Source: Nostoc sp. UHCC 0302
Lineage (GTDB): Bacteria > Cyanobacteriota > Cyanobacteriia > Cyanobacteriales > Nostocaceae
Assembly: GCF_038096175.1 (NCBI RefSeq)
Contig: NZ_CP151099.1
Coordinates: forward strand, 1,800,501 to 1,864,500
Direction: 5' to 3'
DNA: 64,000 nucleotides
In this document: in pieces, positions 1-64,000 of the stretch
Layout of the letters: each line of letters begins with the position of its first letter
How positions within the stretch are numbered: the stretch's first letter is position 1
The notes under the pieces: model-generated
Database searches by the model: none
Seen by the model: the letters and a program-made list of their open reading frames with translations, nothing else
Told to the model about the DNA's origin: nothing
Position numbers and translations under genes: made by a program

Positions 1-372
1 TGTACAACCGTCGCCAATTAAATGACCTAATAATGCAACCTCAGCATAAGTCATGGTTTGTTGCCCATGACTAGGTAGATGTCTTGGTAAACACAGATGT
101 TGTCTAGGGCTTAATTCGTCTAGTCTACACCAACCATCAATTGTTAGAAACTTGTGATTAGCTGTAGCACAAATTTTTCGACCCAATCGAGTTGTTAAGG
201 TAAATACAGGCTTGATACCTGTAGAAAAAGCATTGCTAACAATTGCTCTCTCTAAGAGCATTGTGGTTTGATTTAACGCCCAAACAGCAAAACCAGATTT
301 ACCTACTAATTCCCTAATTGGTACTTGCACACCACTATCTGTTAATGTCACCAGACTATCACCAGTTAAACA
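1..372 (-). other. DnaB intein (N-terminal part, with start of LAGLIDADG endonuclease)
   Basis: Protein-splicing element inside dnaB. Its first residue is Cys at codon 389 (complement of 370-372), directly after RESG, the classical DnaB intein site. Splicing block A reads CLTGDSLVTL and block B reads ATANHKFLTIDGW, including the conserved His. At the window edge LLGHLIGDGCT matches the first LAGLIDADG-type motif of a homing endonuclease, so this looks like a full-length intein, not a mini-intein. The C-terminal His-Asn and the extein Ser are not visible. Confidence 0.93.
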
Positions 373-1536
373 ACCGGATTCCCTCAAATCTGACAACATT
401 GGACGTTTATTAGTTCGCGATTCCACTCCTCGACTCAGCTGAGAAAGGGCAATCACTGGCACAGATAATTCCCGTGCTAAACCTTTGAGTTGACGTGTAA
501 TTTTTGATAATTCTTGTACGCGGTTGTCACCTCCTCCTTCCATTAATTGCAAGTAATCTATGACAATTAATCCTAATTCGGTTCCCTGTTCTGCTTGCAG
601 TCGTCGCGCCTGACTACGCATTTGGGTAACTGTAATATTCGGCGTATCGTCAATATAAATTGGCATTTCCGAGAGGACACCAATTGCACGGCTAAGAGGT
701 TCCCATTGTGTTTGACTGAGGCGTCCACTACGCAGATAACCACTTTCAATTCCCGCCTCGCTAGCTAACAGACGTTGTGTCAGCTGCTCTTTAGACATCT
801 CTAAGCTGAAAATAGCAACTGGTAATTTATAAGAAGCGGCGACATTATGACCAAGGTTGAGGCAGAATGCGGTTTTTCCCATTGATGGGCGGCCCGCGAC
901 AATAATTAAATCAGAACGCTGAAAGCCGCTTGTCATCGCATCCAAATCATAAAATCCGCAAGGAATGCCAGGTAAAGCGATGCCTTGATTTCGCTCTTCG
1001 ATATCCTGAAAATTATTAATTAAAGTGTCAGAAATGTGAACTAAACCTGATTGGGGACGCTCTTGAGTAACGCCGAAAACTTTCTGTTCTGCTTGGTCTA
1101 AGACAACTGGTAATTCGGTTTGAAGCTCGTAACCGAGATGTACAATTTCATTGCCAGCTTTAATTAACTGCCGCCGTAGGTATTTTTCTGTTACCAATAA
1201 AGCTAAGCTATCGATATTAACTGCTGAAACTGTGCGATCTACGAGAGTTGCTAATTTATTTCTGCCGCCAATCCGGGCAAGTAGATCGTTGTCAGCTAAC
1301 CAACTGGTAACTGAGAGCAAGTCTGTGGGTTTACCTTGAGCGTGGAGGCGTAACGCTGCTTGATAGATATCTTTATGAGCGCTAATGTAAAAAGCTTCGG
1401 GAAAAAGGCGATCGCTCACTCGACCAATCGCTTCTGGGTCTAGTAAAATTCCCCCCAAAATCGCTTCTTCCGCTTCAATATTTTGGGGTGGTAGGCGGTC
1501 AATACCATCGCCTTGAAAACTTAGTGCTTCAGCCAT
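1..1536 (-). CDS. dnaB: Replicative DNA helicase DnaB (partial, intein-containing)
   Basis: Hexameric replication-fork helicase. 512 codons are visible and the gene runs off the left edge. The start is the ATG whose complement is at 1534-1536 (MAEALSFQGDG). The N-terminal primase-interaction domain is followed by the RecA-like core, with Walker A GRPSMGKTA near residue 215 and Walker B LIVIDYLQLM near residue 325. The helicase sequence reaches SDLRESG at residue 388 and then switches to an intein. The gene lies downstream of rplI on the same strand, the usual cyanobacterial order. The rest of the intein and the helicase C-terminus lie outside the window. Confidence 0.97.
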   Translation of the reverse strand, partial: MAEALSFQGDGIDRLPPQNIEAEEAILGGILLDPEAIGRVSDRLFPEAFYISAHKDIYQAALRLHAQGKPTDLLSVTSWLADNDLLARIGGRNKLATLVDRTVSAVNIDSLALLVTEKYLRRQLIKAGNEIVHLGYELQTELPVVLDQAEQKVFGVTQERPQSGLVHISDTLINNFQDIEERNQGIALPGIPCGFYDLDAMTSGFQRSDLIIVAGRPSMGKTAFCLNLGHNVAASYKLPVAIFSLEMSKEQLTQRLLASEAGIESGYLRSGRLSQTQWEPLSRAIGVLSEMPIYIDDTPNITVTQMRSQARRLQAEQGTELGLIVIDYLQLMEGGGDNRVQELSKITRQLKGLARELSVPVIALSQLSRGVESRTNKRPMLSDLRESGCLTGDSLVTLTDSGVQVPIRELVGKSGFAVWALNQTTMLLERAIVSNAFSTGIKPVFTLTTRLGRKICATANHKFLTIDGWCRLDELSPRQHLCLPRHLPSHGQQTMTYAEVALLGHLIGDGCT

Positions 1537-1555
1537 ATAAAAATAGGAGTCAGGA

Positions 1556-1612
1556 GTAGAGCGCGATTATACTCTTACGAGAAGCCGAAGCAGAGCGTCT
1601 ACGCGTCTCTAC
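1556..1612. repeat. Dispersed repeat family A, copy 1
   Basis: A 57-bp repeat with a core reading ttatactcttacgagaagcc, flanked by gtagag and tctctac ends. Near-identical copies lie at 5997-6054 (inverted) and 48338-48396. All three are intergenic. This one lies just upstream of dnaB. Confidence 0.85.
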
Positions 1613-1730
1613 AAAAGTTAGGAGTTAGGAGTCACGAGTTAGTGAGAGGATGGAGGGATAGAGAGCGGAGGAGATAGGGGGAATATGCTAATTTCTCTTA
1701 AAGTTTTTTTCCCTCCGCCCCTCTGCCCCC

Positions 1731-1800
1731 TGGTTACTGAGCGCAGTCGTAAAGCCTGCGGCATAGCTGCGCTTAGGGCGCAGCCTCTCGTAGAGAAGTA
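1731..1800. repeat. GC-rich dispersed palindromic repeat
   Basis: A GC-rich block (tgagcgcagtcgtaaagcc, then gcgcagcctctcgtagagaa) beside the 3' end of rplI. It resembles other short palindromic blocks in the window, for example near 41790 and 44110. Boundaries are uncertain. Confidence 0.4.
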
Positions 1801-1825
1801 TGCTCCTCTGCCCCTCTATAGCCTT

Positions 1826-2284
1826 CTAGCTGGCGACGACTTGAATATCAACTTGTGCCGTTACTTCAGAATGCAGCTTAATTTCGGCTTGATAAGTACC
1901 AAGGTGGTTAATATCGGGAAGGGTAATCCCGCGACGATCCACTTCTTGACTGATGGCTGCTTGAATTGCATCTGCAACTTCTTGGGTAGTGACTGTACCG
2001 AAAATTGCTTCGTTTTCACCAACCTGCTTGGCAATTGTCAAGTTAGTAAGTTTTTCTAAAGCTGCTTTTTGCTCAAGCGCTTGTTGCTTGAGTTCTAATT
2101 GCCGTTGACGCTCTTGTTCGCGACGGCGTTCTACTTGCTTGAGAATGCCAGCAGTGGCATGAGTTGCCAACTTTTGAGGAATTAGAAAATTACGAGCATA
2201 GCCGGGAGCTACGTCCACTAAGTCGCCAGATTTTCCTAGCTTGCTGACATCCTGAGTTAAAACTAACTGCACACGTTTCACCAT
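1826..2284 (-). CDS. rplI: 50S ribosomal protein L9
   Basis: Large-subunit protein that binds 23S rRNA at the base of the L1 stalk. The 152-residue product begins [20 protein letters not shown] and contains the L9 signature around [13 protein letters not shown], followed by the long charged connecting helix (residues about 45-75) and the C-terminal RNA-binding domain. A longer in-frame start exists 19 codons upstream. The ATG at 2284 is preferred because it matches the family N-terminus and has AGGA about 11 bases before it. dnaB lies downstream on the same strand. Confidence 0.97.
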
Positions 2285-2515
2285 TGTTCTGCGTTTTTCC
2301 TGTAAAATATCGTTAATTTGAGTTAGGGCTGGATAGCTCATGTGAGTGTAGCTCTATCCCCAGCGGCTTTGCCAATAGCATAAAGCTTAAAGATCGTAGC
2401 GAAAGGCGGGGTGCGATCGCAACATTAGCTGCCATAAAAATCACTAAAAAGTTCTGAGTGTCAACTTCTGACGCTCAGAACTTCATAGATTTCCTCCCAA
2501 CCGTAGCAGATTTTT

Positions 2516-3091
2516 CTATAATAATGAATTTGGTTGCCGTAAAAACTCCTTCTCTTCTGGAGTTGAGGAACGCCCCAAAATGCTATTGCGATGAGGAAAG
2601 CGTCCAAAACGCTCAATTATTTCTAAGTGATAAATTGCGTACTCAATTGCATTAGCACAATCAGGATCATGACTAAGTTGTTGAAATAGCTTCACACACT
2701 CACGTTGATGAACCAGATTTTCGCTATGTTCAAAGGGTAAATAGATAAACCAACGTTGCACAGGCAAAAATTCGCGATCCCAGCCTTGTGCTACAGCGTG
2801 TTGCGCTGCTGACAGTGCTTCCCAATCGGTAGCAAAGGCTTCGGAAGTACCGCGAAACATATTTCGAGGAAACTGATCGAGCAATAGAATAAGTGCCAGA
2901 CAAGTATCAGGTGAATTAATCCACTCGTCTAAGTATCCTGCTGCCGCCTGTTGGTAATCTTTAAGAAATCGGGTTCGCAATTCCTCATCAAAATTTGGTT
3001 GTTTGCTAAACCAAAATTGTCGAGGTTTTCCGTAACTCGGTTCATCAGATTGGCCAAACCAAAATTCCAAAATAGCTTTTGCCTGTGACAT
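2516..3091 (-). CDS. DUF924 family protein
   Basis: A 191-residue soluble, alpha-helical protein of the DUF924 (TPR-like) family. It shows the typical N-terminus ILEFWFG, then FWFSKQPNFD, LILLLDQFPRNMFRGT (residues about 68-83), FIYLPFEHSE and a final FPHRNSILGR. Family function is not established. It starts 5 bases after the stop of the upstream SRPBCC gene, so the two are probably co-transcribed. Confidence 0.85.
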   Translation of the reverse strand: MSQAKAILEFWFGQSDEPSYGKPRQFWFSKQPNFDEELRTRFLKDYQQAAAGYLDEWINSPDTCLALILLLDQFPRNMFRGTSEAFATDWEALSAAQHAVAQGWDREFLPVQRWFIYLPFEHSENLVHQRECVKLFQQLSHDPDCANAIEYAIYHLEIIERFGRFPHRNSILGRSSTPEEKEFLRQPNSLL

Positions 3092-3096
3092 TGCTT

Positions 3097-3654
3097 TTAC
3101 TGACCTTTACAAAGCACTTGTCGCATTTTACGCATATTCGCAGGCAACTCAAGGTTCATTGCTTGTTGAATAAAAACAGAGGGGATGGGAATAATCGGTG
3201 TGGCTTGGACAGTATAAGCAAGCACTGTACCGTTACCGCAATCTTTTAACTCTAATTTGGCATTAAAGTCTTCAAAAGTTCCTTTTTCCATGCGAAATTG
3301 AATTTGCTGCCCCAGCACTTCTGCAACGTTGAGGTAAATTTCGACTTGCGCTGTGAAAAAGAAAAAAGCTTTTTGTGCTGCTTGATACAGACGTTTGACT
3401 TCGCCTTTATGTGATACCTCACTTTTGGTGATATCAGGAAAATATTGTACCCAACGAGGATAATCAGTTAGTTGCTGCCATACTTGAGTTCGCACTAGTG
3501 GCAAATACATCCAGGCTGTGACAGCGCCACCCCACATATTGTGCGATCGCGTTTCTACCAAAATTTCACCCTGCACTAGTAACTTTTGCTTGTCTTGATT
3601 CCAAGCCATATCTGAACCTGTAATATTTGAGTCTGAGATATAAGACGCAGACAT
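3097..3654 (-). CDS. SRPBCC / polyketide cyclase-like protein
   Basis: A 185-residue protein with a START/SRPBCC fold, a hydrophobic-cavity domain that commonly binds lipids or other apolar ligands. Characteristic stretches are TQVWQQLTDYPRWVQYFPDI (residues about 56-75), YQAAQKAFFFFTAQVEIYL and a C-terminal helix around FIQQAMNLELPANMRKM. The ligand cannot be deduced. The ATG at 3654 gives the longest form; Met16 (MAWNQDKQ) is an alternative start. First gene of a two-gene unit with DUF924. Confidence 0.75.
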   Translation of the reverse strand: MSASYISDSNITGSDMAWNQDKQKLLVQGEILVETRSHNMWGGAVTAWMYLPLVRTQVWQQLTDYPRWVQYFPDITKSEVSHKGEVKRLYQAAQKAFFFFTAQVEIYLNVAEVLGQQIQFRMEKGTFEDFNAKLELKDCGNGTVLAYTVQATPIIPIPSVFIQQAMNLELPANMRKMRQVLCKGQ

Positions 3655-4107
3655 ATTAATTTTAGTTACTCCTCAACTTACCCACAAAACTTGGTTAAAA
3701 TTGCAAGCTGTCAAAACTTGATCAATTCTAACCCCCTAAATTTTAGTTCCAGTCTGATATATATATTTTCCTGAAACTGTGATTTTTTGGTAATTTTCCC
3801 GATAATTTACTTAAAAAACAGTATTTATTATCACAATTTACATAATCAATACTTAAGCAAGTTTTATCAAACTCAAAACTATACTATGAAAAAATAATTA
3901 TTTAATAGCTAAAATGACACAAACACTATCTAATATTCAAGTTGTAATCAGTCCTGGAGGCTGATACGGTGGGTAAGCAGCAAGAGTTATAAAAAATTTT
4001 TGGGGCTAGTGTCAATCCATTTAGATGTGTTCTTTCTGTTTTAACCGTAACTTTATATATATTGTCAACAGAAAGTGTGCTAGTTGTTGAGTAGAGAGGA
4101 AAATTAA
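3655..4107. other. AT-rich intergenic region
   Basis: No gene of normal size. It contains a 16-codon reading frame at 3914-3964 that ends in SPGG and stops just before tacggtggg. AGAGAGG at about 4093-4099 is a ribosome-binding site for the small membrane protein that follows. Confidence 0.6.
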
Positions 4108-4302
4108 GTGAGTCAATCTTCTTTAAATCGCAGACTAACCCAGGTTTTCGGTATCCTTCTTGGCGTTGGGATAGCCGTATGGGTACTGAGAGGCTTTGGC
4201 ATTCTTACTTTTCTTCCAGGTGGAATTATTTGGCTAATATTGCTAGCAGCGATCGCTACAGGAATTATCAGTTACGTCCAAAGGACGTGGTGGCGTTTTT
4301 GA
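4108..4302 (+). CDS. Small two-helix membrane protein
   Basis: A 64-residue protein with GTG start, preceded by AGAGAGG. Two hydrophobic segments (residues about 14-28 and 36-55) are separated by a Pro-Gly-Gly turn, ending in the basic tail QRTWWRF. It looks like a conserved cyanobacterial small membrane protein of unknown function. No domain is recognised. Confidence 0.7.
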   Translation: MSQSSLNRRLTQVFGILLGVGIAVWVLRGFGILTFLPGGIIWLILLAAIATGIISYVQRTWWRF

Positions 4303-4520
4303 AGAAGAATTCAGTAGCTAGAATTCAAGAGTCAGAATTTAAGAGCTTGGGGATTCAAATCCGCTAGTCATACAAGTTAAATTCCAAATTCTGGTTCCTA
4401 GATTCTGAATTCTGTGATGTGATAAATGCTGCTTAAGAATTGTAGCCTGCCTATTGTAACTTTCCGTCAAAAGTATTTACATAGTGAAGCAGTACAAACA
4501 ATTCACTAGAGGAAAGGTAA
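4303..4520. repeat. Inverted heptamer-like repeats upstream of rubredoxin
   Basis: Imperfect inverted repeats built from gaattca and agaattc units (about 4305-4345 and 4380-4415) lie between the small membrane protein and the rubredoxin gene. A GAGGAAAGG ribosome-binding site at 4509-4517 serves rubredoxin. Confidence 0.4.
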
Positions 4521-4679
4521 ATGGCAACCCATACTTGTACTGTTTGTGGCTATGTATATGATCCAGAAGAAGGCGATCCAGATAACGACATAGCACCGGG
4601 AACAGCCTTTGAAGATTTACCCGATGATTGGGTGTGTCCAGTTTGTGGTGCAGATAAAGAGGAATTTGAAAAACAGTGA
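4521..4679 (+). CDS. Rubredoxin
   Basis: A 52-residue one-iron electron carrier. The two Cys-x2-Cys knuckles are visible: CTVCGYVYD (residues 6-14) and [11 protein letters not shown] (residues 39-49). The core [20 protein letters not shown] between them is typical of the family. The strong ribosome-binding site GAGGAAAGG fixes the ATG start. There is no membrane anchor, so this is a soluble rubredoxin and not the membrane-anchored RubA used in photosystem assembly. Confidence 0.96.
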
Positions 4680-4721
4680 AAATAACGGCTAGCCTAGAAA
4701 GTAGGTGCTATTGAAGAGAAA

Positions 4722-5963
4722 TTGTTGAAATTGTTGCCGTTACAAATTGTAGTTATTGGGGGTGGGGCAGCGGGATTTTTTGGCGCGATCGCTTGTGCTA
4801 AAGCTAATCCTCAAGCCCAAGTTACTTTACTCGAAGCCAGTCGTCAACCACTGGCAAAAGTTCGCATATCTGGTGGGGGACGTTGTAATGTTACCCACGC
4901 CTGTTTTGAACCAGAGGGGTTGGTGCAAAATTACCCCAGAGGCGGAAAAGCGTTGCGGGGTGCGTTCACTCGTTTTCAAGCCAACGATACCGTAACTTGG
5001 TTTGCCCTGCACGGAGTACCGTTAAAAACTGAAGCTGATGGGCGAATGTTTCCAATTACAAACAGTTCAGAAACAGTCGTGAACTGTCTGATGAAAGCTG
5101 TTGTGGCTGCTGGGGTAGAACTTCGCATTGGCACACCTGTCACCTCAGTGAAACGACTTCCCGAAGCTGAGGGATTTGAAATTATTCTCAAGTCGCAAGA
5201 GACGATTAAATGCGATCGCTTGCTTTTAGCCACAGGTAGCAGTCTTGTGGGCTATAAAATAGCCAGAGAGCTAGGCCATGAAATTGAACCACCAGTTCCT
5301 TCTTTGTTTACCTTCAACATTCTTGATCAAAAGCTGAGGGCATTAGCTGGAGTTAGTGTTAACTCTGTACAGTTGCGGTTGTCTGCTAGCGGAAAAACTC
5401 CACTGCAACAGACTGGGCCATTGCTAATTACTCATTGGGGTTTGAGTGGCCCAGCTGTTTTGAAACTTTCTGCTTGGGGTGCGAGAATTCTACACGAGAG
5501 CCGTTATCAAGCCACATTATCGATTAATTGGCTGCCGGATTTACACCAAGAACAAGTGCGGGAAAAAATCTTAGCAGTCAAAACCGAATGGGCAAAAAAA
5601 GCGATCGCATTACATCGCGGCGTAGAGCTACCCCATCGCCTCTGGCAATATATTATCGCTCGTGCAGGCATTACTATAGATGACCGTTGGGCAGAATTAT
5701 CTAGTAAAACATTAAATCAGCTGGTGCAAGAACTCACTCAAGGAGAATACTTAATTAGTGGCAAGGGCGTTTTTAAAGAAGAATTTGTTACCTGCGGTGG
5801 TGTCAAACTTAAAGAAGTTAACTTCAAGACGATGGAAAGTAGACTAGTTCCTGGTTTGTACTTTGCTGGAGAAATTTTAGATATAGACGGTGTTACTGGC
5901 GGCTTTAACTTCCAAAGTGCTTGGACAACGGCGTATTTAGCTGGTAACGCGATGGGAAGCTAG
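4722..5963 (+). CDS. BaiN/HI0933-family FAD-dependent oxidoreductase
   Basis: A 413-residue flavoprotein of the HI0933/BaiN family (often annotated NAD(P)/FAD-dependent oxidoreductase). The N-terminal dinucleotide-binding motif is VVIGGGAAGFFGAIAC. It is followed by the family signature KVRISGGGRCNVTHA (residues about 46-60) and the C-terminal FAD-contacting motif DIDGVTGGFNFQSAWTTAYL. No in-frame ATG precedes the glycine motif, so a TTG start at 4722 is assumed; TTG at 4734 is possible. The substrate is unknown. Confidence 0.9.
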   Translation: MLKLLPLQIVVIGGGAAGFFGAIACAKANPQAQVTLLEASRQPLAKVRISGGGRCNVTHACFEPEGLVQNYPRGGKALRGAFTRFQANDTVTWFALHGVPLKTEADGRMFPITNSSETVVNCLMKAVVAAGVELRIGTPVTSVKRLPEAEGFEIILKSQETIKCDRLLLATGSSLVGYKIARELGHEIEPPVPSLFTFNILDQKLRALAGVSVNSVQLRLSASGKTPLQQTGPLLITHWGLSGPAVLKLSAWGARILHESRYQATLSINWLPDLHQEQVREKILAVKTEWAKKAIALHRGVELPHRLWQYIIARAGITIDDRWAELSSKTLNQLVQELTQGEYLISGKGVFKEEFVTCGGVKLKEVNFKTMESRLVPGLYFAGEILDIDGVTGGFNFQSAWTTAYLAGNAMGS

Positions 5964-5996
5964 GGGCGAGAGGGACAAATATAACTCCTAACTCCT

Positions 5997-6054
5997 GTAC
6001 AGACGCGTAGACGCTCTGCTTCGGCTTCTCGTAAGAGTATAATTGCGTCTGTAC
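5997..6054. repeat. Dispersed repeat family A, copy 2 (inverted)
   Basis: Reverse-orientation copy of the repeat at 1556-1612, beginning gtacagacgcgtagacgctc and ending gcgtctgtac. It lies between the flavoprotein gene and lpxD. Confidence 0.85.
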
Positions 6055-6174
6055 TCTCAATGCCCTTTAATAACATTTGAAAAAATCCTAGAATTTTCTT
6101 TGCGTTCTTTGCGTCTTCTCTGCGAGACGCTATGCGAATGCGGTTCGATTATTTAAAACACTAAATACCCAATA

Positions 6175-7221
6175 ATGAAATTCAGCGAAATCGTAAATCA
6201 ATTTGGCAACACCGCCACTGTTCATAGTCTCACTACTAACCCAGACCATGATCCAGAAATTACAGGGGTAGCAGCCCTTGATGAAGCTACTACTGGCACT
6301 ATCAGCTATATAGAGGGGTCTAAATTTTCATCTTTTGTCAGTAAGACAAGTGCTAGTGCTTTAATTTTGCCTCAAGACGAAAAATTACAGATTCAAGCAC
6401 AGGAACGCGGTATCGCCTGGATAGTAACCCCAGATCCGCGATTATTGTTTGCTAAAGCGATCGCAATTTTTTACCAACCATATCGCCCAGCTCCAGAAAT
6501 TCATCCGACTGCGGTAATTCACCCCACAGCAAAAGTTGGTAAGGATGTTTACATTGGCCCTCATGCTGTAATTCAGCAAAGGACAGAGATTGGTGATGGT
6601 GTAATCATTCATCCTAATGTAGTTATTTATCCAGATGTTAAAATCGGCGATCGCACCACCTTACACGCCAACTGTACTATCCACGAACGCACCCGCATTG
6701 GTGCAGATTGCATGATTCACAGTGGCACTGTAATCGGTGCAGAAGGCTTTGGCTTTGTTCCTACCCGCACTGGTTGGTTCAAAATGGAACAATCCGGCTA
6801 CACTGTCTTAGAAGATAGGGTAGAAGTCGGCAGCAACAGTGCCATAGATCGTCCATCTGTCGGGGAAACACGTATAGGCAGCGATACAATAATTGACAAT
6901 TTAGTACAAATAGGACATGGTTGCCACATTGATACTGGCTGTGCAATTGCAGGTCAGGTTGGTATAGCTGGCGGTGCAAAACTAGGGAAACGCGTTATCC
7001 TGGCGGGACAGTCAGGAGTTTCTAATCAGGTGAAAGTTGGTGATGGGGCGATCGCATCTGCTAAAGCTGGAATTCATAATGATATAGCACCAGGGCAAAT
7101 TGTCTCTGGTATGCCAGCAATTCCTCACAAACTATATTTGAAAGTATGCGCTATTTCTAACCGCCTGCCAGAAATGTATCAATCGCTCAAACAATTACAA
7201 CATCAACTAGGGCAAAAGTGA
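6175..7221 (+). CDS. lpxD: UDP-3-O-acylglucosamine N-acyltransferase
   Basis: Third step of lipid A synthesis: N-acylation of UDP-3-O-acyl-glucosamine using acyl-ACP, in the cytoplasm. The 348-residue product has the N-terminal uridine-binding domain (residues 1-100), then a left-handed beta helix of hexapeptide repeats from IHPTAVIHPTAKVG (about 110) to the end. The catalytic His lies in QIGHGCHIDTG, and the C-terminal helical part (residues about 325-348) is complete. A hairpin terminator follows at 7260. Confidence 0.95.
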   Translation: MKFSEIVNQFGNTATVHSLTTNPDHDPEITGVAALDEATTGTISYIEGSKFSSFVSKTSASALILPQDEKLQIQAQERGIAWIVTPDPRLLFAKAIAIFYQPYRPAPEIHPTAVIHPTAKVGKDVYIGPHAVIQQRTEIGDGVIIHPNVVIYPDVKIGDRTTLHANCTIHERTRIGADCMIHSGTVIGAEGFGFVPTRTGWFKMEQSGYTVLEDRVEVGSNSAIDRPSVGETRIGSDTIIDNLVQIGHGCHIDTGCAIAGQVGIAGGAKLGKRVILAGQSGVSNQVKVGDGAIASAKAGIHNDIAPGQIVSGMPAIPHKLYLKVCAISNRLPEMYQSLKQLQHQLGQK

Positions 7222-7259
7222 GTAAGAATACAAACTTACCCTGTCTTAAATAGGTGCAA

Positions 7260-7291
7260 AGTTAGGAGTTAAAAACTTCTAACTTTTTTTT
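7260..7291 (+). terminator. Rho-independent terminator of lpxD
   Basis: Stem agttaggagtt / aacttctaact around an AAA loop, followed by a run of T, 40 bases after the lpxD stop. Confidence 0.8.
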
Positions 7292-7441
7292 GGGAAGCAC
7301 TACTAAAACAGTAGGATTTTCCTCTATGAATAAATTTTAGTAATGTAGACGCGAAACGGCTTTTAAAAGGTGTAATCTCAGCACATTTAGCCATTATAAG
7401 ATAAAGGCGATTATTTCTTCCAGGGGAGTTTAGTACCCATT

Positions 7442-7534
7442 TCAGTTTTCAGTTAAAGCTGAGAAGATGAGATAGAAAACTAGTAACCCGACACCAGCAA
7501 AAAAAGCCAATAAGTCTTTATCAAGAATATCCAT
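7442..7534 (-). CDS. Putative 30-residue single-span membrane peptide
   Basis: Reads MDILDKDLLAFFAGVGLLVF and continues YLIFSALTEN: a short acidic head and one clean hydrophobic helix. This resembles small subunits of thylakoid complexes, though no family is recognised. No good ribosome-binding site precedes the ATG. It could be a chance frame. Confidence 0.4.
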   Translation of the reverse strand: MDILDKDLLAFFAGVGLLVFYLIFSALTEN

Positions 7535-8010
7535 AAGCGATATTAGCTAAGATTTCACTCATCTTAATGCCATACAGAATTGGCTTTTTATTAGAAAAAT
7601 TTTAATATCAAATCGCTTTTTATTTGAACTTGAGCAAATAATAGATACATAGTTAAAATTTACATAAAGAAAGTCCGCATTAGCGGACTAGGAGAAAAGG
7701 GTTTACATGACTTAAGTTGACTATGATATCTTTATATCCTGTTTTTATTTTTGTTGATTAAACAGAAAAAATCAAGCATTTAAGATAAAGTGTTTAGACA
7801 TAATTCCAGCGATTAAAACTTTATATTCATGGGTACAGCTTTTATAAGCGTTCAAGCTACAACTTCATAAAATTTCAAAAATATTTGTAACCAACAAATC
7901 GGTTGTAGAGGTATATACCTGTAAACCTCTACCTATTTATATGAGGCAGGAATTTTGTGAATAAAATACACAGATACCAAAATCTCTGTATGATTTTGTT
8001 ATGGAAAACA
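7535..8010. other. AT-rich intergenic region downstream of psbA
   Basis: No gene seen. A hairpin agtccgc/gcggact occurs at 7672-7689; the same stem sequence recurs at 31865-31881 (agtccgcttatgcggact). Confidence 0.5.
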
Positions 8011-8040
8011 AAAACGCCGCCCATTTCTGGGAGGCGTTTT
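8011..8040 (-). terminator. psbA terminator
   Basis: Stem aaaacgcc / ggcgtttt around a 14-base loop, 22 bases past the psbA stop. Read on the minus strand it ends in a T-rich tail. Confidence 0.85.
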
Positions 8041-8061
8041 CTATTTAGCTAATCTTGGGAA

Positions 8062-9165
<1,104 letters not shown>

Positions 9166-9205
9166 TTATGATGTTTGGGTAGGTAAACTTGCTTACCTGT
9201 TTACT

Positions 9206-9234
9206 ACTTTAGAAGCAAAATTAAAATTTGTAAA
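9206..9234 (-). promoter_or_regulatory. psbA promoter
   Basis: On the minus strand TTTACA (9229-9234) and TAAAGT (9206-9211) are separated by exactly 17 bases, 62 bases before the ATG. The inverted repeat aggtaa/ttacct at 9181-9198 lies in the leader. TTTACAaa also fits one half of an RpaB (HLR1-type) site, but no second half-site is convincing. Confidence 0.7.
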
Positions 9235-9280
9235 GTAATGTTAACAACAGTATTGATTATCATAGTGATATGTTTTTCTA

Positions 9281-9308
9281 ATGAATCGCGCCGAAAGACG
9301 CGATTCAT
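9281..9308. repeat. Palindromic hairpin between HIT gene and psbA
   Basis: Perfect arms atgaatcgcg / cgcgattcat around an 8-base loop. It may end the HIT transcript. It also resembles the palindromes at 20791 and 26050. Confidence 0.6.
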
Positions 9309-9316
9309 CGGTTTTA

Positions 9317-9688
<372 letters not shown>

Positions 9689-9722
9689 CTAGAGATTCTA
9701 AAGGTTTAGTGCTGTAGAAGAA

Positions 9723-11255
9723 ATGCTTGCCAGAGTCTGGAGTGCATCAATTGTGGGCATCGATGCCGTCAAAGTAGGCGTGGAAGTCGATGTGTCAGGG
9801 GGATTACCAGGAATTGTTGTGTTAGGTCTCCCTGATTCAGCGATTCAGGAGTCAAGAGAACGGGTCAAGGCAACGCTAAAAAACGCAGGTTTTGCCTTTC
9901 CTATGAGAAAGATTGTGATTAACTTAACTCCAGCTGATTTACGGAAGGAAGGCCCCTGTTTCGATTTGCCTATTAGTGTGGGCATCTTAGCAGCTTCTGA
10001 GCAAGTTAACCCTGATTTGCTGGGAGATTATCTATTTTTAGGAGAAGTTTCTCTGGATGGTAGTCTTCGGGCAGTGGCTGGTGTTTTACCTATTGCTGCT
10101 AATGCTCAAAAGATGGGAATTGCTGGTTTAGTTCTCCCTGCTGATAATGCCCAAGAAGCAGCGGTGGTAGAAGGATTGGCTGTCTACGGCTGCAAACATT
10201 TGTCTGATGTAGTTGATTTTTTAAATAATCCAGGGCGTTATCAACCTGTACAGTTTGCTGACAATGTAGAGACTTTGCACATCACGTCTCTACAGCCCGC
10301 AGATTTACACGACGTGAAAGGACAGGCTCATGCGCGTCGTGCTTTAGAAATTGCAGCTGCTGGCGGACACAATTTAATTTTTGTAGGACCACCTGGTAGC
10401 GGTAAAACAATGCTGGCACGACGCTTATCGGGAATTCTACCGCCCTTATCTTTTGCTGAATCTTTAGAAGTAACTCGCATTCACTCAGTCGCTGGTTTAT
10501 TAAAAAATCGCGGTTCATTAGTACGCGATCGCCCTTTCCGCAGTCCTCACCACTCAGCATCCGGGCCTTCTCTGGTGGGTGGCGGCACTTTCCCGCGTCC
10601 AGGGGAAATATCCTTATCACACAATGGCATCTTATTTCTAGACGAATTGACCGAGTTTAAACGCGATGTCTTAGAATTCCTGCGTCAGCCGTTGGAAGAT
10701 GGCTTTGTAACGATTTCTCGCACCAAACAATCAGTAATGTTTCCTGCACAGTTTACTTTAGTAGCAAGTACTAATCCCTGCCCTTGCGGTTACTATGGCG
10801 ATACCGTTCAACAGTGTACTTGTTCACCACGGCAACGCGAACAATATTGGTCAAAGCTTTCTGGGCCATTAATGGATCGGATTGATTTACAAGTTGCAGT
10901 AAACCGTTTGAAACCAGAAGAGATTACTCAACAACCGATGGGAGAAGCGTCAAAATCAGTGCGCCAACGAGTACAAGAAGCACGCGATCGCGCTACTACC
11001 CGATTCCAAAAAGAACCAAATCTGCGTTGCAATGCCCAAATGCAGAGTAGTCATCTTCAGACGTGGTGCAAACTTGATGATGCTAGTCGCAATTTATTAG
11101 AAGCAGCAATTAGAAAATTAGGTTTATCGGCAAGAGCAAGCGATCGCGTTCTTAAAGTCGGGCGGACTATTGCAGATTTGGCAGGAGAAGATCAGCTACA
11201 AGCCAATCATGTTGCGGAAGCGATTCAGTATCGTACTATCGATAGAATGCAGTGA
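9723..11255 (+). CDS. YifB/ComM family Mg-chelatase-like AAA+ ATPase
   Basis: A 510-residue AAA+ protein. The ComM orthologue is a helicase that promotes branch migration during natural transformation. The N-terminal Lon-protease-like domain (residues 1-170) is followed by the AAA+ core with Walker A VGPPGSGKTMLARR (about 221-234), Walker B GILFLDELTEF and the zinc-like NPCPCGYYGD segment, then the C-terminal Mg-chelatase domain. In a filamentous cyanobacterium the same role in competence is an inference. Confidence 0.94.
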   Translation: MLARVWSASIVGIDAVKVGVEVDVSGGLPGIVVLGLPDSAIQESRERVKATLKNAGFAFPMRKIVINLTPADLRKEGPCFDLPISVGILAASEQVNPDLLGDYLFLGEVSLDGSLRAVAGVLPIAANAQKMGIAGLVLPADNAQEAAVVEGLAVYGCKHLSDVVDFLNNPGRYQPVQFADNVETLHITSLQPADLHDVKGQAHARRALEIAAAGGHNLIFVGPPGSGKTMLARRLSGILPPLSFAESLEVTRIHSVAGLLKNRGSLVRDRPFRSPHHSASGPSLVGGGTFPRPGEISLSHNGILFLDELTEFKRDVLEFLRQPLEDGFVTISRTKQSVMFPAQFTLVASTNPCPCGYYGDTVQQCTCSPRQREQYWSKLSGPLMDRIDLQVAVNRLKPEEITQQPMGEASKSVRQRVQEARDRATTRFQKEPNLRCNAQMQSSHLQTWCKLDDASRNLLEAAIRKLGLSARASDRVLKVGRTIADLAGEDQLQANHVAEAIQYRTIDRMQ

Positions 11256-11437
11256 TACTGGGGATAGAAGCTAAAATTAAAGTGTAAACTAGCAACGAAT
11301 TAACTCCGCTTGGAAATTAAAACCGTCTCCAACTGTCTCAACTAATTCACGTTGTAATAGAGTTTGACAGCTAAATCTACCCTCTTTTCCTTGAGTAGGA
11401 AGAGAATTTAAAATAGACTATCTAATGAGGGTTAATT

Positions 11438-11566
11438 CAATACGGTTCGGTTAAGGGAAGAGACGCGATAAATCGCCTACAAAGGACTGATTATTGTAAA
11501 GACGGCGATTTATCGCGTCTTTGTGATCTATAACTTTCATTAAAAAACCTTATCCGAACCGTATTG
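11438..11566. mobile_element. MITE-like element with 13-bp terminal inverted repeats
   Basis: A 129-bp element with ends caatacggttcgg (left) and ccgaaccgtattg (right). Similarity extends about six more bases inward. An inner hairpin agacgcgataaatcgcc / ggcgatttatcgcgtct fills the middle. It has no coding capacity. The right end overlaps the last nine codons of the adjacent kinase gene. Gttaatt occurs on both sides but three bases off on the right, so a target duplication is uncertain. Confidence 0.8.
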
Positions 11567-12985
11567 GGAGTTAATTAATTGTTTTTTAGGAATCTTAATT
11601 ACAATTTCTGTACCTTGTCCAAGAGTAGATAAACAACTAATTTCTCCACCATGTTTATTGACGATTTGATAGCTAATCGACATTCCTAAGCCTGTCCCTG
11701 AACCAATAGGTTTAGTGGTAAAAAATGGGTCAAAAATTTTTTGCTTTGCCTCTTCTGTCATACCACAGCCGTTATCTGCAATCCGAATCATCACTTGATT
11801 GCTGTCTAAAATTTCAGTGCAAATGTGAATTGTGGGATTGTCAGTAGTTAGTTTGACCTTGTAGTCAGCCGTTGGCTTGTCCACTTTCTCAGTTACTTTT
11901 CCTTTAAATGCTGCCACCTTACAACCAACTGTTGACTCTTTCAAAGTATCAATAGCATTAACCAGAACGTTCATAAATACTTGATTGAGTTGTCCAGGGT
12001 AGCAATCAATCTGAGGCAAATTGCCGTATTGTTTAATAACTTGAATATCAGGATGTTCTCCTTGACTTTTTAACCGATTTTGTAAAATCAAGAGAGTGCT
12101 ATCAATGCCTTCATGAATATTAACTGATTTCATTTCAGCCTCATCAAGCCTAGAGAAGTTTCTCAAACTCAGCACTATCTCATGTATGCGCTTAGCACCC
12201 ATTTTCATCGAGTTTAAGACTTTAGGTAAATCAGTACAGATAAAATCTAATTCAATTTCTTGGATCTTATTAGAAATTTCTATCTCTGTGTTGAAACAGT
12301 GTTGCTGGTAGAGTTTGATTAATGACAGCAAATCACTCACATAGTTACTAACATAGGTAAGATTACCAAAGATAAAACTAATTGGGTTATTAATTTCATG
12401 GGCTACACCTGCGACTAATTGGCCTAGAGCAGACATTTTTTCAGCTTGAACTAGTTGAGATTGAGCAATTTGCAATTCATTTAATGTTTCTCTTAAATTT
12501 TTTGTACGTTCTTGAACATGACTTTCTAGCTCTTCATTCGCTTTTAAAAGAGCTTCTTCTGCTAGTTTACGTTTTTGGATTTCTTTGCCTAATTCGTCGA
12601 TTTTTTTATTTAAAAGGATAAAATTATTATTAGCGATCGCGCGATTTTCCAAACGTAGGAGAATCAAAGCTGATGACTCAGAAGATAAAGGTTGAATGAC
12701 TGCGCCTTGGCTACGACATATTAACGTTTGTCCATCATTTTTGTGTATAGTCAGAGTACCAATAACCATTGCTCTACTAGTGGAACAAGCTTGCAAGTAC
12801 TTGACTAGCTCGTTGGCAGGTTCAGTAACCAAATCAAAGAGCATCCTTTCTTTGAAATCCTGACGGCGTAATCCCAACAAGTTTGCTGCTGGTTGATTGC
12901 CAGCTAAAAGCTGACCCTCACTGTTCACTAAGAGTAAAGGTTCTGGTAAAACTCTGGCAAATTCAAGAAACTGTTCAGGAGTCAT
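11540..12985 (-). CDS. PAS-domain sensor histidine kinase
   Basis: A 481-residue soluble kinase. A PAS-like sensor domain (residues about 5-110) is joined by a coiled coil (about 125-190) to a HisKA domain with phospho-His196 in GVAHEINNP. The HATPase domain has the N box [11 protein letters not shown]1 DNGCGM and G2 GSGTGLGMS. No membrane segment and no GAF/bilin domain is present. The last eight residues (QYGSDKVF) and the stop are encoded by the MITE end. It lies 84 bases downstream of the methanogen-output-domain gene and is probably co-transcribed with it. Confidence 0.93.
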
Positions 12986-13069
12986 AGGTTTCTAATTTGA
13001 GAGTTTTGCTATATGTGCAAAATTGCACTAAGCTAAAACTCTAAAGACAGCTTAGTGCTATTCGATTTA

Positions 13070-13609
13070 CTATGCTTCTAGCCCTCTAAAGTATTCTCGA
13101 CCTTCTGCATCTTCTGACTCTTCTGTAGATTTTAAATAAATAACCACTCTGCATCCAGCAGCACCTTGCGCTATGGTTTCTTGCAATTCTACTTTGGCAT
13201 ATCCAAGATTATTAGCTGCGATCGTACCAAAAACATTTGAGGTCATCATACACATAGCAGGGCGATCGTGTACTTTTTCTGCAAACGGGCAAACACGGTT
13301 ACCAAATACAATTTTTTCTTCATTCTGCTCAATTACATAAAAGTCGCCTTGAATTCGTTTTTTCAAATCAACCAACACAGCGGCAACTTGCTCAGGGGAA
13401 AGATTTGAAACTTCCAAAGCAGACTTATAATTTTGATTAATCTGCCTACCCATCCTTTCGCCAACTACGCTAATAAATCCAGAGGCTTCTTCTAGTCCAA
13501 TTACTTGCTGTAAAGTGCCGGATAATTCGCGAATTAATGTACGTAAGAATATATCCCGCTCTAAAGGTACATTGAGAGCGTCTACCGAGTACTCAAGGGA
13601 CTTATTCAT
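13070..13609 (-). CDS. Methanogen output domain 1-type protein
   Basis: A 179-residue soluble protein resembling methanogen output domain 1 proteins, often found next to kinases. Cysteines occur in [19 protein letters not shown] and in [11 protein letters not shown], so it may bind a metal or cofactor. A longer form from a TTG at 13657 is possible; the ATG at 13609 ([12 protein letters not shown]) is preferred because it starts the conserved-looking sequence. It directly precedes the PAS kinase, suggesting a sensor-kinase pair. Confidence 0.7.
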
Positions 13610-13712
13610 AAAATTTTTATCTTGCAGTTTTTGAATTACAATTTTATGATTCCCCAATTTTCCAGTGAAATAACTACTTCATAAACTAAGTAATTATGGC
13701 TAAAAAGTACGC

Positions 13713-13829
13713 ATGAAGCGTAGTAGAGGGAGAAATCAAAGCCCAACTGCTAGGGTTCAATTGAAACTTTTAACACCTGATGAATCAGTCTTAGTACTCT
13801 GTGAGCGTGTCTTTGAGCTTTGTAAATGA
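13713..13829 (+). CDS. Possible 38-residue protein
   Basis: The frame begins MKRSRGRNQSPTARVQLKLL and ends VLCERVFELCK, a basic head followed by an amphipathic helix. A 6-codon frame (MAKKYA) ends in an ATGA overlap with its start. No family is recognised. It lies between convergent signalling genes and may be chance. Confidence 0.25.
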   Translation: MKRSRGRNQSPTARVQLKLLTPDESVLVLCERVFELCK

Positions 13830-13925
13830 GTAATTGAGCTACTGCATCCAATTCTGAGGAATACAAATAACTAAGGAGTTCGGAGTACATAACTCAAATC
13901 TGCGGATGCTACAGCTTCTTTACTA

Positions 13926-14603
13926 TTAGTCCAGTTGCTTGAGACGGTAGCCGATACCGTGAACTGTTTCAATAAAATCTTCACAAGCTCCGGCTGCTTT
14001 AAGCTTTTGGCGCAAGCTTCTGAGATGAACTTTCACAGCGTGTTCTTCAGGGGAAGAATCTAGCGACCAAATATGTTCAATAATTACACTGCGGCTCAGG
14101 ACACGACGGCCATTTCGTAGCAATAACTCTAATATACCGTACTCTTTAGGAGTTAAATGTAGGAGGTTTTGCTCATACATTACTTCATAGGTGCTGGGGT
14201 TAAGACGTAAATCACCCCATTCTAGGATAGGCGGCGATGAAGCATTACCCCGTCGAAGCAAGGCGCGAATTCTGGCAAATAGTTCTTGTAAATCCACTGG
14301 TTTAACGACATAATCATCTGCTCCTGCATCGAGTCCGGTAATTTTGTCGCTAACAGTGTCGCGAGCTGTGAGCATGAGAACAGGCATACTGTAGCTGTGC
14401 GATCGCAACCGATGACATAAACTGATTCCATCAAGTTCTGGCAACATTACATCCAGCAGCAGCAAATCATAATCCAGAATTTTAGCTTGATTCCAGCCAG
14501 CTTCACCATCTGTAACTACATCAACGATATAACGCTGGTCTGTCAAGGCTTCCGCTAAAGTTTCAGCTAGGCGTACATCATCTTCAACTAAAAGAATCCG
14601 CAT
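13926..14603 (-). CDS. ccaR: OmpR-type response regulator, probable CcaR
   Basis: A 225-residue regulator with a receiver domain (acidic pair EDD at 7-9, phospho-Asp51 in LLLLDVMLPELDG, Lys in VVKPVD) and a C-terminal winged helix (LTPKEYGILELLLRNGRRVLS, then VHGIGYRLKQLD). The CcaR assignment rests on three points: divergence from a cpeC-cpcL-cpeR cluster, two CcaR G-boxes in the shared intergenic region, and length close to known CcaR. In group II chromatic acclimators, green-light-activated CcaS phosphorylates CcaR, which turns on cpeC-cpcG2-cpeR1. No CcaS gene is visible in this window. Confidence 0.8.
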   Translation of the reverse strand: MRILLVEDDVRLAETLAEALTDQRYIVDVVTDGEAGWNQAKILDYDLLLLDVMLPELDGISLCHRLRSHSYSMPVLMLTARDTVSDKITGLDAGADDYVVKPVDLQELFARIRALLRRGNASSPPILEWGDLRLNPSTYEVMYEQNLLHLTPKEYGILELLLRNGRRVLSRSVIIEHIWSLDSSPEEHAVKVHLRSLRQKLKAAGACEDFIETVHGIGYRLKQLD

Positions 14604-14711
14604 AGTATTTTTTTACTATATTTTTTAACTATAAAAGTATGTTTAAAACAATTTGCGAACTCTCATTGAGAAAATATTGCAAAAAGTTACAATTTTTCCA
14701 TTTCGCAATTT

Positions 14712-14733
14712 CTTTCCGATTTCTTTACAATTT
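14712..14733 (+). promoter_or_regulatory. Tandem CcaR G-boxes
   Basis: Two abutting matches to the published consensus CTTTNCNATTT: CTTTCCGATTT (14712-14722) and CTTTACAATTT (14723-14733). Weaker ATTTC steps continue at 11-12-bp spacing on both sides (14700, 14708, 14742). TAGGAT at 14755-14760 is a plausible -10 for cpeC, 21 bases past the second box, so the boxes would occupy the -35 region. Confidence 0.85.
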
Positions 14734-14880
14734 CCTGAGCAATTTCCTTACTTTTAGGATGTACTTTTCTCTCTTAGGTGCGTTTTCAATAACCTCCTCA
14801 TAACAATTTTGGATTGAAATCTTGAATGGGTAAATAGGAAATTTAATTATTGCCTAATCCCTAATCCCCATTACCCCTTA

Positions 14881-14908
14881 TCCCCAGAGGGGGCCCCACC
14901 TTCCCCAA
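14881..14908. repeat. 28-bp GC-rich repeat in the cpeC leader
   Basis: Starts tccccagagggggccccacc. An exact inverted copy lies at 61647-61674, upstream of cpcG. The surrounding taatcccc/attacccc pattern is low-complexity. Confidence 0.8.
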
Positions 14909-14955
14909 CCCCCAATTCAAGAGAATTCTATCTTTCGTCAGGAGATTTGCAGAAA

Positions 14956-15819
14956 ATGGCTTTTGGCCCAAGTTCACGTTTAGGTGTCAGCCTGTTTGAA
15001 GATAGCTACCCAACAGAGAGAGTGTCTGGTGATTCAGTAGAAGAACTTGAAGCTACCATCAGAGCTGTTTACAAACAGGTTTTAGGAAATGCTTATGTGA
15101 TGGAAAGTGAGCGGCTCACAGTTCCTGAGTCACAGTTTCAGCGTGGTGAAATCAGCGTTCGCGAGTTTGTGCGTTGGGTAGCGAAGTCTGATTTGTACCG
15201 TTCCCGGTTTTTTAGTAGTTGCGCTCGTTATCGAGCTATTGAGTTGAACTGTAGGCATCTCCTGGGTCGCGCTCCCATCGACCTCAAAGAAATGCGGCTA
15301 CATAGCACAATCTTAGATGAGAAAGGTTTTGAGGCTGAAATAGATAGTTATCTCGATAGTGACGAGTATCAAAATACGTTTGGGGAAAATATTGTGCCTT
15401 ATATTCGAGGCTACAAAACAGAAGCCTGCCAAAATATTGTGCAGTTTACTCATACATTCCAATTAGTACGAGGTGCTTCTAGTAGCAGTCTAAAAGGCAA
15501 CTTGGCAGGGATACGACCTCGCTTAAACAGCTTGGTAATTCAAAATACTCCAACCCCTGTAATTTCACCAGCCAGCGATGGTGCAACATTCCGCAATCCA
15601 CCTCTTGGCTCTAGAACTAGTCATGGTGTGGTAGCCAGTGATGAAGGTAAAGTATACCGAATTGAAGTCACAGGTTATCGAGCAAATACAGTCAACCAGA
15701 TTTCTAAATTTCGGCGCAGCAATCAAGTCTATCTCGTACCGTTTGATAAGCTCTCGCAAGAGTACCAGCGAATTCACCAACAAGGCGGTGTAATTGCCAG
15801 TATCACACCTGTTAATTAG
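14956..15819 (+). CDS. cpeC: Phycoerythrin-associated rod linker
   Basis: A 287-residue phycobilisome rod linker. It has an N-terminal PBS-linker (Pfam00427) domain, residues about 20-150, with AIRAVYKQVLGN-type sequence and SCARYRAIELNCRHLLGR. A C-terminal CpcD-like capping domain runs from VYRIEVTGYRANTV (about 230) to QQGGVIASITPV. The sequence matches the phycoerythrin-linker branch (MAFGP...RLGVSLF start) better than CpcC or PecC. ATG at 14956 is chosen, with AGGAG upstream; a TTG nine bases earlier is too close to it. First gene of the light-regulated cpeC-cpcL-cpeR cluster. Confidence 0.85.
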   Translation: MAFGPSSRLGVSLFEDSYPTERVSGDSVEELEATIRAVYKQVLGNAYVMESERLTVPESQFQRGEISVREFVRWVAKSDLYRSRFFSSCARYRAIELNCRHLLGRAPIDLKEMRLHSTILDEKGFEAEIDSYLDSDEYQNTFGENIVPYIRGYKTEACQNIVQFTHTFQLVRGASSSSLKGNLAGIRPRLNSLVIQNTPTPVISPASDGATFRNPPLGSRTSHGVVASDEGKVYRIEVTGYRANTVNQISKFRRSNQVYLVPFDKLSQEYQRIHQQGGVIASITPVN

Positions 15820-16051
15820 TTCGATAACGGTGAAAAATCTCATGAATGAATAGCTTTTTAGCTACTTCATTAGGGGTGTAACTTATTACAAAATGCCGAA
15901 TTACAGAGAAGAGAACATTATTACCCTCCTCATTTAAAAATTTTGCCGTTGAATCTTTCTATCGCTGGATTACTTGAAATTAAAGAGGCAGAAAGAAAGA
16001 GTTAGTAATTTCCGTTGTCCCCAACTCCATTATTCAATCTATAACTTTAAT

Positions 16052-16792
16052 ATGCCTATTCCTTTATTAAACTATTCTCCTTCATCTCAAAATCATCGTG
16101 TATCTGGATATGAAATTCTTGGCGATGAACAACCCAGAATTTACACAGCCGAAAACCTGCCATCACCAGCGGAAATGGATGTTTTAATTCTGGCATCCTA
16201 TCGCCAAATCTTCCACGAACAACAGATATTATCTAGTACGCAAAAACCCTTTTTGGAATCCCAACTTAGAAACGGTCAAATAACAGTTAGGGATTTTATT
16301 CGAGGGTTAGCAATATCTGATACATTCCGACGACTCAATTACGAAAGTAACAATAACTATCGCTTTGTTCAGATATGTGTACAACGCTTCTTAGGTCGTG
16401 AAGTTTACAACGAACGTGAAAAACTAGCTTGGTCAATTGTGCTAGCTACTGAAGGGCTACAAGGTTTTATCGATGCTTTACTAAATAGTGAAGAGTACAT
16501 CAATAACTTTGGTTATAACACAGTTCCTTATCAACGGCGACGGATTTTACAAGGGCGTTCTCAAGGCGAATTACCTTTTGCTAGAATGGCTCGTTATGGC
16601 ATAGACTATCGTGATAATTTGCCACTTCCCAGTACCGCTTATAAAAAAGCGGAACCTTTCAATTTACAAACTTTCCTACACAGTTCGGACAGGGATGTTG
16701 TGTTATTGATATTAGCTTCTTTAGTAGCGCTAATTGTCTCATTTTATTTGTTACCTGCATTTGGCTTACTGCCAAATTTTGGCGGATATTAA
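16052..16792 (+). CDS. cpcL: Membrane-anchored rod linker CpcL (CpcG2)
   Basis: A 246-residue CpcG-type linker. The PBS-linker domain (residues about 1-180) contains [20 protein letters not shown] and [20 protein letters not shown]. Instead of the usual CpcG tail, the C-terminus is one hydrophobic helix, [19 protein letters not shown] (residues about 214-232). This is the hallmark of CpcL, which tethers rod-only phycobilisomes to thylakoids near photosystem I. ATG at 16052 ([12 protein letters not shown]) is preferred over an upstream TTG. It lies 232 bases after cpeC. Confidence 0.93.
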
Positions 16793-16803
16793 CTGAAAAT
16801 TTA

Positions 16804-16823
16804 GGAAGTGCGATCGCACTTCC
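16804..16823. repeat. Perfect 20-bp palindrome with a HIP1 core
   Basis: ggaagtgcgatcgcacttcc, between cpcL and cpeR, centred on the HIP1 octamer. No T-run follows, so it may attenuate or stabilise the transcript instead of ending it. Confidence 0.6.
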
Positions 16824-16959
16824 GCCAACCTTTAAAAAAAGCAAAAGAATTATAAATTTATTGTATGCAATTAAAGACAAAAATTATTTTTCAGGTACAA
16901 CTTCATCAAATAATTTGCTAAGCACAACTGCATTCAGATAAAATGATTTGAGCAAAACA

Positions 16960-17265
16960 ATGTTGCCACCACAAGCACACAAAAAGCTCCAATGTTGGAT
17001 ACGAAGCCGTCATTTAATCTGTTCAGGCAACTTTTTTATATTTGAAACTATAGATTATTCCTGCGTTGAGAGATTTACCGAGTGTATGGCTGCTTTGGGA
17101 GGAACATTAATTTCTGTTGAACCGATTGACAAAATTTGGATGGGCGACCATCGTCAGGTTTTTCTTTATCGTGTCAAAGCTAGTTTACTTACGCCTTGTA
17201 ATCAGTTGAGGCAATATTGGTTTAAGTATGGCGGTTTGTACACTAGATTTGATAGAAATTGTTGA
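16960..17265 (+). CDS. cpeR: Phycoerythrin regulator CpeR
   Basis: A 101-residue protein beginning MLPPQAHKKLQCWIRSRHLI, which matches the CpeR family (activators of cpeBA and other phycoerythrin genes). Other recognisable parts are FFIFETIDYS, CMAALGGTLISVEPIDKIWM and YWFKYGGLYTRFD. Third gene of the cluster, 167 bases after cpcL. In group II chromatic acclimators CpeR couples CcaR activation to phycoerythrin synthesis. A TTG 12 bases upstream could extend the product by four residues. Confidence 0.88.
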   Translation: MLPPQAHKKLQCWIRSRHLICSGNFFIFETIDYSCVERFTECMAALGGTLISVEPIDKIWMGDHRQVFLYRVKASLLTPCNQLRQYWFKYGGLYTRFDRNC

Positions 17266-17422
17266 TGCTAAGAGCCATTGAAGAAGAATGATACAAGAGT
17301 GCGTTATGGACTAAAGTCAATAACGCACCAAAAATCTCGAATGGTGCTATACTCTCGTCGAAAACACACCCTTGTATCTTAGAAGAAATAGACCGTAGCC
17401 GCTGTATTTAACAGTATTTTAT

Positions 17423-18271
17423 CTATGCAGGATAAAAAACCAGCGTCCGTAACTCAATGCTCTGACGCGGTAGGGCATCTGCTGGGCTTGTTGGGTCGTC
17501 GAACCCAGTATGAGCAGCAAACCTCGCCCTTCCATCTTCGGCGGAGTCAAAGCACTTAATAAATACTGCCTCGTCTGGTTGCATTTCTGGGAAGTAAAAC
17601 CATTCGTGTGTTTTATTATACGTGATAGCGTAGGTTTCACCAACGCGATCGCGATACACCAAATCCCCAGCTACAAGGTCTGTTGGTGCGATACTCTGAG
17701 CGTCGCACAGCGCCAATGGTGATTCCTGAACTGGTGCGATCGGTCGCCAAATATTAATCACAGCAAACCGTTGTTGCAGCAGTTCATCAATGTTATCTAT
17801 GCCTCGCGCTGCTAACTCCACACGTGCGCGAGTATAGCCAGATTTGGCTGTAAAGTCATTATGTACCCGCTTCACTGGCTCCCTGATTCCGGTTTCACCT
17901 TGCTGTAAGCGTTGAGCATTACGCAAAGTATGGTCGAACACCACCACTTGAGTTGCACCTGTCACCTCTTTTAAGAGTTCTTCAGCTTCAAGATAATAGA
18001 TGCGGCGGATCTCATCCTCATTATAGAAATTGTTGACATTGCTATGATGTTCAGTAAACCCGAAGCCTTGTTGATCTAAGGATATGTTTTGGGCGATCGC
18101 CCGTGCATCATGGATTGGCAGCTTGTGTGTCTCGTACTTGCCGTTAGATCGGGGGATTCCTGGTGGCGGTTCGTAGGTGTAGTTGAAAGGCTTTTCTGCC
18201 ATTGGAGTGAGGTAGGTAAGTTCTGCCTCAACGTGTGGCAGTTCAAGAAGAGAACGACTGTTTATACTCAT
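17423..18271 (-). CDS. CmcJ/NvfI-family oxygenase-like protein
   Basis: A 282-residue protein of the CmcJ/AsaB-like family (hydroxylase/methyltransferase-related proteins of secondary metabolism). Visible family features are VFDHTLRN, VHNDFTAKSGYTRA (residues about 138-151), AVINIWRPIA, EWFYFPEMQPDEAVFIKCFDS and the C-terminal RQSIELRTLVFYPA. The HxD-like pair in VHNDF could hold iron, but that is an inference. It is divergent from an ArsR regulator. The substrate is unknown. Confidence 0.82.
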   Translation of the reverse strand: MSINSRSLLELPHVEAELTYLTPMAEKPFNYTYEPPPGIPRSNGKYETHKLPIHDARAIAQNISLDQQGFGFTEHHSNVNNFYNEDEIRRIYYLEAEELLKEVTGATQVVVFDHTLRNAQRLQQGETGIREPVKRVHNDFTAKSGYTRARVELAARGIDNIDELLQQRFAVINIWRPIAPVQESPLALCDAQSIAPTDLVAGDLVYRDRVGETYAITYNKTHEWFYFPEMQPDEAVFIKCFDSAEDGRARFAAHTGFDDPTSPADALPRQSIELRTLVFYPA

Positions 18272-18324
18272 TGGTTACATCCTTTTTCTGAAGTTCAAAC
18301 GGTAAGATCCCGTGAAGCTCAATA

Positions 18325-18564
18325 TCAGGCAAACACTCCGCAATGATAATTACATCTAAAGGCATCAGCGAAGTTGCAATACATTTGAGTAGTCAATTCG
18401 CCCAATCTTGTTACAGCAAGACGCAAAATAGCGATTGACTGCGAATAACATATTCCGTCTTCAATAAATTTTATAATTTGGATCTCGTCAGCTATCTCTA
18501 GCTCCAGATGATCAATAGTCAAAGTTAAATACTTGTTTAAGTATTTGACTACTGTAGTTAGCAT
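18325..18564 (-). CDS. Possible 79-residue hypothetical protein
   Basis: The frame reads MLTTVVKYLNKYLTLTIDHL and ends with a cysteine-containing tail CNYHCGVFA. No domain is recognised and there is no clear ribosome-binding site. It occupies the gap between the CmcJ-like gene and the divergent ArsR gene and may be non-coding. Confidence 0.3.
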   Translation of the reverse strand: MLTTVVKYLNKYLTLTIDHLELEIADEIQIIKFIEDGICYSQSIAILRLAVTRLGELTTQMYCNFADAFRCNYHCGVFA

Positions 18565-18640
18565 AGCAGAATTTACAAAAAATGGTCAAATGATGGTTTG
18601 AGTATTTTAGTAGGGGGTTAGATGCTGTTAGGATATAGGG

Positions 18641-18913
18641 ATGATTGAGAAAATGAACTATGAAAACCGCGCTAAAGTCTTTACGGCTCTTTCAGACGCA
18701 ACACGCCTGCGCCTAGTAGATTTATTGCTTGGTGCTGACGAAATAAGTTGTTCAGAAATTGCTCAACGCTTGGATATTAGCCTTTCACTTTCTTGTCATC
18801 ACTTGAAAGTTTTGACGGAAGCGGGTTTGGTGAAGAACTACAAAAAAGGTCAGACAAGATACTACTCGCTTGAGCGTGCTGTTTTAAATTATACCTTAGA
18901 GAGCTTAAGGTGA
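18641..18913 (+). CDS. ArsR-family transcriptional regulator
   Basis: A 90-residue winged-helix repressor-type protein: ALSDATRLRLVDLLL (helix 1-2), ISCSEIAQRLDISLSLSCHHLKVLTEAGLV (recognition helix, residues about 35-64) and YKKGQTRYYSL (wing). Cys37 and Cys52 lie near the recognition helices, but the usual ELCVCDL metal box is absent, so a metal ligand cannot be asserted. Its likely target is its own promoter or the divergent CmcJ-like gene. Confidence 0.9.
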   Translation: MIEKMNYENRAKVFTALSDATRLRLVDLLLGADEISCSEIAQRLDISLSLSCHHLKVLTEAGLVKNYKKGQTRYYSLERAVLNYTLESLR

Positions 18914-18937
18914 GTTGCGATGCGATCGCCTAATTAT

Positions 18938-19111
18938 CCCTGTTTTGTCACTTTGGTAGAACCCAATAGCCCAAAGGCTTTATTAGCCTTAATTTTCAGG
19001 ATTTGGCTACAAACTTTAATTACTATTAGGAAATAGAAGCTCAAAGCTTGACTCAATCAAAGTTGCAGAACCTTGCTTTGATTATTGTTTTTTGAGAGTG
19101 ACAAAACAGGG
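18938..19111. mobile_element. MITE-like element with 15-bp terminal inverted repeats
   Basis: Perfect ends ccctgttttgtcact (18938-18952) and agtgacaaaacaggg (19097-19111) enclose 144 bases without coding capacity. Short TA-rich flanks (taattat left, ttatta right) may be a target duplication. It lies 24 bases past the ArsR stop. The remaining gap to 19426 shows nothing. Confidence 0.8.
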
Positions 19112-19426
19112 TTATTAAGTCTGCTTAATTAATTACGCTTAACAGCGATCACAATGACAACAAAATATTACGCTCTGATACCCCTATGATATTCCAAACA
19201 AACTCTTAGTGATACAACTTGAGGGTTGTGATCACTGATGTTCAAAAACTGGAAGTCACGCTGCTAGATTTAGCAGAATATGGTCTTAGGTCATCATTAA
19301 CAGCCAATTAGCTAAGTGATTATCTCTCAAAATAATGCACAATTTTAGCTATCCCACATTACTAATTTAGATTTACTTAATAAATTAACTCTAAATCCAT
19401 GTGTGACAAACATTTTCCAAATGCTC

Positions 19427-20536
19427 TTACTTCAGTGCAGCTATACAAGTTGCCACTGGATAATCTGGATGAAAATCATCTAAATCTTGAGTTGATAATT
19501 CTTGTACTGCAACTCCCATAAAACTTGCTAAAACTGTTAGAGGATTACCATAAATATGCAAATTATGTTCAGAAAAATCTTGAAATAACTCTTTCATTCC
19601 ATCTGGTAATGGTCGCCAATAATCTTTTGGAGCATTATGTAATCTTTGGGCGCTTGGAACCATACAAAAACACTTACCACCTACTCGCAGCCAATTATAA
19701 ATATTTTGTACAACCACCCAAGGATTATGACAATGTTCCAACACGTTAAAGAGCAATATTGTATCTAGAGACTCTGGTATAATTATTGTTGAATTATGAA
19801 TATCACCAACTAAAGTAACTCCTGGTCTGGATACTACGTCGAGGGTTTGATATTCAGTTGCATGAAAAAACTGATAAATTTCTTTATTTAGTAGTGTGCC
19901 ACCTATTTCCAATACAGAGCCGACAACTTGATGCCGAATCTCGTTAACAAATTGATCTAAATAGTATCTATCAATAGGGGTTCCTCTAGTAAAGCCAAAC
20001 TTATGGCATAAAGGAAATTGCCGTTTCAAATCACCCCAATCTAAAGTACTTACCGCTGGGGAAAGCAGACCCAATGTTGCCAAATATTCTACTGTTTCGC
20101 TAAAATCATCAAAACTATAAATTTTTGATTCGTCTGCTATTAAATATTCTTGGTGAAATAGGCAGATAAGCACCTGGTGAGTTTCTAGACTAATCGCACT
20201 GAAATCATTCTTTTGGTCTGCACTCCTCAAATTAAGTAACTCTTTTTGAGAAATCTTTAATGTTTTATTACCTAACAAAACCAAGAAATTATTTGAGTTA
20301 TTACGGGCTTGGATACATTGATTTAGTAAGTATTTTGAAATAAGTGAACAATTAATTTCTTGGAAGCGCTGATACGCAACTTCTAAAGATTGTTCATGGA
20401 TGAAAATTTCTAGAATAGTCAACCAAGATTTGTTGACAATAATCTGTGTTTTCTGATGATTAGAATCAAATATTGCTACAATTTGAGAATCTTTGGCAGT
20501 TAATATTGCACTTGCTACATAGAATTTTTTTATCAT
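19427..20536 (-). CDS. SAM-dependent methyltransferase-domain protein
   Basis: A 369-residue protein. Residues 1-180 form an unassigned N-terminal region. The C-terminal half is a class I methyltransferase: motif I GSVLEIGGTLLN (about 209-220), TLDVVSRPGVTLVGDI, then LDTILLFNVLEHCHNPW, the acidic post-motif typical of methyltransferase type 11, and GGKCFCMVPSAQRLH. These domains often act on sugars or in cell-surface glycan loci. No partner genes are adjacent. Confidence 0.78.
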   Translation of the reverse strand: MIKKFYVASAILTAKDSQIVAIFDSNHQKTQIIVNKSWLTILEIFIHEQSLEVAYQRFQEINCSLISKYLLNQCIQARNNSNNFLVLLGNKTLKISQKELLNLRSADQKNDFSAISLETHQVLICLFHQEYLIADESKIYSFDDFSETVEYLATLGLLSPAVSTLDWGDLKRQFPLCHKFGFTRGTPIDRYYLDQFVNEIRHQVVGSVLEIGGTLLNKEIYQFFHATEYQTLDVVSRPGVTLVGDIHNSTIIIPESLDTILLFNVLEHCHNPWVVVQNIYNWLRVGGKCFCMVPSAQRLHNAPKDYWRPLPDGMKELFQDFSEHNLHIYGNPLTVLASFMGVAVQELSTQDLDDFHPDYPVATCIAALK

Positions 20537-20938
20537 AATTTTTCGTTTTATATATTTTAATTAATATAAACTCATTTGTAGATAATATTTATGCGTTAAT
20601 ATCAACAGCTATTTATCTAGTAAATCTAAAGGCAAGTATAAAGAATAAGAACGGCTTTACTTTACATGAATTAATAGAGGAAGCCTCTCCCAAAGGGAGA
20701 AGACCATGCTAGTTCACCGCAGAAGCCTCTACAAATTTCCGCAAAATCTAATACCAATTTAATTAATGATTGCAACACATCCCTGGGTGAAGACGCGATT
20801 CATCGCGTCTCTACAAATGGTCTATTCGTCACATTCTTTTTTCAAATAGATATAAAATTGAATGACTTCTCCAAAATAGAATTATCTTTGACTAAAGAAC
20901 CGATATTTTTAGCTTCTTGACAAAAATTAGTAATTTTA
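20537..20938. other. Intergenic region with palindromic repeats
   Basis: No gene seen. It holds the palindrome agacgcgattcatcgcgtct at 20791-20810, of the same family as those near 11460 and 26050, and the small hairpin ctctcccaaagggagaag near 20685. Confidence 0.6.
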
Positions 20939-21529
20939 CTAGATTCTATTACTTTCAGAAGATGCCATTTTTCTTTTCATAGCGATTAATAGCCCAACTG
21001 CTGCTATGCTACCCAAGATATCGCTAGGTTCTGGAACCGCAGTAGGTATACTTTTTGTAAAGGTGAAGGTGGCATAATTTAAACTAATTTCTGACCCAAT
21101 TGGCTGTGGATAACCAAATGCTGTTCGCTCATCTAAATCCCACTGACCTGAGTCATAACTTGAGCTAAACTCTGTAATTAAACCGGAATCATATGGGCCG
21201 ATAGGTACGAACAAAGTACTATTTCCCCCAGCAAGAGTAGCTACTGGGGTTAGGCTATTCAACACATTAGTAATTGCATTCACCGCTGTTAAGGCGTCCG
21301 TATCTTCAAACAATGGTGTACTAGTAGATTTAGTGGGGTCAAACAAATTTATCGCTGAATCTTGAACAAAGTTCACATTGTATAGTTTGTTCCCAATCTG
21401 CAAATCTTCGATACTACTAGCATTATTGTTCACAATATTTACTTTAGCAGCATCAGCTCTCACTGCTACACCAACCCAAGCGATCGCAGAAACTGTAATG
21501 GCAACACCTAGTTTAATTGCGTTTTTCAC
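20939..21529 (-). CDS. PEP-CTERM sorting-signal protein
   Basis: A 196-residue exported protein. The N-terminal signal peptide is KLGVAITVSAIAWVGVAV with cleavage near ADA. The mature part is Ser/Thr/Asn-rich with no known domain. The C-terminus has the PEP-CTERM signal VPEPSDILGSIAAVGLLIAM followed by the basic KRK. Such proteins are processed by an exosortase and reach the outer surface or matrix. No exosortase gene is in the window. Confidence 0.85.
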   Translation of the reverse strand: MKNAIKLGVAITVSAIAWVGVAVRADAAKVNIVNNNASSIEDLQIGNKLYNVNFVQDSAINLFDPTKSTSTPLFEDTDALTAVNAITNVLNSLTPVATLAGGNSTLFVPIGPYDSGLITEFSSSYDSGQWDLDERTAFGYPQPIGSEISLNYATFTFTKSIPTAVPEPSDILGSIAAVGLLIAMKRKMASSESNRI

Positions 21530-21827
21530 GGCTTTTCCAGGCTCCTAAAAACTTTACAGAACGAGTGTGTTCCTTGTAGCAAACAAAAAGCCTTACAAGT
21601 TTATGCAAGGCTTCCACTAAGTACGTTTAGTACATTATCTTTTCATGACTTTGATAAGTTTACATAAATGCTTGAAATAAGCAAGATACATCTATTGACC
21701 TTCATACAATCTTCATCGAATAGTAACTTCTTTCTCAAACCCGACTACCTAGCCCTATTTAATATCACATTCTGAAACTTTACTAAAAGCGTTGCGTCTG
21801 ATTATTTTTGCAGATTTATATTGAGCC

Positions 21828-22433
21828 ATGCCCAATTACAGAATTCTCCAAAAATGTTTAGTTTTGGTGATGTTGGCTTTGATATCTGCTTTGTTGCTGG
21901 CGATCGCATCTACAGCCTCAAGTATTTATTTATATGGCAGCATTAGTAATAATATCAAGGCAGATGCCGCAATTGTTTTAGGAGCGGCAGCTTGGGGAGA
22001 AGAACCATCTCCTGTTTTCAGAGAGCGAATTAACCACGCGATTAACCTGTATAAAAATGGAGTTGTTAAGACGATCATTTTTACTGGCGGAGTAGGCGAT
22101 AGTAATGAACCAGCCGAAGCTATAGTTGGGAGAAATTATGCGATCGCACAACAGGTAAAAGCTGCCGATATTCTCACCGAAACTCAATCTCGCACAACTC
22201 ACCAGAACCTCAAAAATGCTCTGGAAGTATCATCTGCTCATCAATTAACCAAGTTTCTGATTGTCAGTGATCCATTGCATATGAAGCGAGCCGTATTGAT
22301 GGCACAAGGTTTAGGAATGGATGCACATTCGTCTCCCACACCTACCACTCGCTATCGCAGTTTTCGCAGTCAGATAGAGTTTTTGATCCGAGAAACTTAT
22401 TTTTACTTTGTCTACTTAGTGTTTAAAATCTAG
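21828..22433 (+). CDS. YdcF/SanA-family (DUF218) membrane-anchored protein
   Basis: A 201-residue protein with an N-terminal membrane helix (residues about 11-35) and a DUF218 domain: DAAIVLGAAAWGEEPSPVF (about 46-64), TIIFTGGVGDSNEP, SRTTHQNLKNA and FLIVSDPLHMKRAV. Relatives act in envelope integrity (SanA) or are of unknown function (YdcF). The active site probably faces the periplasm. Confidence 0.88.
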   Translation: MPNYRILQKCLVLVMLALISALLLAIASTASSIYLYGSISNNIKADAAIVLGAAAWGEEPSPVFRERINHAINLYKNGVVKTIIFTGGVGDSNEPAEAIVGRNYAIAQQVKAADILTETQSRTTHQNLKNALEVSSAHQLTKFLIVSDPLHMKRAVLMAQGLGMDAHSSPTPTTRYRSFRSQIEFLIRETYFYFVYLVFKI

Positions 22434-22574
22434 CAGCTAACTTGATATTTTTGGAATCTTTAACTAAAAGCAATTTACTTTTAAGATTTACTTTAAAAAT
22501 CAGTTTTGAGTAACCTCAACCCGGAGAATAGGTCAGAACACTTGAATAAGTACCAAATATCTGACCGGAAAATT

Positions 22575-23123
22575 ATGCTAACGAGAATTTGGGCCGCTAG
22601 AGTTGTACTAGCTTTTTCTTGGCTGATATCTGGGGTGATAGCTTCTGAGCCAATCAATGCTAGTTCTGTTTTGGCGCAGAAGCTTATGCCATTTTCTCAG
22701 CCAACGAATCAGACGCAGATTGGTGTCAGCAAAGTTGAATTTGGAATGAGGAGAGTTGACTCTAGAGGTAAAGCTACTTTTATTCCTACAACTAGAGTGC
22801 CACTTGAGGAGGGAATCGCCTACGGTTGGCGGATGAAACTTAAAGACTATCAGGGTGAGGTGAAATGGTGGGAAATCTTGCGTTTGCCAAAACCTCCGCA
22901 AACATGGGGTACAGATAATGGTGAAGACTTTTCAATATCAAGAGACGGCACTACGGTAGTAACTAGACGCACACAATCAGCTTCAGATGGTGTAATCGAG
23001 AATTTTTGGACGATCGCTCCCGGTGATCCAATTGGTAAGCATAAAATGGAAGTTTATATTGATGACCGTATGATAGGTTCTTTCCAGTTTGAAATTATTC
23101 CAGCCATGCAAAATCCGAGGTAA
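22575..23123 (+). CDS. Exported hypothetical protein
   Basis: A 182-residue form starting MLTRIWAARVVLAFSWLISG, a signal-peptide-like N-terminus, with Ala-rich cleavage candidates near VLAQ. A TTG at 22506 would add 23 residues but hides the signal sequence. The mature region contains paired Trp residues (VKWWEILRLPKPPQTWG) and a beta-rich C-terminus (IGKHKMEVYIDDRMIGSFQFEIIP). No family is firmly recognised. It lies 72 bases or more after the YdcF gene on the same strand. Confidence 0.65.
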   Translation: MLTRIWAARVVLAFSWLISGVIASEPINASSVLAQKLMPFSQPTNQTQIGVSKVEFGMRRVDSRGKATFIPTTRVPLEEGIAYGWRMKLKDYQGEVKWWEILRLPKPPQTWGTDNGEDFSISRDGTTVVTRRTQSASDGVIENFWTIAPGDPIGKHKMEVYIDDRMIGSFQFEIIPAMQNPR

Positions 23124-23388
23124 TACAGCAGGAGGCAGTGGACAGTGGGCAGGTGGTCGCCGAGCGCAGCCGAGGCGAGGCAAGAGTCAAACAGTTTTTA
23201 TGTCTGGCTTTGAAGCTTAGGTTTTGTACTTCACTATAATTGCAAACTGCTATAAGTAATCAGTAGGCAGCAGAGAGAAAATCTAGTAGGCTAGCACTGA
23301 TGTGCGACTCTAAATTTTTCCTAGAAAACCCGAACGCCTAGAGACCAGCTAAAGAGTATCTTGGAGATAGAGGTTTGATACTTTTTGG

Positions 23389-23718
23389 GTGGTGATCGTG
23401 ATTACTGAAGAATTTCAGCAATTGATTGAAAAACAGCCCTCATGTCCTGAAACACTGCCAACAGCCCTGCAAGCACTATGGTGTGATAGAAAAGGCGATT
23501 GGCGCAAAGCGCATGAAATAGTCCAAAATGCCAGTGATGCTGACAGTGCTTGGGTTCATGCCTATTTACACCGTAAAGAAGGCGATTTGAGCAATGCGCG
23601 TTACTGGTATCGACGCAGTGGTCAGCCAGAATTTGCCGGCAACCTAAACCAAGAGTGGAAACAAATAACTTCTTTGTTACTGAAGAAAGTTGACGAAGCA
23701 TGGACATTTACGAAATAA
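23389..23718 (+). CDS. TPR-like conserved hypothetical protein
   Basis: A 109-residue soluble, helical protein. The pattern ALWCDRKGDWRKAHEIVQNA followed by VHAYLHRKEGDLSNARYWYR looks like two TPR-type helical pairs. It is common in cyanobacteria, function unknown. GTG start at 23389; a second GTG at 23398 is possible. Its end overlaps the pentapeptide gene by 19 bases, implying translational coupling. Confidence 0.7.
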   Translation: MVIVITEEFQQLIEKQPSCPETLPTALQALWCDRKGDWRKAHEIVQNASDADSAWVHAYLHRKEGDLSNARYWYRRSGQPEFAGNLNQEWKQITSLLLKKVDEAWTFTK

Positions 23719-24074
23719 AGCGACGTTACGCCGCAGGAGAAAGATATTTTCCAGGCGTCACCTTAAGTAGGGCTAGACTAATTGCAGCTTATTTGCCTGG
23801 AATCAATTTATGGGGAGCTAACTTGAGTGAAGCTAATCTAGCTAAAGCAAAACTTTGGGGAGCGGATTTGAGTAGAGCTAACCTAGCTAAAGCGAATTTG
23901 ACCAGAGCTAATTTGAGCGGTGTCAAACTGAATGAAGCGAACCTCCGGGGAGCAAAACTCAACAATGCTAAATTGTATGGAGCAAATCTGACTGGCGCTT
24001 ACTACGATGAAAGCACCCGATTTTCTAGAGGTTTTGACCCCGTAAGCAAAAATATGCGGAAATTGGAAATTTAG
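23700..24074 (+). CDS. Pentapeptide repeat protein
   Basis: A 124-residue protein with about 14 tandem A(N/D/K)LxxA-type pentapeptides from residue 20 to 100 (for example ANLSEANLAKAKLWGADLSR), predicted to fold as a right-handed quadrilateral beta helix. The overlap with the upstream gene suggests a joint function. The stop codon (24072-24074) is the first three bases of the MITE-like element that follows, so the natural C-terminus may have been altered. Confidence 0.9.
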   Translation: MDIYEIKRRYAAGERYFPGVTLSRARLIAAYLPGINLWGANLSEANLAKAKLWGADLSRANLAKANLTRANLSGVKLNEANLRGAKLNNAKLYGANLTGAYYDESTRFSRGFDPVSKNMRKLEI

Positions 24075-24180
24075 TGGCGTGGCACAGCTAAGTTTGTGCA
24101 TTAGGATTTATGTTTTTTAGGGCTAAAGCCCAACTATGAGCCTTTAGCTATTACACCATTTTAGCTGTGTCGCGCCACTA
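24072..24180. mobile_element. MITE-like element with imperfect 20-bp terminal inverted repeats
   Basis: The left end tagtggcgtggcacagctaa and the right end (complement tagtggcgcgacacagctaa) match at 18 of 20 positions. The 109-bp element is non-coding and contains an inner gggctaaagcccaac hairpin. It abuts the pentapeptide gene and supplies its stop codon. Confidence 0.75.
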
Positions 24181-24202
24181 CTAGACTTGCTTTCTTAATT
24201 AG

Positions 24203-24236
24203 GAATTACGAATTACGAATTACGAATACGAATTAC
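24203..24236. repeat. Heptamer tandem repeat (aattacg)
   Basis: About four to five units of aattacg, running into the stop codon of the DUF1838 gene. Confidence 0.8.
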
Positions 24237-25048
24237 AGCTCTTCTGCTGCGGGAAGCGGAAATATTTCGCCAGCCAAATAAGCCTGGAAGTGCTTTTGAA
24301 AGTACAACCATGAAGTCATATCTTCCCCGTCTCGAAATACTTTCGGAGCATTCTTATACAGAGGAATCCGGGTATTAATTTCGTCTTGTAACAGTTGGGG
24401 CAGTTCAGTTAAACCACTGACTTTGCTACCAACAGCGCTGTAGATTAGTTGACCGGGGCGATCGCCCATTTTCATCCACGGAACCCACTGGCCAATCCGA
24501 TCCCAACTCAGCTTTAGTTGAGAAACTGAGGTGAGTGCTGGATTGAATAAATCTGCTGTTGGCACAGTTAATTTAAACAATTCTGCTGCTTGATAAGTCT
24601 GATTTGGGCTGTACTCAGCAAATTTGGGATCGTCTGCCAAAGGATTGGGGTAAAAAGGAAATATGTCAAAAACGAAGGTTGTGCTATCACCCTCTACTTG
24701 CGCGGGAAATTTTCCTTGAAAGATACCCTGCACCGGATCATTCGCTACGTGAATTACTGGTACTGTCTCGCCTGTCCAAGGATTCTCCCATTTACGTAAA
24801 ATCTCATCTGTCTGTGGGTTAAGGTAGTAAGTTAGTTCCCTAGAAGTAAAATCCCAGCTACCATCTGTAGTCGGAATACACCTACTCACGCTCAATCCCA
24901 GAATTTTAAACAGGAGGTGTCGCTTCTCACCAGGAATAAATGCGTAGATTTTACCTTTCCAAATTAGGAAGGTGGATTCAGTAGGGTCGAGAGAAGAGCG
25001 AGTTTTAACCCAGTGCTGCGCTTCAAGTTCTTGAATTTGGGCAACCAT
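24233..25048 (-). CDS. DUF1838 family protein
   Basis: A 271-residue soluble protein. It shows the family pattern: STFLIWKGKIYAFIPGEKRHLLFKILG (residues about 25-51), RELTYYLNPQTDEILRKWENPWTGE and TSVSQLKLSWDRIGQWVPWMKMGDRPG. Function is not known. It is flanked by heptamer repeats and by a structured inverted-repeat segment. No operon partner is seen. Confidence 0.85.
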   Translation of the reverse strand: MVAQIQELEAQHWVKTRSSLDPTESTFLIWKGKIYAFIPGEKRHLLFKILGLSVSRCIPTTDGSWDFTSRELTYYLNPQTDEILRKWENPWTGETVPVIHVANDPVQGIFQGKFPAQVEGDSTTFVFDIFPFYPNPLADDPKFAEYSPNQTYQAAELFKLTVPTADLFNPALTSVSQLKLSWDRIGQWVPWMKMGDRPGQLIYSAVGSKVSGLTELPQLLQDEINTRIPLYKNAPKVFRDGEDMTSWLYFQKHFQAYLAGEIFPLPAAEEL

Positions 25049-25116
25049 CTAAAGCATCCTGAGAATTTGCATAATAAAAAGAATACTTTCTGCATGATAT
25101 AGCACTCAGATACAGC

Positions 25117-25314
25117 AGAATTCAGGAGTCAGAAGTCAGAAGTAAAATTGGCTCTTTATCTGGCTTTTAAAAGGAACTGCCGAATCCGCAAGGCGGATGA
25201 ATAAATGGGTGTAAGTCCCGCACCAAATTCAAAATTTGGTGGTGCTTATAGGTGGTGGGTTTAAATCTCCTAGGCTCGTTGATTCTAACTCCTGAATTCT
25301 GACTTCTGAATTCT
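25117..25314. other. Structured inverted-repeat segment, possible MITE or ncRNA
   Basis: The outer arms are agaattcaggagtcagaagt-type on the left and the complement on the right. Between them are the hairpins atccgcaaggcggat (about 25193-25207) and caccaaattcaaaatttggtg (about 25222-25242), and gggtgtaagtcccgcacc. No coding capacity. It lies between DUF1838 and the TrpF-like gene. Confidence 0.5.
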
Positions 25315-25317
25315 TTT

Positions 25318-26010
25318 TTAATTAAATCCTGGTGAAAACTCTTGCGTACAATATTTCAATTGCTGGAAAAACAGCTTGAGTTTATTTTCATCTAATTCGC
25401 CGTTGCTACGAACCGCACTACATAAATCAAGCCCAAAAGGAGCTACTTGCTTGACTGCGATCGCAACATTCTCAGGTTTCAAACCTCCAGCTAAGAAAAT
25501 TGGTACATCTACCTGTTCGCGGATTTTGGCGCTTAACTTCCAGTCATGTAAACGTCCTGTGCCTCCCAATTCTTTTACTACCAGTGATTGATTGCCAGAG
25601 TCTAGTAAAATTGCATCTACGTAGGGAGTAACGCTAATTGCTTCCTCTAAAGATGCTTCTGTAGTCACGTGAATTACTTGGACAATGGAAATTCCTGGGA
25701 GAGCATCTCTAATATCTTGGTAGCTTCCCAATTCTAAACGATCGCATATTTGCACCGTATTTGTTCGGCAACGCCTCAACTGCTGAATAATCTCTTGAGC
25801 ATCTTGGCTAGAAGTAAGTAAAAAGGTAGCAATTGGTGGTGGCACAGAAGCAACAATTTTTGTAATTAGTTCCTCAGAGATTACACCTGGGCCACTCGGC
25901 ATATGAGAAACCAAACCAAGGGCAGACGCACCACAACGGATAGCAGTCCATGCTTCTTGTATGCTGCTGATACAGCAAATTTTGACTCTTGGGATTGCTG
26001 TTCTTTCCAT
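25318..26010 (-). CDS. Divergent phosphoribosylanthranilate isomerase-like protein
   Basis: A 230-residue TIM-barrel protein of the TrpF type. The catalytic Cys lies in VKICCISS (about residue 12) and the Asp in DAILLDSG (about residue 136). LAGGLKPENVAIAV and FGLDLCSAVRSNGELDENKL fit the phosphate-binding C-terminus. The normal loop after the second strand (SPR motif) is replaced by SHMPSGPGV, so it may be a paralogue acting outside tryptophan synthesis. It lies 25 bases after the AbrB-type gene. Confidence 0.72.
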   Translation of the reverse strand: MERTAIPRVKICCISSIQEAWTAIRCGASALGLVSHMPSGPGVISEELITKIVASVPPPIATFLLTSSQDAQEIIQQLRRCRTNTVQICDRLELGSYQDIRDALPGISIVQVIHVTTEASLEEAISVTPYVDAILLDSGNQSLVVKELGGTGRLHDWKLSAKIREQVDVPIFLAGGLKPENVAIAVKQVAPFGLDLCSAVRSNGELDENKLKLFFQQLKYCTQEFSPGFN

Positions 26011-26035
26011 TTTCTAGGGACTGGGGGAGAAATAA

Positions 26036-27256
26036 CTAACTCTTGACTTGTAGAGACGCGCCATGACGCGTCTCTACTTTTGAAACTTCACTATCAAGAC
26101 GACGAAACAAAAATATCCAAAGTGGTAGAGAACTATTAATTGCAATCAGTCGCACTAAATGACCAGTGGTGACAACTTCAACATTATGATGCAATGCTAA
26201 AGAAACCAAAATCATTTCTGCTGATCCTCCTGGTGCTGTGACTAACAGACAAGTCAACCAGTCCCAACTAGTTAATTGCATCGCAAGTATAGCAGCGATC
26301 GCTCCGGCTGCAAGGGTCATTGCTACAGACATCAAGGCGTAAACTATAGTTTTTTTCCCAAAAGTGGCTTTATCTCCCCAATACTCACCAATGGTAATTC
26401 CCAAAAGCATTTGACCTAATAAATTGATTAGTTGGGGCGGATTAAAATGAATATCACCTGTAAAAGGCAACAAATGTAGCAAAGGATTAAACCCTATACC
26501 AATCAACAATGCACCAAAAAAATCGCCCGCAGGAATTTTAAATAAAATAGCGAAATAAACTACTAATCCAGTGATTAGCAATACTAATAAAAGTAGTCCT
26601 AATTGAGATGGATCAAAATTAAGTAAAGCATTTTTGACGGGAAGTGTTGGCGAATTCCAATAATTACCAACTGATGTCTTGGCAATTAGAGGAATCAGAA
26701 AAACTACACTAGTAACGCGAATTGCTTGAACTAAAGCTACAAGACTAACATTTCTATCGTAATCCGCTGCGATCGCTGCCATCACTCCTACACCTCCAGG
26801 AACTGTAGCCAACATTGCTGTCAATAGGTTAGTTTTGCTCACACGGGAGTAAATGTAGCCAATGCAGCTGCCACACAGCAATAGAAATAAGGTCAGAAAT
26901 ATAAAAATTGGGACATTAGAAGCAACAGTGGCTATATCGCTATAGCCATTAGAAGCGCCAACATTCAATCCTACAAGTGCCATACCTACTTTTCTGGCAG
27001 TGCGGTTAGGTTTAGGGGAATATTGATAAAAAATCCGACATCCTTGAAGAACCACTGTCCCAGCAACAATTCCACCGAATATCCAGGCAATTCCGCCACT
27101 GCGAAATTTTGCTAAGAGTAAACCCAAAGGTAATGCCAAAAGCATTTCCAAAAACAAAACAGTTAATTGCTTGACAAACTCCTGTTGCTTAGTCACAGCA
27201 GGATTTTCATGAGTGGGTTCCTCCACAGTAGGAGCAACACTTAGGCTTTGATTCAT
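26036..27256 (-). CDS. AbrB-family (PF05145) multi-spanning membrane protein
   Basis: A 406-residue membrane protein of the family loosely called AbrB or ammonia monooxygenase-like, with two related halves of about five helices. The duplicated motif appears as TVPGGVGVMAAIAADYDRN and VTAPGGSAEMILVSLALHHN. No DNA-binding AbrB fold is present; this family name is a homonym. The last dozen residues (VETRHGASLQVKS) are encoded by a palindromic dispersed repeat and its flank. The transport substrate is unknown. Confidence 0.85.
   Translation of the reverse strand: MNQSLSVAPTVEEPTHENPAVTKQQEFVKQLTVLFLEMLLALPLGLLLAKFRSGGIAWIFGGIVAGTVVLQGCRIFYQYSPKPNRTARKVGMALVGLNVGASNGYSDIATVASNVPIFIFLTLFLLLCGSCIGYIYSRVSKTNLLTAMLATVPGGVGVMAAIAADYDRNVSLVALVQAIRVTSVVFLIPLIAKTSVGNYWNSPTLPVKNALLNFDPSQLGLLLLVLLITGLVVYFAILFKIPAGDFFGALLIGIGFNPLLHLLPFTGDIHFNPPQLINLLGQMLLGITIGEYWGDKATFGKKTIVYALMSVAMTLAAGAIAAILAMQLTSWDWLTCLLVTAPGGSAEMILVSLALHHNVEVVTTGHLVRLIAINSSLPLWIFLFRRLDSEVSKVETRHGASLQVKS
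26050..26077. repeat. Palindromic repeat inside the AbrB-type gene 3' end
   Basis: gtagagacgcg / cgcgtctctac around six bases. It is read in frame as the C-terminal tail of the membrane protein. Confidence 0.85.
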
Positions 27257-27357
27257 TGAACTGCGCTTTTCTAATTAGTTTAACTATGTACTCAAGCCAA
27301 GGCGATTGCGCAATCTGCTCAAGGTTTAAATTGACCATATCAAGGGGATGATCAGAA

Positions 27358-27406
27358 TTTGTCATTTGTCATTGGTCATTGGTCATTGGTCATTGGTCAT
27401 TGGTCA
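27358..27406. repeat. Heptamer tandem repeat (cattggt)
   Basis: Seven units of cattggt or the variant catttgt, upstream of the ABC exporter genes. This is the short-tandem-repeat type found across heterocystous cyanobacteria. Confidence 0.9.
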
Positions 27407-27534
27407 AGAGTCAGTATTTATTATCTCCCTTGTCCTCCTTTTCCCCCATTCTCCCCTGCCAATCTCTTGACTTCCTCTCAATATATTGAGAAGCTAATAT
27501 TTAGCTTGTCTAAGTAAAGGATGGCGTTAAACTT

Positions 27535-28389
27535 GTGACAATACTGAGAGAAAAAGCAGATTGGTCAGAACCACCTGCCAGAGAGCCAAGACCAACCATT
27601 CTGGAAACCCAGGGGCTGACGCGCAACTTTGGCAAAGTAACCGCTGTTAATAACTTGAACATATCTGTAGAACAGGGTGAAATATTTGGCTTGCTAGGGC
27701 CGAATGGGGCAGGCAAAAGTACAGTTATTAAGATGTTGACGACTTTGCTACCTCTGAGTGCTGGGAAAGCAATCCTAGCTGGCTATGATGTAGCTCGTCA
27801 ATCTAACGCTGTCAGACGGGTTATTGGCTATGTACCTCAAGCTCTTTCGGCTGATGGTACGCTGACAGGTTATGAAAATCTGTTAATCTTTGCCAAGCTG
27901 TATGAAATTTCTTCTAAGCATCGCGATCGCCGCATCCGTGAGATTCTGGAGTTCATGGGTTTACAGAATGCTGCACAGCGCTTGGTGCGAACTTACTCTG
28001 GTGGGATGATCCGCAAACTAGAAATTGCTATATCAATTCTGCATCAACCCGAAATTTTGTTTCTTGATGAGCCAACTGTCGGTTTAGATCCAATTGCCCG
28101 TACTCAAGTCTGGCAACTTGTACAACAACTCTGTACTGATTACGGCACAACTATATTTTTAACAACCCACTTTTTAGAAGAAGCGGACAGCATATGTAAC
28201 CGAGTGGTGATTATGCAACAAGGTGAAGTTGTGACCACAGGCACACCAAGCGAATTAAAAGCCTCTTTGAATAAACCCAACGCCACCTTAGATGATGTGT
28301 TTATTCACTATACAGGTGACCAGTTAACATCAGGAGTGAACTATCGTGATACAGCCAGAATCAGACGTGCTGCTCAACGGTTGGGTTAA
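27535..28389 (+). CDS. ABC-2 type exporter ATP-binding protein (DrrA-like)
   Basis: A 284-residue ATPase. Walker A GLLGPNGAGKSTVIKML (residues about 53-69), Q-loop GYVPQALSADGTLTG, signature YSGGMIRKLEIA, Walker B ILFLDEPTVGLD and H-loop TTHFLEEAD are all intact, followed by the DrrA-type C-terminal extension. It overlaps the permease gene by 44 bases. The pair is probably a drug, lipid or polysaccharide exporter. The neighbouring MarR and MFS genes support efflux. Confidence 0.94.
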   Translation: MTILREKADWSEPPAREPRPTILETQGLTRNFGKVTAVNNLNISVEQGEIFGLLGPNGAGKSTVIKMLTTLLPLSAGKAILAGYDVARQSNAVRRVIGYVPQALSADGTLTGYENLLIFAKLYEISSKHRDRRIREILEFMGLQNAAQRLVRTYSGGMIRKLEIAISILHQPEILFLDEPTVGLDPIARTQVWQLVQQLCTDYGTTIFLTTHFLEEADSICNRVVIMQQGEVVTTGTPSELKASLNKPNATLDDVFIHYTGDQLTSGVNYRDTARIRRAAQRLG

Positions 28390-29200
28390 AGCACCACCAA
28401 CTCGCAAAAGAAATTTTATCTCTGCAACTAGAGAGCTAGTTACTAAAACTTTTGCGATCGCCGAATTAGAAGTACGTAAACTACGCCACGATCCCACTGA
28501 TTTAGTAGTTAGAGCCGTGCAACCGTCATTATGGTTGCTGATATTTGGGCAAGTATTCTCTCGCATTCGAGAGATTCCGACAGGCAGTTTACCTTATTTA
28601 GACTTTATGGCTGCGGGCATTCTTGCTCAAAGCGTGTTGAATGTAGCTATTTTTACTGGTGGAATGACACTAATTTGGGAGCGGGATTTAGGGATTGTAC
28701 AGAAATTTCTGGCAAGTCCTACACCCCGCATCGCAATGGTTTTAGGCAAAGCTTTAGCTTGTGGAGTACGTTGCTTATCACAGGTAGCAGTCATTTATGT
28801 ATTGGCCTTTTTCTTAGGCGTCAAACTCAATCTCCATCCTTTAGCTTTTTTGCAAGTGCTACTACTGGTAATGCTAGGGGCGGGTTGTTTTTGTATTTTT
28901 TCGTTAATTGTTGGCTGTTTGGCAAAAACCCGCGAACGGATGACAGGAATTGGGCAAATGTTAACTATGCCGTTATTTTTTGCCAGCAATGCCATTTATC
29001 CAATTTCAATGATGCCCGACTGGTTAAAATTTATTTCCCACTTGAATCCTTTAACATATCAGGTTGACGGCTTACGCAGTGCAATGCTACTCAATGGCTC
29101 TAGCGTCTATGGCATTGGTTGGGATGTTGTAATTCTTTTATTGACATTAATTGGCTTAGCCATCATCAGTGGACGACTTTATCCACGGGTGGGAATGTAA
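28346..29200 (+). CDS. ABC-2 type transporter permease
   Basis: A 284-residue membrane protein with six predicted helices and the ABC-2 signature around LFFASNAIYPISMMPDWLKFISHLNPLTYQVDGLR (residues about 211-245). The N-terminal amphipathic region ELEVRKLRHDPTDLVVRAVQP is typical of DrrB-like permeases. The start codon lies within the ATPase gene. Its 3' end has been partly duplicated downstream. Confidence 0.92.
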   Translation: MIQPESDVLLNGWVKAPPTRKRNFISATRELVTKTFAIAELEVRKLRHDPTDLVVRAVQPSLWLLIFGQVFSRIREIPTGSLPYLDFMAAGILAQSVLNVAIFTGGMTLIWERDLGIVQKFLASPTPRIAMVLGKALACGVRCLSQVAVIYVLAFFLGVKLNLHPLAFLQVLLLVMLGAGCFCIFSLIVGCLAKTRERMTGIGQMLTMPLFFASNAIYPISMMPDWLKFISHLNPLTYQVDGLRSAMLLNGSSVYGIGWDVVILLLTLIGLAIISGRLYPRVGM

Positions 29201-29209
29201 TCAGCAATG

Positions 29210-29304
29210 AATCTAGCGGTTATGACTTTGGTCTGGATTGTACAATTCTCTTATTAACGTTAATCAGCTTGGTCATCATTCGTGGACGATTTGATCCACA
29301 GGTG
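29210..29304 (+). pseudogene. Degenerate duplicate of the permease 3' end
   Basis: Translated in frame this stretch reads DCTILLLTLISLVIIRGRFD, closely matching the permease terminus VVILLLTLIGLAIISGRLY. DNA similarity covers about 95 bases up to ccacaggtg. It has no start of its own and separates the permease from the MarR gene. Confidence 0.8.
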
Positions 29305-29333
29305 ACCGACGTAATTAGGAGAATAACCATCCC

Positions 29334-29813
29334 ATGACCTTGGATAAACCCGTTAAAGGTGCAACATCCGAAGAATGTGCCGCAAGAGTAATGGATACAG
29401 TTCCATTAATAATGCGGTTTATCCGAGCTGAGATGCGCGCTCACAAAGCCGCTTTTCTGTCTATACCTCAGTTGCGATCGCTAGCATTTATTAACCGTAA
29501 TCCTGGTGCTTCTTTATCTGATCTGGCAGATCATTTGGGTATCACCTCTGCCACAGCATCAGCCACTACAGAACGGTTGGTACAACGCAACTTAGTGCAA
29601 CGCTCTCATCATCCCCAAGAGCGACGACGAATAGTCCTCAATCTCACGGATGAGGGTAAGTATCATCTTCAACAAGCCCTCGATCATACTCGCGCTCATA
29701 TTGGTGACCTGCTCAAAGGTCTGACAGCCGAGGAAATTTCTCACATTGAAGAAGTTTTAGCTCTACTAAAGAATGTCTTCGAGCAAACAGAACTCAACTC
29801 CCCCAAACAGTGA
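29334..29813 (+). CDS. MarR-family transcriptional regulator
   Basis: A 159-residue winged-helix dimer-type regulator. The HTH is ASLSDLADHLGITSATASATTERLV (residues about 59-83), the wing is RSHHPQERRRIVLNLTDEGK, and dimerisation helices are at both ends. Placed between an ABC exporter and an MFS exporter and overlapping the latter by 41 bases, it probably controls this efflux cluster. Confidence 0.92.
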   Translation: MTLDKPVKGATSEECAARVMDTVPLIMRFIRAEMRAHKAAFLSIPQLRSLAFINRNPGASLSDLADHLGITSATASATTERLVQRNLVQRSHHPQERRRIVLNLTDEGKYHLQQALDHTRAHIGDLLKGLTAEEISHIEEVLALLKNVFEQTELNSPKQ

Positions 29814-31041
29814 GGTTGCACAACACGATCCTTTTGCAGCCCTGAGATTTCGCGACTATCGCTTATTTACGATTGGTCGTCTGCTGCTGTTCACGGGGTC
29901 GCAAATGCAGACTGTAGCGATTGGCTGGGAACTCTATGAGCGTACTAGCTCAGCTTTAGTGTTAGGTGGCGTAGGATTAGCGCAAGTACTGCCCATGATC
30001 GCCCTCACCTTGATTGCTGGAGATGTCGCCGATCGCCGTGCTCGCAAACTTACGATGTTGCTATCAGTGCTGCTGCTAGCCCTCTGCTCATTGGCTTTAG
30101 CGGTGCTTTCCTTTACTAAAGGTGCAGTTTTTCTAATCTACGCCTGTTTGGTATTAACAGGTGTTGCCAGGGCATTCTCGAAGCCTGCCAGTGATGCTTT
30201 GATGTGGCAATTGATACCAGTCAGCGCTTTTACAAATGCAGCCACTTGGAATAGCAGTAGCTTTCAGTTGGCCGCAGTCATTGGGCCAGCCTTGGGCGGA
30301 TTTGGGATTGCACTTCTGGGAAGTGCTACAGGAGTATATGTTTTAGCTGCGATCGCAGCTTTGCTGTGTTTTATTTTAACGGTAGCAATTAAAGAGAAAA
30401 AAACTACTCGCTCAACCGAGCCACTTTCATTTAAAGCACTGGCGGCTGGTGCTAAATTTGTTTGGCAAAATCAGTTGATTTTAGCAGCCATAACATTGGA
30501 TATGTTTGCAGTATTGTTGGGGGGTGCGATCGCACTATTACCTATCTTTGCCAAAGATATTCTGCACGTAGGGCCAGTAGAGTTGGGATATCTCCAAGCA
30601 GCCCATTCTATTGGTGCGTTGATTATGGCAGTTACCTTGGCATATCTGCCACCGTTACGCAAAGCCGGCCCAGCCTTATTATGGTCAGTGGTTGGCTTTG
30701 GCATTGTGACAATTATCTTTGGGCTTTCGCGTTGGTTTTGGCTGTCTATGCTGATGCTGACACTCGGCGGCGCACTAGATAGTATTAGCGTTGTGATTCG
30801 CCATACTTTGGTTCAAATTAGAACTCCTGATCATTTACGTGGTCGGGTTGCAGCTATCAACAGTGTATTTATTAGTGCCTCAAATGAGTTAGGCGGCTTT
30901 GAGTCAGGCTTAACAGCCGCCTTTTTTGGCCCAGTACTTTCTGTTGTTGGTGGTGGAATTGGCACAATTGTTGTAGTGATGGCAGTAGCTATGATTTGGC
31001 CAGGAATTGCCAAGTTAGGGGCATTGCAAGAGTTTCAATGA
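29773..31041 (+). CDS. MFS transporter (EntS/MFS_3-like)
   Basis: A 422-residue permease with twelve predicted helices. The loop 2-3 motif GDVADRRARKLTM (residues about 82-94) and the inter-domain loop EKKTTRSTEPLSFKAL are visible. The FRDYRLFTIGRLL start and RTPDHLRGRVAAINSVFI place it with the MFS_3 / enterobactin-exporter-like group. The stop codon is part of the ATGA immediately preceding the HEARO-like element, which abuts it. Confidence 0.92.
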   Translation: MSSSKQNSTPPNSEVAQHDPFAALRFRDYRLFTIGRLLLFTGSQMQTVAIGWELYERTSSALVLGGVGLAQVLPMIALTLIAGDVADRRARKLTMLLSVLLLALCSLALAVLSFTKGAVFLIYACLVLTGVARAFSKPASDALMWQLIPVSAFTNAATWNSSSFQLAAVIGPALGGFGIALLGSATGVYVLAAIAALLCFILTVAIKEKKTTRSTEPLSFKALAAGAKFVWQNQLILAAITLDMFAVLLGGAIALLPIFAKDILHVGPVELGYLQAAHSIGALIMAVTLAYLPPLRKAGPALLWSVVGFGIVTIIFGLSRWFWLSMLMLTLGGALDSISVVIRHTLVQIRTPDHLRGRVAAINSVFISASNELGGFESGLTAAFFGPVLSVVGGGIGTIVVVMAVAMIWPGIAKLGALQEFQ

Positions 31042-31263
31042 CCCCCACCTAGCTTAGGCTGAGGTGGGGGAGTGGTCGGAGATAACCCGACCGTAGCTGC
31101 GAATAGCTCAGCAGATGTTTACGGATCAGACACTACCAGTTACTTCTCTCGACTGGGTTATTTGTGAGGGGATGGAATCTTATCCAGCGAGGTTTAGGCT
31201 CGGACACACCGTAAGCATTGAGCTAAGAGACATTAAGTTTTGGGATTATCTCTCTAACAACTT
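31042..31263 (+). ncRNA. HEARO-like (IscB omega) RNA
   Basis: A 222-base structured stretch between an ATGA and an RRXRR/IscB-type reading frame, exactly where HEARO RNAs lie. It opens with a perfect 9-bp stem cccccacct / aggtggggg (31042-31050 with 31062-31070), then ggtcgg / ccgacc (31074-31092), then further short stems around gctgcgaatagctcagc. HEARO elements are known to sit directly downstream of ATGA or GTGA. Omega RNAs carry their guide at the 5' end, so the guide would come from the last bases of the MFS gene; that is an inference. Confidence 0.75.
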
Positions 31264-31744
31264 ATGCAACGAATTTCAGTTCTCAATCCAGATCATAGTC
31301 CTGCAATGCCAACAAAACTTCAACGCGCCGAACGTTGGGTCGAAGAAGGTAGAGCAGAATGGGTCTACACCGATTTGCGGATCAAGGCAGTTCGACTGTT
31401 GTCTGAACCGTCAGGACGCGAATCTCACTTCTGCACCGTTTGTGATTGTTCGTCGTCCACCTATTTCAAGAAGACAGCTTCACTTGATGGTTCCTTCTAT
31501 TGGGAATGTACCCCGTAAATATGGCGGAACAACCACGCGACATGGATTCAGAAAGGGGGATTTGGTCAAAGCAGAGATGGCAAAACGAATCAGTATTGGA
31601 TGGGTGAGTGGCGACACCACTCGTCAAATTAGTGTTTCCGATTTTGATTGGAAACGATTGGGGCAGTTTACTGCTTCTAAAGTTCAGTTGATCCGACGCG
31701 CAACGGGTCTACTGGTTTCGTGTCCACAGAGATTGTCAGTTTAG
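31264..31744 (+). pseudogene. Internally deleted IscB/IsrB-type RNA-guided nuclease remnant
   Basis: The first frame (from ATG 31264) gives the RRXRR N-terminus: SVLNPDHSPAMPTKLQRAER, then RLLSEPSGRE. Near 31410-31440 the homology jumps to the next frame, which continues PFVIVRRPPISRRQLHLMVP, KYGGTTTRHGFRKGD and SVSDFDWKRLGQFTASKVQL, the C-terminal region of IscB/IsrB. About 300 residues carrying the RuvC parts and any HNH domain are missing, and the frame is broken. It cannot encode an active nuclease. Confidence 0.8.
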
Positions 31745-31768
31745 CGGCTCGACGCCGCTAAACTGACA
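31734..31768. terminator. Perfect 15-bp hairpin at the end of the IscB remnant
   Basis: tgtcagtttagcggc / gccgctaaactgaca around tcgac; it overlaps the remnant's stop codon. There is no long T-run. It may mark the element's right end or serve as a bidirectional terminator. Confidence 0.6.
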
Positions 31769-31900
31769 CTCAAGCATCCTCCCCCACAGTAGTGCGCTCT
31801 TGATGGGGGTGTCTCGGAGAAATTGATGAATAGAGGCAACTGGAAGTTTAGAGTAAACAAATAAAGTCCGCTTATGCGGACTTTAAAAAGGGGATTATGA

Positions 31901-32068
31901 AAATTGGATGGGGATAGAAAACTAAGAAGTTTCAAGTTGCCTGAGTTAGTGCTATTGGCTTGGCAACAAGAACGCAACTGCACCGCAAGTAAAGTCATTT
32001 GGCGCTTTACTACTGATGATGCTCGTGTCAAACTTAAACATCTTTATCCGATTTTTGAAACCCAATAA
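31901..32068 (+). pseudogene. Transposase C-terminal fragment
   Basis: An open stretch of 55 codons ending in WRFTTDDARVKLKHLYPIFE, the kind of tail found at the end of cyanobacterial IS630-type transposases. It has no proper start and a TGA lies just before it. It is preceded by the hairpin agtccgcttatgcggact (31865-31882). Confidence 0.5.
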
Positions 32069-32154
32069 ACAGGTGATTCTAATGCAACATTTTAGCCTTG
32101 CCACGCCATTACTCGATAATTTTTTTGAAAATCTCTAAAGTTAGCCAACTAAAT

Positions 32155-32556
32155 TTATAAATAATTCCTAGTTATTTCTAGTTCTAAGTAACCTGTTTGC
32201 CCGTCAAAAGTTCTATTAAAAGTAAATTCTTGGCTAGTACCAATAATTATTTCAGCAGTTGTATAAATAATGCATCCATTATCAAGATGTCCACCAAGAG
32301 TTTTACCTTTGTTATCAGAAATAGCAATGTGTAAATGTACACCTGTGGTTGCTATTGTACCGTTGAGAGATATAACCTCAAATTTATCAGTTAATACTGT
32401 ACTAACATCTTGATTAGCAAAGCGAATTGTTGCTTGTTGCAAACTACCGATCGCACTTAATATAAACCCTGCTTTGATATTTTCTTGATTGGCAAAGTTT
32501 TTTAAACTTTGTCTTAAATCCTCGTTAGGTTTTAGTCGGATAGCAAATACTTTCAT
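32155..32556 (-). CDS. PPC/DUF296 domain protein
   Basis: A 133-residue protein starting MKVFAIRLKPNEDLRQSLKN (ATG at 32556; a TTG 13 codons upstream is also in frame). PCC/DUF296 features: AGFILSAIGSLQQATIRFA (residues about 29-47) and the metal-type motif GVHLHIAISDNKGKTLGGHL, then YTTAEIIIG. In bacteria these are small trimeric proteins of unclear function, some near DNA-binding modules. Insertion sequences flank it. Confidence 0.88.
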   Translation of the reverse strand: MKVFAIRLKPNEDLRQSLKNFANQENIKAGFILSAIGSLQQATIRFANQDVSTVLTDKFEVISLNGTIATTGVHLHIAISDNKGKTLGGHLDNGCIIYTTAEIIIGTSQEFTFNRTFDGQTGYLELEITRNYL

Positions 32557-32787
32557 TGTTAAAAGTGCAAGATTTTTATCAGTAATAACACTCAACCGCT
32601 ACATCTGTAAATATTAATAAAATATACGGTAATATTTTTGGGTGCTAAGTATGTCAAACGTGCTACCTCAGTGCAAAAATCTGAAAGAGCAAGTTGAGTC
32701 TATATTAAACTTGTCCGAAATATTAACTTAGGAAAAGAAAAATGGTAAAACGTTAGATTGGGCGTCTACCATTTTCCACAATTAGTT

Positions 32788-33681
32788 ATGATTTTAGATT
32801 ATATACAAAAGTATCCACTACGAACAAAACAGATTTTAGGGATTAGTTACGAACAATTGCAATCACTGCTAAATTGCGCCTTAAAACGAAATCGATACAT
32901 CAAAGCTAAACAAGAGAGTCATAAAATTAGAATTAATGCGGCTGGTGGTGGTCGTCCCGAAAAGTTATCAACCGAAGAACAAGTATGTTTATGTCTATTT
33001 TATCTAAGACAGATGCCAACATTCCAAGTATTAGGAATGCTATTTGGTGTTTCCAAAACCGAAGCTAATGATACATTTCACGACTGGATACCAATTCTTC
33101 GTGATATATTACCTGCTAGTTTATTAGAACAAGTATCAAATAATGAAAGTGATTTACTATTTGTTCAAGAAGTATTAACAAATTTTAGGCTATTAGTCGA
33201 TAGCTTAGAACAGCCAATATATAGGGATTCTGACCAAAAAGAGCAACAGAAATATTTTTCTGGAAAGAAGAGACAACATACATTAAAAAGTCTGATAATT
33301 GGCATACCAGAAGGCAAAGATATTGTAGAGGTAGAAGTAGGTGTTCCTGGGCCAACAGCAGATATAAAATTGTTTCGTCAATCTCAAAATAAATTTGATA
33401 AATCTCAACCCTTTTCAGGTGATAAAGGCTTTCAAGGAGGTGAGAATATCACTACTCCTCATAAAAAGAAACCAAAACGAGAATTAACTCAACAGCAAAA
33501 AGATGAAAATAAGGCTTTATCTAGTAATCGGATATTCATTGAACATTTGATTCGATTACTTAAAATATTCCGCATAGCCTCACAAAGATTTCGCTTAAAG
33601 CTTGAGACGTATGAGCAGATTATTTTAACAGTTTGCGGATTAGTTAGGTTAAGAATTGGTAGCTTAGTTCTGCCAACTTAG
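32788..33681 (+). CDS. IS5-type (DDE_4) transposase
   Basis: A 297-residue transposase. The N-terminal helix-turn-helix (residues about 50-95: EQVCLCLFYLRQMPTFQVLGMLFGVSKTEA) precedes a DDE_4 catalytic core with Asp in LLVDSLEQPIY, Asp in FSGDKGFQGGEN and Glu in FIEHLIRLLKIFR, so all three acidic residues are present. A TTG 30 bases upstream is in frame, but ATG 32788 (MILDYIQKYP) is preferred. I could not find convincing terminal inverted repeats, so the element borders are unknown. Confidence 0.88.
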   Translation: MILDYIQKYPLRTKQILGISYEQLQSLLNCALKRNRYIKAKQESHKIRINAAGGGRPEKLSTEEQVCLCLFYLRQMPTFQVLGMLFGVSKTEANDTFHDWIPILRDILPASLLEQVSNNESDLLFVQEVLTNFRLLVDSLEQPIYRDSDQKEQQKYFSGKKRQHTLKSLIIGIPEGKDIVEVEVGVPGPTADIKLFRQSQNKFDKSQPFSGDKGFQGGENITTPHKKKPKRELTQQQKDENKALSSNRIFIEHLIRLLKIFRIASQRFRLKLETYEQIILTVCGLVRLRIGSLVLPT

Positions 33682-34044
33682 CTAGTAGCAAAAATCATAA
33701 ATTTTTAGAAATTAGGAGTTAATTTTTATGCCTCTAAATTATCACTAACTATCTCAAAGCCTTATAATTACGTATTTACGAAGATATCAAAGTTTTGCCC
33801 CAAAGCTTTGAACAGTCTGGCTTTGGAATTTTCGGACAAGTCTATTACAACTTTTACAACAAGAACCAACGCTACGTTCGCAAGACATTACACCTGTACA
33901 AACTTCTCTTGGTAAAGCAATTTCTCCAAAGTTTGAGATTGTGTTTGCAGGTGCATTTAGCGCGGGTAAGTAGGTAGGTGCCAAAAAAGTCAGCTATGTT
34001 AAGATATGTAAAGACTGATAATGCATCTACAAGGTAGTTGGTGT

Positions 34045-34500
34045 ATGGGTGCGCGTTTAAGGGTATTTCTGACTCCTGAGCAAGACCAAACTTTACTAAA
34101 TCTGAGAAAACAGGATGTACCACAGAAAGTCAAAGACAGGGCGGAAATAATCAGGCTAAATGCACATGGTTGGTATGTAGAGAAGATAGCAGATCACTTT
34201 GATTGTCACAAAAAAACAGTCACAAAAGTTTTGCATCAATGGCAAAAACTGGGCACAGAAGGGCTTTGGGAATCTCCTGGGCGAGGGGGGAAACCAAAGT
34301 GGCTTGAGGATGACATGATATTTTTAGAAGAATGCCTCAGAAACGAGCCACGCACATACAATAGTTCTCAGTTAGCTTTGAAGTTGAAAACAGAACGCAA
34401 CGTTGAGATGAGTGCCGACAGATTAAGACGGGTACTCAAAAAAAGGGGGTCGATTGGAAACGGACAAGGAAAAGCCATAAAGGAAAACAAGACCCAGTAG
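34045..34500 (+). CDS. IS630 transposase orfA (DNA-binding part)
   Basis: A 151-residue N-terminal part with two helix-turn-helix regions: RLNAHGWYVEKIADHFDCHKKTVTKVLHQW (residues about 35-64) and the SSQLALKLKTERNVEMSADRLRRVL region. ATG at 34045 (MGARLRVFLTPEQ) fits the family; an ATG at 34021 is also in frame. The homology continues in the -1 frame after an A7G5 run at about 34438-34449 (WKRTRKSHKGKQDP), so a fused product requires -1 frameshifting or transcript slippage. Confidence 0.9.
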   Translation: MGARLRVFLTPEQDQTLLNLRKQDVPQKVKDRAEIIRLNAHGWYVEKIADHFDCHKKTVTKVLHQWQKLGTEGLWESPGRGGKPKWLEDDMIFLEECLRNEPRTYNSSQLALKLKTERNVEMSADRLRRVLKKRGSIGNGQGKAIKENKTQ

Positions 34501-34529
34501 CACGAGCAAACAAGCAAGCAGACCTAGAC

Positions 34530-35099
34530 ATGTTGGAATTAGCTGCTGCCACTGGTGAAATAGACCTGAAATACCTAGACGAGTCAGGGTTCTGTATGTG
34601 GAGCGAACCTAGTTATACATATTACTTTAGAGGTGAGCAAAAACGGTTAGAACAGACTAAACGCCGTGGTCGCAGATTAAGTATTATCGGGCTTCTCCAA
34701 CCTTTAATCAGTTTTGTTTACGGTTTAGTTATCGGTGGTGTTGACCGTAAATCTTATATAGAAATGATGGAGAAAGAAGCCAAACAAGCCCAAGAAACTG
34801 GACGTATCAGCGTGATTGTGCAAGATAACGGGCCAATACATCGCTGCCAAGAAGTTCAACAATTGTGGAAAAAATGGGAAAGTCAGGGTTTGTACATCTT
34901 TTTTCTCCCGAAATATTGCTCAGAAATGAATCCAATTGAATTGGAATGGCAACATCTCAAGAAAGATGAGTTATCCGGGCAAGCATTTGATGATGAGCTA
35001 GATCTCGCTTACGCCGTCATCAATGGTGTTCAAGCTAGAGGAAAAAAAAACAATCACAACACACATCGTGTAAAATTTAGCTCTAGATTATCAACTTAA
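34530..35099 (+). CDS. IS630 transposase orfB (DDE catalytic part)
   Basis: A 189-residue DDE_3 superfamily part, with Asp in KYLDESGFCMW, Asp in VIVQDNGPIHR and Glu in MNPIELEWQHLKKDE, all intact. The frame is open upstream of the ATG at 34530 to about 34448, in the -1 frame relative to orfA, which supports synthesis as an orfAB fusion. The catalytic triad and clean ends suggest a recently active element. Confidence 0.92.
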   Translation: MLELAAATGEIDLKYLDESGFCMWSEPSYTYYFRGEQKRLEQTKRRGRRLSIIGLLQPLISFVYGLVIGGVDRKSYIEMMEKEAKQAQETGRISVIVQDNGPIHRCQEVQQLWKKWESQGLYIFFLPKYCSEMNPIELEWQHLKKDELSGQAFDDELDLAYAVINGVQARGKKNNHNTHRVKFSSRLST

Positions 35100-37610
35100 G
35101 ATTTTGTTACATAGTAGAAAATTTCGGTGCCTACCTACTTAAGTCTATGCTAATTAATGCCCTGTTAGAGAGGGAATTACTATATAGTGCTGAGGGACAC
35201 GCTACAGGTACAGAATGCAGAATTGAGTATGCACAAGTAGATCAAGAACGTGTTGTTTTAACGTTTTTGAGTGAAGCAGAAATTCGAGAACAAGTAGCTT
35301 CTTTGTGTCAGCAATTAGGATTTAAGACAGTAGCTAATATCAATCAAGTCGATGTAATTAACTTGCTACGTCAAGGTTGTGAAGCGATTATCCAGCAGGA
35401 GGGTGGTGAGAATAAATCAGAACGTGCAAAACAGGCGAAGGCGTTAATGTTGTTGGTAGAGGGATATATAGCAAACCGCGATCGCATTCACACGGTGAAT
35501 AATGCTACATATTCAATGGAACAATTTAACTTTTCCAATCTTAAGGAAGCTGCTGGATATGCGCGTCGTGGTAGCAATAGCGCTGTATTGAAACGAATTG
35601 ATTACTACTGCAATCATCGCTTATTGCAAGATGGAAATGTAATTATTGACACACCTGGTATAGATGCACCAGTAGAGAAGGATGCACAGTTAACTTATGA
35701 CAAAATTCAACATCCTGATACTTCAGCCGTGGTATGTGTGCTGAAACCTGCGGCGGCGGGTGACTTGGCAAAGGAAGAAACGACACTTTTAGAAACGATG
35801 CGGGAGAATGGGGGTATACGCGATCGCGTTTTCTATATCTTCAACCGCATCGATGAAACTTGGTTTAATGCCCAACTAAGGCAAAGATTAGATGATTTAA
35901 TTAATGGGCAGTTTCGTGATACAAATAGAGTTTATAAAACTAGTGGATTATTAGGCTTTTACGGTAGTCAGATTAAACAGACAAATAAACACGATAGATT
36001 TGGTTTAGATTCTCTCTTTGCCGAAAGTGTCAAAGGATTAGATGGTAAAGAAGAAATTCCACAATTTGTCTATGCATTTAACAACTATTGTGTAAATTCA
36101 GGCAAGCTTGCTTCTACTAAATTTCGTGTCTCTGTTAACGGTTTTGAAACCCCAAATCAAAATTATACACGGATTCTTGGAGATTGGGGAAATGAAATTA
36201 TAGAAAAGTTAATTGAAGATAGCGGAATTGAGGAATTTCGCACAGCTATCACTCGTTATCTTACCGAAGAAAAACGTCCACAATTATTTAAAAATCTTGC
36301 TGATGACTTGGAAGACGTTTGTATTAAACTCAAAAAACATTATCAAAGTACGCAACGAGATTTAGATAGCCAGCCACGAGAAATTGAAACAATGAAGGTG
36401 CAAGAGTTGCAGCGCTTAAATCAGCAACTACAGCAAGTTGGTAAAGACTTTAGCCAGCACATCACAGAAGAAGTTAATCAATTAATTAATAATTCTTGTG
36501 AGGCTTTTGAAGCAGATTTTCGGCAACTACAAGCACGAATGATTCGCCGTTTAGATGAATTGTTAGACACTTTTTCTGTTGCTTACGCTTATCGACGCGC
36601 AACCCTCAGCCATCCTCGCAATGCTACTGCACCTTTCATTGCCATTTTAGTAGAGGCATTTTATTATTTAGCGAATCAATTAGAAGATATTTTAATTGAG
36701 TCTTCTCAGCAACTTGTTGTTAATTTTTTCCAGCGGTTAATCGAAAAGATTCGCAAGTCAGAATATTATCGTCAATTGTATCGTTTGTTAGGTGATGACG
36801 GTGGAATTGAACAAACAATCAAAACTATAGAAAAACAAGTTACTCAATCATTAGTTAGTGCAGCTAGTGTAGAGTGCGATCGCTTCGTGCGAGAAAGTCC
36901 CAGATTTTACGATGAAGGAACTTTTTCTATATATCAATTTCGTCAGACTTTGCTACAAACTTCTCAAGGTTATGATGCTGAAAGTGTAATAGAAGCAGAA
37001 CCAGCAATTAGGCAGTTATTAAAGTTGGATTTTGAGCCAAAGGTATCCCAAACTATTCGCAAATCTTTCCGCCAAATCATTAACCAAACTCTCAAAACTC
37101 AGCTACTACCAATGGCAGTTCAACAAGCAGATGTAATTTTGCAACAATATCCTTATGCACGTGCTTATTTAGAGAAAATGCTGGAACAAGAAGCTGAAGA
37201 GAAGATTACTAATAATCGAAGATTATTAAGTGCTGTTGAGCAAAAGATTGAGGCATATAATTCAGCCGTTTTTGCTATCAACAGTTGTTTGCAAGCGATG
37301 CAGTTGTATGACCATTTATTGCCTGAAATAGGTAATGCAGATTTTATAGATATTACTATTGATTCAATAGATATTGATAGCAGCTTTCCTAGCAATGGCT
37401 TTGTGATTTCAGATATTTTAGCAGAGGTTTAGTATTAGTCGCAGATAAATACAGATGATTTTGCATAATTATCTGTATACAGCTTGTAGTTGGCGCTAAA
37501 ATGCTAACTACGAACTTTCTACTGCAAAAATAAAAGAGTAAATAAAGTCTAATACTATTTCTTTGTGAGATGGTTGAATCAGGGTATAGAAACTTAAATA
37601 TTGAGATTTA

Positions 37611-37762
37611 ATGGCAATGGTTAGCAAAAAGGAAAAGTCAGAATCAAAGTCACTTTAGAATTTTGCCCTGATGAACCAGAATTTAACGAAACAACCGAAA
37701 TTGCTGAGGTAAAATCACCTCTTGATGACCTTCGCAGTATGATTAATGAGAGTAATCCATGA
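37611..37762 (+). pseudogene. Frameshifted small gene upstream of HNH nuclease
   Basis: ATG at 37611 gives MAMVSKK and then leaves frame; from ggaaaag at 37631 the sequence GKVRIKVTLEFCPDEPEFNE continues to LDDLRSMINESNP with stop at 37760-37762. A one-base loss in the A5 run at 37626-37630 explains it. The stop overlaps the HNH start (ATGA), which argues that this is a real, coupled gene. Confidence 0.65.
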
Positions 37763-38004
37763 GTAAAACTCCACGTATTCGCATCCCTTCCGAAGTGAGA
37801 CAATATGTTTTCCAACGCGACAAATACCAATGCCAAAGCTGTGGAAAAATAACTTCAGAAACTAATCTTACTATCGACCATATCATCCCTCTTGCCCGTG
37901 GTGGGCAAAATGATCTCAGCAACTTGCACACTCTTTGCTTCACCTGTAATCAGCAGAAAACAGACAATATTGATACCCGCTTCAGACGCTATTTTCAGCT
38001 TTAG
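37759..38004 (+). CDS. HNH endonuclease
   Basis: An 81-residue compact HNH nuclease: a zinc-binding CQSCGK (residues about 26-31) and CFTCNQQK pair, with the catalytic HNH core TIDHIIPLARGGQNDLSNLHTLC (residues about 38-60). It is preceded by a coupled small frameshifted gene. The single-domain architecture is common in cyanobacteria. It may be a nicking or restriction-like enzyme, role unknown. Confidence 0.92.
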   Translation: MSKTPRIRIPSEVRQYVFQRDKYQCQSCGKITSETNLTIDHIIPLARGGQNDLSNLHTLCFTCNQQKTDNIDTRFRRYFQL

Positions 38005-38036
38005 GTTAAAATAAATTTTTAGTTTTATTAAGATTT

Positions 38037-38282
38037 ATGTCGCAAAACTTCAACAGCAGTTATTCAAGACTTCTTAAACTAAAAACCGTTTCCTTATGGC
38101 TACTTGCTGTTGTAGCTGTTTTCATAGCAGCCTTCCCTAAGTTATATGAGATAAAAACTAAAGCTGGGATTGATATATCACCCAAACACCACGCTGGAAC
38201 ATTTTTTGAGAAACATACTCGTGGACTCTTCAAATGTGAATGGCTTTATCCTTACCATTGCGATGATCGCTCCCCAGGTTGA
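38037..38282 (+). CDS. Small membrane hypothetical protein
   Basis: An 81-residue protein with one hydrophobic helix, TVSLWLLAVVAVFIAAFPKL (residues about 17-36), and a C-terminal part with His and Cys residues (KHHAGTFFEKHTRGLFKCEW). No family is recognised. It lies 32 bases after the HNH gene. A palindromic repeat follows. Confidence 0.5.
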   Translation: MSQNFNSSYSRLLKLKTVSLWLLAVVAVFIAAFPKLYEIKTKAGIDISPKHHAGTFFEKHTRGLFKCEWLYPYHCDDRSPG

Positions 38283-38288
38283 ATAGGG

Positions 38289-38317
38289 GTAGAGACGTTG
38301 CACTGCAACGTCTCTAC
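38289..38317. repeat. Palindromic repeat (gtagagacgttgca type)
   Basis: Perfect 14-bp arms around one base. It belongs to the gtagagacg...cgtctctac family seen at 20791 and 26050 and lies just after the small membrane gene; it may act as a terminator for it and the convergent GH57 gene. Confidence 0.85.
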
Positions 38318-38340
38318 AAAAGTTATTGTTGGTGCAAATC

Positions 38341-41079
38341 CTAACCCAACTTATTAAAAATCATGCTGACATCAACAGCTAACTTCTGCCCCAATTTGAA
38401 CAACTGACGACACTGATTAGTATCGTCTTCATTAGCAAGACTAGTGGCACACAACGGTATTATTTGACTGTGCAGACAGCTAAAGTATAGTTCTTGGGAT
38501 CGCTCTAGAGAAACGCCCAGATTTAGCTGATACCCTACATCAATCAACCTTTCCAACTGTTGGATATCTGCATCGAAACTGCCATTGGCATCATGCAACA
38601 TTTGCCAAAGCAAGCGCATAATCAACTGTTCTAATATCTGCTTCGCTTCAGGAATATTCAACCGACAACGCAGATGTTTTGCTTCGGTGGCGATCGCCTC
38701 TAATTCTACTATGTGATTCCAACTCATTTGCGGTTCGGTGATGTCTTGCTCAAGCGATCGCAATGTTGCCAGACAGCGATGTCCTAAAGCTATCTCTGCG
38801 GCTACTTGCAATTCTTGCGGCACTGTGATTTCATCCCGATGAAACGCCATGATCACACCATAATTATCACGGTATGCCTGGGTATAAAGCTGTCCTAAAC
38901 GTGTCAGTGTTTCCTGACTTAACAGCCGCATAATCCGGTGGCGTTCTTCAGCAAAGAGATTTTGCAAGCTGAAAGCTTGATCCCCGAATAGCTGCGTCAT
39001 CACCAAGATGGTATGAGCCGCACTAGCCTGTTGCAGCGCTCTAAACAGCTTTTCTTTTAATTGACTGTAGTCACGCCGTCCAGCAAATTTTTGAATACAG
39101 CAGTGGAAATCCCAGCCTCCCAAATGTAGAACAGCAAATACTAAATGCTCGCTTTCCCAAGTAATTTCTGATACTAACTTTAAATGCCCTACTACGAGAC
39201 TCAGCGATCCCATGCGTTGCAGTTGGTAATCTAGCTCATTGGCGGTGTAACAATAAACTCGTTTTGTATGAGTATTTATTGTTGTTAGCGGAAGCGAGGG
39301 TTGAGCAGCGTGTTGAGCGTTGAGCGTTGATCCCTGATTGTTAAACAGAGAAGTAATGGCGTAATGGGCTGCTACTTGCTTGAAACCAACTTGAGCAGTT
39401 AACACTAACTGGCGATAAATTTCTGCACCATGTTTGAAGTCATCGACATTGCTGGGAGCTAAACCAAGACGTTTGAGGAAGCCTTTTTCTAACTGCACAC
39501 CAGCGACATCTCCCGCCAGTTCCAAAGCACGGGCGGCGTAGCGCAGAATCTGCGTTCCTTCTGGGCGAGAAAGTTCTTCAAAAAACCAGCCGCAACTGGT
39601 GTACATCAACAAAGCATGGCGCTGCATTTCCAGCAAGCGCAAGGCATCTACTTGTTCTGCTGCTGTTAGTTTGTGGGTTTGATGACGGGTAAGGAAACGG
39701 CTGACATTGGCAGGAGAGCGATCGCGCACCACATGAATATATTCATCCCGTGCTTGCCAGGGATCACGAAATAACTGCCTGCCGTGTTCCTCATATACCT
39801 CTGTTATCTGATCCCGCAGCCAATCTAAGGCATCGCGCAAAGGACGACGCCATTTCTGATGCCAAACACCCCCTTCCCCACCGCAACCACAATCATCTTC
39901 CCATCTGCCAACACCGTGAGCGCAACTCCAGGCAGTAACTGGCTTTAATTCAACTTCCCAAGTAGGAGAATTTAAGCTGAGGTAGTGGGCGAAGTTCGTG
40001 ACTGTCCAACCGTGCTGCGGAAACTCTTTAATAAAAGAGTAGGCTAATGTTTTCTCGGTTCCCTTCTTATGATGTCCGAAGGTTTCTCCATCCGTCGCTA
40101 CAGAAATCAATTGTGCTGGACGATGATCCCCACGCACCGCTGAACCAATGCGTCCTGCAAAGTGGCTGGAATTATAGACAACATCACTAAAACCCATATC
40201 CCGCGATATTGGGCCATCGTAGAAAAATATATCTATATAAGGTAGTTCTTCTTTGTGAGAAGACACAGAGCCGTCAGTCTTGCCATTACTAGCGGGGATC
40301 GCACTCAGAGGTGAAGATGAATTACTGAGTGTAGGCTTCAAATAACAGCGGTAGGGACGTGTGGGATCAATCTGACTACCACCAACTTCGTACCATTCAG
40401 GATTGGGATCATCTTGGGTGGGTAGGAGACGACAGCGCAGTGCTTGAGATGGTGCAAGGATAATGAAGCGTATACCCTCAGCCACAAGAGCTTCTAGAGT
40501 GGCGTAATCTACACCAGTTTCTGCTAGCCACATACCTTCGGGATCACGCCCGAAGCGAGAACGGAAGTCTTCTTTGCCCCAGCGAATTTGGGTGTATTTG
40601 TCGCGTTCATTCGCCAGGGGCATGATGATGTGATTGTATACCTGCGCGATCGCATTACCGTGACCATGCAAACGTTGTGAACTCTTGGCATCTGCCTCTA
40701 AAATCCGCTGATAAACCTCCACATCGTAGCGCTCTAGCCACGACATCAGCGTCGGCCCGATGTTGAAGCTGAAGTACTCATAGTTATTCACGATCCCCAC
40801 TACTTCGCCACGGTCATTTAACACTCTGGCAAAAGCATTCGGACGGTAGCATTCCCAATGAATCCGCTCATTCCAGTCATGGAAAGGTGTCGCACTTGGT
40901 TGGCGTTCAATAGCGTCTAGATAAGGATTTTCCCGCGGTGGCTGGTAAAAATGACCATGCACCGTCACATAAACACCAGTTGCCGTTCTCAGGGGATCGG
41001 TTTGCTGAGTGTTTTGAGAATCTGAATGTAACGTGAATGTTGAGCCAGAGCTAGCCGGCATTTCAGCAGCAGAAGTCAT
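38341..41079 (-). CDS. GH57-family glycosidase with DUF3536
   Basis: A 912-residue cytoplasmic protein. The N-terminal glycoside hydrolase 57 / polysaccharide deacetylase-like barrel begins VYVTVHGHFYQPPRENPYLD and contains the probable nucleophile in MWLAETGVDYATLEALV (residues about 208-224) and the FFYDGPISRDMGFSD segment. The C-terminal half is DUF3536. Family members act on alpha-glucans, so a role in glycogen metabolism is an inference. The ATG at 41079 (MTSAAEMPASS) is preferred; an upstream in-frame start would add 39 basic, Cys-rich residues that do not look native. Confidence 0.87.
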   Translation of the reverse strand: MTSAAEMPASSGSTFTLHSDSQNTQQTDPLRTATGVYVTVHGHFYQPPRENPYLDAIERQPSATPFHDWNERIHWECYRPNAFARVLNDRGEVVGIVNNYEYFSFNIGPTLMSWLERYDVEVYQRILEADAKSSQRLHGHGNAIAQVYNHIIMPLANERDKYTQIRWGKEDFRSRFGRDPEGMWLAETGVDYATLEALVAEGIRFIILAPSQALRCRLLPTQDDPNPEWYEVGGSQIDPTRPYRCYLKPTLSNSSSPLSAIPASNGKTDGSVSSHKEELPYIDIFFYDGPISRDMGFSDVVYNSSHFAGRIGSAVRGDHRPAQLISVATDGETFGHHKKGTEKTLAYSFIKEFPQHGWTVTNFAHYLSLNSPTWEVELKPVTAWSCAHGVGRWEDDCGCGGEGGVWHQKWRRPLRDALDWLRDQITEVYEEHGRQLFRDPWQARDEYIHVVRDRSPANVSRFLTRHQTHKLTAAEQVDALRLLEMQRHALLMYTSCGWFFEELSRPEGTQILRYAARALELAGDVAGVQLEKGFLKRLGLAPSNVDDFKHGAEIYRQLVLTAQVGFKQVAAHYAITSLFNNQGSTLNAQHAAQPSLPLTTINTHTKRVYCYTANELDYQLQRMGSLSLVVGHLKLVSEITWESEHLVFAVLHLGGWDFHCCIQKFAGRRDYSQLKEKLFRALQQASAAHTILVMTQLFGDQAFSLQNLFAEERHRIMRLLSQETLTRLGQLYTQAYRDNYGVIMAFHRDEITVPQELQVAAEIALGHRCLATLRSLEQDITEPQMSWNHIVELEAIATEAKHLRCRLNIPEAKQILEQLIMRLLWQMLHDANGSFDADIQQLERLIDVGYQLNLGVSLERSQELYFSCLHSQIIPLCATSLANEDDTNQCRQLFKLGQKLAVDVSMIFNKLG

Positions 41080-41875
41080 GTATATATTATCCAAAACAAA
41101 AAACTTACAGTTGCGTCGGAAATGTTGTGCGTAAACCTTTCTACAACAGTTTCGATACAAAATCCGGTATATATGACAACTATGGGATTTAGACAAATTT
41201 CCGTGGAAGGGGTCTTAGGATGATCGGAAATCTGCGTTATCGCACAGCGCAAAGTCCGTTGGGCGGTGAGTGCAGCCACACGTGCGGCTCTGCCGCCGAG
41301 TGGACTGCCGAACCCGAAGGACTCTGCCAACTTAAAGGAACTTTGCAAGAGAGACCTTTCCCCAAAGGCATGAAATCATAAGCCATTAAACAACGCCTTG
41401 GTTAGGGGTTTTCTTGTTGGCAGGGGCAATCACAATTTAATTGTCTTTTAATACATTAAACCCCATTTTTGATGTAGAATTTTGGCTGAAATTCATACTT
41501 TTGCAACAAAAGATTGCGAAAACATCATAAATTGCAATCTTATTTTATATATCTAGCATAAGTCTGAAAACAGTAGAATCTCTGAATGGAACGAAAGATG
41601 GTTGAGAGTATCCTATGAGAGTGCTGTTGGACTGCTGAATTATGAGTTATGAGTTATGAGTTATGAATTAAAAACTTTGTGCAACTTAAGACTCATAACT
41701 TTCATACTTTACTCAGCAACACCAGTCACCCCAAGGGGGCTTCCCCCCTACAGTGCTGGCTCCTCAAGTCTCAGCGAGAACTCTAAGCTAAGCGCAAAGT
41801 CAGAGCCGCTCGTAGAGAGGCTAGAAGTTTGGTGACTCAAGACTCGCATAGGATACCCTCAAATTAAGGTAAAAA
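41080..41875. other. Intergenic region with repeats
   Basis: No gene seen. It holds a GC-rich palindromic block at about 41265-41330 (ccacacgtgcggctctgccg), the heptamer repeat ttatgag at 41640-41668, and a GC-rich repeat near 41730-41820 ending tcgtagagagg. Confidence 0.6.
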
Positions 41876-42964
41876 ATGTCAGGTAAAAACATTCTTCTTT
41901 TCGTTTTGTTATTGTTTATTCCGGTTTCCTTAGCAGCCCACTTTTTGGAGTGGGGAGAGTTGATAGTTTTCATTACAGCTGGGCTAGCGATTCTGCCTTT
42001 AGCAGCTTGGATGGGTACAGCTACAGAAGAAATTGCCGTAGTAGTTGGGCCGTCATTGGGGGGCTTGTTAAATGCTACTTTTGGCAATGCTACAGAATTG
42101 ATTATTGCTCTAGTAGCTTTAAAGGCTGGGTTAATAGATGTAGTCAAAGCCAGTATTACAGGATCAATTATTAGTAACTTACTACTAGTGATGGGTCTTT
42201 CGATGCTTTTGGGAGGACTGCGCTACAAAGAACAGACATTTCAACCAATTGTGGCGCGGGTAAATGCTGCTTCGATGAATTTGGCGGTGATTGCAATTCT
42301 GCTACCCACAGCCATGAACTATACGGCTAAAGGAATTACTCCACAAACTCTACAATACCTATCTATTGCTGTTGCGATCGTGTTAATCCTGGTTTATGCC
42401 CTAACGCTGCTATTTTCTATGAAAACACACACTTATTTATATGATGTAGGTGTTGCAGAGGCAGAGGCAGAAGAAAATCATGCCAAACCAAATATTGCCC
42501 TGTGGGTTGGCGTGCTGTTAGTATGTACCCTACTAGTGGCATTTGAGTCAGAAATACTGGTTGATTCTCTAGAGGTGGCGACATCTCAGCTAGGTTTGAC
42601 GGCACTATTTACAGGGGTAATTTTAGTTCCTATTGTGGGTAATGCTGCTGAACACGCTACAGCCGTCACAGTAGCCATGAAAGATAAAATGGATCTTTCC
42701 GTTTCCGTGGCTGTGGGATCGAGTATGCAGATTGCCCTGTTTGTCGCTCCTGTGTTAGTGGTAGCGGGATGGATATTCGGCCAGCCAATGGATTTGGATT
42801 TCAAACCCTTTGAATTGGTAGCTGTGGCTGTGTCTGTGCTGATTGCAAATAGTATTAGTTCTGATGGTAAGTCTAACTGGTTGGAAGGCACGCTTTTATT
42901 AGCTGCCTACACAGTATTAGGGTTTGCCTTCTACTTCCATCCAGTTATGGATAGTGTGGGGTAG
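41876..42964 (+). CDS. Calcium/proton exchanger (CaCA family)
   Basis: A 362-residue antiporter with about eleven helices in two inverted halves. The two signature repeats are TFGNATELIIALVALKAGL (residues about 68-86) and VGNAAEHATAVTVAMKDKMD (about 255-274), each containing the cation-binding Glu. An acidic loop, VAEAEAEENH, lies between the halves. It exports Ca2+ from the cytoplasm using the proton gradient. A strong terminator follows. Confidence 0.95.
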   Translation: MSGKNILLFVLLLFIPVSLAAHFLEWGELIVFITAGLAILPLAAWMGTATEEIAVVVGPSLGGLLNATFGNATELIIALVALKAGLIDVVKASITGSIISNLLLVMGLSMLLGGLRYKEQTFQPIVARVNAASMNLAVIAILLPTAMNYTAKGITPQTLQYLSIAVAIVLILVYALTLLFSMKTHTYLYDVGVAEAEAEENHAKPNIALWVGVLLVCTLLVAFESEILVDSLEVATSQLGLTALFTGVILVPIVGNAAEHATAVTVAMKDKMDLSVSVAVGSSMQIALFVAPVLVVAGWIFGQPMDLDFKPFELVAVAVSVLIANSISSDGKSNWLEGTLLLAAYTVLGFAFYFHPVMDSVG

Positions 42965-42975
42965 TTAGCATAGGG

Positions 42976-43014
42976 GCGATCGCTTGTAGCTTCATCGAAA
43001 GCGATCGCTTTTTT
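42976..43014 (+). terminator. Terminator built from two HIP1 octamers
   Basis: Stem gcgatcgct / agcgatcgc, loop of 15 bases, then six T. Both arms are HIP1 motifs. It ends the antiporter transcript. Confidence 0.85.
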
Positions 43015-43514
43015 CTTGATTACAGCACATTTTATCTAATAAAAATTTTAGAACTCCCCTCTCAAGGGGGACAAATTTTCTTGAATCAAGAGTCTATCAT
43101 TATCGGCAAATGCTGTATTGATGACTAGTTAAACAACTAATTTTGTGCATCTAGCAGTGTTTCCGCTACCAGTCTAAACATACTAAAAGCCGCATCAGCA
43201 GATAACTACGAGTCAAAGAGAATTAGGCAAATTTGCTTGATAGCATTCCCATGAGATCGCATAGTATGCTATTGTCTAAACCGTTGATTTGGGAGCAGTA
43301 TTTGACATATTCATGGCTTGATTAAAGATAAAAAATATACAAAGCCTCATGAAATTGTTCTGGTTAAACTGTAGGAGGGAAGTAAATGTGATCATGTCTA
43401 TTTATAGAAAAAAATTAGTGCATGATCTTATTAATTAGTTCGGTATGTATGATTACAGAATAGCAGCGTTTTTGTTCTTCAAAAGAAGCATTAGTCTTAG
43501 TAAAATGAAATGCC
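43015..43514. other. Intergenic region
   Basis: No gene or clear RNA seen in this 500-base stretch. A small hairpin-like actcccctctcaagggggac lies near 43053. Confidence 0.5.
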
Positions 43515-44066
43515 ATGACTGAAATTAGCCTGTTAATTACGGGCGTATTAGTAACAAGACAATCATCTGAGCCCAATTTGCCAAAGCAGCAATTATTTCA
43601 GATGGAAAATGGCGTGCAACAGTCGAACCAAAGTCAGTTAGAGATAACTGCTGATGTAACAACACCTGAGTTTATCCAAGCAGATGGAAATTCCCAGACT
43701 GCTTTATCAGGGTTTACACTAGAGAAGGAAAGTAACAAAAAAATTAGGAAAAAGAATCAGCCCCTTAGCTCTTCGGACTTAACTGAATCTAAGAAGTATT
43801 CTCAATCCCTAGAACAAAACCGTGCAAAGGCTGTAGGACGATTTCAGAAGTTTAGCAGCCAACCTCTGCCAACACTGCATTTTGGAACTTCTGGTATTGC
43901 TGTTAGAGCCTTGCAACGGCTATTAGTCTCTAACGGTTATGCCATTCGGGTTGATGGGATTTTTGGAGCGCTGACAGAAACTGCTGTTAAATCTTTTCAA
44001 AACCAACGAGATTTAACAGTGGATGGAATAGTCGGTCAACGCACTTGGCGTGCGTTGACAGTTTAG
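43515..44066 (+). CDS. Peptidoglycan-binding domain protein
   Basis: A 183-residue protein whose C-terminal 65 residues form a PG_binding_1 fold: LHFGTSGIAVRALQRLLVSN, GYAIRVDGIFGALTETAVKS, then GIVGQRTWRALTV. The first 110 residues are Gln/Ser-rich and disordered-looking with a Lys-rich patch (KKIRKKNQP). There is no clear signal peptide, only a short hydrophobic start (ISLLITGVLV). Probably cell-wall associated; no catalytic domain. Confidence 0.85.
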   Translation: MTEISLLITGVLVTRQSSEPNLPKQQLFQMENGVQQSNQSQLEITADVTTPEFIQADGNSQTALSGFTLEKESNKKIRKKNQPLSSSDLTESKKYSQSLEQNRAKAVGRFQKFSSQPLPTLHFGTSGIAVRALQRLLVSNGYAIRVDGIFGALTETAVKSFQNQRDLTVDGIVGQRTWRALTV

Positions 44067-44187
44067 TTATTTGTCATTTGTCTTTTGTCCTCTCTTACAA
44101 AGTTCTGAGCGCCGTAAGCCTGCGAGCAGACTTTGCGCTTTGTTCTTTGTAAATACAAATGACTATTGACAAATGACTAACGACTAA

Positions 44188-46608
44188 TTACCGATACTTA
44201 TGCTGCTCTAATAGCTGTTGCGCTCTTGGCTTGTAAATCAAATAGAACAAGGACTCAATATAGCGCATCAAATCCTCCCGATTTTCCTTCGAGGTAAAGT
44301 TCCAGAAGCCATAAATCCGTGCTAAAGATAGCAGCTTAGTAGTGTGAATTTTCCAAGTATAAGTGCTATAAACTCGCTCAATTGCTCGTTGGGAAATTTC
44401 ATTCCAATACTTAGGATTCTGTTCGCATTTTGTGACAAAATCCACAATTTTTGTGGCTGTCTCCTCTAAATGTGTTGGGTTAATGTAAAAACCATTAACC
44501 TTATCTTGAATAATTTCCAGTGGGCCACCAAATTGTGTGGCAAAAGTTGGCAATCCTGAAACCATCGCTTCTAAAATTGTCAAACCAAAAGCTTCAAACA
44601 AAGCTGGTTGCACAAAAATTCCCTGATGGTCGGCAATAACTCGGTAAATTTCACCAGAATCTGTTTTAGATAGGCGTACACCTAGCCAGCGGATTTTGCC
44701 GTGAAGATTGTACTCGTCAATGATGTGGTAGAGTTTGATAATTTCGTCGCGTTCTTCGTTATCGCCTGATTCTTCGACGCGCAACTTACCCGCTACCAAA
44801 ATTAAGTTGCAATGTTCTTGTAAGTCTTTACTTTGACCAAAGCATTCGGCTAAACCTGTAAGGTTTTTAATGCGATCAAGACGCGCCATTGAAAACAGAG
44901 GACGCTTGCTAGGATCGTCGAATTTGCCAAATATTTGGCTTGGATCTTCTAGGGTAAAGAGGGTTTCTGCAATACGTTGGCGATCGCTCTCTACTCTATC
45001 TTGATTCTGCGTGTAGGGGAAATAGTAATTTTCGTTTACCCCAGGCGGTACAACATTAAATTTGGGACTAAATAGTTCAATGCCATTTACCACATGGTAC
45101 AACTCCGGCATGGTGAAGCACTTATAAGACTCATACTGTCCCACGCTATCCGGTGTACCTACAATTTCTTGATAGGTGCTGCTGATGACAAAATTGGCGG
45201 CATTCATTGCAATCAAATCAGCAGTGAATTGCAATGAAAAATGATATTTCTCTTCCAACTCTTGCCAGTAGAGGTTACTGAACAAGTATTTAGATTTTTC
45301 CAACGCGTGGGCGACATTACACTGGGTCACTTTCATGCGTCGTGCTAACAAAAACGCTACTAAATTCCCATCAGTATAATTCCCAACAATTAAGTCGGGT
45401 CTACCTTGGAATTCTGCTAGCAGTTCTCTTTCAGAGTCAACAGCAAAAGTTTCTAGATAAGGCCAAAACTCAAACCGGGAAATCCAGTTTTGAGTCATGT
45501 TTGGATTAAATTCTCGCAAAGGTACTCGCAAAATCCAGGCATTTTCAGTGCCGTGGACTTTTTCCAAACGTTGATTACACAGAGTACCATCACTATTAGG
45601 AATGAGGCGAGAGAGAATAATCACTTTTGGTTCGACGTTCAATCTCTCTAACCCAGCAAGCTGCGCGTCTTCTTGCAGTTGCTTTTCTAAACTCTTAGCT
45701 TGGTCAAGGACGTACACCACTTGACCACCAGTATCAGGACGTCCCAAAACGCCTTCTTGCCCAAACCAACCGTGCGCCGACACTAGGACGATTCTAAAAA
45801 TCATCGGCACGCGAGAAATGAAAGCTTCTAGTGTTTGCGGATCGGGAGAGTCGATCAATTCATCGAGAATATTTAAGGTATCTCGCACCCGCGCCGCTGT
45901 ATTACCCCAACCCGGTTCAAAACCCATTGATTGCAGTTGAAACCGGAATTCATCATAGGATTCATCATTGGCGCGATCATTAACAAAAGCTATGGCTTTT
46001 TTAACTTGATCAGAAAGCTGTTGCTGTGTTTGAATGCGATCGTTAACTAGCAACTGGACACCATTGTAGTGGTGCAGGCGTAAGAAATTTAGTAAACTAT
46101 CTAGCAATTGTTTGGAGTCTTGAAAGATTTTGCTAGATAGATAGCGGTTGAGAAATTGTACCCCTTTCCCAATATTTTTGGGGTCGCGAATCACTGGGGT
46201 ATAGTCATAAAATGGCCCGAAGTCCAACTCTAAGAGGTCGCCTTCGTTGGGATGATATTTGTTCACCAAGCGATCGCGCAGATCCAGTAAATCTTGCACC
46301 GTCATTGGCTCAATACTCAAGTCTGACGTCAGCCAATAAACTTCTTGACTGGCAATCTTAGAACGGATAATAAAACAGAAGTTTGGTTCCTCTTGAATAA
46401 TTTCTTGAGTATAGTAAATTAGCTTGCTTAAGTCAGAAGAACTACGAAACGCCTCAGATTTCTGGTATTTTGAGCAATACTCACTATATACATTCAGGAT
46501 GTCGTTCCGCAGCAAGTATTTCTTGTCCTGCTGGCGTAATTCACTAATGAAGGAACGTAAATCACTTTTTTCTTCACTATCTAAGACTGCTTGGAGCAAT
46601 TCAGACAT
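44188..46608 (-). CDS. susA: Sucrose synthase SusA
   Basis: An 806-residue cytoplasmic glycosyltransferase that reversibly splits sucrose with UDP/ADP to nucleotide-glucose and fructose. It matches Nostoc/Anabaena SusA throughout: N-terminal regulatory part (residues 1-270), then LVSAHGWFGQEGVLGRPDTGGQVVYVLDQAKSL and the GT4 donor site with the E-x7-E motif ALFEAFGLTILEAMVSG. ATG at 46608 (MSELLQAVLDSEE), preceded by GGAG, is chosen over one seven codons upstream. In filaments it supports carbon flow to heterocysts and glycogen synthesis. Confidence 0.97.
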   Translation of the reverse strand: MSELLQAVLDSEEKSDLRSFISELRQQDKKYLLRNDILNVYSEYCSKYQKSEAFRSSSDLSKLIYYTQEIIQEEPNFCFIIRSKIASQEVYWLTSDLSIEPMTVQDLLDLRDRLVNKYHPNEGDLLELDFGPFYDYTPVIRDPKNIGKGVQFLNRYLSSKIFQDSKQLLDSLLNFLRLHHYNGVQLLVNDRIQTQQQLSDQVKKAIAFVNDRANDESYDEFRFQLQSMGFEPGWGNTAARVRDTLNILDELIDSPDPQTLEAFISRVPMIFRIVLVSAHGWFGQEGVLGRPDTGGQVVYVLDQAKSLEKQLQEDAQLAGLERLNVEPKVIILSRLIPNSDGTLCNQRLEKVHGTENAWILRVPLREFNPNMTQNWISRFEFWPYLETFAVDSERELLAEFQGRPDLIVGNYTDGNLVAFLLARRMKVTQCNVAHALEKSKYLFSNLYWQELEEKYHFSLQFTADLIAMNAANFVISSTYQEIVGTPDSVGQYESYKCFTMPELYHVVNGIELFSPKFNVVPPGVNENYYFPYTQNQDRVESDRQRIAETLFTLEDPSQIFGKFDDPSKRPLFSMARLDRIKNLTGLAECFGQSKDLQEHCNLILVAGKLRVEESGDNEERDEIIKLYHIIDEYNLHGKIRWLGVRLSKTDSGEIYRVIADHQGIFVQPALFEAFGLTILEAMVSGLPTFATQFGGPLEIIQDKVNGFYINPTHLEETATKIVDFVTKCEQNPKYWNEISQRAIERVYSTYTWKIHTTKLLSLARIYGFWNFTSKENREDLMRYIESLFYLIYKPRAQQLLEQHKYR

Positions 46609-47307
46609 GGTAACTCCACTAGACGACAATTTTGTTTTATATTGTTGAGTTTCCAGGTAGAAAAATTCAGCCTCTACCTTTTACTGCACAACTGACAAAC
46701 ACGAATTTACACAGATAAATCATATTTACCTGTGTACCCTAAAGCTAACTGCTTTTCAGCAGACACTCACATCGTGTTCTTCTTTACTTAAACTATCTGT
46801 AACTCAGTATTTTTGACTCTAACTAAGGGAATACAATTTTTGTTTCTTATGATAGAGGTTGATAAATAGGAGACATAAAGTTGCCGAGGACGAAGCCTAT
46901 CTAGCCTTTAATTCCTTGATGTTATATCTACTGTATCGCTTCTTTGCGTGTATTCTATTACCAGAAAATTAATAATGTCAAACTTTCCTGTCCTCCTCGA
47001 TAGCACTTGTAAGACAGTACTTATTTTTGTAAATATTTTAGAATGTTAGCACTCATTTTTTTAGAGGTGTAAATAAAAAATTCTGCTATGTTAAGATTGC
47101 TCATAACCTAATGAATTAAAGGATGTAACATTAGGATTTCTATTTTTTATTTCCCAAATAGTGAAACAAAATTTAATTAGTTTAAGTTAAATATAACTAT
47201 CAGGTAAATTTAAATAAATTAAAATTAATTTTTAATTAAATCTTAAATAATTATAAGTAGCAATAGTTATAATGTCAGCAATAGTTGTTTAAATCGGGTC
47301 GATTTAT
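46609..47307. other. Intergenic region upstream of susA
   Basis: A 700-base AT-rich region with no gene seen. It should carry the susA promoter (not resolvable by eye). The last 250 bases are very AT-rich (taatttttaattaaat near 47225). Confidence 0.5.
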
Positions 47308-47424
47308 ATGGCTGACAATACACCAAAATTAACAGCTCCTGACCACAGTATAGGCAACATTATGATTATCACCTTCCTTGCCTTCTGTGGGCTGACTTTT
47401 ATTTTTCTTTTAGGTCTTTTCTAA
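47308..47424 (+). CDS. 38-residue single-span membrane protein
   Basis: Starts MADNTPKLTAPDHSIGNIM and ends in one hydrophobic helix, ITFLAFCGLTFIFLLGLF. It has the length and layout of small thylakoid-complex subunits (photosystem, cytochrome b6f or NDH-1), but I cannot name a family. The clean composition, isolated position and absence of an overlapping frame favour a real gene. Confidence 0.65.
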   Translation: MADNTPKLTAPDHSIGNIMIITFLAFCGLTFIFLLGLF

Positions 47425-47757
47425 CAGTCAATATGCGTTCAAAACTCCTTTGGAAGCAGGTTATAGTTAATCTGCTTCCATTATTCATGCTCTAGCAGGA
47501 GAATGGAGAATTGGAAATCCTCCTATTGCTAAATTAACCAATAGACAACATTCAAGCTTTACTAACTAATAGGAGTTGGAATAGAAAGCTTTATCCAAAT
47601 TAGTAAAGTAGATTTGCTTATATACATCTAATTATATATAAGCTAGTCTAATAGACGGGTCTTTTACTACTTTTTTAGGTTAATTAAGCTGGAAGTAACA
47701 GCTATGCCTTTCATAAAGACAAACGTAGACTATGAAAATATGTAAATTATTATACAG
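47425..47757. other. Intergenic region
   Basis: No gene seen between the small membrane gene and tRNA-His. Confidence 0.5.
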
Positions 47758-47831
47758 GGCGAACGATGGGGATCGAACCCACGAATGGTGGTACCACAAA
47801 CCACTGCCTTAACCACTTGGCTACGCTCGCC
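47758..47831 (-). tRNA. tRNA-His(GTG)
   Basis: The minus strand folds as a cloverleaf: acceptor GCGAGCG / CGTTCGC, anticodon loop TTGTGGT with GTG, and T arm GTGGGTTCGATCCCCAT-like. The extra G at position -1 (47831) and the opposing C73 (47758) are both encoded, the His identity pair. No CCA is encoded. Confidence 0.95.
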
Positions 47832-47945
47832 ATTCAACAATTTGAATTATAGCAATTTTTGGAAAAGCGATCAAGAGTTTTTGTTCAAGGAACGGACTTA
47901 ATTGATTTAAAGTCTAACGAGTATAGCGAACCTTACTTGGTAAAC

Positions 47946-48329
47946 ATGAAACCCTCAACCATCATCGCATATGTTGGAGCAGCAGGACTCGTCGCCTTGG
48001 GTGTGACAATGGCGAAAACAAATCCCAGTCAGGCTGGATATGAGGAGTATGCAGTCCAACGCCTGACAAAATACTTAAAAAACGATGTATGTATAAAAAC
48101 AACGAATTTTATAGAAAATTTAATAAAATTCAATTGCGGAAAGTTAGTTGATTCGGCGAACCCGCAAATCCAAGAAGTTATAGCCAGAACCACAGAAAGA
48201 CAAAATTACATTATTTTTAGTATCTACCGTACAGATTTAAAACTAAATTCTTGGATACCTTCTTACAGATTTGAAACGGTGGGAGCATTTGATCAATTTT
48301 ATACTTACAAGGCCACTGAGCAAAAATAA
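47946..48329 (+). CDS. DUF4359 family protein
   Basis: A 127-residue protein starting MKPSTIIAYVGAAGLVALGV, with a signal-anchor helix, then TNPSQAGYEEYAVQRLTKYL (residues about 26-45), two Cys (KNDVCIKT, KFNCGKLV) and the C-terminal YRTDLKLNSWIPSYRFETVG. This matches DUF4359, a small cyanobacterial membrane-linked family of unknown function. In-frame codons extend 29 residues further upstream, but they look unconserved. Confidence 0.78.
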   Translation: MKPSTIIAYVGAAGLVALGVTMAKTNPSQAGYEEYAVQRLTKYLKNDVCIKTTNFIENLIKFNCGKLVDSANPQIQEVIARTTERQNYIIFSIYRTDLKLNSWIPSYRFETVGAFDQFYTYKATEQK

Positions 48330-48337
48330 GGTCAGGA

Positions 48338-48396
48338 GTAGAGACACGATTATACTCTTACGAGAAGCCGCTCTTCAAGCGTCTACGCGTCTGTAC
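48338..48396. repeat. Dispersed repeat family A, copy 3
   Basis: Same orientation as copy 1 (1556-1612), with divergence in the middle (ctcttcaag in place of aagcagag). Confidence 0.85.
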
Positions 48397-48472
48397 AGGA
48401 GTTAATTATTCTTCCCTACTCCCTTTCTTTTGTAAGATAAAACAATACCAAGTAAAAGTTAAAGTCTTGCCA

Positions 48473-49240
48473 ATGCCATCTGCGTATCTGCTGGTATCTC
48501 ATGGAAGTCGCGATCCGCGTCCCGAAATTGCTATGCAGCAGCTAGCAGAGCTATTACGTTGCATACTGCAAAGCGAGTTCGATAAAAACCCCAACCAAGC
48601 AGCTATTGCTGATAAGGTGGTATCTCGATTAAGTTACGAAAAGCTCGTAGGTGTAGCTTATTTGGAAATGAGTTCTGAGCCGTTACACGAGCAGATTAAA
48701 CAATTTGCTAAGAGCGTTGGTTGTGAGTGTAATTGTGTAAAAATTATACCGTTATTTCTGCTGCCAGGAGTTCATGCGATGACAGATATTCCGGCAGAAG
48801 TAGTACTAGCACAACAGGCTCTTGGGCAAAATATGATCATTGAGCTACAACCATATTTAGGTAGTCACCCAAATTTAGAAAAATTGCTGGCAAAATCATT
48901 GGCTACTATAAAAGCAGAAGCCCGGATTCTATTAGCTCATGGTAGCCGTCGCCTTAAATCTCAAGAACCAGTAGAAGCAATGGCGAAAAGTCTGGGAGCA
49001 GTTGCTGCTTATTGGGCTGGACCTCCTAGTTTAGAATTACGAGTGAAAGAGTTTGTAGGCGCTGGCTATAGGGAAATTGCAATTTTGCCATATTTTCTAT
49101 TCGTAGGTGGAATAACTGATGCGATCGCTCAGTCAATAGAGGAGCTAAAATTACAGTTTCCGGCGGTGACTTTCCAACTGGCGCAACCTCTGGGAGCGAG
49201 TAGAGAATTAGCCCAGCTAATCTGGGATTTATGTAGATAG
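48473..49240 (+). CDS. CbiX/SirB-type sirohydrochlorin chelatase
   Basis: A 255-residue two-domain chelatase of the long CbiX type. The two halves carry the metal-site motifs LVSHGSRDPRPE (residues about 7-18) and LLAHGSRRLKS (about 154-164). VKIIPLFLLPGVHAMTDIP supplies the second conserved His. It inserts Fe (or Co) into sirohydrochlorin. It overlaps nothing, but cobA starts at the base after its stop, indicating one siroheme unit. ATG at 48473 is preferred over TTG at 48467. Confidence 0.9.
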   Translation: MPSAYLLVSHGSRDPRPEIAMQQLAELLRCILQSEFDKNPNQAAIADKVVSRLSYEKLVGVAYLEMSSEPLHEQIKQFAKSVGCECNCVKIIPLFLLPGVHAMTDIPAEVVLAQQALGQNMIIELQPYLGSHPNLEKLLAKSLATIKAEARILLAHGSRRLKSQEPVEAMAKSLGAVAAYWAGPPSLELRVKEFVGAGYREIAILPYFLFVGGITDAIAQSIEELKLQFPAVTFQLAQPLGASRELAQLIWDLCR

Positions 49241-50020
49241 ATGAGCCGCACACTAATAGAGAGGGAAAAGTATTTGGGAAAGGTTTATTTAGTTGGTGCG
49301 GGGCCAGGAGATCCAGGATTAATTACCCTGAAGGCAAAAGGTTTGTTGGAATGTGCAGATGTCGTCATTTATGATGCCTTAGTAAGTCCAGCAATTTTGG
49401 CGATGATTAATCCCCAAGCAGAGCAAATTAATGCTGGCAAGCGCATGGGTAGACATTCGCTATTACAGGAAGAAACTACTCAACTGCTAATTGATAAAGC
49501 TCAGGATAATGCCATTGTGGTGCGGCTTAAGGGCGGTGATCCGTTTATCTTTGGTCGTGGTGGTGAAGAGATGGCAGAATTGGTAAAAGCTGGAATTCCT
49601 GTAGAAGTTGTGCCAGGTATCACATCGGGAATTGCGGCGGCGGCGTATGCAGGTATTCCGTTGACGCATCGGCTATATAGCTCTTCAGTAACCTTTGTTA
49701 CGGGACATGAAGCCGCAGGTAAGTATAAACCGATAGTAAATTGGAATGCGATCGCCCACGGTTCTGAAACGATTGTGATTTACATGGGAATTCACAATTT
49801 GCCTTACATTGTAGAACAGTTAACTACAGCTGGGTTGAGTTTAGAAACGCCGATTGGTTTAGTTCGCTGGGGTACACGCCCAGAACAAGAAGAATTGATT
49901 GGGACTTTAAAGACAATTGTCGAACAAGTAGAGCATACCAGATTTGGTGCGCCTGCGATCGCAGTAATCGGATCAGTAGTGAAAATGCACGAAATACTTT
50001 CTGGTTGTCGTCCAGTTTGA
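49241..50020 (+). CDS. cobA: Uroporphyrinogen-III C-methyltransferase
   Basis: A 259-residue SAM-dependent methyltransferase making precorrin-2, the branch point to siroheme. Motifs: VYLVGAGPGDPGLITLKA (residues about 12-29), YDALVSPAIL, VRLKGGDPFIFGRGGEE (about 89-105), VPGITSGIAAAAYAGIPLTHR and MGIHNL. Adjacent to the chelatase gene with zero spacing, so the pair serves siroheme for nitrite and sulfite reductases. Confidence 0.96.
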   Translation: MSRTLIEREKYLGKVYLVGAGPGDPGLITLKAKGLLECADVVIYDALVSPAILAMINPQAEQINAGKRMGRHSLLQEETTQLLIDKAQDNAIVVRLKGGDPFIFGRGGEEMAELVKAGIPVEVVPGITSGIAAAAYAGIPLTHRLYSSSVTFVTGHEAAGKYKPIVNWNAIAHGSETIVIYMGIHNLPYIVEQLTTAGLSLETPIGLVRWGTRPEQEELIGTLKTIVEQVEHTRFGAPAIAVIGSVVKMHEILSGCRPV

Positions 50021-50080
50021 TAGTTAGCGCAGATGGGACAAGTTTGGTGAAGCGTATTTGTCCAATGTAAAATCAAAAAT

Positions 50081-50458
50081 TTAAATAGCTACTGATTGAA
50101 TCACACTCAGTAGCTCTTCCAGTGTGTAAGGCTTACTTATGTATGCGTCAGCACCTTGCTTTCTTGCCCACAAGTGATGGATTGCCTGATTTTTAGTACT
50201 ACAAATTACAATCCGCACTTTATGATGAGTTGAATGACTTTTTAGGAAGCGACACAGTTCAAATCCACTCATTCCTGGCATTACAACATCAGTAACAATC
50301 GCATCTGGTTTCTCTTCTAAGACTATTTCAAGAGCTTCTTTAGCATTAGTAGCTTTGATAATGTTGTAACCATGCTCTGTAAGATAATGTCTGATTAATT
50401 CCAATTCATTGTGAGGATATTCTACAACCAGAATAGTACCAAGCCAAGTAATACTCAA
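50081..50458 (-). CDS. CheY-like response regulator (PilH-type)
   Basis: A 125-residue single receiver domain. The phospho-acceptor Asp is in AIVTDVVMPGMSG (about residue 56), the Ser/Thr in VICSTKN and the Lys in YISKPYTLEE. The acidic pair before it is altered: LVVEYPHNE in place of VVEDSP, so only one acidic residue remains and Mg2+ binding may be weakened. It lies 55 bases after the PATAN regulator gene on the same strand, the PilG-PilH arrangement of cyanobacterial taxis loci. Confidence 0.85.
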   Translation of the reverse strand: MSITWLGTILVVEYPHNELELIRHYLTEHGYNIIKATNAKEALEIVLEEKPDAIVTDVVMPGMSGFELCRFLKSHSTHHKVRIVICSTKNQAIHHLWARKQGADAYISKPYTLEELLSVIQSVAI

Positions 50459-50513
50459 CCTGAAATCTCCAAAAAAATAAGTTGGTTAAGTCTAGGATTT
50501 GGTTTATTGGAAA

Positions 50514-51620
50514 TTAAACAATATGTTGAAATATTACTTTTAGTAAATCCCCTTGTGTAAAAGGCTTCGTCAAAAATCCTGACGCTCTAACCATCCTAGC
50601 TTTAGCTCTATCTACAAAACTTGTTTTTCCTGACACCATAATTACAGGAGTGTTTTTAAAATAAGTGTGTTTACGTAGCAAAGAGCATAACTCATACCCA
50701 TCTAAGTCAGGCATAGAAATATCCAACAAAATTAAATCTGGTTTTGTGCGAATAATTTTCATTAAAGCTTGCAAAGAATCGGTAACTCCCACAACCGAAA
50801 ACATTTGCTCATCTAAAAAGCTTTTGATAGAAGTCAAAACCGTCGGGCTATCATCAATACAAAAGATTGTGTAGAGTTTTTTCTCAGCAGGTAGCGGTAT
50901 GGTTTGCTGCCTACTATTGTCTACAGTACTAATGTTCTCAGTTAAAATACCATTAGAGTATGTCACTGATTGATTGCCTTTATTTAGATTAGGCAACTTT
51001 ACCGCAGGTTGGGTTTGAGATTGTGACTGGTTTGTCTGCAAAGATTCGGAGAGGTGCGCTGGAGAAAATGGCGATGTCTCAGGATAAGCTGCGTCGCATC
51101 TAGACGTTTGACACCTTTCAACGAGTAAACGAAGATTCAGATGACAGAATTTTGGCATATCATCCAAAAAGCTTTCGGGAATAAATTCATAACTCCCCTC
51201 TTCTAACCTCAAAAATGACTCTAGAACTTCTAGTGCTAATTGCTCAATCAGTGCCGCAGCTTGAGATGGACTAATATATTTCTGATCAACTAACCAGCAA
51301 ATGGCCAGATAATCTGGATTTGGGATGGCTTGATTTTCAATACCCGTTTCAAATATTGCCCGTAACTGTTCATGAATTCCGCGAGGTAGGGTAGAGACTT
51401 GCTGACTCAAGCGCTGCAAGTTCCTGTAAAGCGGTTCAAACATTTTTTCTGAGTAGCAGGCGTAAATCAGCTTACCTTCGTCTATGTATATTGACCAAGA
51501 ACCTGACGCGCTGAAGACTTGCAAACAACCAGTAACAGTCTTACCAGTGATTTTTTTCAACAGAGATAGGGGCTGGATTTTTTGAAAAAATCTATATCTA
51601 CTTATAGGGAGTGTCTTCAT
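50514..51620 (-). CDS. PATAN-domain response regulator (PilG/PatA-type)
   Basis: A 368-residue protein. The N-terminal DUF4388/PATAN domain (residues about 15-185; TVTGCLQVFSASGSWSIYID, then EGSYEFIPESFL) is followed by a Gln/Ser-rich linker (about 190-245) and a C-terminal receiver with FCIDDSPTVLTSI, LILLDISMPDLDG and FLTKPF. This order matches PilG/PatA-like regulators of motility and heterocyst patterning. No MCP, CheW or CheA gene lies next to it. Confidence 0.85.
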   Translation of the reverse strand: MKTLPISRYRFFQKIQPLSLLKKITGKTVTGCLQVFSASGSWSIYIDEGKLIYACYSEKMFEPLYRNLQRLSQQVSTLPRGIHEQLRAIFETGIENQAIPNPDYLAICWLVDQKYISPSQAAALIEQLALEVLESFLRLEEGSYEFIPESFLDDMPKFCHLNLRLLVERCQTSRCDAAYPETSPFSPAHLSESLQTNQSQSQTQPAVKLPNLNKGNQSVTYSNGILTENISTVDNSRQQTIPLPAEKKLYTIFCIDDSPTVLTSIKSFLDEQMFSVVGVTDSLQALMKIIRTKPDLILLDISMPDLDGYELCSLLRKHTYFKNTPVIMVSGKTSFVDRAKARMVRASGFLTKPFTQGDLLKVIFQHIV

Positions 51621-53135
51621 CGGGACGTTTTTGCAATAAGATTAATATTTGTTTGTAGGCGAAATCGGTGAATACCTTTTGGGAATTCACTGCGACATTG
51701 TAGGAGGTACGTCAATTAAATATAGCGGTCACATTTAAGTTAGTACAGAGATTCCACACCCCTCATCGCCTAATTCCCCAATCTCTGTTAAGCTAGAATG
51801 CACAAATTAGAACTCGACCTCAGCCACTATTGCTTACCGAATAGCAAAATGACCTAATTGGCTGCCAAGAAATAGTATTTCAACAATCAGATTGATTTTC
51901 TGTATCTTTCGCTAATCTGATTGCTCTAGCAGAAACTCAACTACTAAACTAGAGTAATGTATCTAGCCGATGTAGCGCGAAAACTTTCCATATGAGGTGA
52001 TTTTGGTGTTTGGCGATGTGAGATTACACTCAGTTATTAGCGTAAAAGTGGTGCGCTTTGTAAGCTGATGTGCTTTGAACTTGCATATAGACTAATTGTA
52101 ATTAACATCGTATTTGGTTAAAGAACAGGAAGTTAATCCCTCTTTTGATTAACCCAAACGCGCAAATTAAATGCTTAGTAGCTTATACACTTTCTTCAAG
52201 GTAGCTGAGATAAAATAAAAGTATCTGTCGCTACCAAGTTGTTATATAGCGTTTCCAACTCCAGTGAGGTACAAAATAACCCCTCCCCAACCCTCCCCTT
52301 GGTAAGGGGAGGGTGCGTGACAGCGCGGGTGGGGTGTATTTCATGTGCCTGAGAATTTCTATATAGTTCAAGGTCTTACCCAAGTTTTAGATTGTAGAGC
52401 TTTTCTTTACAAGGCTTGAGCAATAAGAACTAGGAAACTCTAATTAGCAGTGAGTCAACAGATAATTGATGTAGTGATGGTGTGTAGTGATATACAAAAA
52501 CAACCGACTCAGCAAAAGGTAATCTGTTCATAAGTAGTGGAAACACGCTCTAGATTTGTGTGGCGATGAAATAGTAGCCCTGCACACTTTTGAGTGACAA
52601 ATTCTTAAATTTGTAGTGAAATTAAATTATAGTGCATATCTAAAAATAACTATTTTTTAGATAAATGGTAGATGGTAAATTACTTACCTACTAAAATTCA
52701 GGTTACTATAAATTTAAACTAAAACTAAAAATAATCTGTAAAATTCAAGATAAATAATTAAAGAAAATATAAATATCCAATTGATACACTGGCTCAGAAA
52801 ATTATCGTAAATGTTTATTTTTTAGCTGTCCGGTTAGACTAAAAATGTACAGAATAGTGTGTTTTTATATGTTAATTAGATTACATCTAAAAAATTATTA
52901 ATTATTTGTTACTAGTAATTTACTACAAGAACTTAAAGTTTTAAAAGCGACAGATAAAAATAAATATAGTATTTGAAATTTTCTAATAAAAGTAGAAACG
53001 CTAAATTTTACACTTGTACATTAAAAGCTAGAGTAAATTTGACTTATTGTGTTGACGAAGGCATTGTATCAAGAAATGCTGCCCTACCTTGTGTATAAGT
53101 AATAATAGTAACTAATGCGTTCCTAATCTAGAAAA
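51621..53135. other. 1.5-kb gene-free region
   Basis: No convincing reading frame on either strand. It contains the hairpin ccctcccctt / aaggggaggg at 52291-52313 inside a GC-rich repeat, while 52580-53100 is strongly AT-rich. It could hold the promoter of the TPR-CHAT gene and an unannotated RNA. Confidence 0.6.
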
Positions 53136-56100
53136 ATGACCCCAAACGCCAACGCACAAGTTTTACTTGAACAAGGACATGATCAACTGGATCGGGGAAA
53201 TTACCAAGCAGCTTTCGAGATTTTTCACCAAGCGGCTTTATTAGAACCGCAAAACCCGCAGGTATTGTATGGGTTGGGTTTAACTTGCGATCGCCTAGAA
53301 CAATATCAAGAGGCATTAGTACACCTGAACCAAGCTTTGACAATTCAACCAAATTACATTTTGGCATTGGCGCGGCGGGGTTTGGTTTATCAAAAACTTA
53401 AGCAAACGCAGGAAGCACAAGTAGATTTTGAGCAAGCGATCGCACTTACCCCGCAAGATGCAGAAGATTGGCGAGGTAGAGGTATTGCACTGGATGAATT
53501 GGGGCGATATGAAGATGCGATCGTATCTTACAATGAAGCCATAGAAATCAAACCAGACGATCACTCAGCTTGGTACAACCGGGGAATTACGCTGGGTAAT
53601 CTGGGGCGATATGAGGAAGCGATCGTATCCTACGATAAAGCCATAGAAATCAAACCAGACGACTACTTAGCTTGGAACAGAAGAGGTGCTATCTTATGTG
53701 ACTTCCTAAAAAAATACGAGGAAGCGCTTGCATCCTTTGACACAGCTATAGAATCTAAACCAGACGACCACGATGCTTGGTACAGCCGTGGAAATGCACT
53801 GTATCATTTGGGACGATACGAAGAAGCGATCATATCTTACGACAAAGCCATAGAAATGGAACCAGACTACTACTGGGCTTGGAACAACAGGGGAACTGCG
53901 CTGGCTAATTTGGGGCGATATGAAGATGCACTAGCATCCTACGACAAAGCCGTAGAATTCAAACCAGACGACTACTCAGCTTGCAACAATCGGGGACTTG
54001 CGCTGGCTAATTTGGGACGACATGAAGATGCACTAGCATCCTACGACAAAGCCATAGAATTCAAACTAGACGACTACTCAGCTTGGAACAACCGGGGAAC
54101 TGCGCTGGCTAATTTGGGGCGATATGAAGATGCACTAGCATCCTACGACAAAGCCATAGAATTCAAACCAGACGACCATGATGCTTGGTTCATGCGGGGA
54201 CTTGCGCTGGCTAATTTGGGGCGATATGAAGATGCATTTGTATCTTATGACAAAGCCATAGAATTCAAACTAGACGACTACTCAGCTTGGAACAACCGGG
54301 GAACTGCGCTGGCTAATTTGGGGCGATATGAAGATGCACTAGCATCCTACGACAAAGCCATAGAATTCAAACCAGACGACCATGATGCTTGGTTCATGCG
54401 GGGACTTGCGCTGGCTAATTTGGGGCGATATGAAGATGCACTTGTATCCTACGACAAAGCCATAGAAATCAAACCAGACGACCACTATGCTTGGTTGTAT
54501 AGGGGGGTTACGCTGTATAATTTAGGACAATATGAAGAAGCATTAGTATCCTACGACAAAGCCATAGAAATCAAGCCAGACGACCATTATGCTTGGTGTT
54601 ACCAAGGGATTGCGCTGAGTAAATTGGGGCGAGATGAGGAAGCACTTGCATCCTACGACAAAGCTATAGAAATCAAGCCAGATTCCCACGGAACTTGGTT
54701 ATGTAGGGGAATTGCGCTGAGTAAATTGGGGCGAGATGAGGAAGCACTTGCATCCTACGACAAAGCCATAGAAATTAAACCAGATGACTACGGAATTTGG
54801 AGCAACCGAGGAAATACGCTGAAGGAATTGGGGCGATATGAACAAGCACTAGTATCCTACGACAAAGCCATAGAAATCAAACCAGACGACCACATAGCTT
54901 GGTATCAACAGGGTGTGATTCTTTGTGATTTTTTAGGACGTTATCCAGAAGCGATCGCCAACTTTGATCAAGTTCTTTTTCTCACAGATAAGCAATTTTG
55001 GCAAGCTTGGGATAGTCGAAGTGTAGCATTGAGTAAATCAGGAAATATCAAAGCTGCTATTGAAACTTTGAATAATGGTATAAAGGTGCTGCGACCCCAA
55101 GCTCCTGACTTTGAAAAAGGTTGCGGGGAGTTGCATCGTCACAAAGGTAAAACCTTATATAACTACGGAAAGAAGCAACTTGACCCTTTCCCAGACTGGT
55201 TCGCAGCCAAAACCAGCTATGAGCAAGCCCTCAATTTCCTGAGTTTTGAAAACTTTCCTCAGCAACATTTGCAAATTCTGGAAGAATTGTTGCAAGTGTG
55301 TTCTGCTTTAGGTGACACTCAGACATTGCAGAGAAAGCGAGAAGAGGCGACGCAGCGAGTAGAAGAATTAGTAGGAAAGTGTCAATCTAAAGGACAAGAA
55401 ATCAGTCTCAGACGCAAATTTGCTGCTTTTGACCAATTGCGCGTAGATATTCACCTCAAGTCACCAAATAAACAGCAACACATCGAAGCTTTAGAATTAG
55501 CCGAAGCGCGGAAAAATACTTGTCTTGCTTGGCTGCGGGAAGGTTGGGATTATCAGCCGTCCAACTTTAAATACCAGGATATGCAAAGACTGCTTAATTC
55601 TAAAACTGCGGCAGTATACTGGCACATTAGCCCCAATGCCATTACCACTTTTATTATCAAACATAATCAGCCGCCTTTAGTGCTGCAATCAAAATTACCA
55701 CCCGAATTTAAAAAGCAAGAATGTCATCGTCATCTTCATCAACTCCGGTCTTTCCAAACATGGATGGAAGAATGGAAACAAGCTTATCAAGATTACTGTC
55801 AGGGAAATTATTCAGGTACAGCGAAAGAAACAGCCCCTTGGCGGCAGAATATGGAATTGATGTTGCAAAATAAACTCCGCAACATTTTAGAAATCGACCG
55901 TATTGGAAAAGAGCTCAAGGATATTGACCACTTAATATTAATTCCCCACCGAGAATTACACCTACTACCCCTCGATTACCTGTTTCCAGGACGCTTCACT
56001 ATTACATATTTGCCAAGTTTCCATATTGGTTTCAAGCTATTATTGCAAGAATCATCATTGCTACAAAAATATGCTCCTGAAAACATCGTGAACGTAGCAG

Positions 56101-56798
56101 CTAGAGAGTTACCTTTTGCTGCTATTGAATCGGCTGCACTTTCTTCACTGTATCCAGATAATAACCCATTGCGATCGCCTGTTAGACAAGAAGAACTAAT
56201 CACAGCTTTACGCAATAATGGGAGTTTGTTCCATTTTGCTGGTCATGCTGACCATATCCCAGAAAATCCGCGTGAGTCATTTTTGCTGTTAACGAATTCT
56301 GAGCAATTGACATTGGGCAATATAGTTGATGATGACCAATTAGACTTACAAAAATATGAACTAATTTGCCTTTCCGCGTGCGAAACCGGAATTACTAGTT
56401 CCGAAACTTTGACTGATGAATATGTCGGCTTGGTAAGTGGATTTCTTGCCAAAGGTGCGAACTATGTTCTTAGTAGCCTGTGGCGAGTAGATGAACGGTC
56501 TAGCGCTCTGTTAATAATTAAATTTTATCAGTTATTTAAGCAAGGAAAATCTCCGGCTACTGCACTAAAGGAAGCTAAAGACTGGTTACGTGTTTTGATC
56601 TATCAAGATTTAGCTAAATGGTATCAGGAATTAGCAAAGGAATTGCCAAGGTACAATAATAAATTTATCGCTTTTTTGAAAACCGAGGTAGAAAACATTC
56701 AAAATAACCGCAATAAGCTGGAATCAAGCGAACCTCCCTTTGCACATCCTTATCATTGGGCTGGTTTTATCATCACTGGTAAGCCTGTTTTCAACTAG
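53136..56798 (+). CDS. TPR-CHAT caspase-like protease
   Basis: A 1220-residue protein. Residues about 5-640 are about 17 TPR units of 34 residues (EDALASYDKAIEFKPDD and similar), several nearly identical at DNA level. A helical linker (about 640-850) follows. The C-terminal CHAT domain (about 880-1215) has LILIPHRELHLLPLDYLFP, the catalytic His in FHFAGHAD (about 1035) and Cys in CLSACETG (about 1081). CHAT proteins are caspase-like peptidases tied to regulated cell death and defence. Two genes follow in the same direction, 47 and then 8 bases apart. Confidence 0.93.
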   Translation: MTPNANAQVLLEQGHDQLDRGNYQAAFEIFHQAALLEPQNPQVLYGLGLTCDRLEQYQEALVHLNQALTIQPNYILALARRGLVYQKLKQTQEAQVDFEQAIALTPQDAEDWRGRGIALDELGRYEDAIVSYNEAIEIKPDDHSAWYNRGITLGNLGRYEEAIVSYDKAIEIKPDDYLAWNRRGAILCDFLKKYEEALASFDTAIESKPDDHDAWYSRGNALYHLGRYEEAIISYDKAIEMEPDYYWAWNNRGTALANLGRYEDALASYDKAVEFKPDDYSACNNRGLALANLGRHEDALASYDKAIEFKLDDYSAWNNRGTALANLGRYEDALASYDKAIEFKPDDHDAWFMRGLALANLGRYEDAFVSYDKAIEFKLDDYSAWNNRGTALANLGRYEDALASYDKAIEFKPDDHDAWFMRGLALANLGRYEDALVSYDKAIEIKPDDHYAWLYRGVTLYNLGQYEEALVSYDKAIEIKPDDHYAWCYQGIALSKLGRDEEALASYDKAIEIKPDSHGTWLCRGIALSKLGRDEEALASYDKAIEIKPDDYGIWSNRGNTLKELGRYEQALVSYDKAIEIKPDDHIAWYQQGVILCDFLGRYPEAIANFDQVLFLTDKQFWQAWDSRSVALSKSGNIKAAIETLNNGIKVLRPQAPDFEKGCGELHRHKGKTLYNYGKKQLDPFPDWFAAKTSYEQALNFLSFENFPQQHLQILEELLQVCSALGDTQTLQRKREEATQRVEELVGKCQSKGQEISLRRKFAAFDQLRVDIHLKSPNKQQHIEALELAEARKNTCLAWLREGWDYQPSNFKYQDMQRLLNSKTAAVYWHISPNAITTFIIKHNQPPLVLQSKLPPEFKKQECHRHLHQLRSFQTWMEEWKQAYQDYCQGNYSGTAKETAPWRQNMELMLQNKLRNILEIDRIGKELKDIDHLILIPHRELHLLPLDYLFPGRFTITYLPSFHIGFKLLLQESSLLQKYAPENIVNVAARELPFAAIESAALSSLYPDNNPLRSPVRQEELITALRNNGSLFHFAGHADHIPENPRESFLLLTNSEQLTLGNIVDDDQLDLQKYELICLSACETGITSSETLTDEYVGLVSGFLAKGANYVLSSLWRVDERSSALLIIKFYQLFKQGKSPATALKEAKDWLRVLIYQDLAKWYQELAKELPRYNNKFIAFLKTEVENIQNNRNKLESSEPPFAHPYHWAGFIITGKPVFN
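54040..54434. repeat. Near-identical 204-bp tandem duplication in the TPR region
   Basis: The segment 54040-54230 recurs at 54244-54434 with almost no change (period 204 bases, two TPR units). Similar but less identical 102-bp units extend from about 53490 to 54915. Confidence 0.9.
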
Positions 56799-56845
56799 GT
56801 TTGCTAATGCTACTCTAAAATTATTTACACTACTCCATAAATGTT

Positions 56846-57265
56846 ATGCTCGACGCACTAGATAAAATCACTCTTGGCGCATTTTTAATAGCTTTGTCTG
56901 AATTAAATGCATTACCAACACCATTACAACAGAAAATCAATGATGTTGGTCAAAAGTATGCACAACAAGGTGATGCTGCCATATCAGACTTAGAAAAATT
57001 GGCAGAGAATAATTTAATAAAAGCACTGTATGAGCAGGCACGACGAAATATTCAAGGAAGATATGAAACGAAAGAACTCAATAGATACTATGACCCAGAT
57101 AACCAAGTTCAACCTACAGTTACTCACCCAGATGCTATTGATAATATTGTAGTTACTATTCCCCTAGATCCCTTGGAAATCCTAGCGATTAAAATTCTGA
57201 TTTCTGCTGATTCTTGTATAGAAGCTAAAAGATATAAACGAGAGATAGAAAATTTGTTGGGCTGA
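56846..57265 (+). CDS. Small helical protein linked to TPR-CHAT
   Basis: A 139-residue soluble protein, all-helical by eye: N-terminal helices LDKITLGAFLIALSELNALP and a pattern QKYAQQGDAAISDLEKLAEN (residues 1-75), then a charged linker and a C-terminal helix ending IEAKRYKREIENLLG. No domain is recognised. Its position, 47 bases after the CHAT gene and 8 bases before the membrane gene, suggests an adaptor or regulator. It could be a death-like effector-associated domain, but that is only an inference. Confidence 0.75.
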   Translation: MLDALDKITLGAFLIALSELNALPTPLQQKINDVGQKYAQQGDAAISDLEKLAENNLIKALYEQARRNIQGRYETKELNRYYDPDNQVQPTVTHPDAIDNIVVTIPLDPLEILAIKILISADSCIEAKRYKREIENLLG

Positions 57266-57273
57266 TAATTTTA

Positions 57274-58584
57274 ATGAATCAAATAGAGTATCTTAATCTA
57301 GATTTATTTATTTACAATATCACAGAAGGACTGCCACGAAATCAAAATGGCGTACCTAATACTTACGAAAATTATTGGTTAAATATCTTAGAGTCAGAAC
57401 TTAAAAGCAAAAACTTATCTACGGAAATAAAAACTAATAACTCCAAATGGCGAACTTTCAAAAATACAACAACAGCTTCTGTTCCTGTCACAGGTCATTA
57501 TATTTGGGAGAAATTATATGATGATAGTGATTGCCTGTGGTTTAAATGTGATATTGATCAGAAAATAGAATTAACTGATATAGCATCGAAAGTAGGTGAA
57601 CTCAAAAATAATCTGGTATTGCCGCAAGTAAATCCAGATATACAACCGTTTCCTAGTTATTTTGGACAAACTTGGATGGTATCAGGCTGGGGATTCCCAG
57701 CTAATAGCCCAATTCCAGATCAGGAAAATTTAGCTGGTCAAATTTATAAAGAATTAATCAAAAAAGAACATCAACATAAAGAATTAGGAAATTTTTTAGG
57801 CTCTACTATTTTGGAAATGTGGCGTGGTTCTGAGAAGTGGGAAGGAATTGAAAAAGACAGTCATGTATTAATAATTCTCTATCCTGATGAAGCTGCGTGT
57901 ATTAATGGTGCTAGATATTATAATAGTTGGCGTGATTTATTTTGCTGTAGAAACAAGATTATTTGGGCTTATGAGCAAGGTAAAAAGCTTAAACAATCGC
58001 TTTTAAAAGAATACAAAAAGAGTGTAATAGATAATACAAGTTTACCTAACTTATCACAAAAAGATTTGTTAGAGCTAAAAAACGAATTACAAAAAAACAT
58101 TGATAAAATGAGTAGCTATGTTCAAAATATAAATTTGCTGGCTACTCAACAGCATACTGTAGAAGTAAATTTAACAAACTATAAAAAACTATTAGATGCA
58201 TACTTTTTAAAAAATAAACTGTTGAAAAACTTCAGCAACATAGTTGAAAAGACATATAAAGTCCAGTTAGAAAAAGACTATTTGAGTTTGAATCCAGGAT
58301 TAGCAGTACTGGAAAATATTACTACTACTATTCGCGGCATGGTAGAACTGGAACAGGCACAACGCGATCGCAATCTCAACAATACTGTAGCGATCGTCGG
58401 TGTAGGATTAGCCACCAGTCAAATCGCGTCTTCTATAATTATTGCCCAAGAGCCGCCACCCCAATACTTACCATTTTTTAAAACTACGGCTTTTTGGTGG
58501 AGTCTTGCAACTGGTATAGTTGCAAGTCTAATCTTTTGGAGTATCCTGCGTTTATATTCTTTGATATCTCGCTTTCGCCGCTAA
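57274..58584 (+). CDS. Coiled-coil membrane protein, candidate effector of the CHAT module
   Basis: A 436-residue protein. Residues 1-240 are a mixed alpha/beta region without a known domain but rich in Trp (SGWGFPANSPIPDQ, EMWRGSEKWEGIEKD). Residues about 260-370 are predicted coiled coil, and two membrane helices follow (TVAIVGVGLATSQIASSIII and FWWSLATGIVASLIFWSILR) with a basic end SRFRR. The arrangement of soluble domain, coiled coil and paired C-terminal helices is like CorA-type and other membrane effectors; no CorA GMN motif is seen. Ordered directly behind the CHAT and helical genes. Confidence 0.75.
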   Translation: MNQIEYLNLDLFIYNITEGLPRNQNGVPNTYENYWLNILESELKSKNLSTEIKTNNSKWRTFKNTTTASVPVTGHYIWEKLYDDSDCLWFKCDIDQKIELTDIASKVGELKNNLVLPQVNPDIQPFPSYFGQTWMVSGWGFPANSPIPDQENLAGQIYKELIKKEHQHKELGNFLGSTILEMWRGSEKWEGIEKDSHVLIILYPDEAACINGARYYNSWRDLFCCRNKIIWAYEQGKKLKQSLLKEYKKSVIDNTSLPNLSQKDLLELKNELQKNIDKMSSYVQNINLLATQQHTVEVNLTNYKKLLDAYFLKNKLLKNFSNIVEKTYKVQLEKDYLSLNPGLAVLENITTTIRGMVELEQAQRDRNLNNTVAIVGVGLATSQIASSIIIAQEPPPQYLPFFKTTAFWWSLATGIVASLIFWSILRLYSLISRFRR

Positions 58585-58632
58585 ATTTTTCCCCCCTGGT
58601 AATTCGTTAAAATTGAGAATGCTACCCATCGC

Positions 58633-59385
58633 ATGGGAATCACCAAAATGGTCACACAGTTACCATCTTCCAGCCAAAAAGACATCATCTACCCCGACAG
58701 TGACGGACAACCAATGGCAGATAATACCAAGCAGTTTGAATTAATTGTCTGGATTAAAGATAATTTAGAACTGCTATTTGCCAACGATAATAATGTGTTT
58801 GTTGCTGGGGATTTATTGTGGTACGCGGTGGAAGGTGATAACAAACTGCGCCAAGCTCCCGACGTGATGGTAGTATTTGGGAGACCTAAAGGATATCGAG
58901 GTTCTTATCAACAGTGGTTTGAAGAAAATATTTCCCCGCAAGTGGTGTTTGAAATTTGGTCGCCAGGAAACCGCATCTCCCAAATGGCAAAGAAATTTGA
59001 GTTTTATGAGCGCCACGGCGTAGAAGAATATTACTTATATGAACCGGATGTTGTAGACTTAACAGGTTGGCATCGTCGTAACTCCAAATTAGAAGTTATT
59101 GACCAAATGGCAGGTTGGGTGAGTCCTAGATTGGGGATACGCTTTGAATTATCTGAAGAAGAACTGCAAATTTACCGTCCAGATGGACAGCGCTTTCTCA
59201 ACTATCTAGAATTAGACCAACTACGACAGCAAGAAAGACAACGAGCAGATCAAGCTGAAGCCACAGCCGAACAAGAACGTCAACGCGCAGAACAAGAACG
59301 TCAACGCGCAGAACAAGCGGAAATTCAACTAGAAGCACTCCGCGCTTTACTTAAAGAACGGGGAATTAATCCAGAGAAATTGTGA
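58633..59385 (+). CDS. Uma2-family (DUF820) putative endonuclease
   Basis: A 250-residue protein. The Uma2 / PD-(D/E)xK-like domain (residues about 30-190) includes VFVAGDLLWY, LRQAPDVMVVFG and VVFEIWSPGNRISQMAKKFEFYERHGVEEYYLYEP, giving a plausible D-x-E-x-S nuclease core. A C-terminal coiled coil has repeated RAEQERQ units. The start could be ATG 58633 or 58648. It overlaps the rluD start by 4 bases. Confidence 0.85.
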   Translation: MGITKMVTQLPSSSQKDIIYPDSDGQPMADNTKQFELIVWIKDNLELLFANDNNVFVAGDLLWYAVEGDNKLRQAPDVMVVFGRPKGYRGSYQQWFEENISPQVVFEIWSPGNRISQMAKKFEFYERHGVEEYYLYEPDVVDLTGWHRRNSKLEVIDQMAGWVSPRLGIRFELSEEELQIYRPDGQRFLNYLELDQLRQQERQRADQAEATAEQERQRAEQERQRAEQAEIQLEALRALLKERGINPEKL

Positions 59386-60317
59386 CGGAATTTAATTTAC
59401 AAGTCGAAGAAAATAGCGCTCGCCTTGATCGTTACCTTGCTGAAAAATTACCAGATTTATCCCGTTCTCGCATCCAACAGTTAATCGAACAGGGTAATGT
59501 TCAATTAAACAGCAAAGTCTGCACATCTAAGAAGATAAATATTAAAGCAGGCGATCGCATCACTTTAGAAATACCAGAAGCGCAACCCTTAGAACTGCAA
59601 GCAGAAGATATCCCTTTAGATATCCTTTACGAAGACGACCAGTTACTCATTCTCAATAAACCCGCAGGCTTGGTTGTTCATCCTGCTCCCGGCCATTATG
59701 ATGGCACTTTAGTCAATGCTTTGTTGGCACACTGTCCTAACTTACCAGGAATTGGCGGAGTCCAACGTCCAGGAATTGTGCATCGTTTGGATAAGGATAC
59801 CACAGGAGCGATCGCTATTGCCAAAACAGATATTGCCTATCAAAGTTTACAAGCACAACTCCAAGCAAAAACCGCACGACGAGAATACTTAGGCGTGGTT
59901 TACGGTGCGCCGAAAACCGAAAGTGGCACTATAGACTTACCCATTGGCCGCAATCCACAAGACCGCAAAAAAATGGCTATTGTACCCGTTGAACAAGGTG
60001 GACGAGTAGCCGTCACTCATTGGCAAGTACTAAAACGCTTGGGTAACTACACATTAATCCATTTCCAATTAGAAACTGGACGCACCCATCAAATTCGCAT
60101 CCACAGCACCAAAATAGGTCATCCAATTGTCGGCGACCCTGTTTATGGTTCTGGTCGTTCGCTAGGCGTAAATTTGCCTGGTCAAGCACTCCATGCTTGG
60201 CGATTAAAGTTGCAGCATCCGGTATCAGGGGATTTGATTGAGGTGACAGCTCCTCCTCCCGTTACATTTACAAAGCTATTAGAAGTATTGCAAAGACGAA
60301 TTGCACCGCCAAAGTAA
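59382..60317 (+). CDS. 23S rRNA pseudouridine synthase RluD-type
   Basis: A 311-residue enzyme: N-terminal S4 RNA-binding domain (SARLDRYLAEKLPDLSRSRIQQLIEQG, residues about 12-38), then the catalytic domain with GIVHRLDKDTTGAIAIAKTD (Asp about 138), LVVHPAPGH and LETGRTHQIRIH. GTG start, overlapping the Uma2 stop. Family RluA/RluD; the exact 23S sites are inferred by homology. Confidence 0.93.
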   Translation: MTEFNLQVEENSARLDRYLAEKLPDLSRSRIQQLIEQGNVQLNSKVCTSKKINIKAGDRITLEIPEAQPLELQAEDIPLDILYEDDQLLILNKPAGLVVHPAPGHYDGTLVNALLAHCPNLPGIGGVQRPGIVHRLDKDTTGAIAIAKTDIAYQSLQAQLQAKTARREYLGVVYGAPKTESGTIDLPIGRNPQDRKKMAIVPVEQGGRVAVTHWQVLKRLGNYTLIHFQLETGRTHQIRIHSTKIGHPIVGDPVYGSGRSLGVNLPGQALHAWRLKLQHPVSGDLIEVTAPPPVTFTKLLEVLQRRIAPPK

Positions 60318-60323
60318 TGGTTT

Positions 60324-60379
60324 GTCAAGAGTCAAGAGTCAAGAGTCAAGAGTCAAGGGTCAAAAGTCAAGGGTCAAAA
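60324..60379. repeat. Heptamer tandem repeat (gtcaaga)
   Basis: Four exact gtcaaga units, then four variants (gtcaagg, gtcaaaa). A second, nine-base repeat (ccctgcttc) follows at 60400-60435. Both lie between rluD and cpcG. Confidence 0.9.
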
Positions 60380-60581
60380 ATTATATCTGTCTTCTTTGCC
60401 CCCTGCTTCCCCTGCTTCCCCTGCTTCCCCTGCCCCATGCCCAACAACTAGCGTGCATTAGACATGGGATAAAGTCTGTTTCATTAGTTATATCTAAATG
60501 AAACTCCTATATAACCCAAGACTTATGCACGCTAGAAAATGATTTAAAGCGAAGTATTAGCCAGTCACAGACAAAAAATCG

Positions 60582-61349
60582 TTACTTGATACCTGCTAGT
60601 TTGCGATAAGGTACAGATTTTTCGATATCAATGTTGTACGACGAAATCCTTTGTGGAGTATTGCCAGTTGCATTGATATCCTGCGCCATAGACAGGAATA
60701 GAGATGGATCGCCAGCCTTGGGCTTCTTCTCTTGTGGGGTGAAACGACGTATTTCCGTCTGCCAAATGATTTGGGGAAAGCCCAGTTTGGCACGGTGATA
60801 TGCTTCGTATCGTGGAGATTTGATGTTGAAAGGTAACTCACCCTCAGCGCGGGATGGTAGAATTCGACGCCGCTGATAGGGTACTGTGGAGTATCCAAAA
60901 TTACTCAGGTACTCTTCCGAGTTGAGTAATTCATCAACAAAGCCTCTAATCCCTTTGGTCGCAACTACAATTGACCACGCGATTTTTTCCCGTTCGTTGT
61001 AAACGTCGCGTCCTAATACACGTTGAACTACTTGCTCAACAAACCGATAGTTGCTGTTGAGGTCGTAGAAGCTTTTCTTAAAGGTATTAGAAAGCACTAA
61101 ACCACGAATGAAGTCCCGTACTGTAATCTGTCCATTACGGAGTTGAGACTCTAGGTAGCGTTCGCGATCGGCAGTAAACGCGTAGAAGAATATCTGACGG
61201 TATGCTGCTTCGATCAGATCATCTAAATCTGAGGGCGAGAGTAGATTGTCTGTAGTAAAAATTCTGGGTTGTTCATCTCCCGGTACTTCATAACTAGCTA
61301 CACGCTGGTTTTGACTTGAAGGGGCGTATGTTAACAGAGGAAGTGACAC
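60582..61349 (-). CDS. cpcG: Phycobilisome rod-core linker
   Basis: A 255-residue linker joining phycocyanin rods to the allophycocyanin core. The PBS-linker domain (residues about 1-180) contains [20 protein letters not shown] and [20 protein letters not shown]. Unlike the CpcL protein at 16052, the C-terminus is soluble and ends in [11 protein letters not shown], so this is the classical rod-core type. It starts at ATG 61349 ([15 protein letters not shown]). No other cpc genes are adjacent, so it is an unlinked cpcG paralogue. Confidence 0.93.
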
Positions 61350-61804
61350 TCTAAAGCCTCCATGTTCTTAATTAAAATTAACAACTTTAAATCACATATT
61401 AAGTGAGTAGTTGGATCAGAACTTCAGGATTCTGATAAAGTTTCACGAAACTTAACTAAGGCAGTTAAGTTTTAGGGAAAACAATGATTAGCCTACTGGA
61501 TTCGGCTCACAGCTCATTAGTAAACTGACCGTGGCTTTGAGTTAATGACTATTAATCACTAAAAGCCGCGTTACCCTATCAGATTAGGAGATTCAGTTTC
61601 ACTTTTTTGAACTGAAGCAATAATCCTTAACACTGGGGAGTGGGGATTGGGGAAGGTGGGGCCCCCTCTGGGGATTGGGGAGTGGGGAGTGGGGATTGGG
61701 GAGGGGTTATTTTGTACCTCACTGGAGTTGGAAACGCTATGTTATTTCGTCATTAGTTATTCTTCCCTTATCCTCCTCCTCCTTGCCCCCCTTGTCCCCA
61801 GCCC
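61350..61804. other. Intergenic region upstream of cpcG
   Basis: No gene seen. It holds the exact inverted copy (61647-61674) of the GC-rich repeat in the cpeC leader, within a run of ggggattgggga-type low-complexity DNA. Confidence 0.6.
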
Positions 61805-62359
61805 TCATGCCCCATGCCCTATCCAAAATTCCAGGGGGTCTATGGTTGACTTACAGTGCGGCCAGTTACGTAATGTTGCTTCCATCCCTGACTCCCAGTA
61901 AGGCGGTTCCATTCCCAGTCCTAAAGACAGATGAGATAGAATGCTGGCAAACTGCTGGTTATGTCCAGAGTGGCCTACATGGGCATGGGCGTATTCATGG
62001 GCAACAATGCCCAACCAGTCATTAGGTGCAACTCGACCGACATCTACCAAAATAGTAATTGGGGTTGTAAGAATATTACATAAACCATCGATGCCAAAGG
62101 ATTGAGCAATGGGTACTGCAAAAATTTGGATGTAGCGACGTTCTTGGGGATGAAAGCACTCGTGACACGCTTGTAGACAGGCGTTTAGCTGAGCGTTAAC
62201 CGTGTCAATATTCTCACCAATCCAAGTATAAATGGGGATGCGATCGCGCAGATTATTGAACACATCCACTATCCCTGGTTCTAAGGCCAGTCCCTGTACC
62301 AGACGCAGATACTCTAGACCGCGAGTCAAAGCATCAGTTTGATTGAGCTGATTCACCAT
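61805..62359 (-). CDS. HEXXH zinc-metallopeptidase-like protein
   Basis: A 184-residue protein with the motif VAHEYAHAHVGHSGHNQQF (residues about 118-136); HEYAH is the zinc-binding HEXXH and a further His follows. CLQACHECFHPQERRYIQIF (about 62-81) has paired Cys/His. It overlaps the end of the lyase gene by 7 bases, so translation is coupled. It is a conserved cyanobacterial hypothetical; the substrate is unknown and peptidase activity is inferred from the motif. Confidence 0.75.
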   Translation of the reverse strand: MVNQLNQTDALTRGLEYLRLVQGLALEPGIVDVFNNLRDRIPIYTWIGENIDTVNAQLNACLQACHECFHPQERRYIQIFAVPIAQSFGIDGLCNILTTPITILVDVGRVAPNDWLGIVAHEYAHAHVGHSGHNQQFASILSHLSLGLGMEPPYWESGMEATLRNWPHCKSTIDPLEFWIGHGA

Positions 62360-62952
62360 CCTAAAACAGCATGAAATTGGCTTGCTTCCAAAACATCCTG
62401 CGCTTGTTTGGAAGTTACTTCTTCAGATGCCTCAACGCGGGTTTCACTACAAAAGGTTGCTGTGCTAAAGCCACCAAATCGTTTGACTGTACTGGTTCGC
62501 AGCCGCAGGTTTGGACTGGCAAACCAGAATCGCTCGATAGAACTCATTGTTTCGTATTCTGTTGTCAGCACTAGCCCATCTTCATCATCGAGATGAAACA
62601 AACCAACTACAGGCACAATTTCTGCATAACCTCTTTCGCGGAGTAATCTGCCTTGTCTGGGGTTATCAGCATCAGGCACGATCGCAAATATGGTTTTACC
62701 CTCATGGTTCTCATCGTTATCTCTATCCCAAGCCATAGTACCTAGCCAACGTACCCGTGATCCTCCCACTGACAGGCTCGGATCAATTTGGTGATACTGG
62801 CATAATTCTATGATTTCTGGATGATCACTAGCCAACGTTTCTACCTGAATGTCTGATTCTCCCGTCTCTGAGCGCTTAAAAGCAAGGTGATGTGTTGCCC
62901 GCTGCGATCGCCACCTACCTGCACTTAGCTGAAAAAATTCCATCGCGTCCAT
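62353..62952 (-). CDS. cpcS: CpcS/CpeS-family phycobiliprotein lyase
   Basis: A 199-residue chromophore lyase that attaches bilin to a Cys of phycobiliprotein (usually Cys84). The family pattern is clear: EFFQLSAGRWRSQRATHHLAF (residues about 5-25), WLGTMAWDRD, RQGRLLRERGYAEIVPVVG, EYETMSSIERFWFASPNLRLRTSTVKRFGGFSTATFCSE. Assignment to CpcS or CpeS subtype is not decided by eye. ATG at 62952 with AGGAG upstream. First gene of a pair with the metallopeptidase-like gene. Confidence 0.9.
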   Translation of the reverse strand: MDAMEFFQLSAGRWRSQRATHHLAFKRSETGESDIQVETLASDHPEIIELCQYHQIDPSLSVGGSRVRWLGTMAWDRDNDENHEGKTIFAIVPDADNPRQGRLLRERGYAEIVPVVGLFHLDDEDGLVLTTEYETMSSIERFWFASPNLRLRTSTVKRFGGFSTATFCSETRVEASEEVTSKQAQDVLEASQFHAVLGW

Positions 62953-63254
62953 CAATCTTCTGACTCCTACTTATTGCTCCTGCGGATGATGTTTTACAGG
63001 TTTTTTCTGTTTAGATTTATTGGTATACAAACATTCTAAACATTACAGTGTTCGGTGGTTAGCCTTCAATATGTTCACCATCAAGAGAAAAGCTAGGTGT
63101 AGTGTCATGCAATTGTAAATTTTTATTGTGTCAATTCTTTATGACTTGACAATGCAACCTTTCTAATATCTCAGTGCTAAAATAGTAAAAATAGCGTTTG
63201 CATCAGCAGTAGCAATCAAACACCTTTGGATTTAGTCAATTAGAGGAGTGAATT
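62953..63254. other. Intergenic region between cpcS and nblA
   Basis: Divergent promoter region, AT-rich. No RNA gene is recognised. AGAGGAG at 63242-63248 is the nblA ribosome-binding site. Confidence 0.6.
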
Positions 63255-63422
63255 ATGGACTTCCCCATTGAACTGAGCTTAGAACAACAGTTCCGCTTAC
63301 AAAACTTGAAAGACCAAGTTAAAGATTTGAGTAAAGAAGAAGCTCAGGAATGTTTGTTAGAAGTTTTACGGCAGATGATGGTAAAAGACAACTTAGTCAA
63401 GCATTTAATTAAACAAGCTTGA
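63255..63422 (+). CDS. nblA: Phycobilisome degradation protein NblA-like
   Basis: A 55-residue protein MDFPIELSLEQQFRLQNLKD, then VKDLSKEEAQECLLEVLRQM. This matches NblA: the ELSLEQQF start, a two-helix hairpin and the LxxLxRQMMV segment. NblA binds phycobiliproteins and delivers them to Clp protease during nutrient stress. Its sequence is more divergent than canonical NblA at the end (KHLIKQA). Ribosome-binding site AGAGGAG, 6 bases before the ATG. Confidence 0.85.
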   Translation: MDFPIELSLEQQFRLQNLKDQVKDLSKEEAQECLLEVLRQMMVKDNLVKHLIKQA

Positions 63423-63446
63423 AAACTAACACCGCTACTTTGGAAT

Positions 63447-63644
63447 TCAAAAAGCTGATGACGTAACCTTTTGGATAATTTTGTCAACCCAAAGCGGCTT
63501 ACTCAAGGCGATGGTAAGTTTATTTCCGTCGTTTTGTAGTGGTACTCGATTAACTAAAAATTGCTGTATAAAGACGGGGAGTAAGCAATGAACGCGAGGA
63601 AAAGTATTTTGGCTTTTCTTGGTTATGAGTGCTAACTGATTTGG
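63447..63644 (-). pseudogene. Possible remnant of an MshEN-like domain
   Basis: A 65-codon frame without a start. It includes VPLQNDGNKLTIALSKPLWV, which resembles the N-terminal domain of GspE/PilB-type ATPases. It is bounded upstream by a TAA and ends KVTSSAF. This could be a decayed fragment or a chance frame. Confidence 0.3.
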
Positions 63645-64000
63645 TTACGCAAAGAATTAAGGGCTTTTAAGCATTTAATTAAAATTTTATTTGGGTGCAA
63701 AATTCTATCGTTTTTTAATTGATATTAGCCTGGGTGTAAGTAGTTAAAACTCACCCAGGCTTGTTAGTGAGTATTTGCTTGTAAATCAACTTGAGTTCAA
63801 CGGTTTTAAAAAACCCCTCTCTTGAAAAGCTCAGGAGTTACGCACTCTCGACTTCCCCGGCTTTATGCATAGGGTCATTCTGACCCTGATTTGGAACTCT
63901 TCTCAACCAGCACTTTTATCACACCAGCCGCTAGGGAATATTACAGATTATTACTTTGTCTCTCATAGTAAAGACTAGGGTACAGTTAATCCCCTATGTT
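63645..64000. other. Intergenic region at right edge
   Basis: No gene seen. The hairpin agcctgggtg / cacccaggct is at 63727-63761, and a small repeat agggtcattctgaccct lies near 63870. Confidence 0.6.

Follow-up and report, generated by a model that had tools for sequence, protein, structure and literature searches.

The window analysed here is a stretch of 64,000 nt (contig 1, positions 1800501–1864500) of the 9.59 Mb genome of Nostoc sp. UHCC 0302. At the end of an MFS gene it carries a compact element in which a structured RNA is followed by two pieces of an isrB gene that lie in different frames (Table 1). The original prediction had described an omega/HEARO-like RNA followed by a crippled IscB or IsrB at 31038–31768. 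That reading of the locus is right for an omega/HEARO-like RNA accompanied by a crippled IsrB; the extent given there is wrong and is replaced by that in Table 1. Just past the insertion, a terminator-like hairpin (AAAGTCCGC/GCGGACTTT, window 31863–31884) can be read from the sequence. Further downstream, the window contains what we take to be transposase-like ORFs and a remnant (31904–32068, 32758–33681 and 34021–35099), judging by their translations.

Table 1. Parts of the IsrB-type element and its flanks, in window coordinates.
Feature	Position	Strand	Basis
Whole non-autonomous IsrB-type element, 792 bp, 5´ of ATGA	31034–31825	+	second copy with identical end points and different flanks; empty sites of relatives
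Predicted guide, equal to the left flank (MFS gene end), its length of 20 nt taken from DtIsrB by analogy	31014–31033	+	position 5´ of the scaffold; PMC9581776
Left end TTCAATGA, element-borne	31034–31041	+	absent from empty sites of related elements
Left-end hairpin, putatively in the SL1 position of the DtIsrB omega-RNA by analogy	31042–31070	+	consensus structure, folding
Omega-RNA scaffold, ends approximate	31034–31263	+	folding, covariation, match to model R1 (built partly from the window)
isrB remnant, codons 1–52 (PLMP domain)	31264–31419	+	Pfam RRXRR, alignment to P0003
Junction of the deletion (loss of about 662 nt by comparison with P0003)	31420–31423	+	alignment to P0003
isrB C-terminal (TAM-interacting) remnant and stop codon, in a frame different from the N-terminus	31424–31744	+	8dmb match, alignment
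Inverted repeat near the right end, 18-nt arms, 94% complementary	31731–31771	+	similar repeat in G105 copies, by eye
Right end: imperfect hairpin, GGAG (31816–31819), six bases, then the target ATGA	31781–31825	+	read from the sequence
Host ATGA serving as target; predicted to be the TAM when the allele is empty	31826–31829	+	empty sites of relatives, flanks; NTGA TAM of DtIsrB (PMC9581776)

The N-terminal ORF resembles the RRXRR proteins (Pfam PF14239, E=1.7e-4, 21.9 bits, under the 25-bit cut-off) and continues out of frame to 31518, giving 84 aa. The C-terminal region matches the solved IsrB structure 8dmb with an E value of 6.1e-14. As the reference for an intact relative we used P0003, which has 388 residues from its first ATG and, as read from alignment and length, no HNH. 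P0003 matches IsrB 8dmb over residues 2–370 of 388 (E=1.3e-39), whereas IscB chains match it over the first 175 residues or fewer only, which identifies the reference relative as an IsrB and not an IscB. PADLOC assigned no family to P0003, and NCBIfam returned no match for the two isrB remnants. Compared with P0003, the window gene retains codons 1–52 and, further on, the part that starts at residue 275; in between, 4 nt stand in place of 666 nt of the P0003 gene, so that 662 nt are lost and the frame is shifted. RuvC I–III and the bridge helix, located by eye from their motifs, are absent. Because RuvC I–III are deleted in both copies present in this genome, the window isrB is a remnant and not a functional IsrB, and on the evidence of its sequence the window copy cannot make a nickase. 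The predicted loss of the nuclease core is therefore borne out by the shortfall against P0003. The predicted IscB-type N-terminus out of frame with its C-terminus is right as to the fusion and the frame, which the RRXRR and 8dmb matches support, and wrong as to IscB, the relative being an IsrB. Matches to the C-terminal region at E≤1e-10 occur in 101 of 291 genomes of the order, and the 60 named loci found with the window's C-terminal domain all have cyanobacterial titles.

The region 31042–31255 folds to −77 kcal/mol, compared with a mean of −62.7 for shuffled sequences (z −3.3), and none of 200 shuffles is as stable. In an alignment of eighteen RNAs, with the window as the first row, the consensus structure has 42 pairs, and 24 of them show compensatory changes, against a shuffled mean of 15.6 (0 of 500 shuffles). 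Paired cells amount to 94.5%, against 81.6% after shuffling, and fall to 51.5 or 48.5% when the partners are slid by one column. The window RNA retains 38 of the 42 consensus pairs, in a consensus that includes the window itself. The structured RNA ahead of the gene is thus confirmed, and the element carries it, as an omega-RNA, at full length. R1, a covariance model of the first part of the RNA (159 positions, built partly from the window), matches 34 of 291 genomes at E≤1e-6, under strict filters and with at most 10 candidates scored per genome. Among the R1 matches below 70 bits, at least 14 of 24 have an IsrB C-terminus 441–921 nt downstream on the same contig and strand, as compared by hand. 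Candidate RNA-only copies in G145, G028, G080:C68 and G218 were rejected, since in 14 of 16 stretches the contig ends just past the RNA.

The Rfam HEARO model (RF02033), proposed with the original prediction as a check, gives no match in the window even at E≤10. Applied to 20 other loci, it gives eight matches of 32–62 bits, all below the gathering score of 83; these fall on 8 of the 12 more distant IsrB loci and on none of the 8 close-subgroup loci (tested at E≤1). Such a miss is not unusual, because RF02033 matches 65% of such 5´ regions according to PMC9755519. The prediction was to fall if the model gave no match and no related RNA stood beside other IscB-type genes; there is no HEARO match, yet related RNAs adjoin IsrB genes in other cyanobacteria. 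The window RNA, unmatched by RF02033, is a conserved structured RNA directly upstream of isrB.

The boundaries were read from the empty sites of relatives. For 6 insertion sites in the genus of G009, 13 comparisons were made, and in each the element is missing and the left flank runs directly into ATG; the joint reads ATGA in 12 of the 13 and ATGC in one, and small indels lie near it in four (sites G038a and G194). These comparisons took places that span both flanks; matches to a single flank were excluded, as were a pair of places (in G171 and G097) where the left flank is represented by just 11 bases. The empty sites define an element that runs from TTCAATGACC to TTG and lies 5´ of a host ATGA, without duplication. 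Insertion immediately 5´ of ATGA without target duplication is shown for these close relatives, and reading it across indicates that the window element probably inserted in the same way. In G105, a block from TTCAATGACC to TTTTTGATGAA is common to the 12 fetched copies, which lie in 12 different surroundings and have, as judged by eye, a similar inverted repeat at the same place near the right end. TTCAATGA or ATCAATGA forms the left end of all 25 parsed copies of the close subgroup. The ATGA at 31038, directly before the RNA, had been taken for the integration site; the empty sites rule it out as the target, since it is part of the element-borne left end, and the target is the ATGA on the other side of the element. 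Terminal hairpins, a fixed short target motif, the lack of a target duplication and empty sites, the last being those of related elements, are all found, as in ISC transposons. Left-end hairpins of other forms were also seen: in one copy of G105 (L067, 547–763) the hairpin loop has the opposite orientation to that in the genome's other copies, and in G099 (L062, near 1501) the hairpin almost abuts a right-end-like sequence, giving a minimal-MITE-like stretch of about 50–55 bp with putative ends.

The insertion has changed the MFS gene very little. TTCAATGA places TTCA between the left flank and ATGA and provides a new stop codon for the MFS gene. When the window flanks are joined in silico, the C-terminus LQEFQ* of the occupied allele becomes LQEYE*, and the C-terminus EYK*, which is close to LQEYE*, occurs in 19 of the 29 MFS homologues listed. 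Because TTCAATGA supplies a stop in that frame, the insertion altered the last two MFS residues only. For the site occupied in the window, no empty allele turned up in a genus represented by one genome or among gene-end homologues of the family that are at most 89% identical; the search of the family matched 121 of 217 genomes, whose gene ends are without insertion and too diverged to provide an exact empty allele, and which served solely for comparing C-termini. A match between the guide and the MFS gene end, also proposed as a check, holds by construction, because the guide is the flank.

A second copy of the element, with the same deletion, lies on contig 1 of the same genome at 5281243–5282034. 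The two copies differ at 3 of 792 bases, their flanks are unrelated, and the identity is confined to the element. The earlier expectation that the RNA could be mobilised agrees with two copies that share a deletion and differ in their flanks, and as far as sequence comparison can tell the second deleted copy suggests, as its best reading, spread after the deletion. The locus is thus very probably a non-autonomous derivative of an IsrB-encoding IS200/IS605-like (ISC) transposon, which carries an orphan omega-RNA and moved in its deleted form. This suggests that an omega-RNA element can spread after the loss of its nuclease.

A Y1 (TnpA-type) transposase acting in trans would move the element by its terminal hairpins. 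The host genome has four Y1 matches, and a weak pattern test over 1.5 kb on each side found no matching ends near them. A similar hairpin, CCCCCACC/GGTGGGGG, is present at some tnpA loci of G009, G038 and G099, and a scan for autonomous tnpA partners in seven relatives (at least 38 matches; 30 loci scanned) returned chance-like matches only, with up to two mismatches. That neither a matching transposase nor a cognate IsrB was found in the genome, and that the ORF is frameshifted, would also suit a dead remnant which decayed in place, whose copies stem from segmental duplication or gene conversion and whose RNA and ends are inactive. We regard this as unlikely: the similarity of the two copies stops at the element ends, 789 of their 792 bases are identical, and the ends agree with the empty sites of relatives.

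The RNA appears to be an orphan in this genome, in which the scaffold and the MFS-end guide are kept and no cognate nickase was found. A search with the C-terminal region at E≤0.001 matched only the two deleted copies in the host genome, and the RNA search with R1 found no further RNA copies there beyond these two. The search for intact IscB or IsrB genes and identical RNAs elsewhere in the genome, as proposed with the original prediction, therefore yields a near-identical second copy and no intact IsrB of the group. The host genome (G000) also contains three intact RRXRR-HNH ORFs of about 430 aa (G000:C1:2887191, G000:C2:84341 and G000:C3:118292) and one RRXRR fragment. The three ORFs are identical over the compared stretch and belong to another subfamily, with the HNH recognised by eye, and the C-terminal search did not pick them up. 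At one of these copies the upstream identity stops at the ORF start. The suggestion that an intact IscB elsewhere uses the RNA in trans is thus unsupported: such use in this strain would need an RRXRR-HNH protein to accept a foreign RNA, and nothing supports that.

The retention of 38 of 42 consensus pairs, together with the statement in PMC9581776 that standalone omega-RNAs can function with IscB, could be taken to mean that the RNA is under selection, is partnered by an outside IsrB or IscB and still gains nicking or homing at the donor site. Intact pairing is weak evidence of function here, since no stop codons interrupt the isrB remnants either, from which it follows that the deletion may be recent. 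Since the genome has yielded no cognate IsrB, the resident RRXRR-HNH proteins were missed by the C-terminal search, the deletion looks recent and a further short derivative (L165 of G122) has kept less than half of its RNA, we consider a trans-acting element distinctly unlikely and keep to the non-autonomous transposon derivative.

Internal deletions have arisen in other members of the group. Seven clear cases keep both isrB ends (the window, L017, L047, L061, L234, L236 and L241), and an eighth (L023) is complex; the 27 loci examined were picked for short frames or known deletions, so that seven does not represent a frequency. None of the 60 named loci has an internal isrB deletion, in a comparison that could miss deletions with matches overlapping by more than 60 nt. 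The two ends are fused in frame in five of the seven (L017, L047, L061, L234 and L241), a count of at least five having a chance of about 0.045 at 1/3 (calculated by hand), but we find it very improbable that truncated isrB encodes a functional small protein (PLMP, or PLMP with the TAM-interacting domain) that acts in the manner of a nuclease-dead repressor, by binding the omega-RNA or blocking the TAM, given that the window copy is out of frame, that the in-frame count is marginal and post hoc (0.088 with L023 counted as shifted) and that such deletions are absent from the 60 named loci.

The arrangement of the ends suggests how an intact member might operate. According to PMC9581776, DtIsrB uses a 20-nt guide 5´ of the scaffold and nicks next to NTGA, with a preference for TTGA at 60 degrees; an NTG TAM is given for CwIsrB and DsIsrB, which are cyanobacterial; and the first stem loop is dispensable for nicking and may serve mobility. 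In an intact member, the guide of the omega-RNA would be drawn from the left flank, and IsrB would nick the empty allele, in which that flank is followed by ATGA, an NTGA TAM. The occupied allele would be spared, as the flank is there followed by TTCA, which is not a TAM. Natural IsrB elements with empty-site boundaries thus allow a predicted guide, TAM and self-sparing spacer to be read directly from genomes.

The target ATGA is often the beginning of a downstream reading frame. For the close subgroup 26 copies were chosen and 25 parsed, as the pattern failed to recognise the right end of L166; the set does not include L079, an orthologue of L077. A frame of 60 codons or more begins at the target ATGA in 16 of the 25 copies, compared with 71 of 522 ATGA sites of the window and 19 of 152 non-genic insertion points. 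When an upstream in-frame stop is required, 11 of 25 copies qualify, compared with 26 of 522 window sites (p=1e-8) and 19 of 152 insertion points (p=1e-4). Among the 60 named cyanobacterial IsrB loci (L248–L307), some of which share one genome, 31 are followed by an ORF of 60 codons or more that starts from an ATGA 15–120 nt after the isrB stop; such a start follows only 2 of 87 control ORFs (Fisher p=6e-13), which were open frames of 150 codons or more taken from either strand instead of called genes. The 25-copy and 60-locus sets overlap, with sites that look the same (L006/L249, L009/L250 and L014/L251), and are not fully independent. Purging of gene-breaking insertions could explain part of the excess, which the controls address in part, and a possible preference for ATGAA (12 of 12 in G105) could explain another part, the controls not being ATGAA-matched.

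In 24 of the 25 close-subgroup copies the right end has GGAG at a distance of six to eight bases from the ATG that follows, and in one it has GGAA; the pattern that defined this end required GG[AG][AG], so the motif is present partly by selection. Many other subgroups are without GGAG in the 60-locus scan, which did not require the motif. The GGAG of the close subgroup resembles a Shine-Dalgarno sequence, and the second copy in the host genome sits at the start of a gene that we take, from its sequence, to be rpiB-like. We tentatively propose, as a reading that falls a little short of an even chance, that cyanobacterial IsrB elements are directed to start codons: their target and TAM (NTGA) would often be a downstream ATG-A, and the right end of one subgroup would give a Shine-Dalgarno sequence at a workable distance and swap the leader without breaking the gene. 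The window element would then be a nuclease-less, RNA-bearing and still-spreading passenger of this class, with one copy at the rpiB-like start and one re-terminating the MFS gene. No report connecting the target motif of IsrB with start codons was found in the open-access literature searched, whose coverage does not extend to the founding papers. The counts point to such a link, with translation signals in the transposon end of one subgroup.

Standalone omega-RNAs, which are said in PMC9581776 to work with IscB, resemble the window RNA in being full omega-RNAs without an intact effector of their own; the window RNA differs in that no cognate effector was found in this genome. The OMEGA IsrB systems (DtIsrB and the cyanobacterial CwIsrB and DsIsrB) share with the locus a PLMP N-terminus and a C-terminal TAM-interacting domain, a large 5´ omega-RNA with covarying stems, and a putative guide flank followed by an NTGA motif, the last in empty sites of relatives. 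Unlike in these systems, the window isrB is without RuvC and the bridge helix, and its frame is shifted. The Rfam HEARO RNA (RF02033) occupies the same position upstream of isrB or iscB and has sub-threshold matches at 8 of 12 distant loci of the IsrB family; unlike it, the window and the 8 close-subgroup loci tested show no match. Non-autonomous elements of the IS200/IS605 family, presumably those called MITE-like and PATE-like, likewise keep terminal hairpins and have lost an internal part, use a short target motif without target duplication and have apparently multiplied after the deletion. Unlike these, the window element keeps a full omega-RNA and two pieces of isrB.
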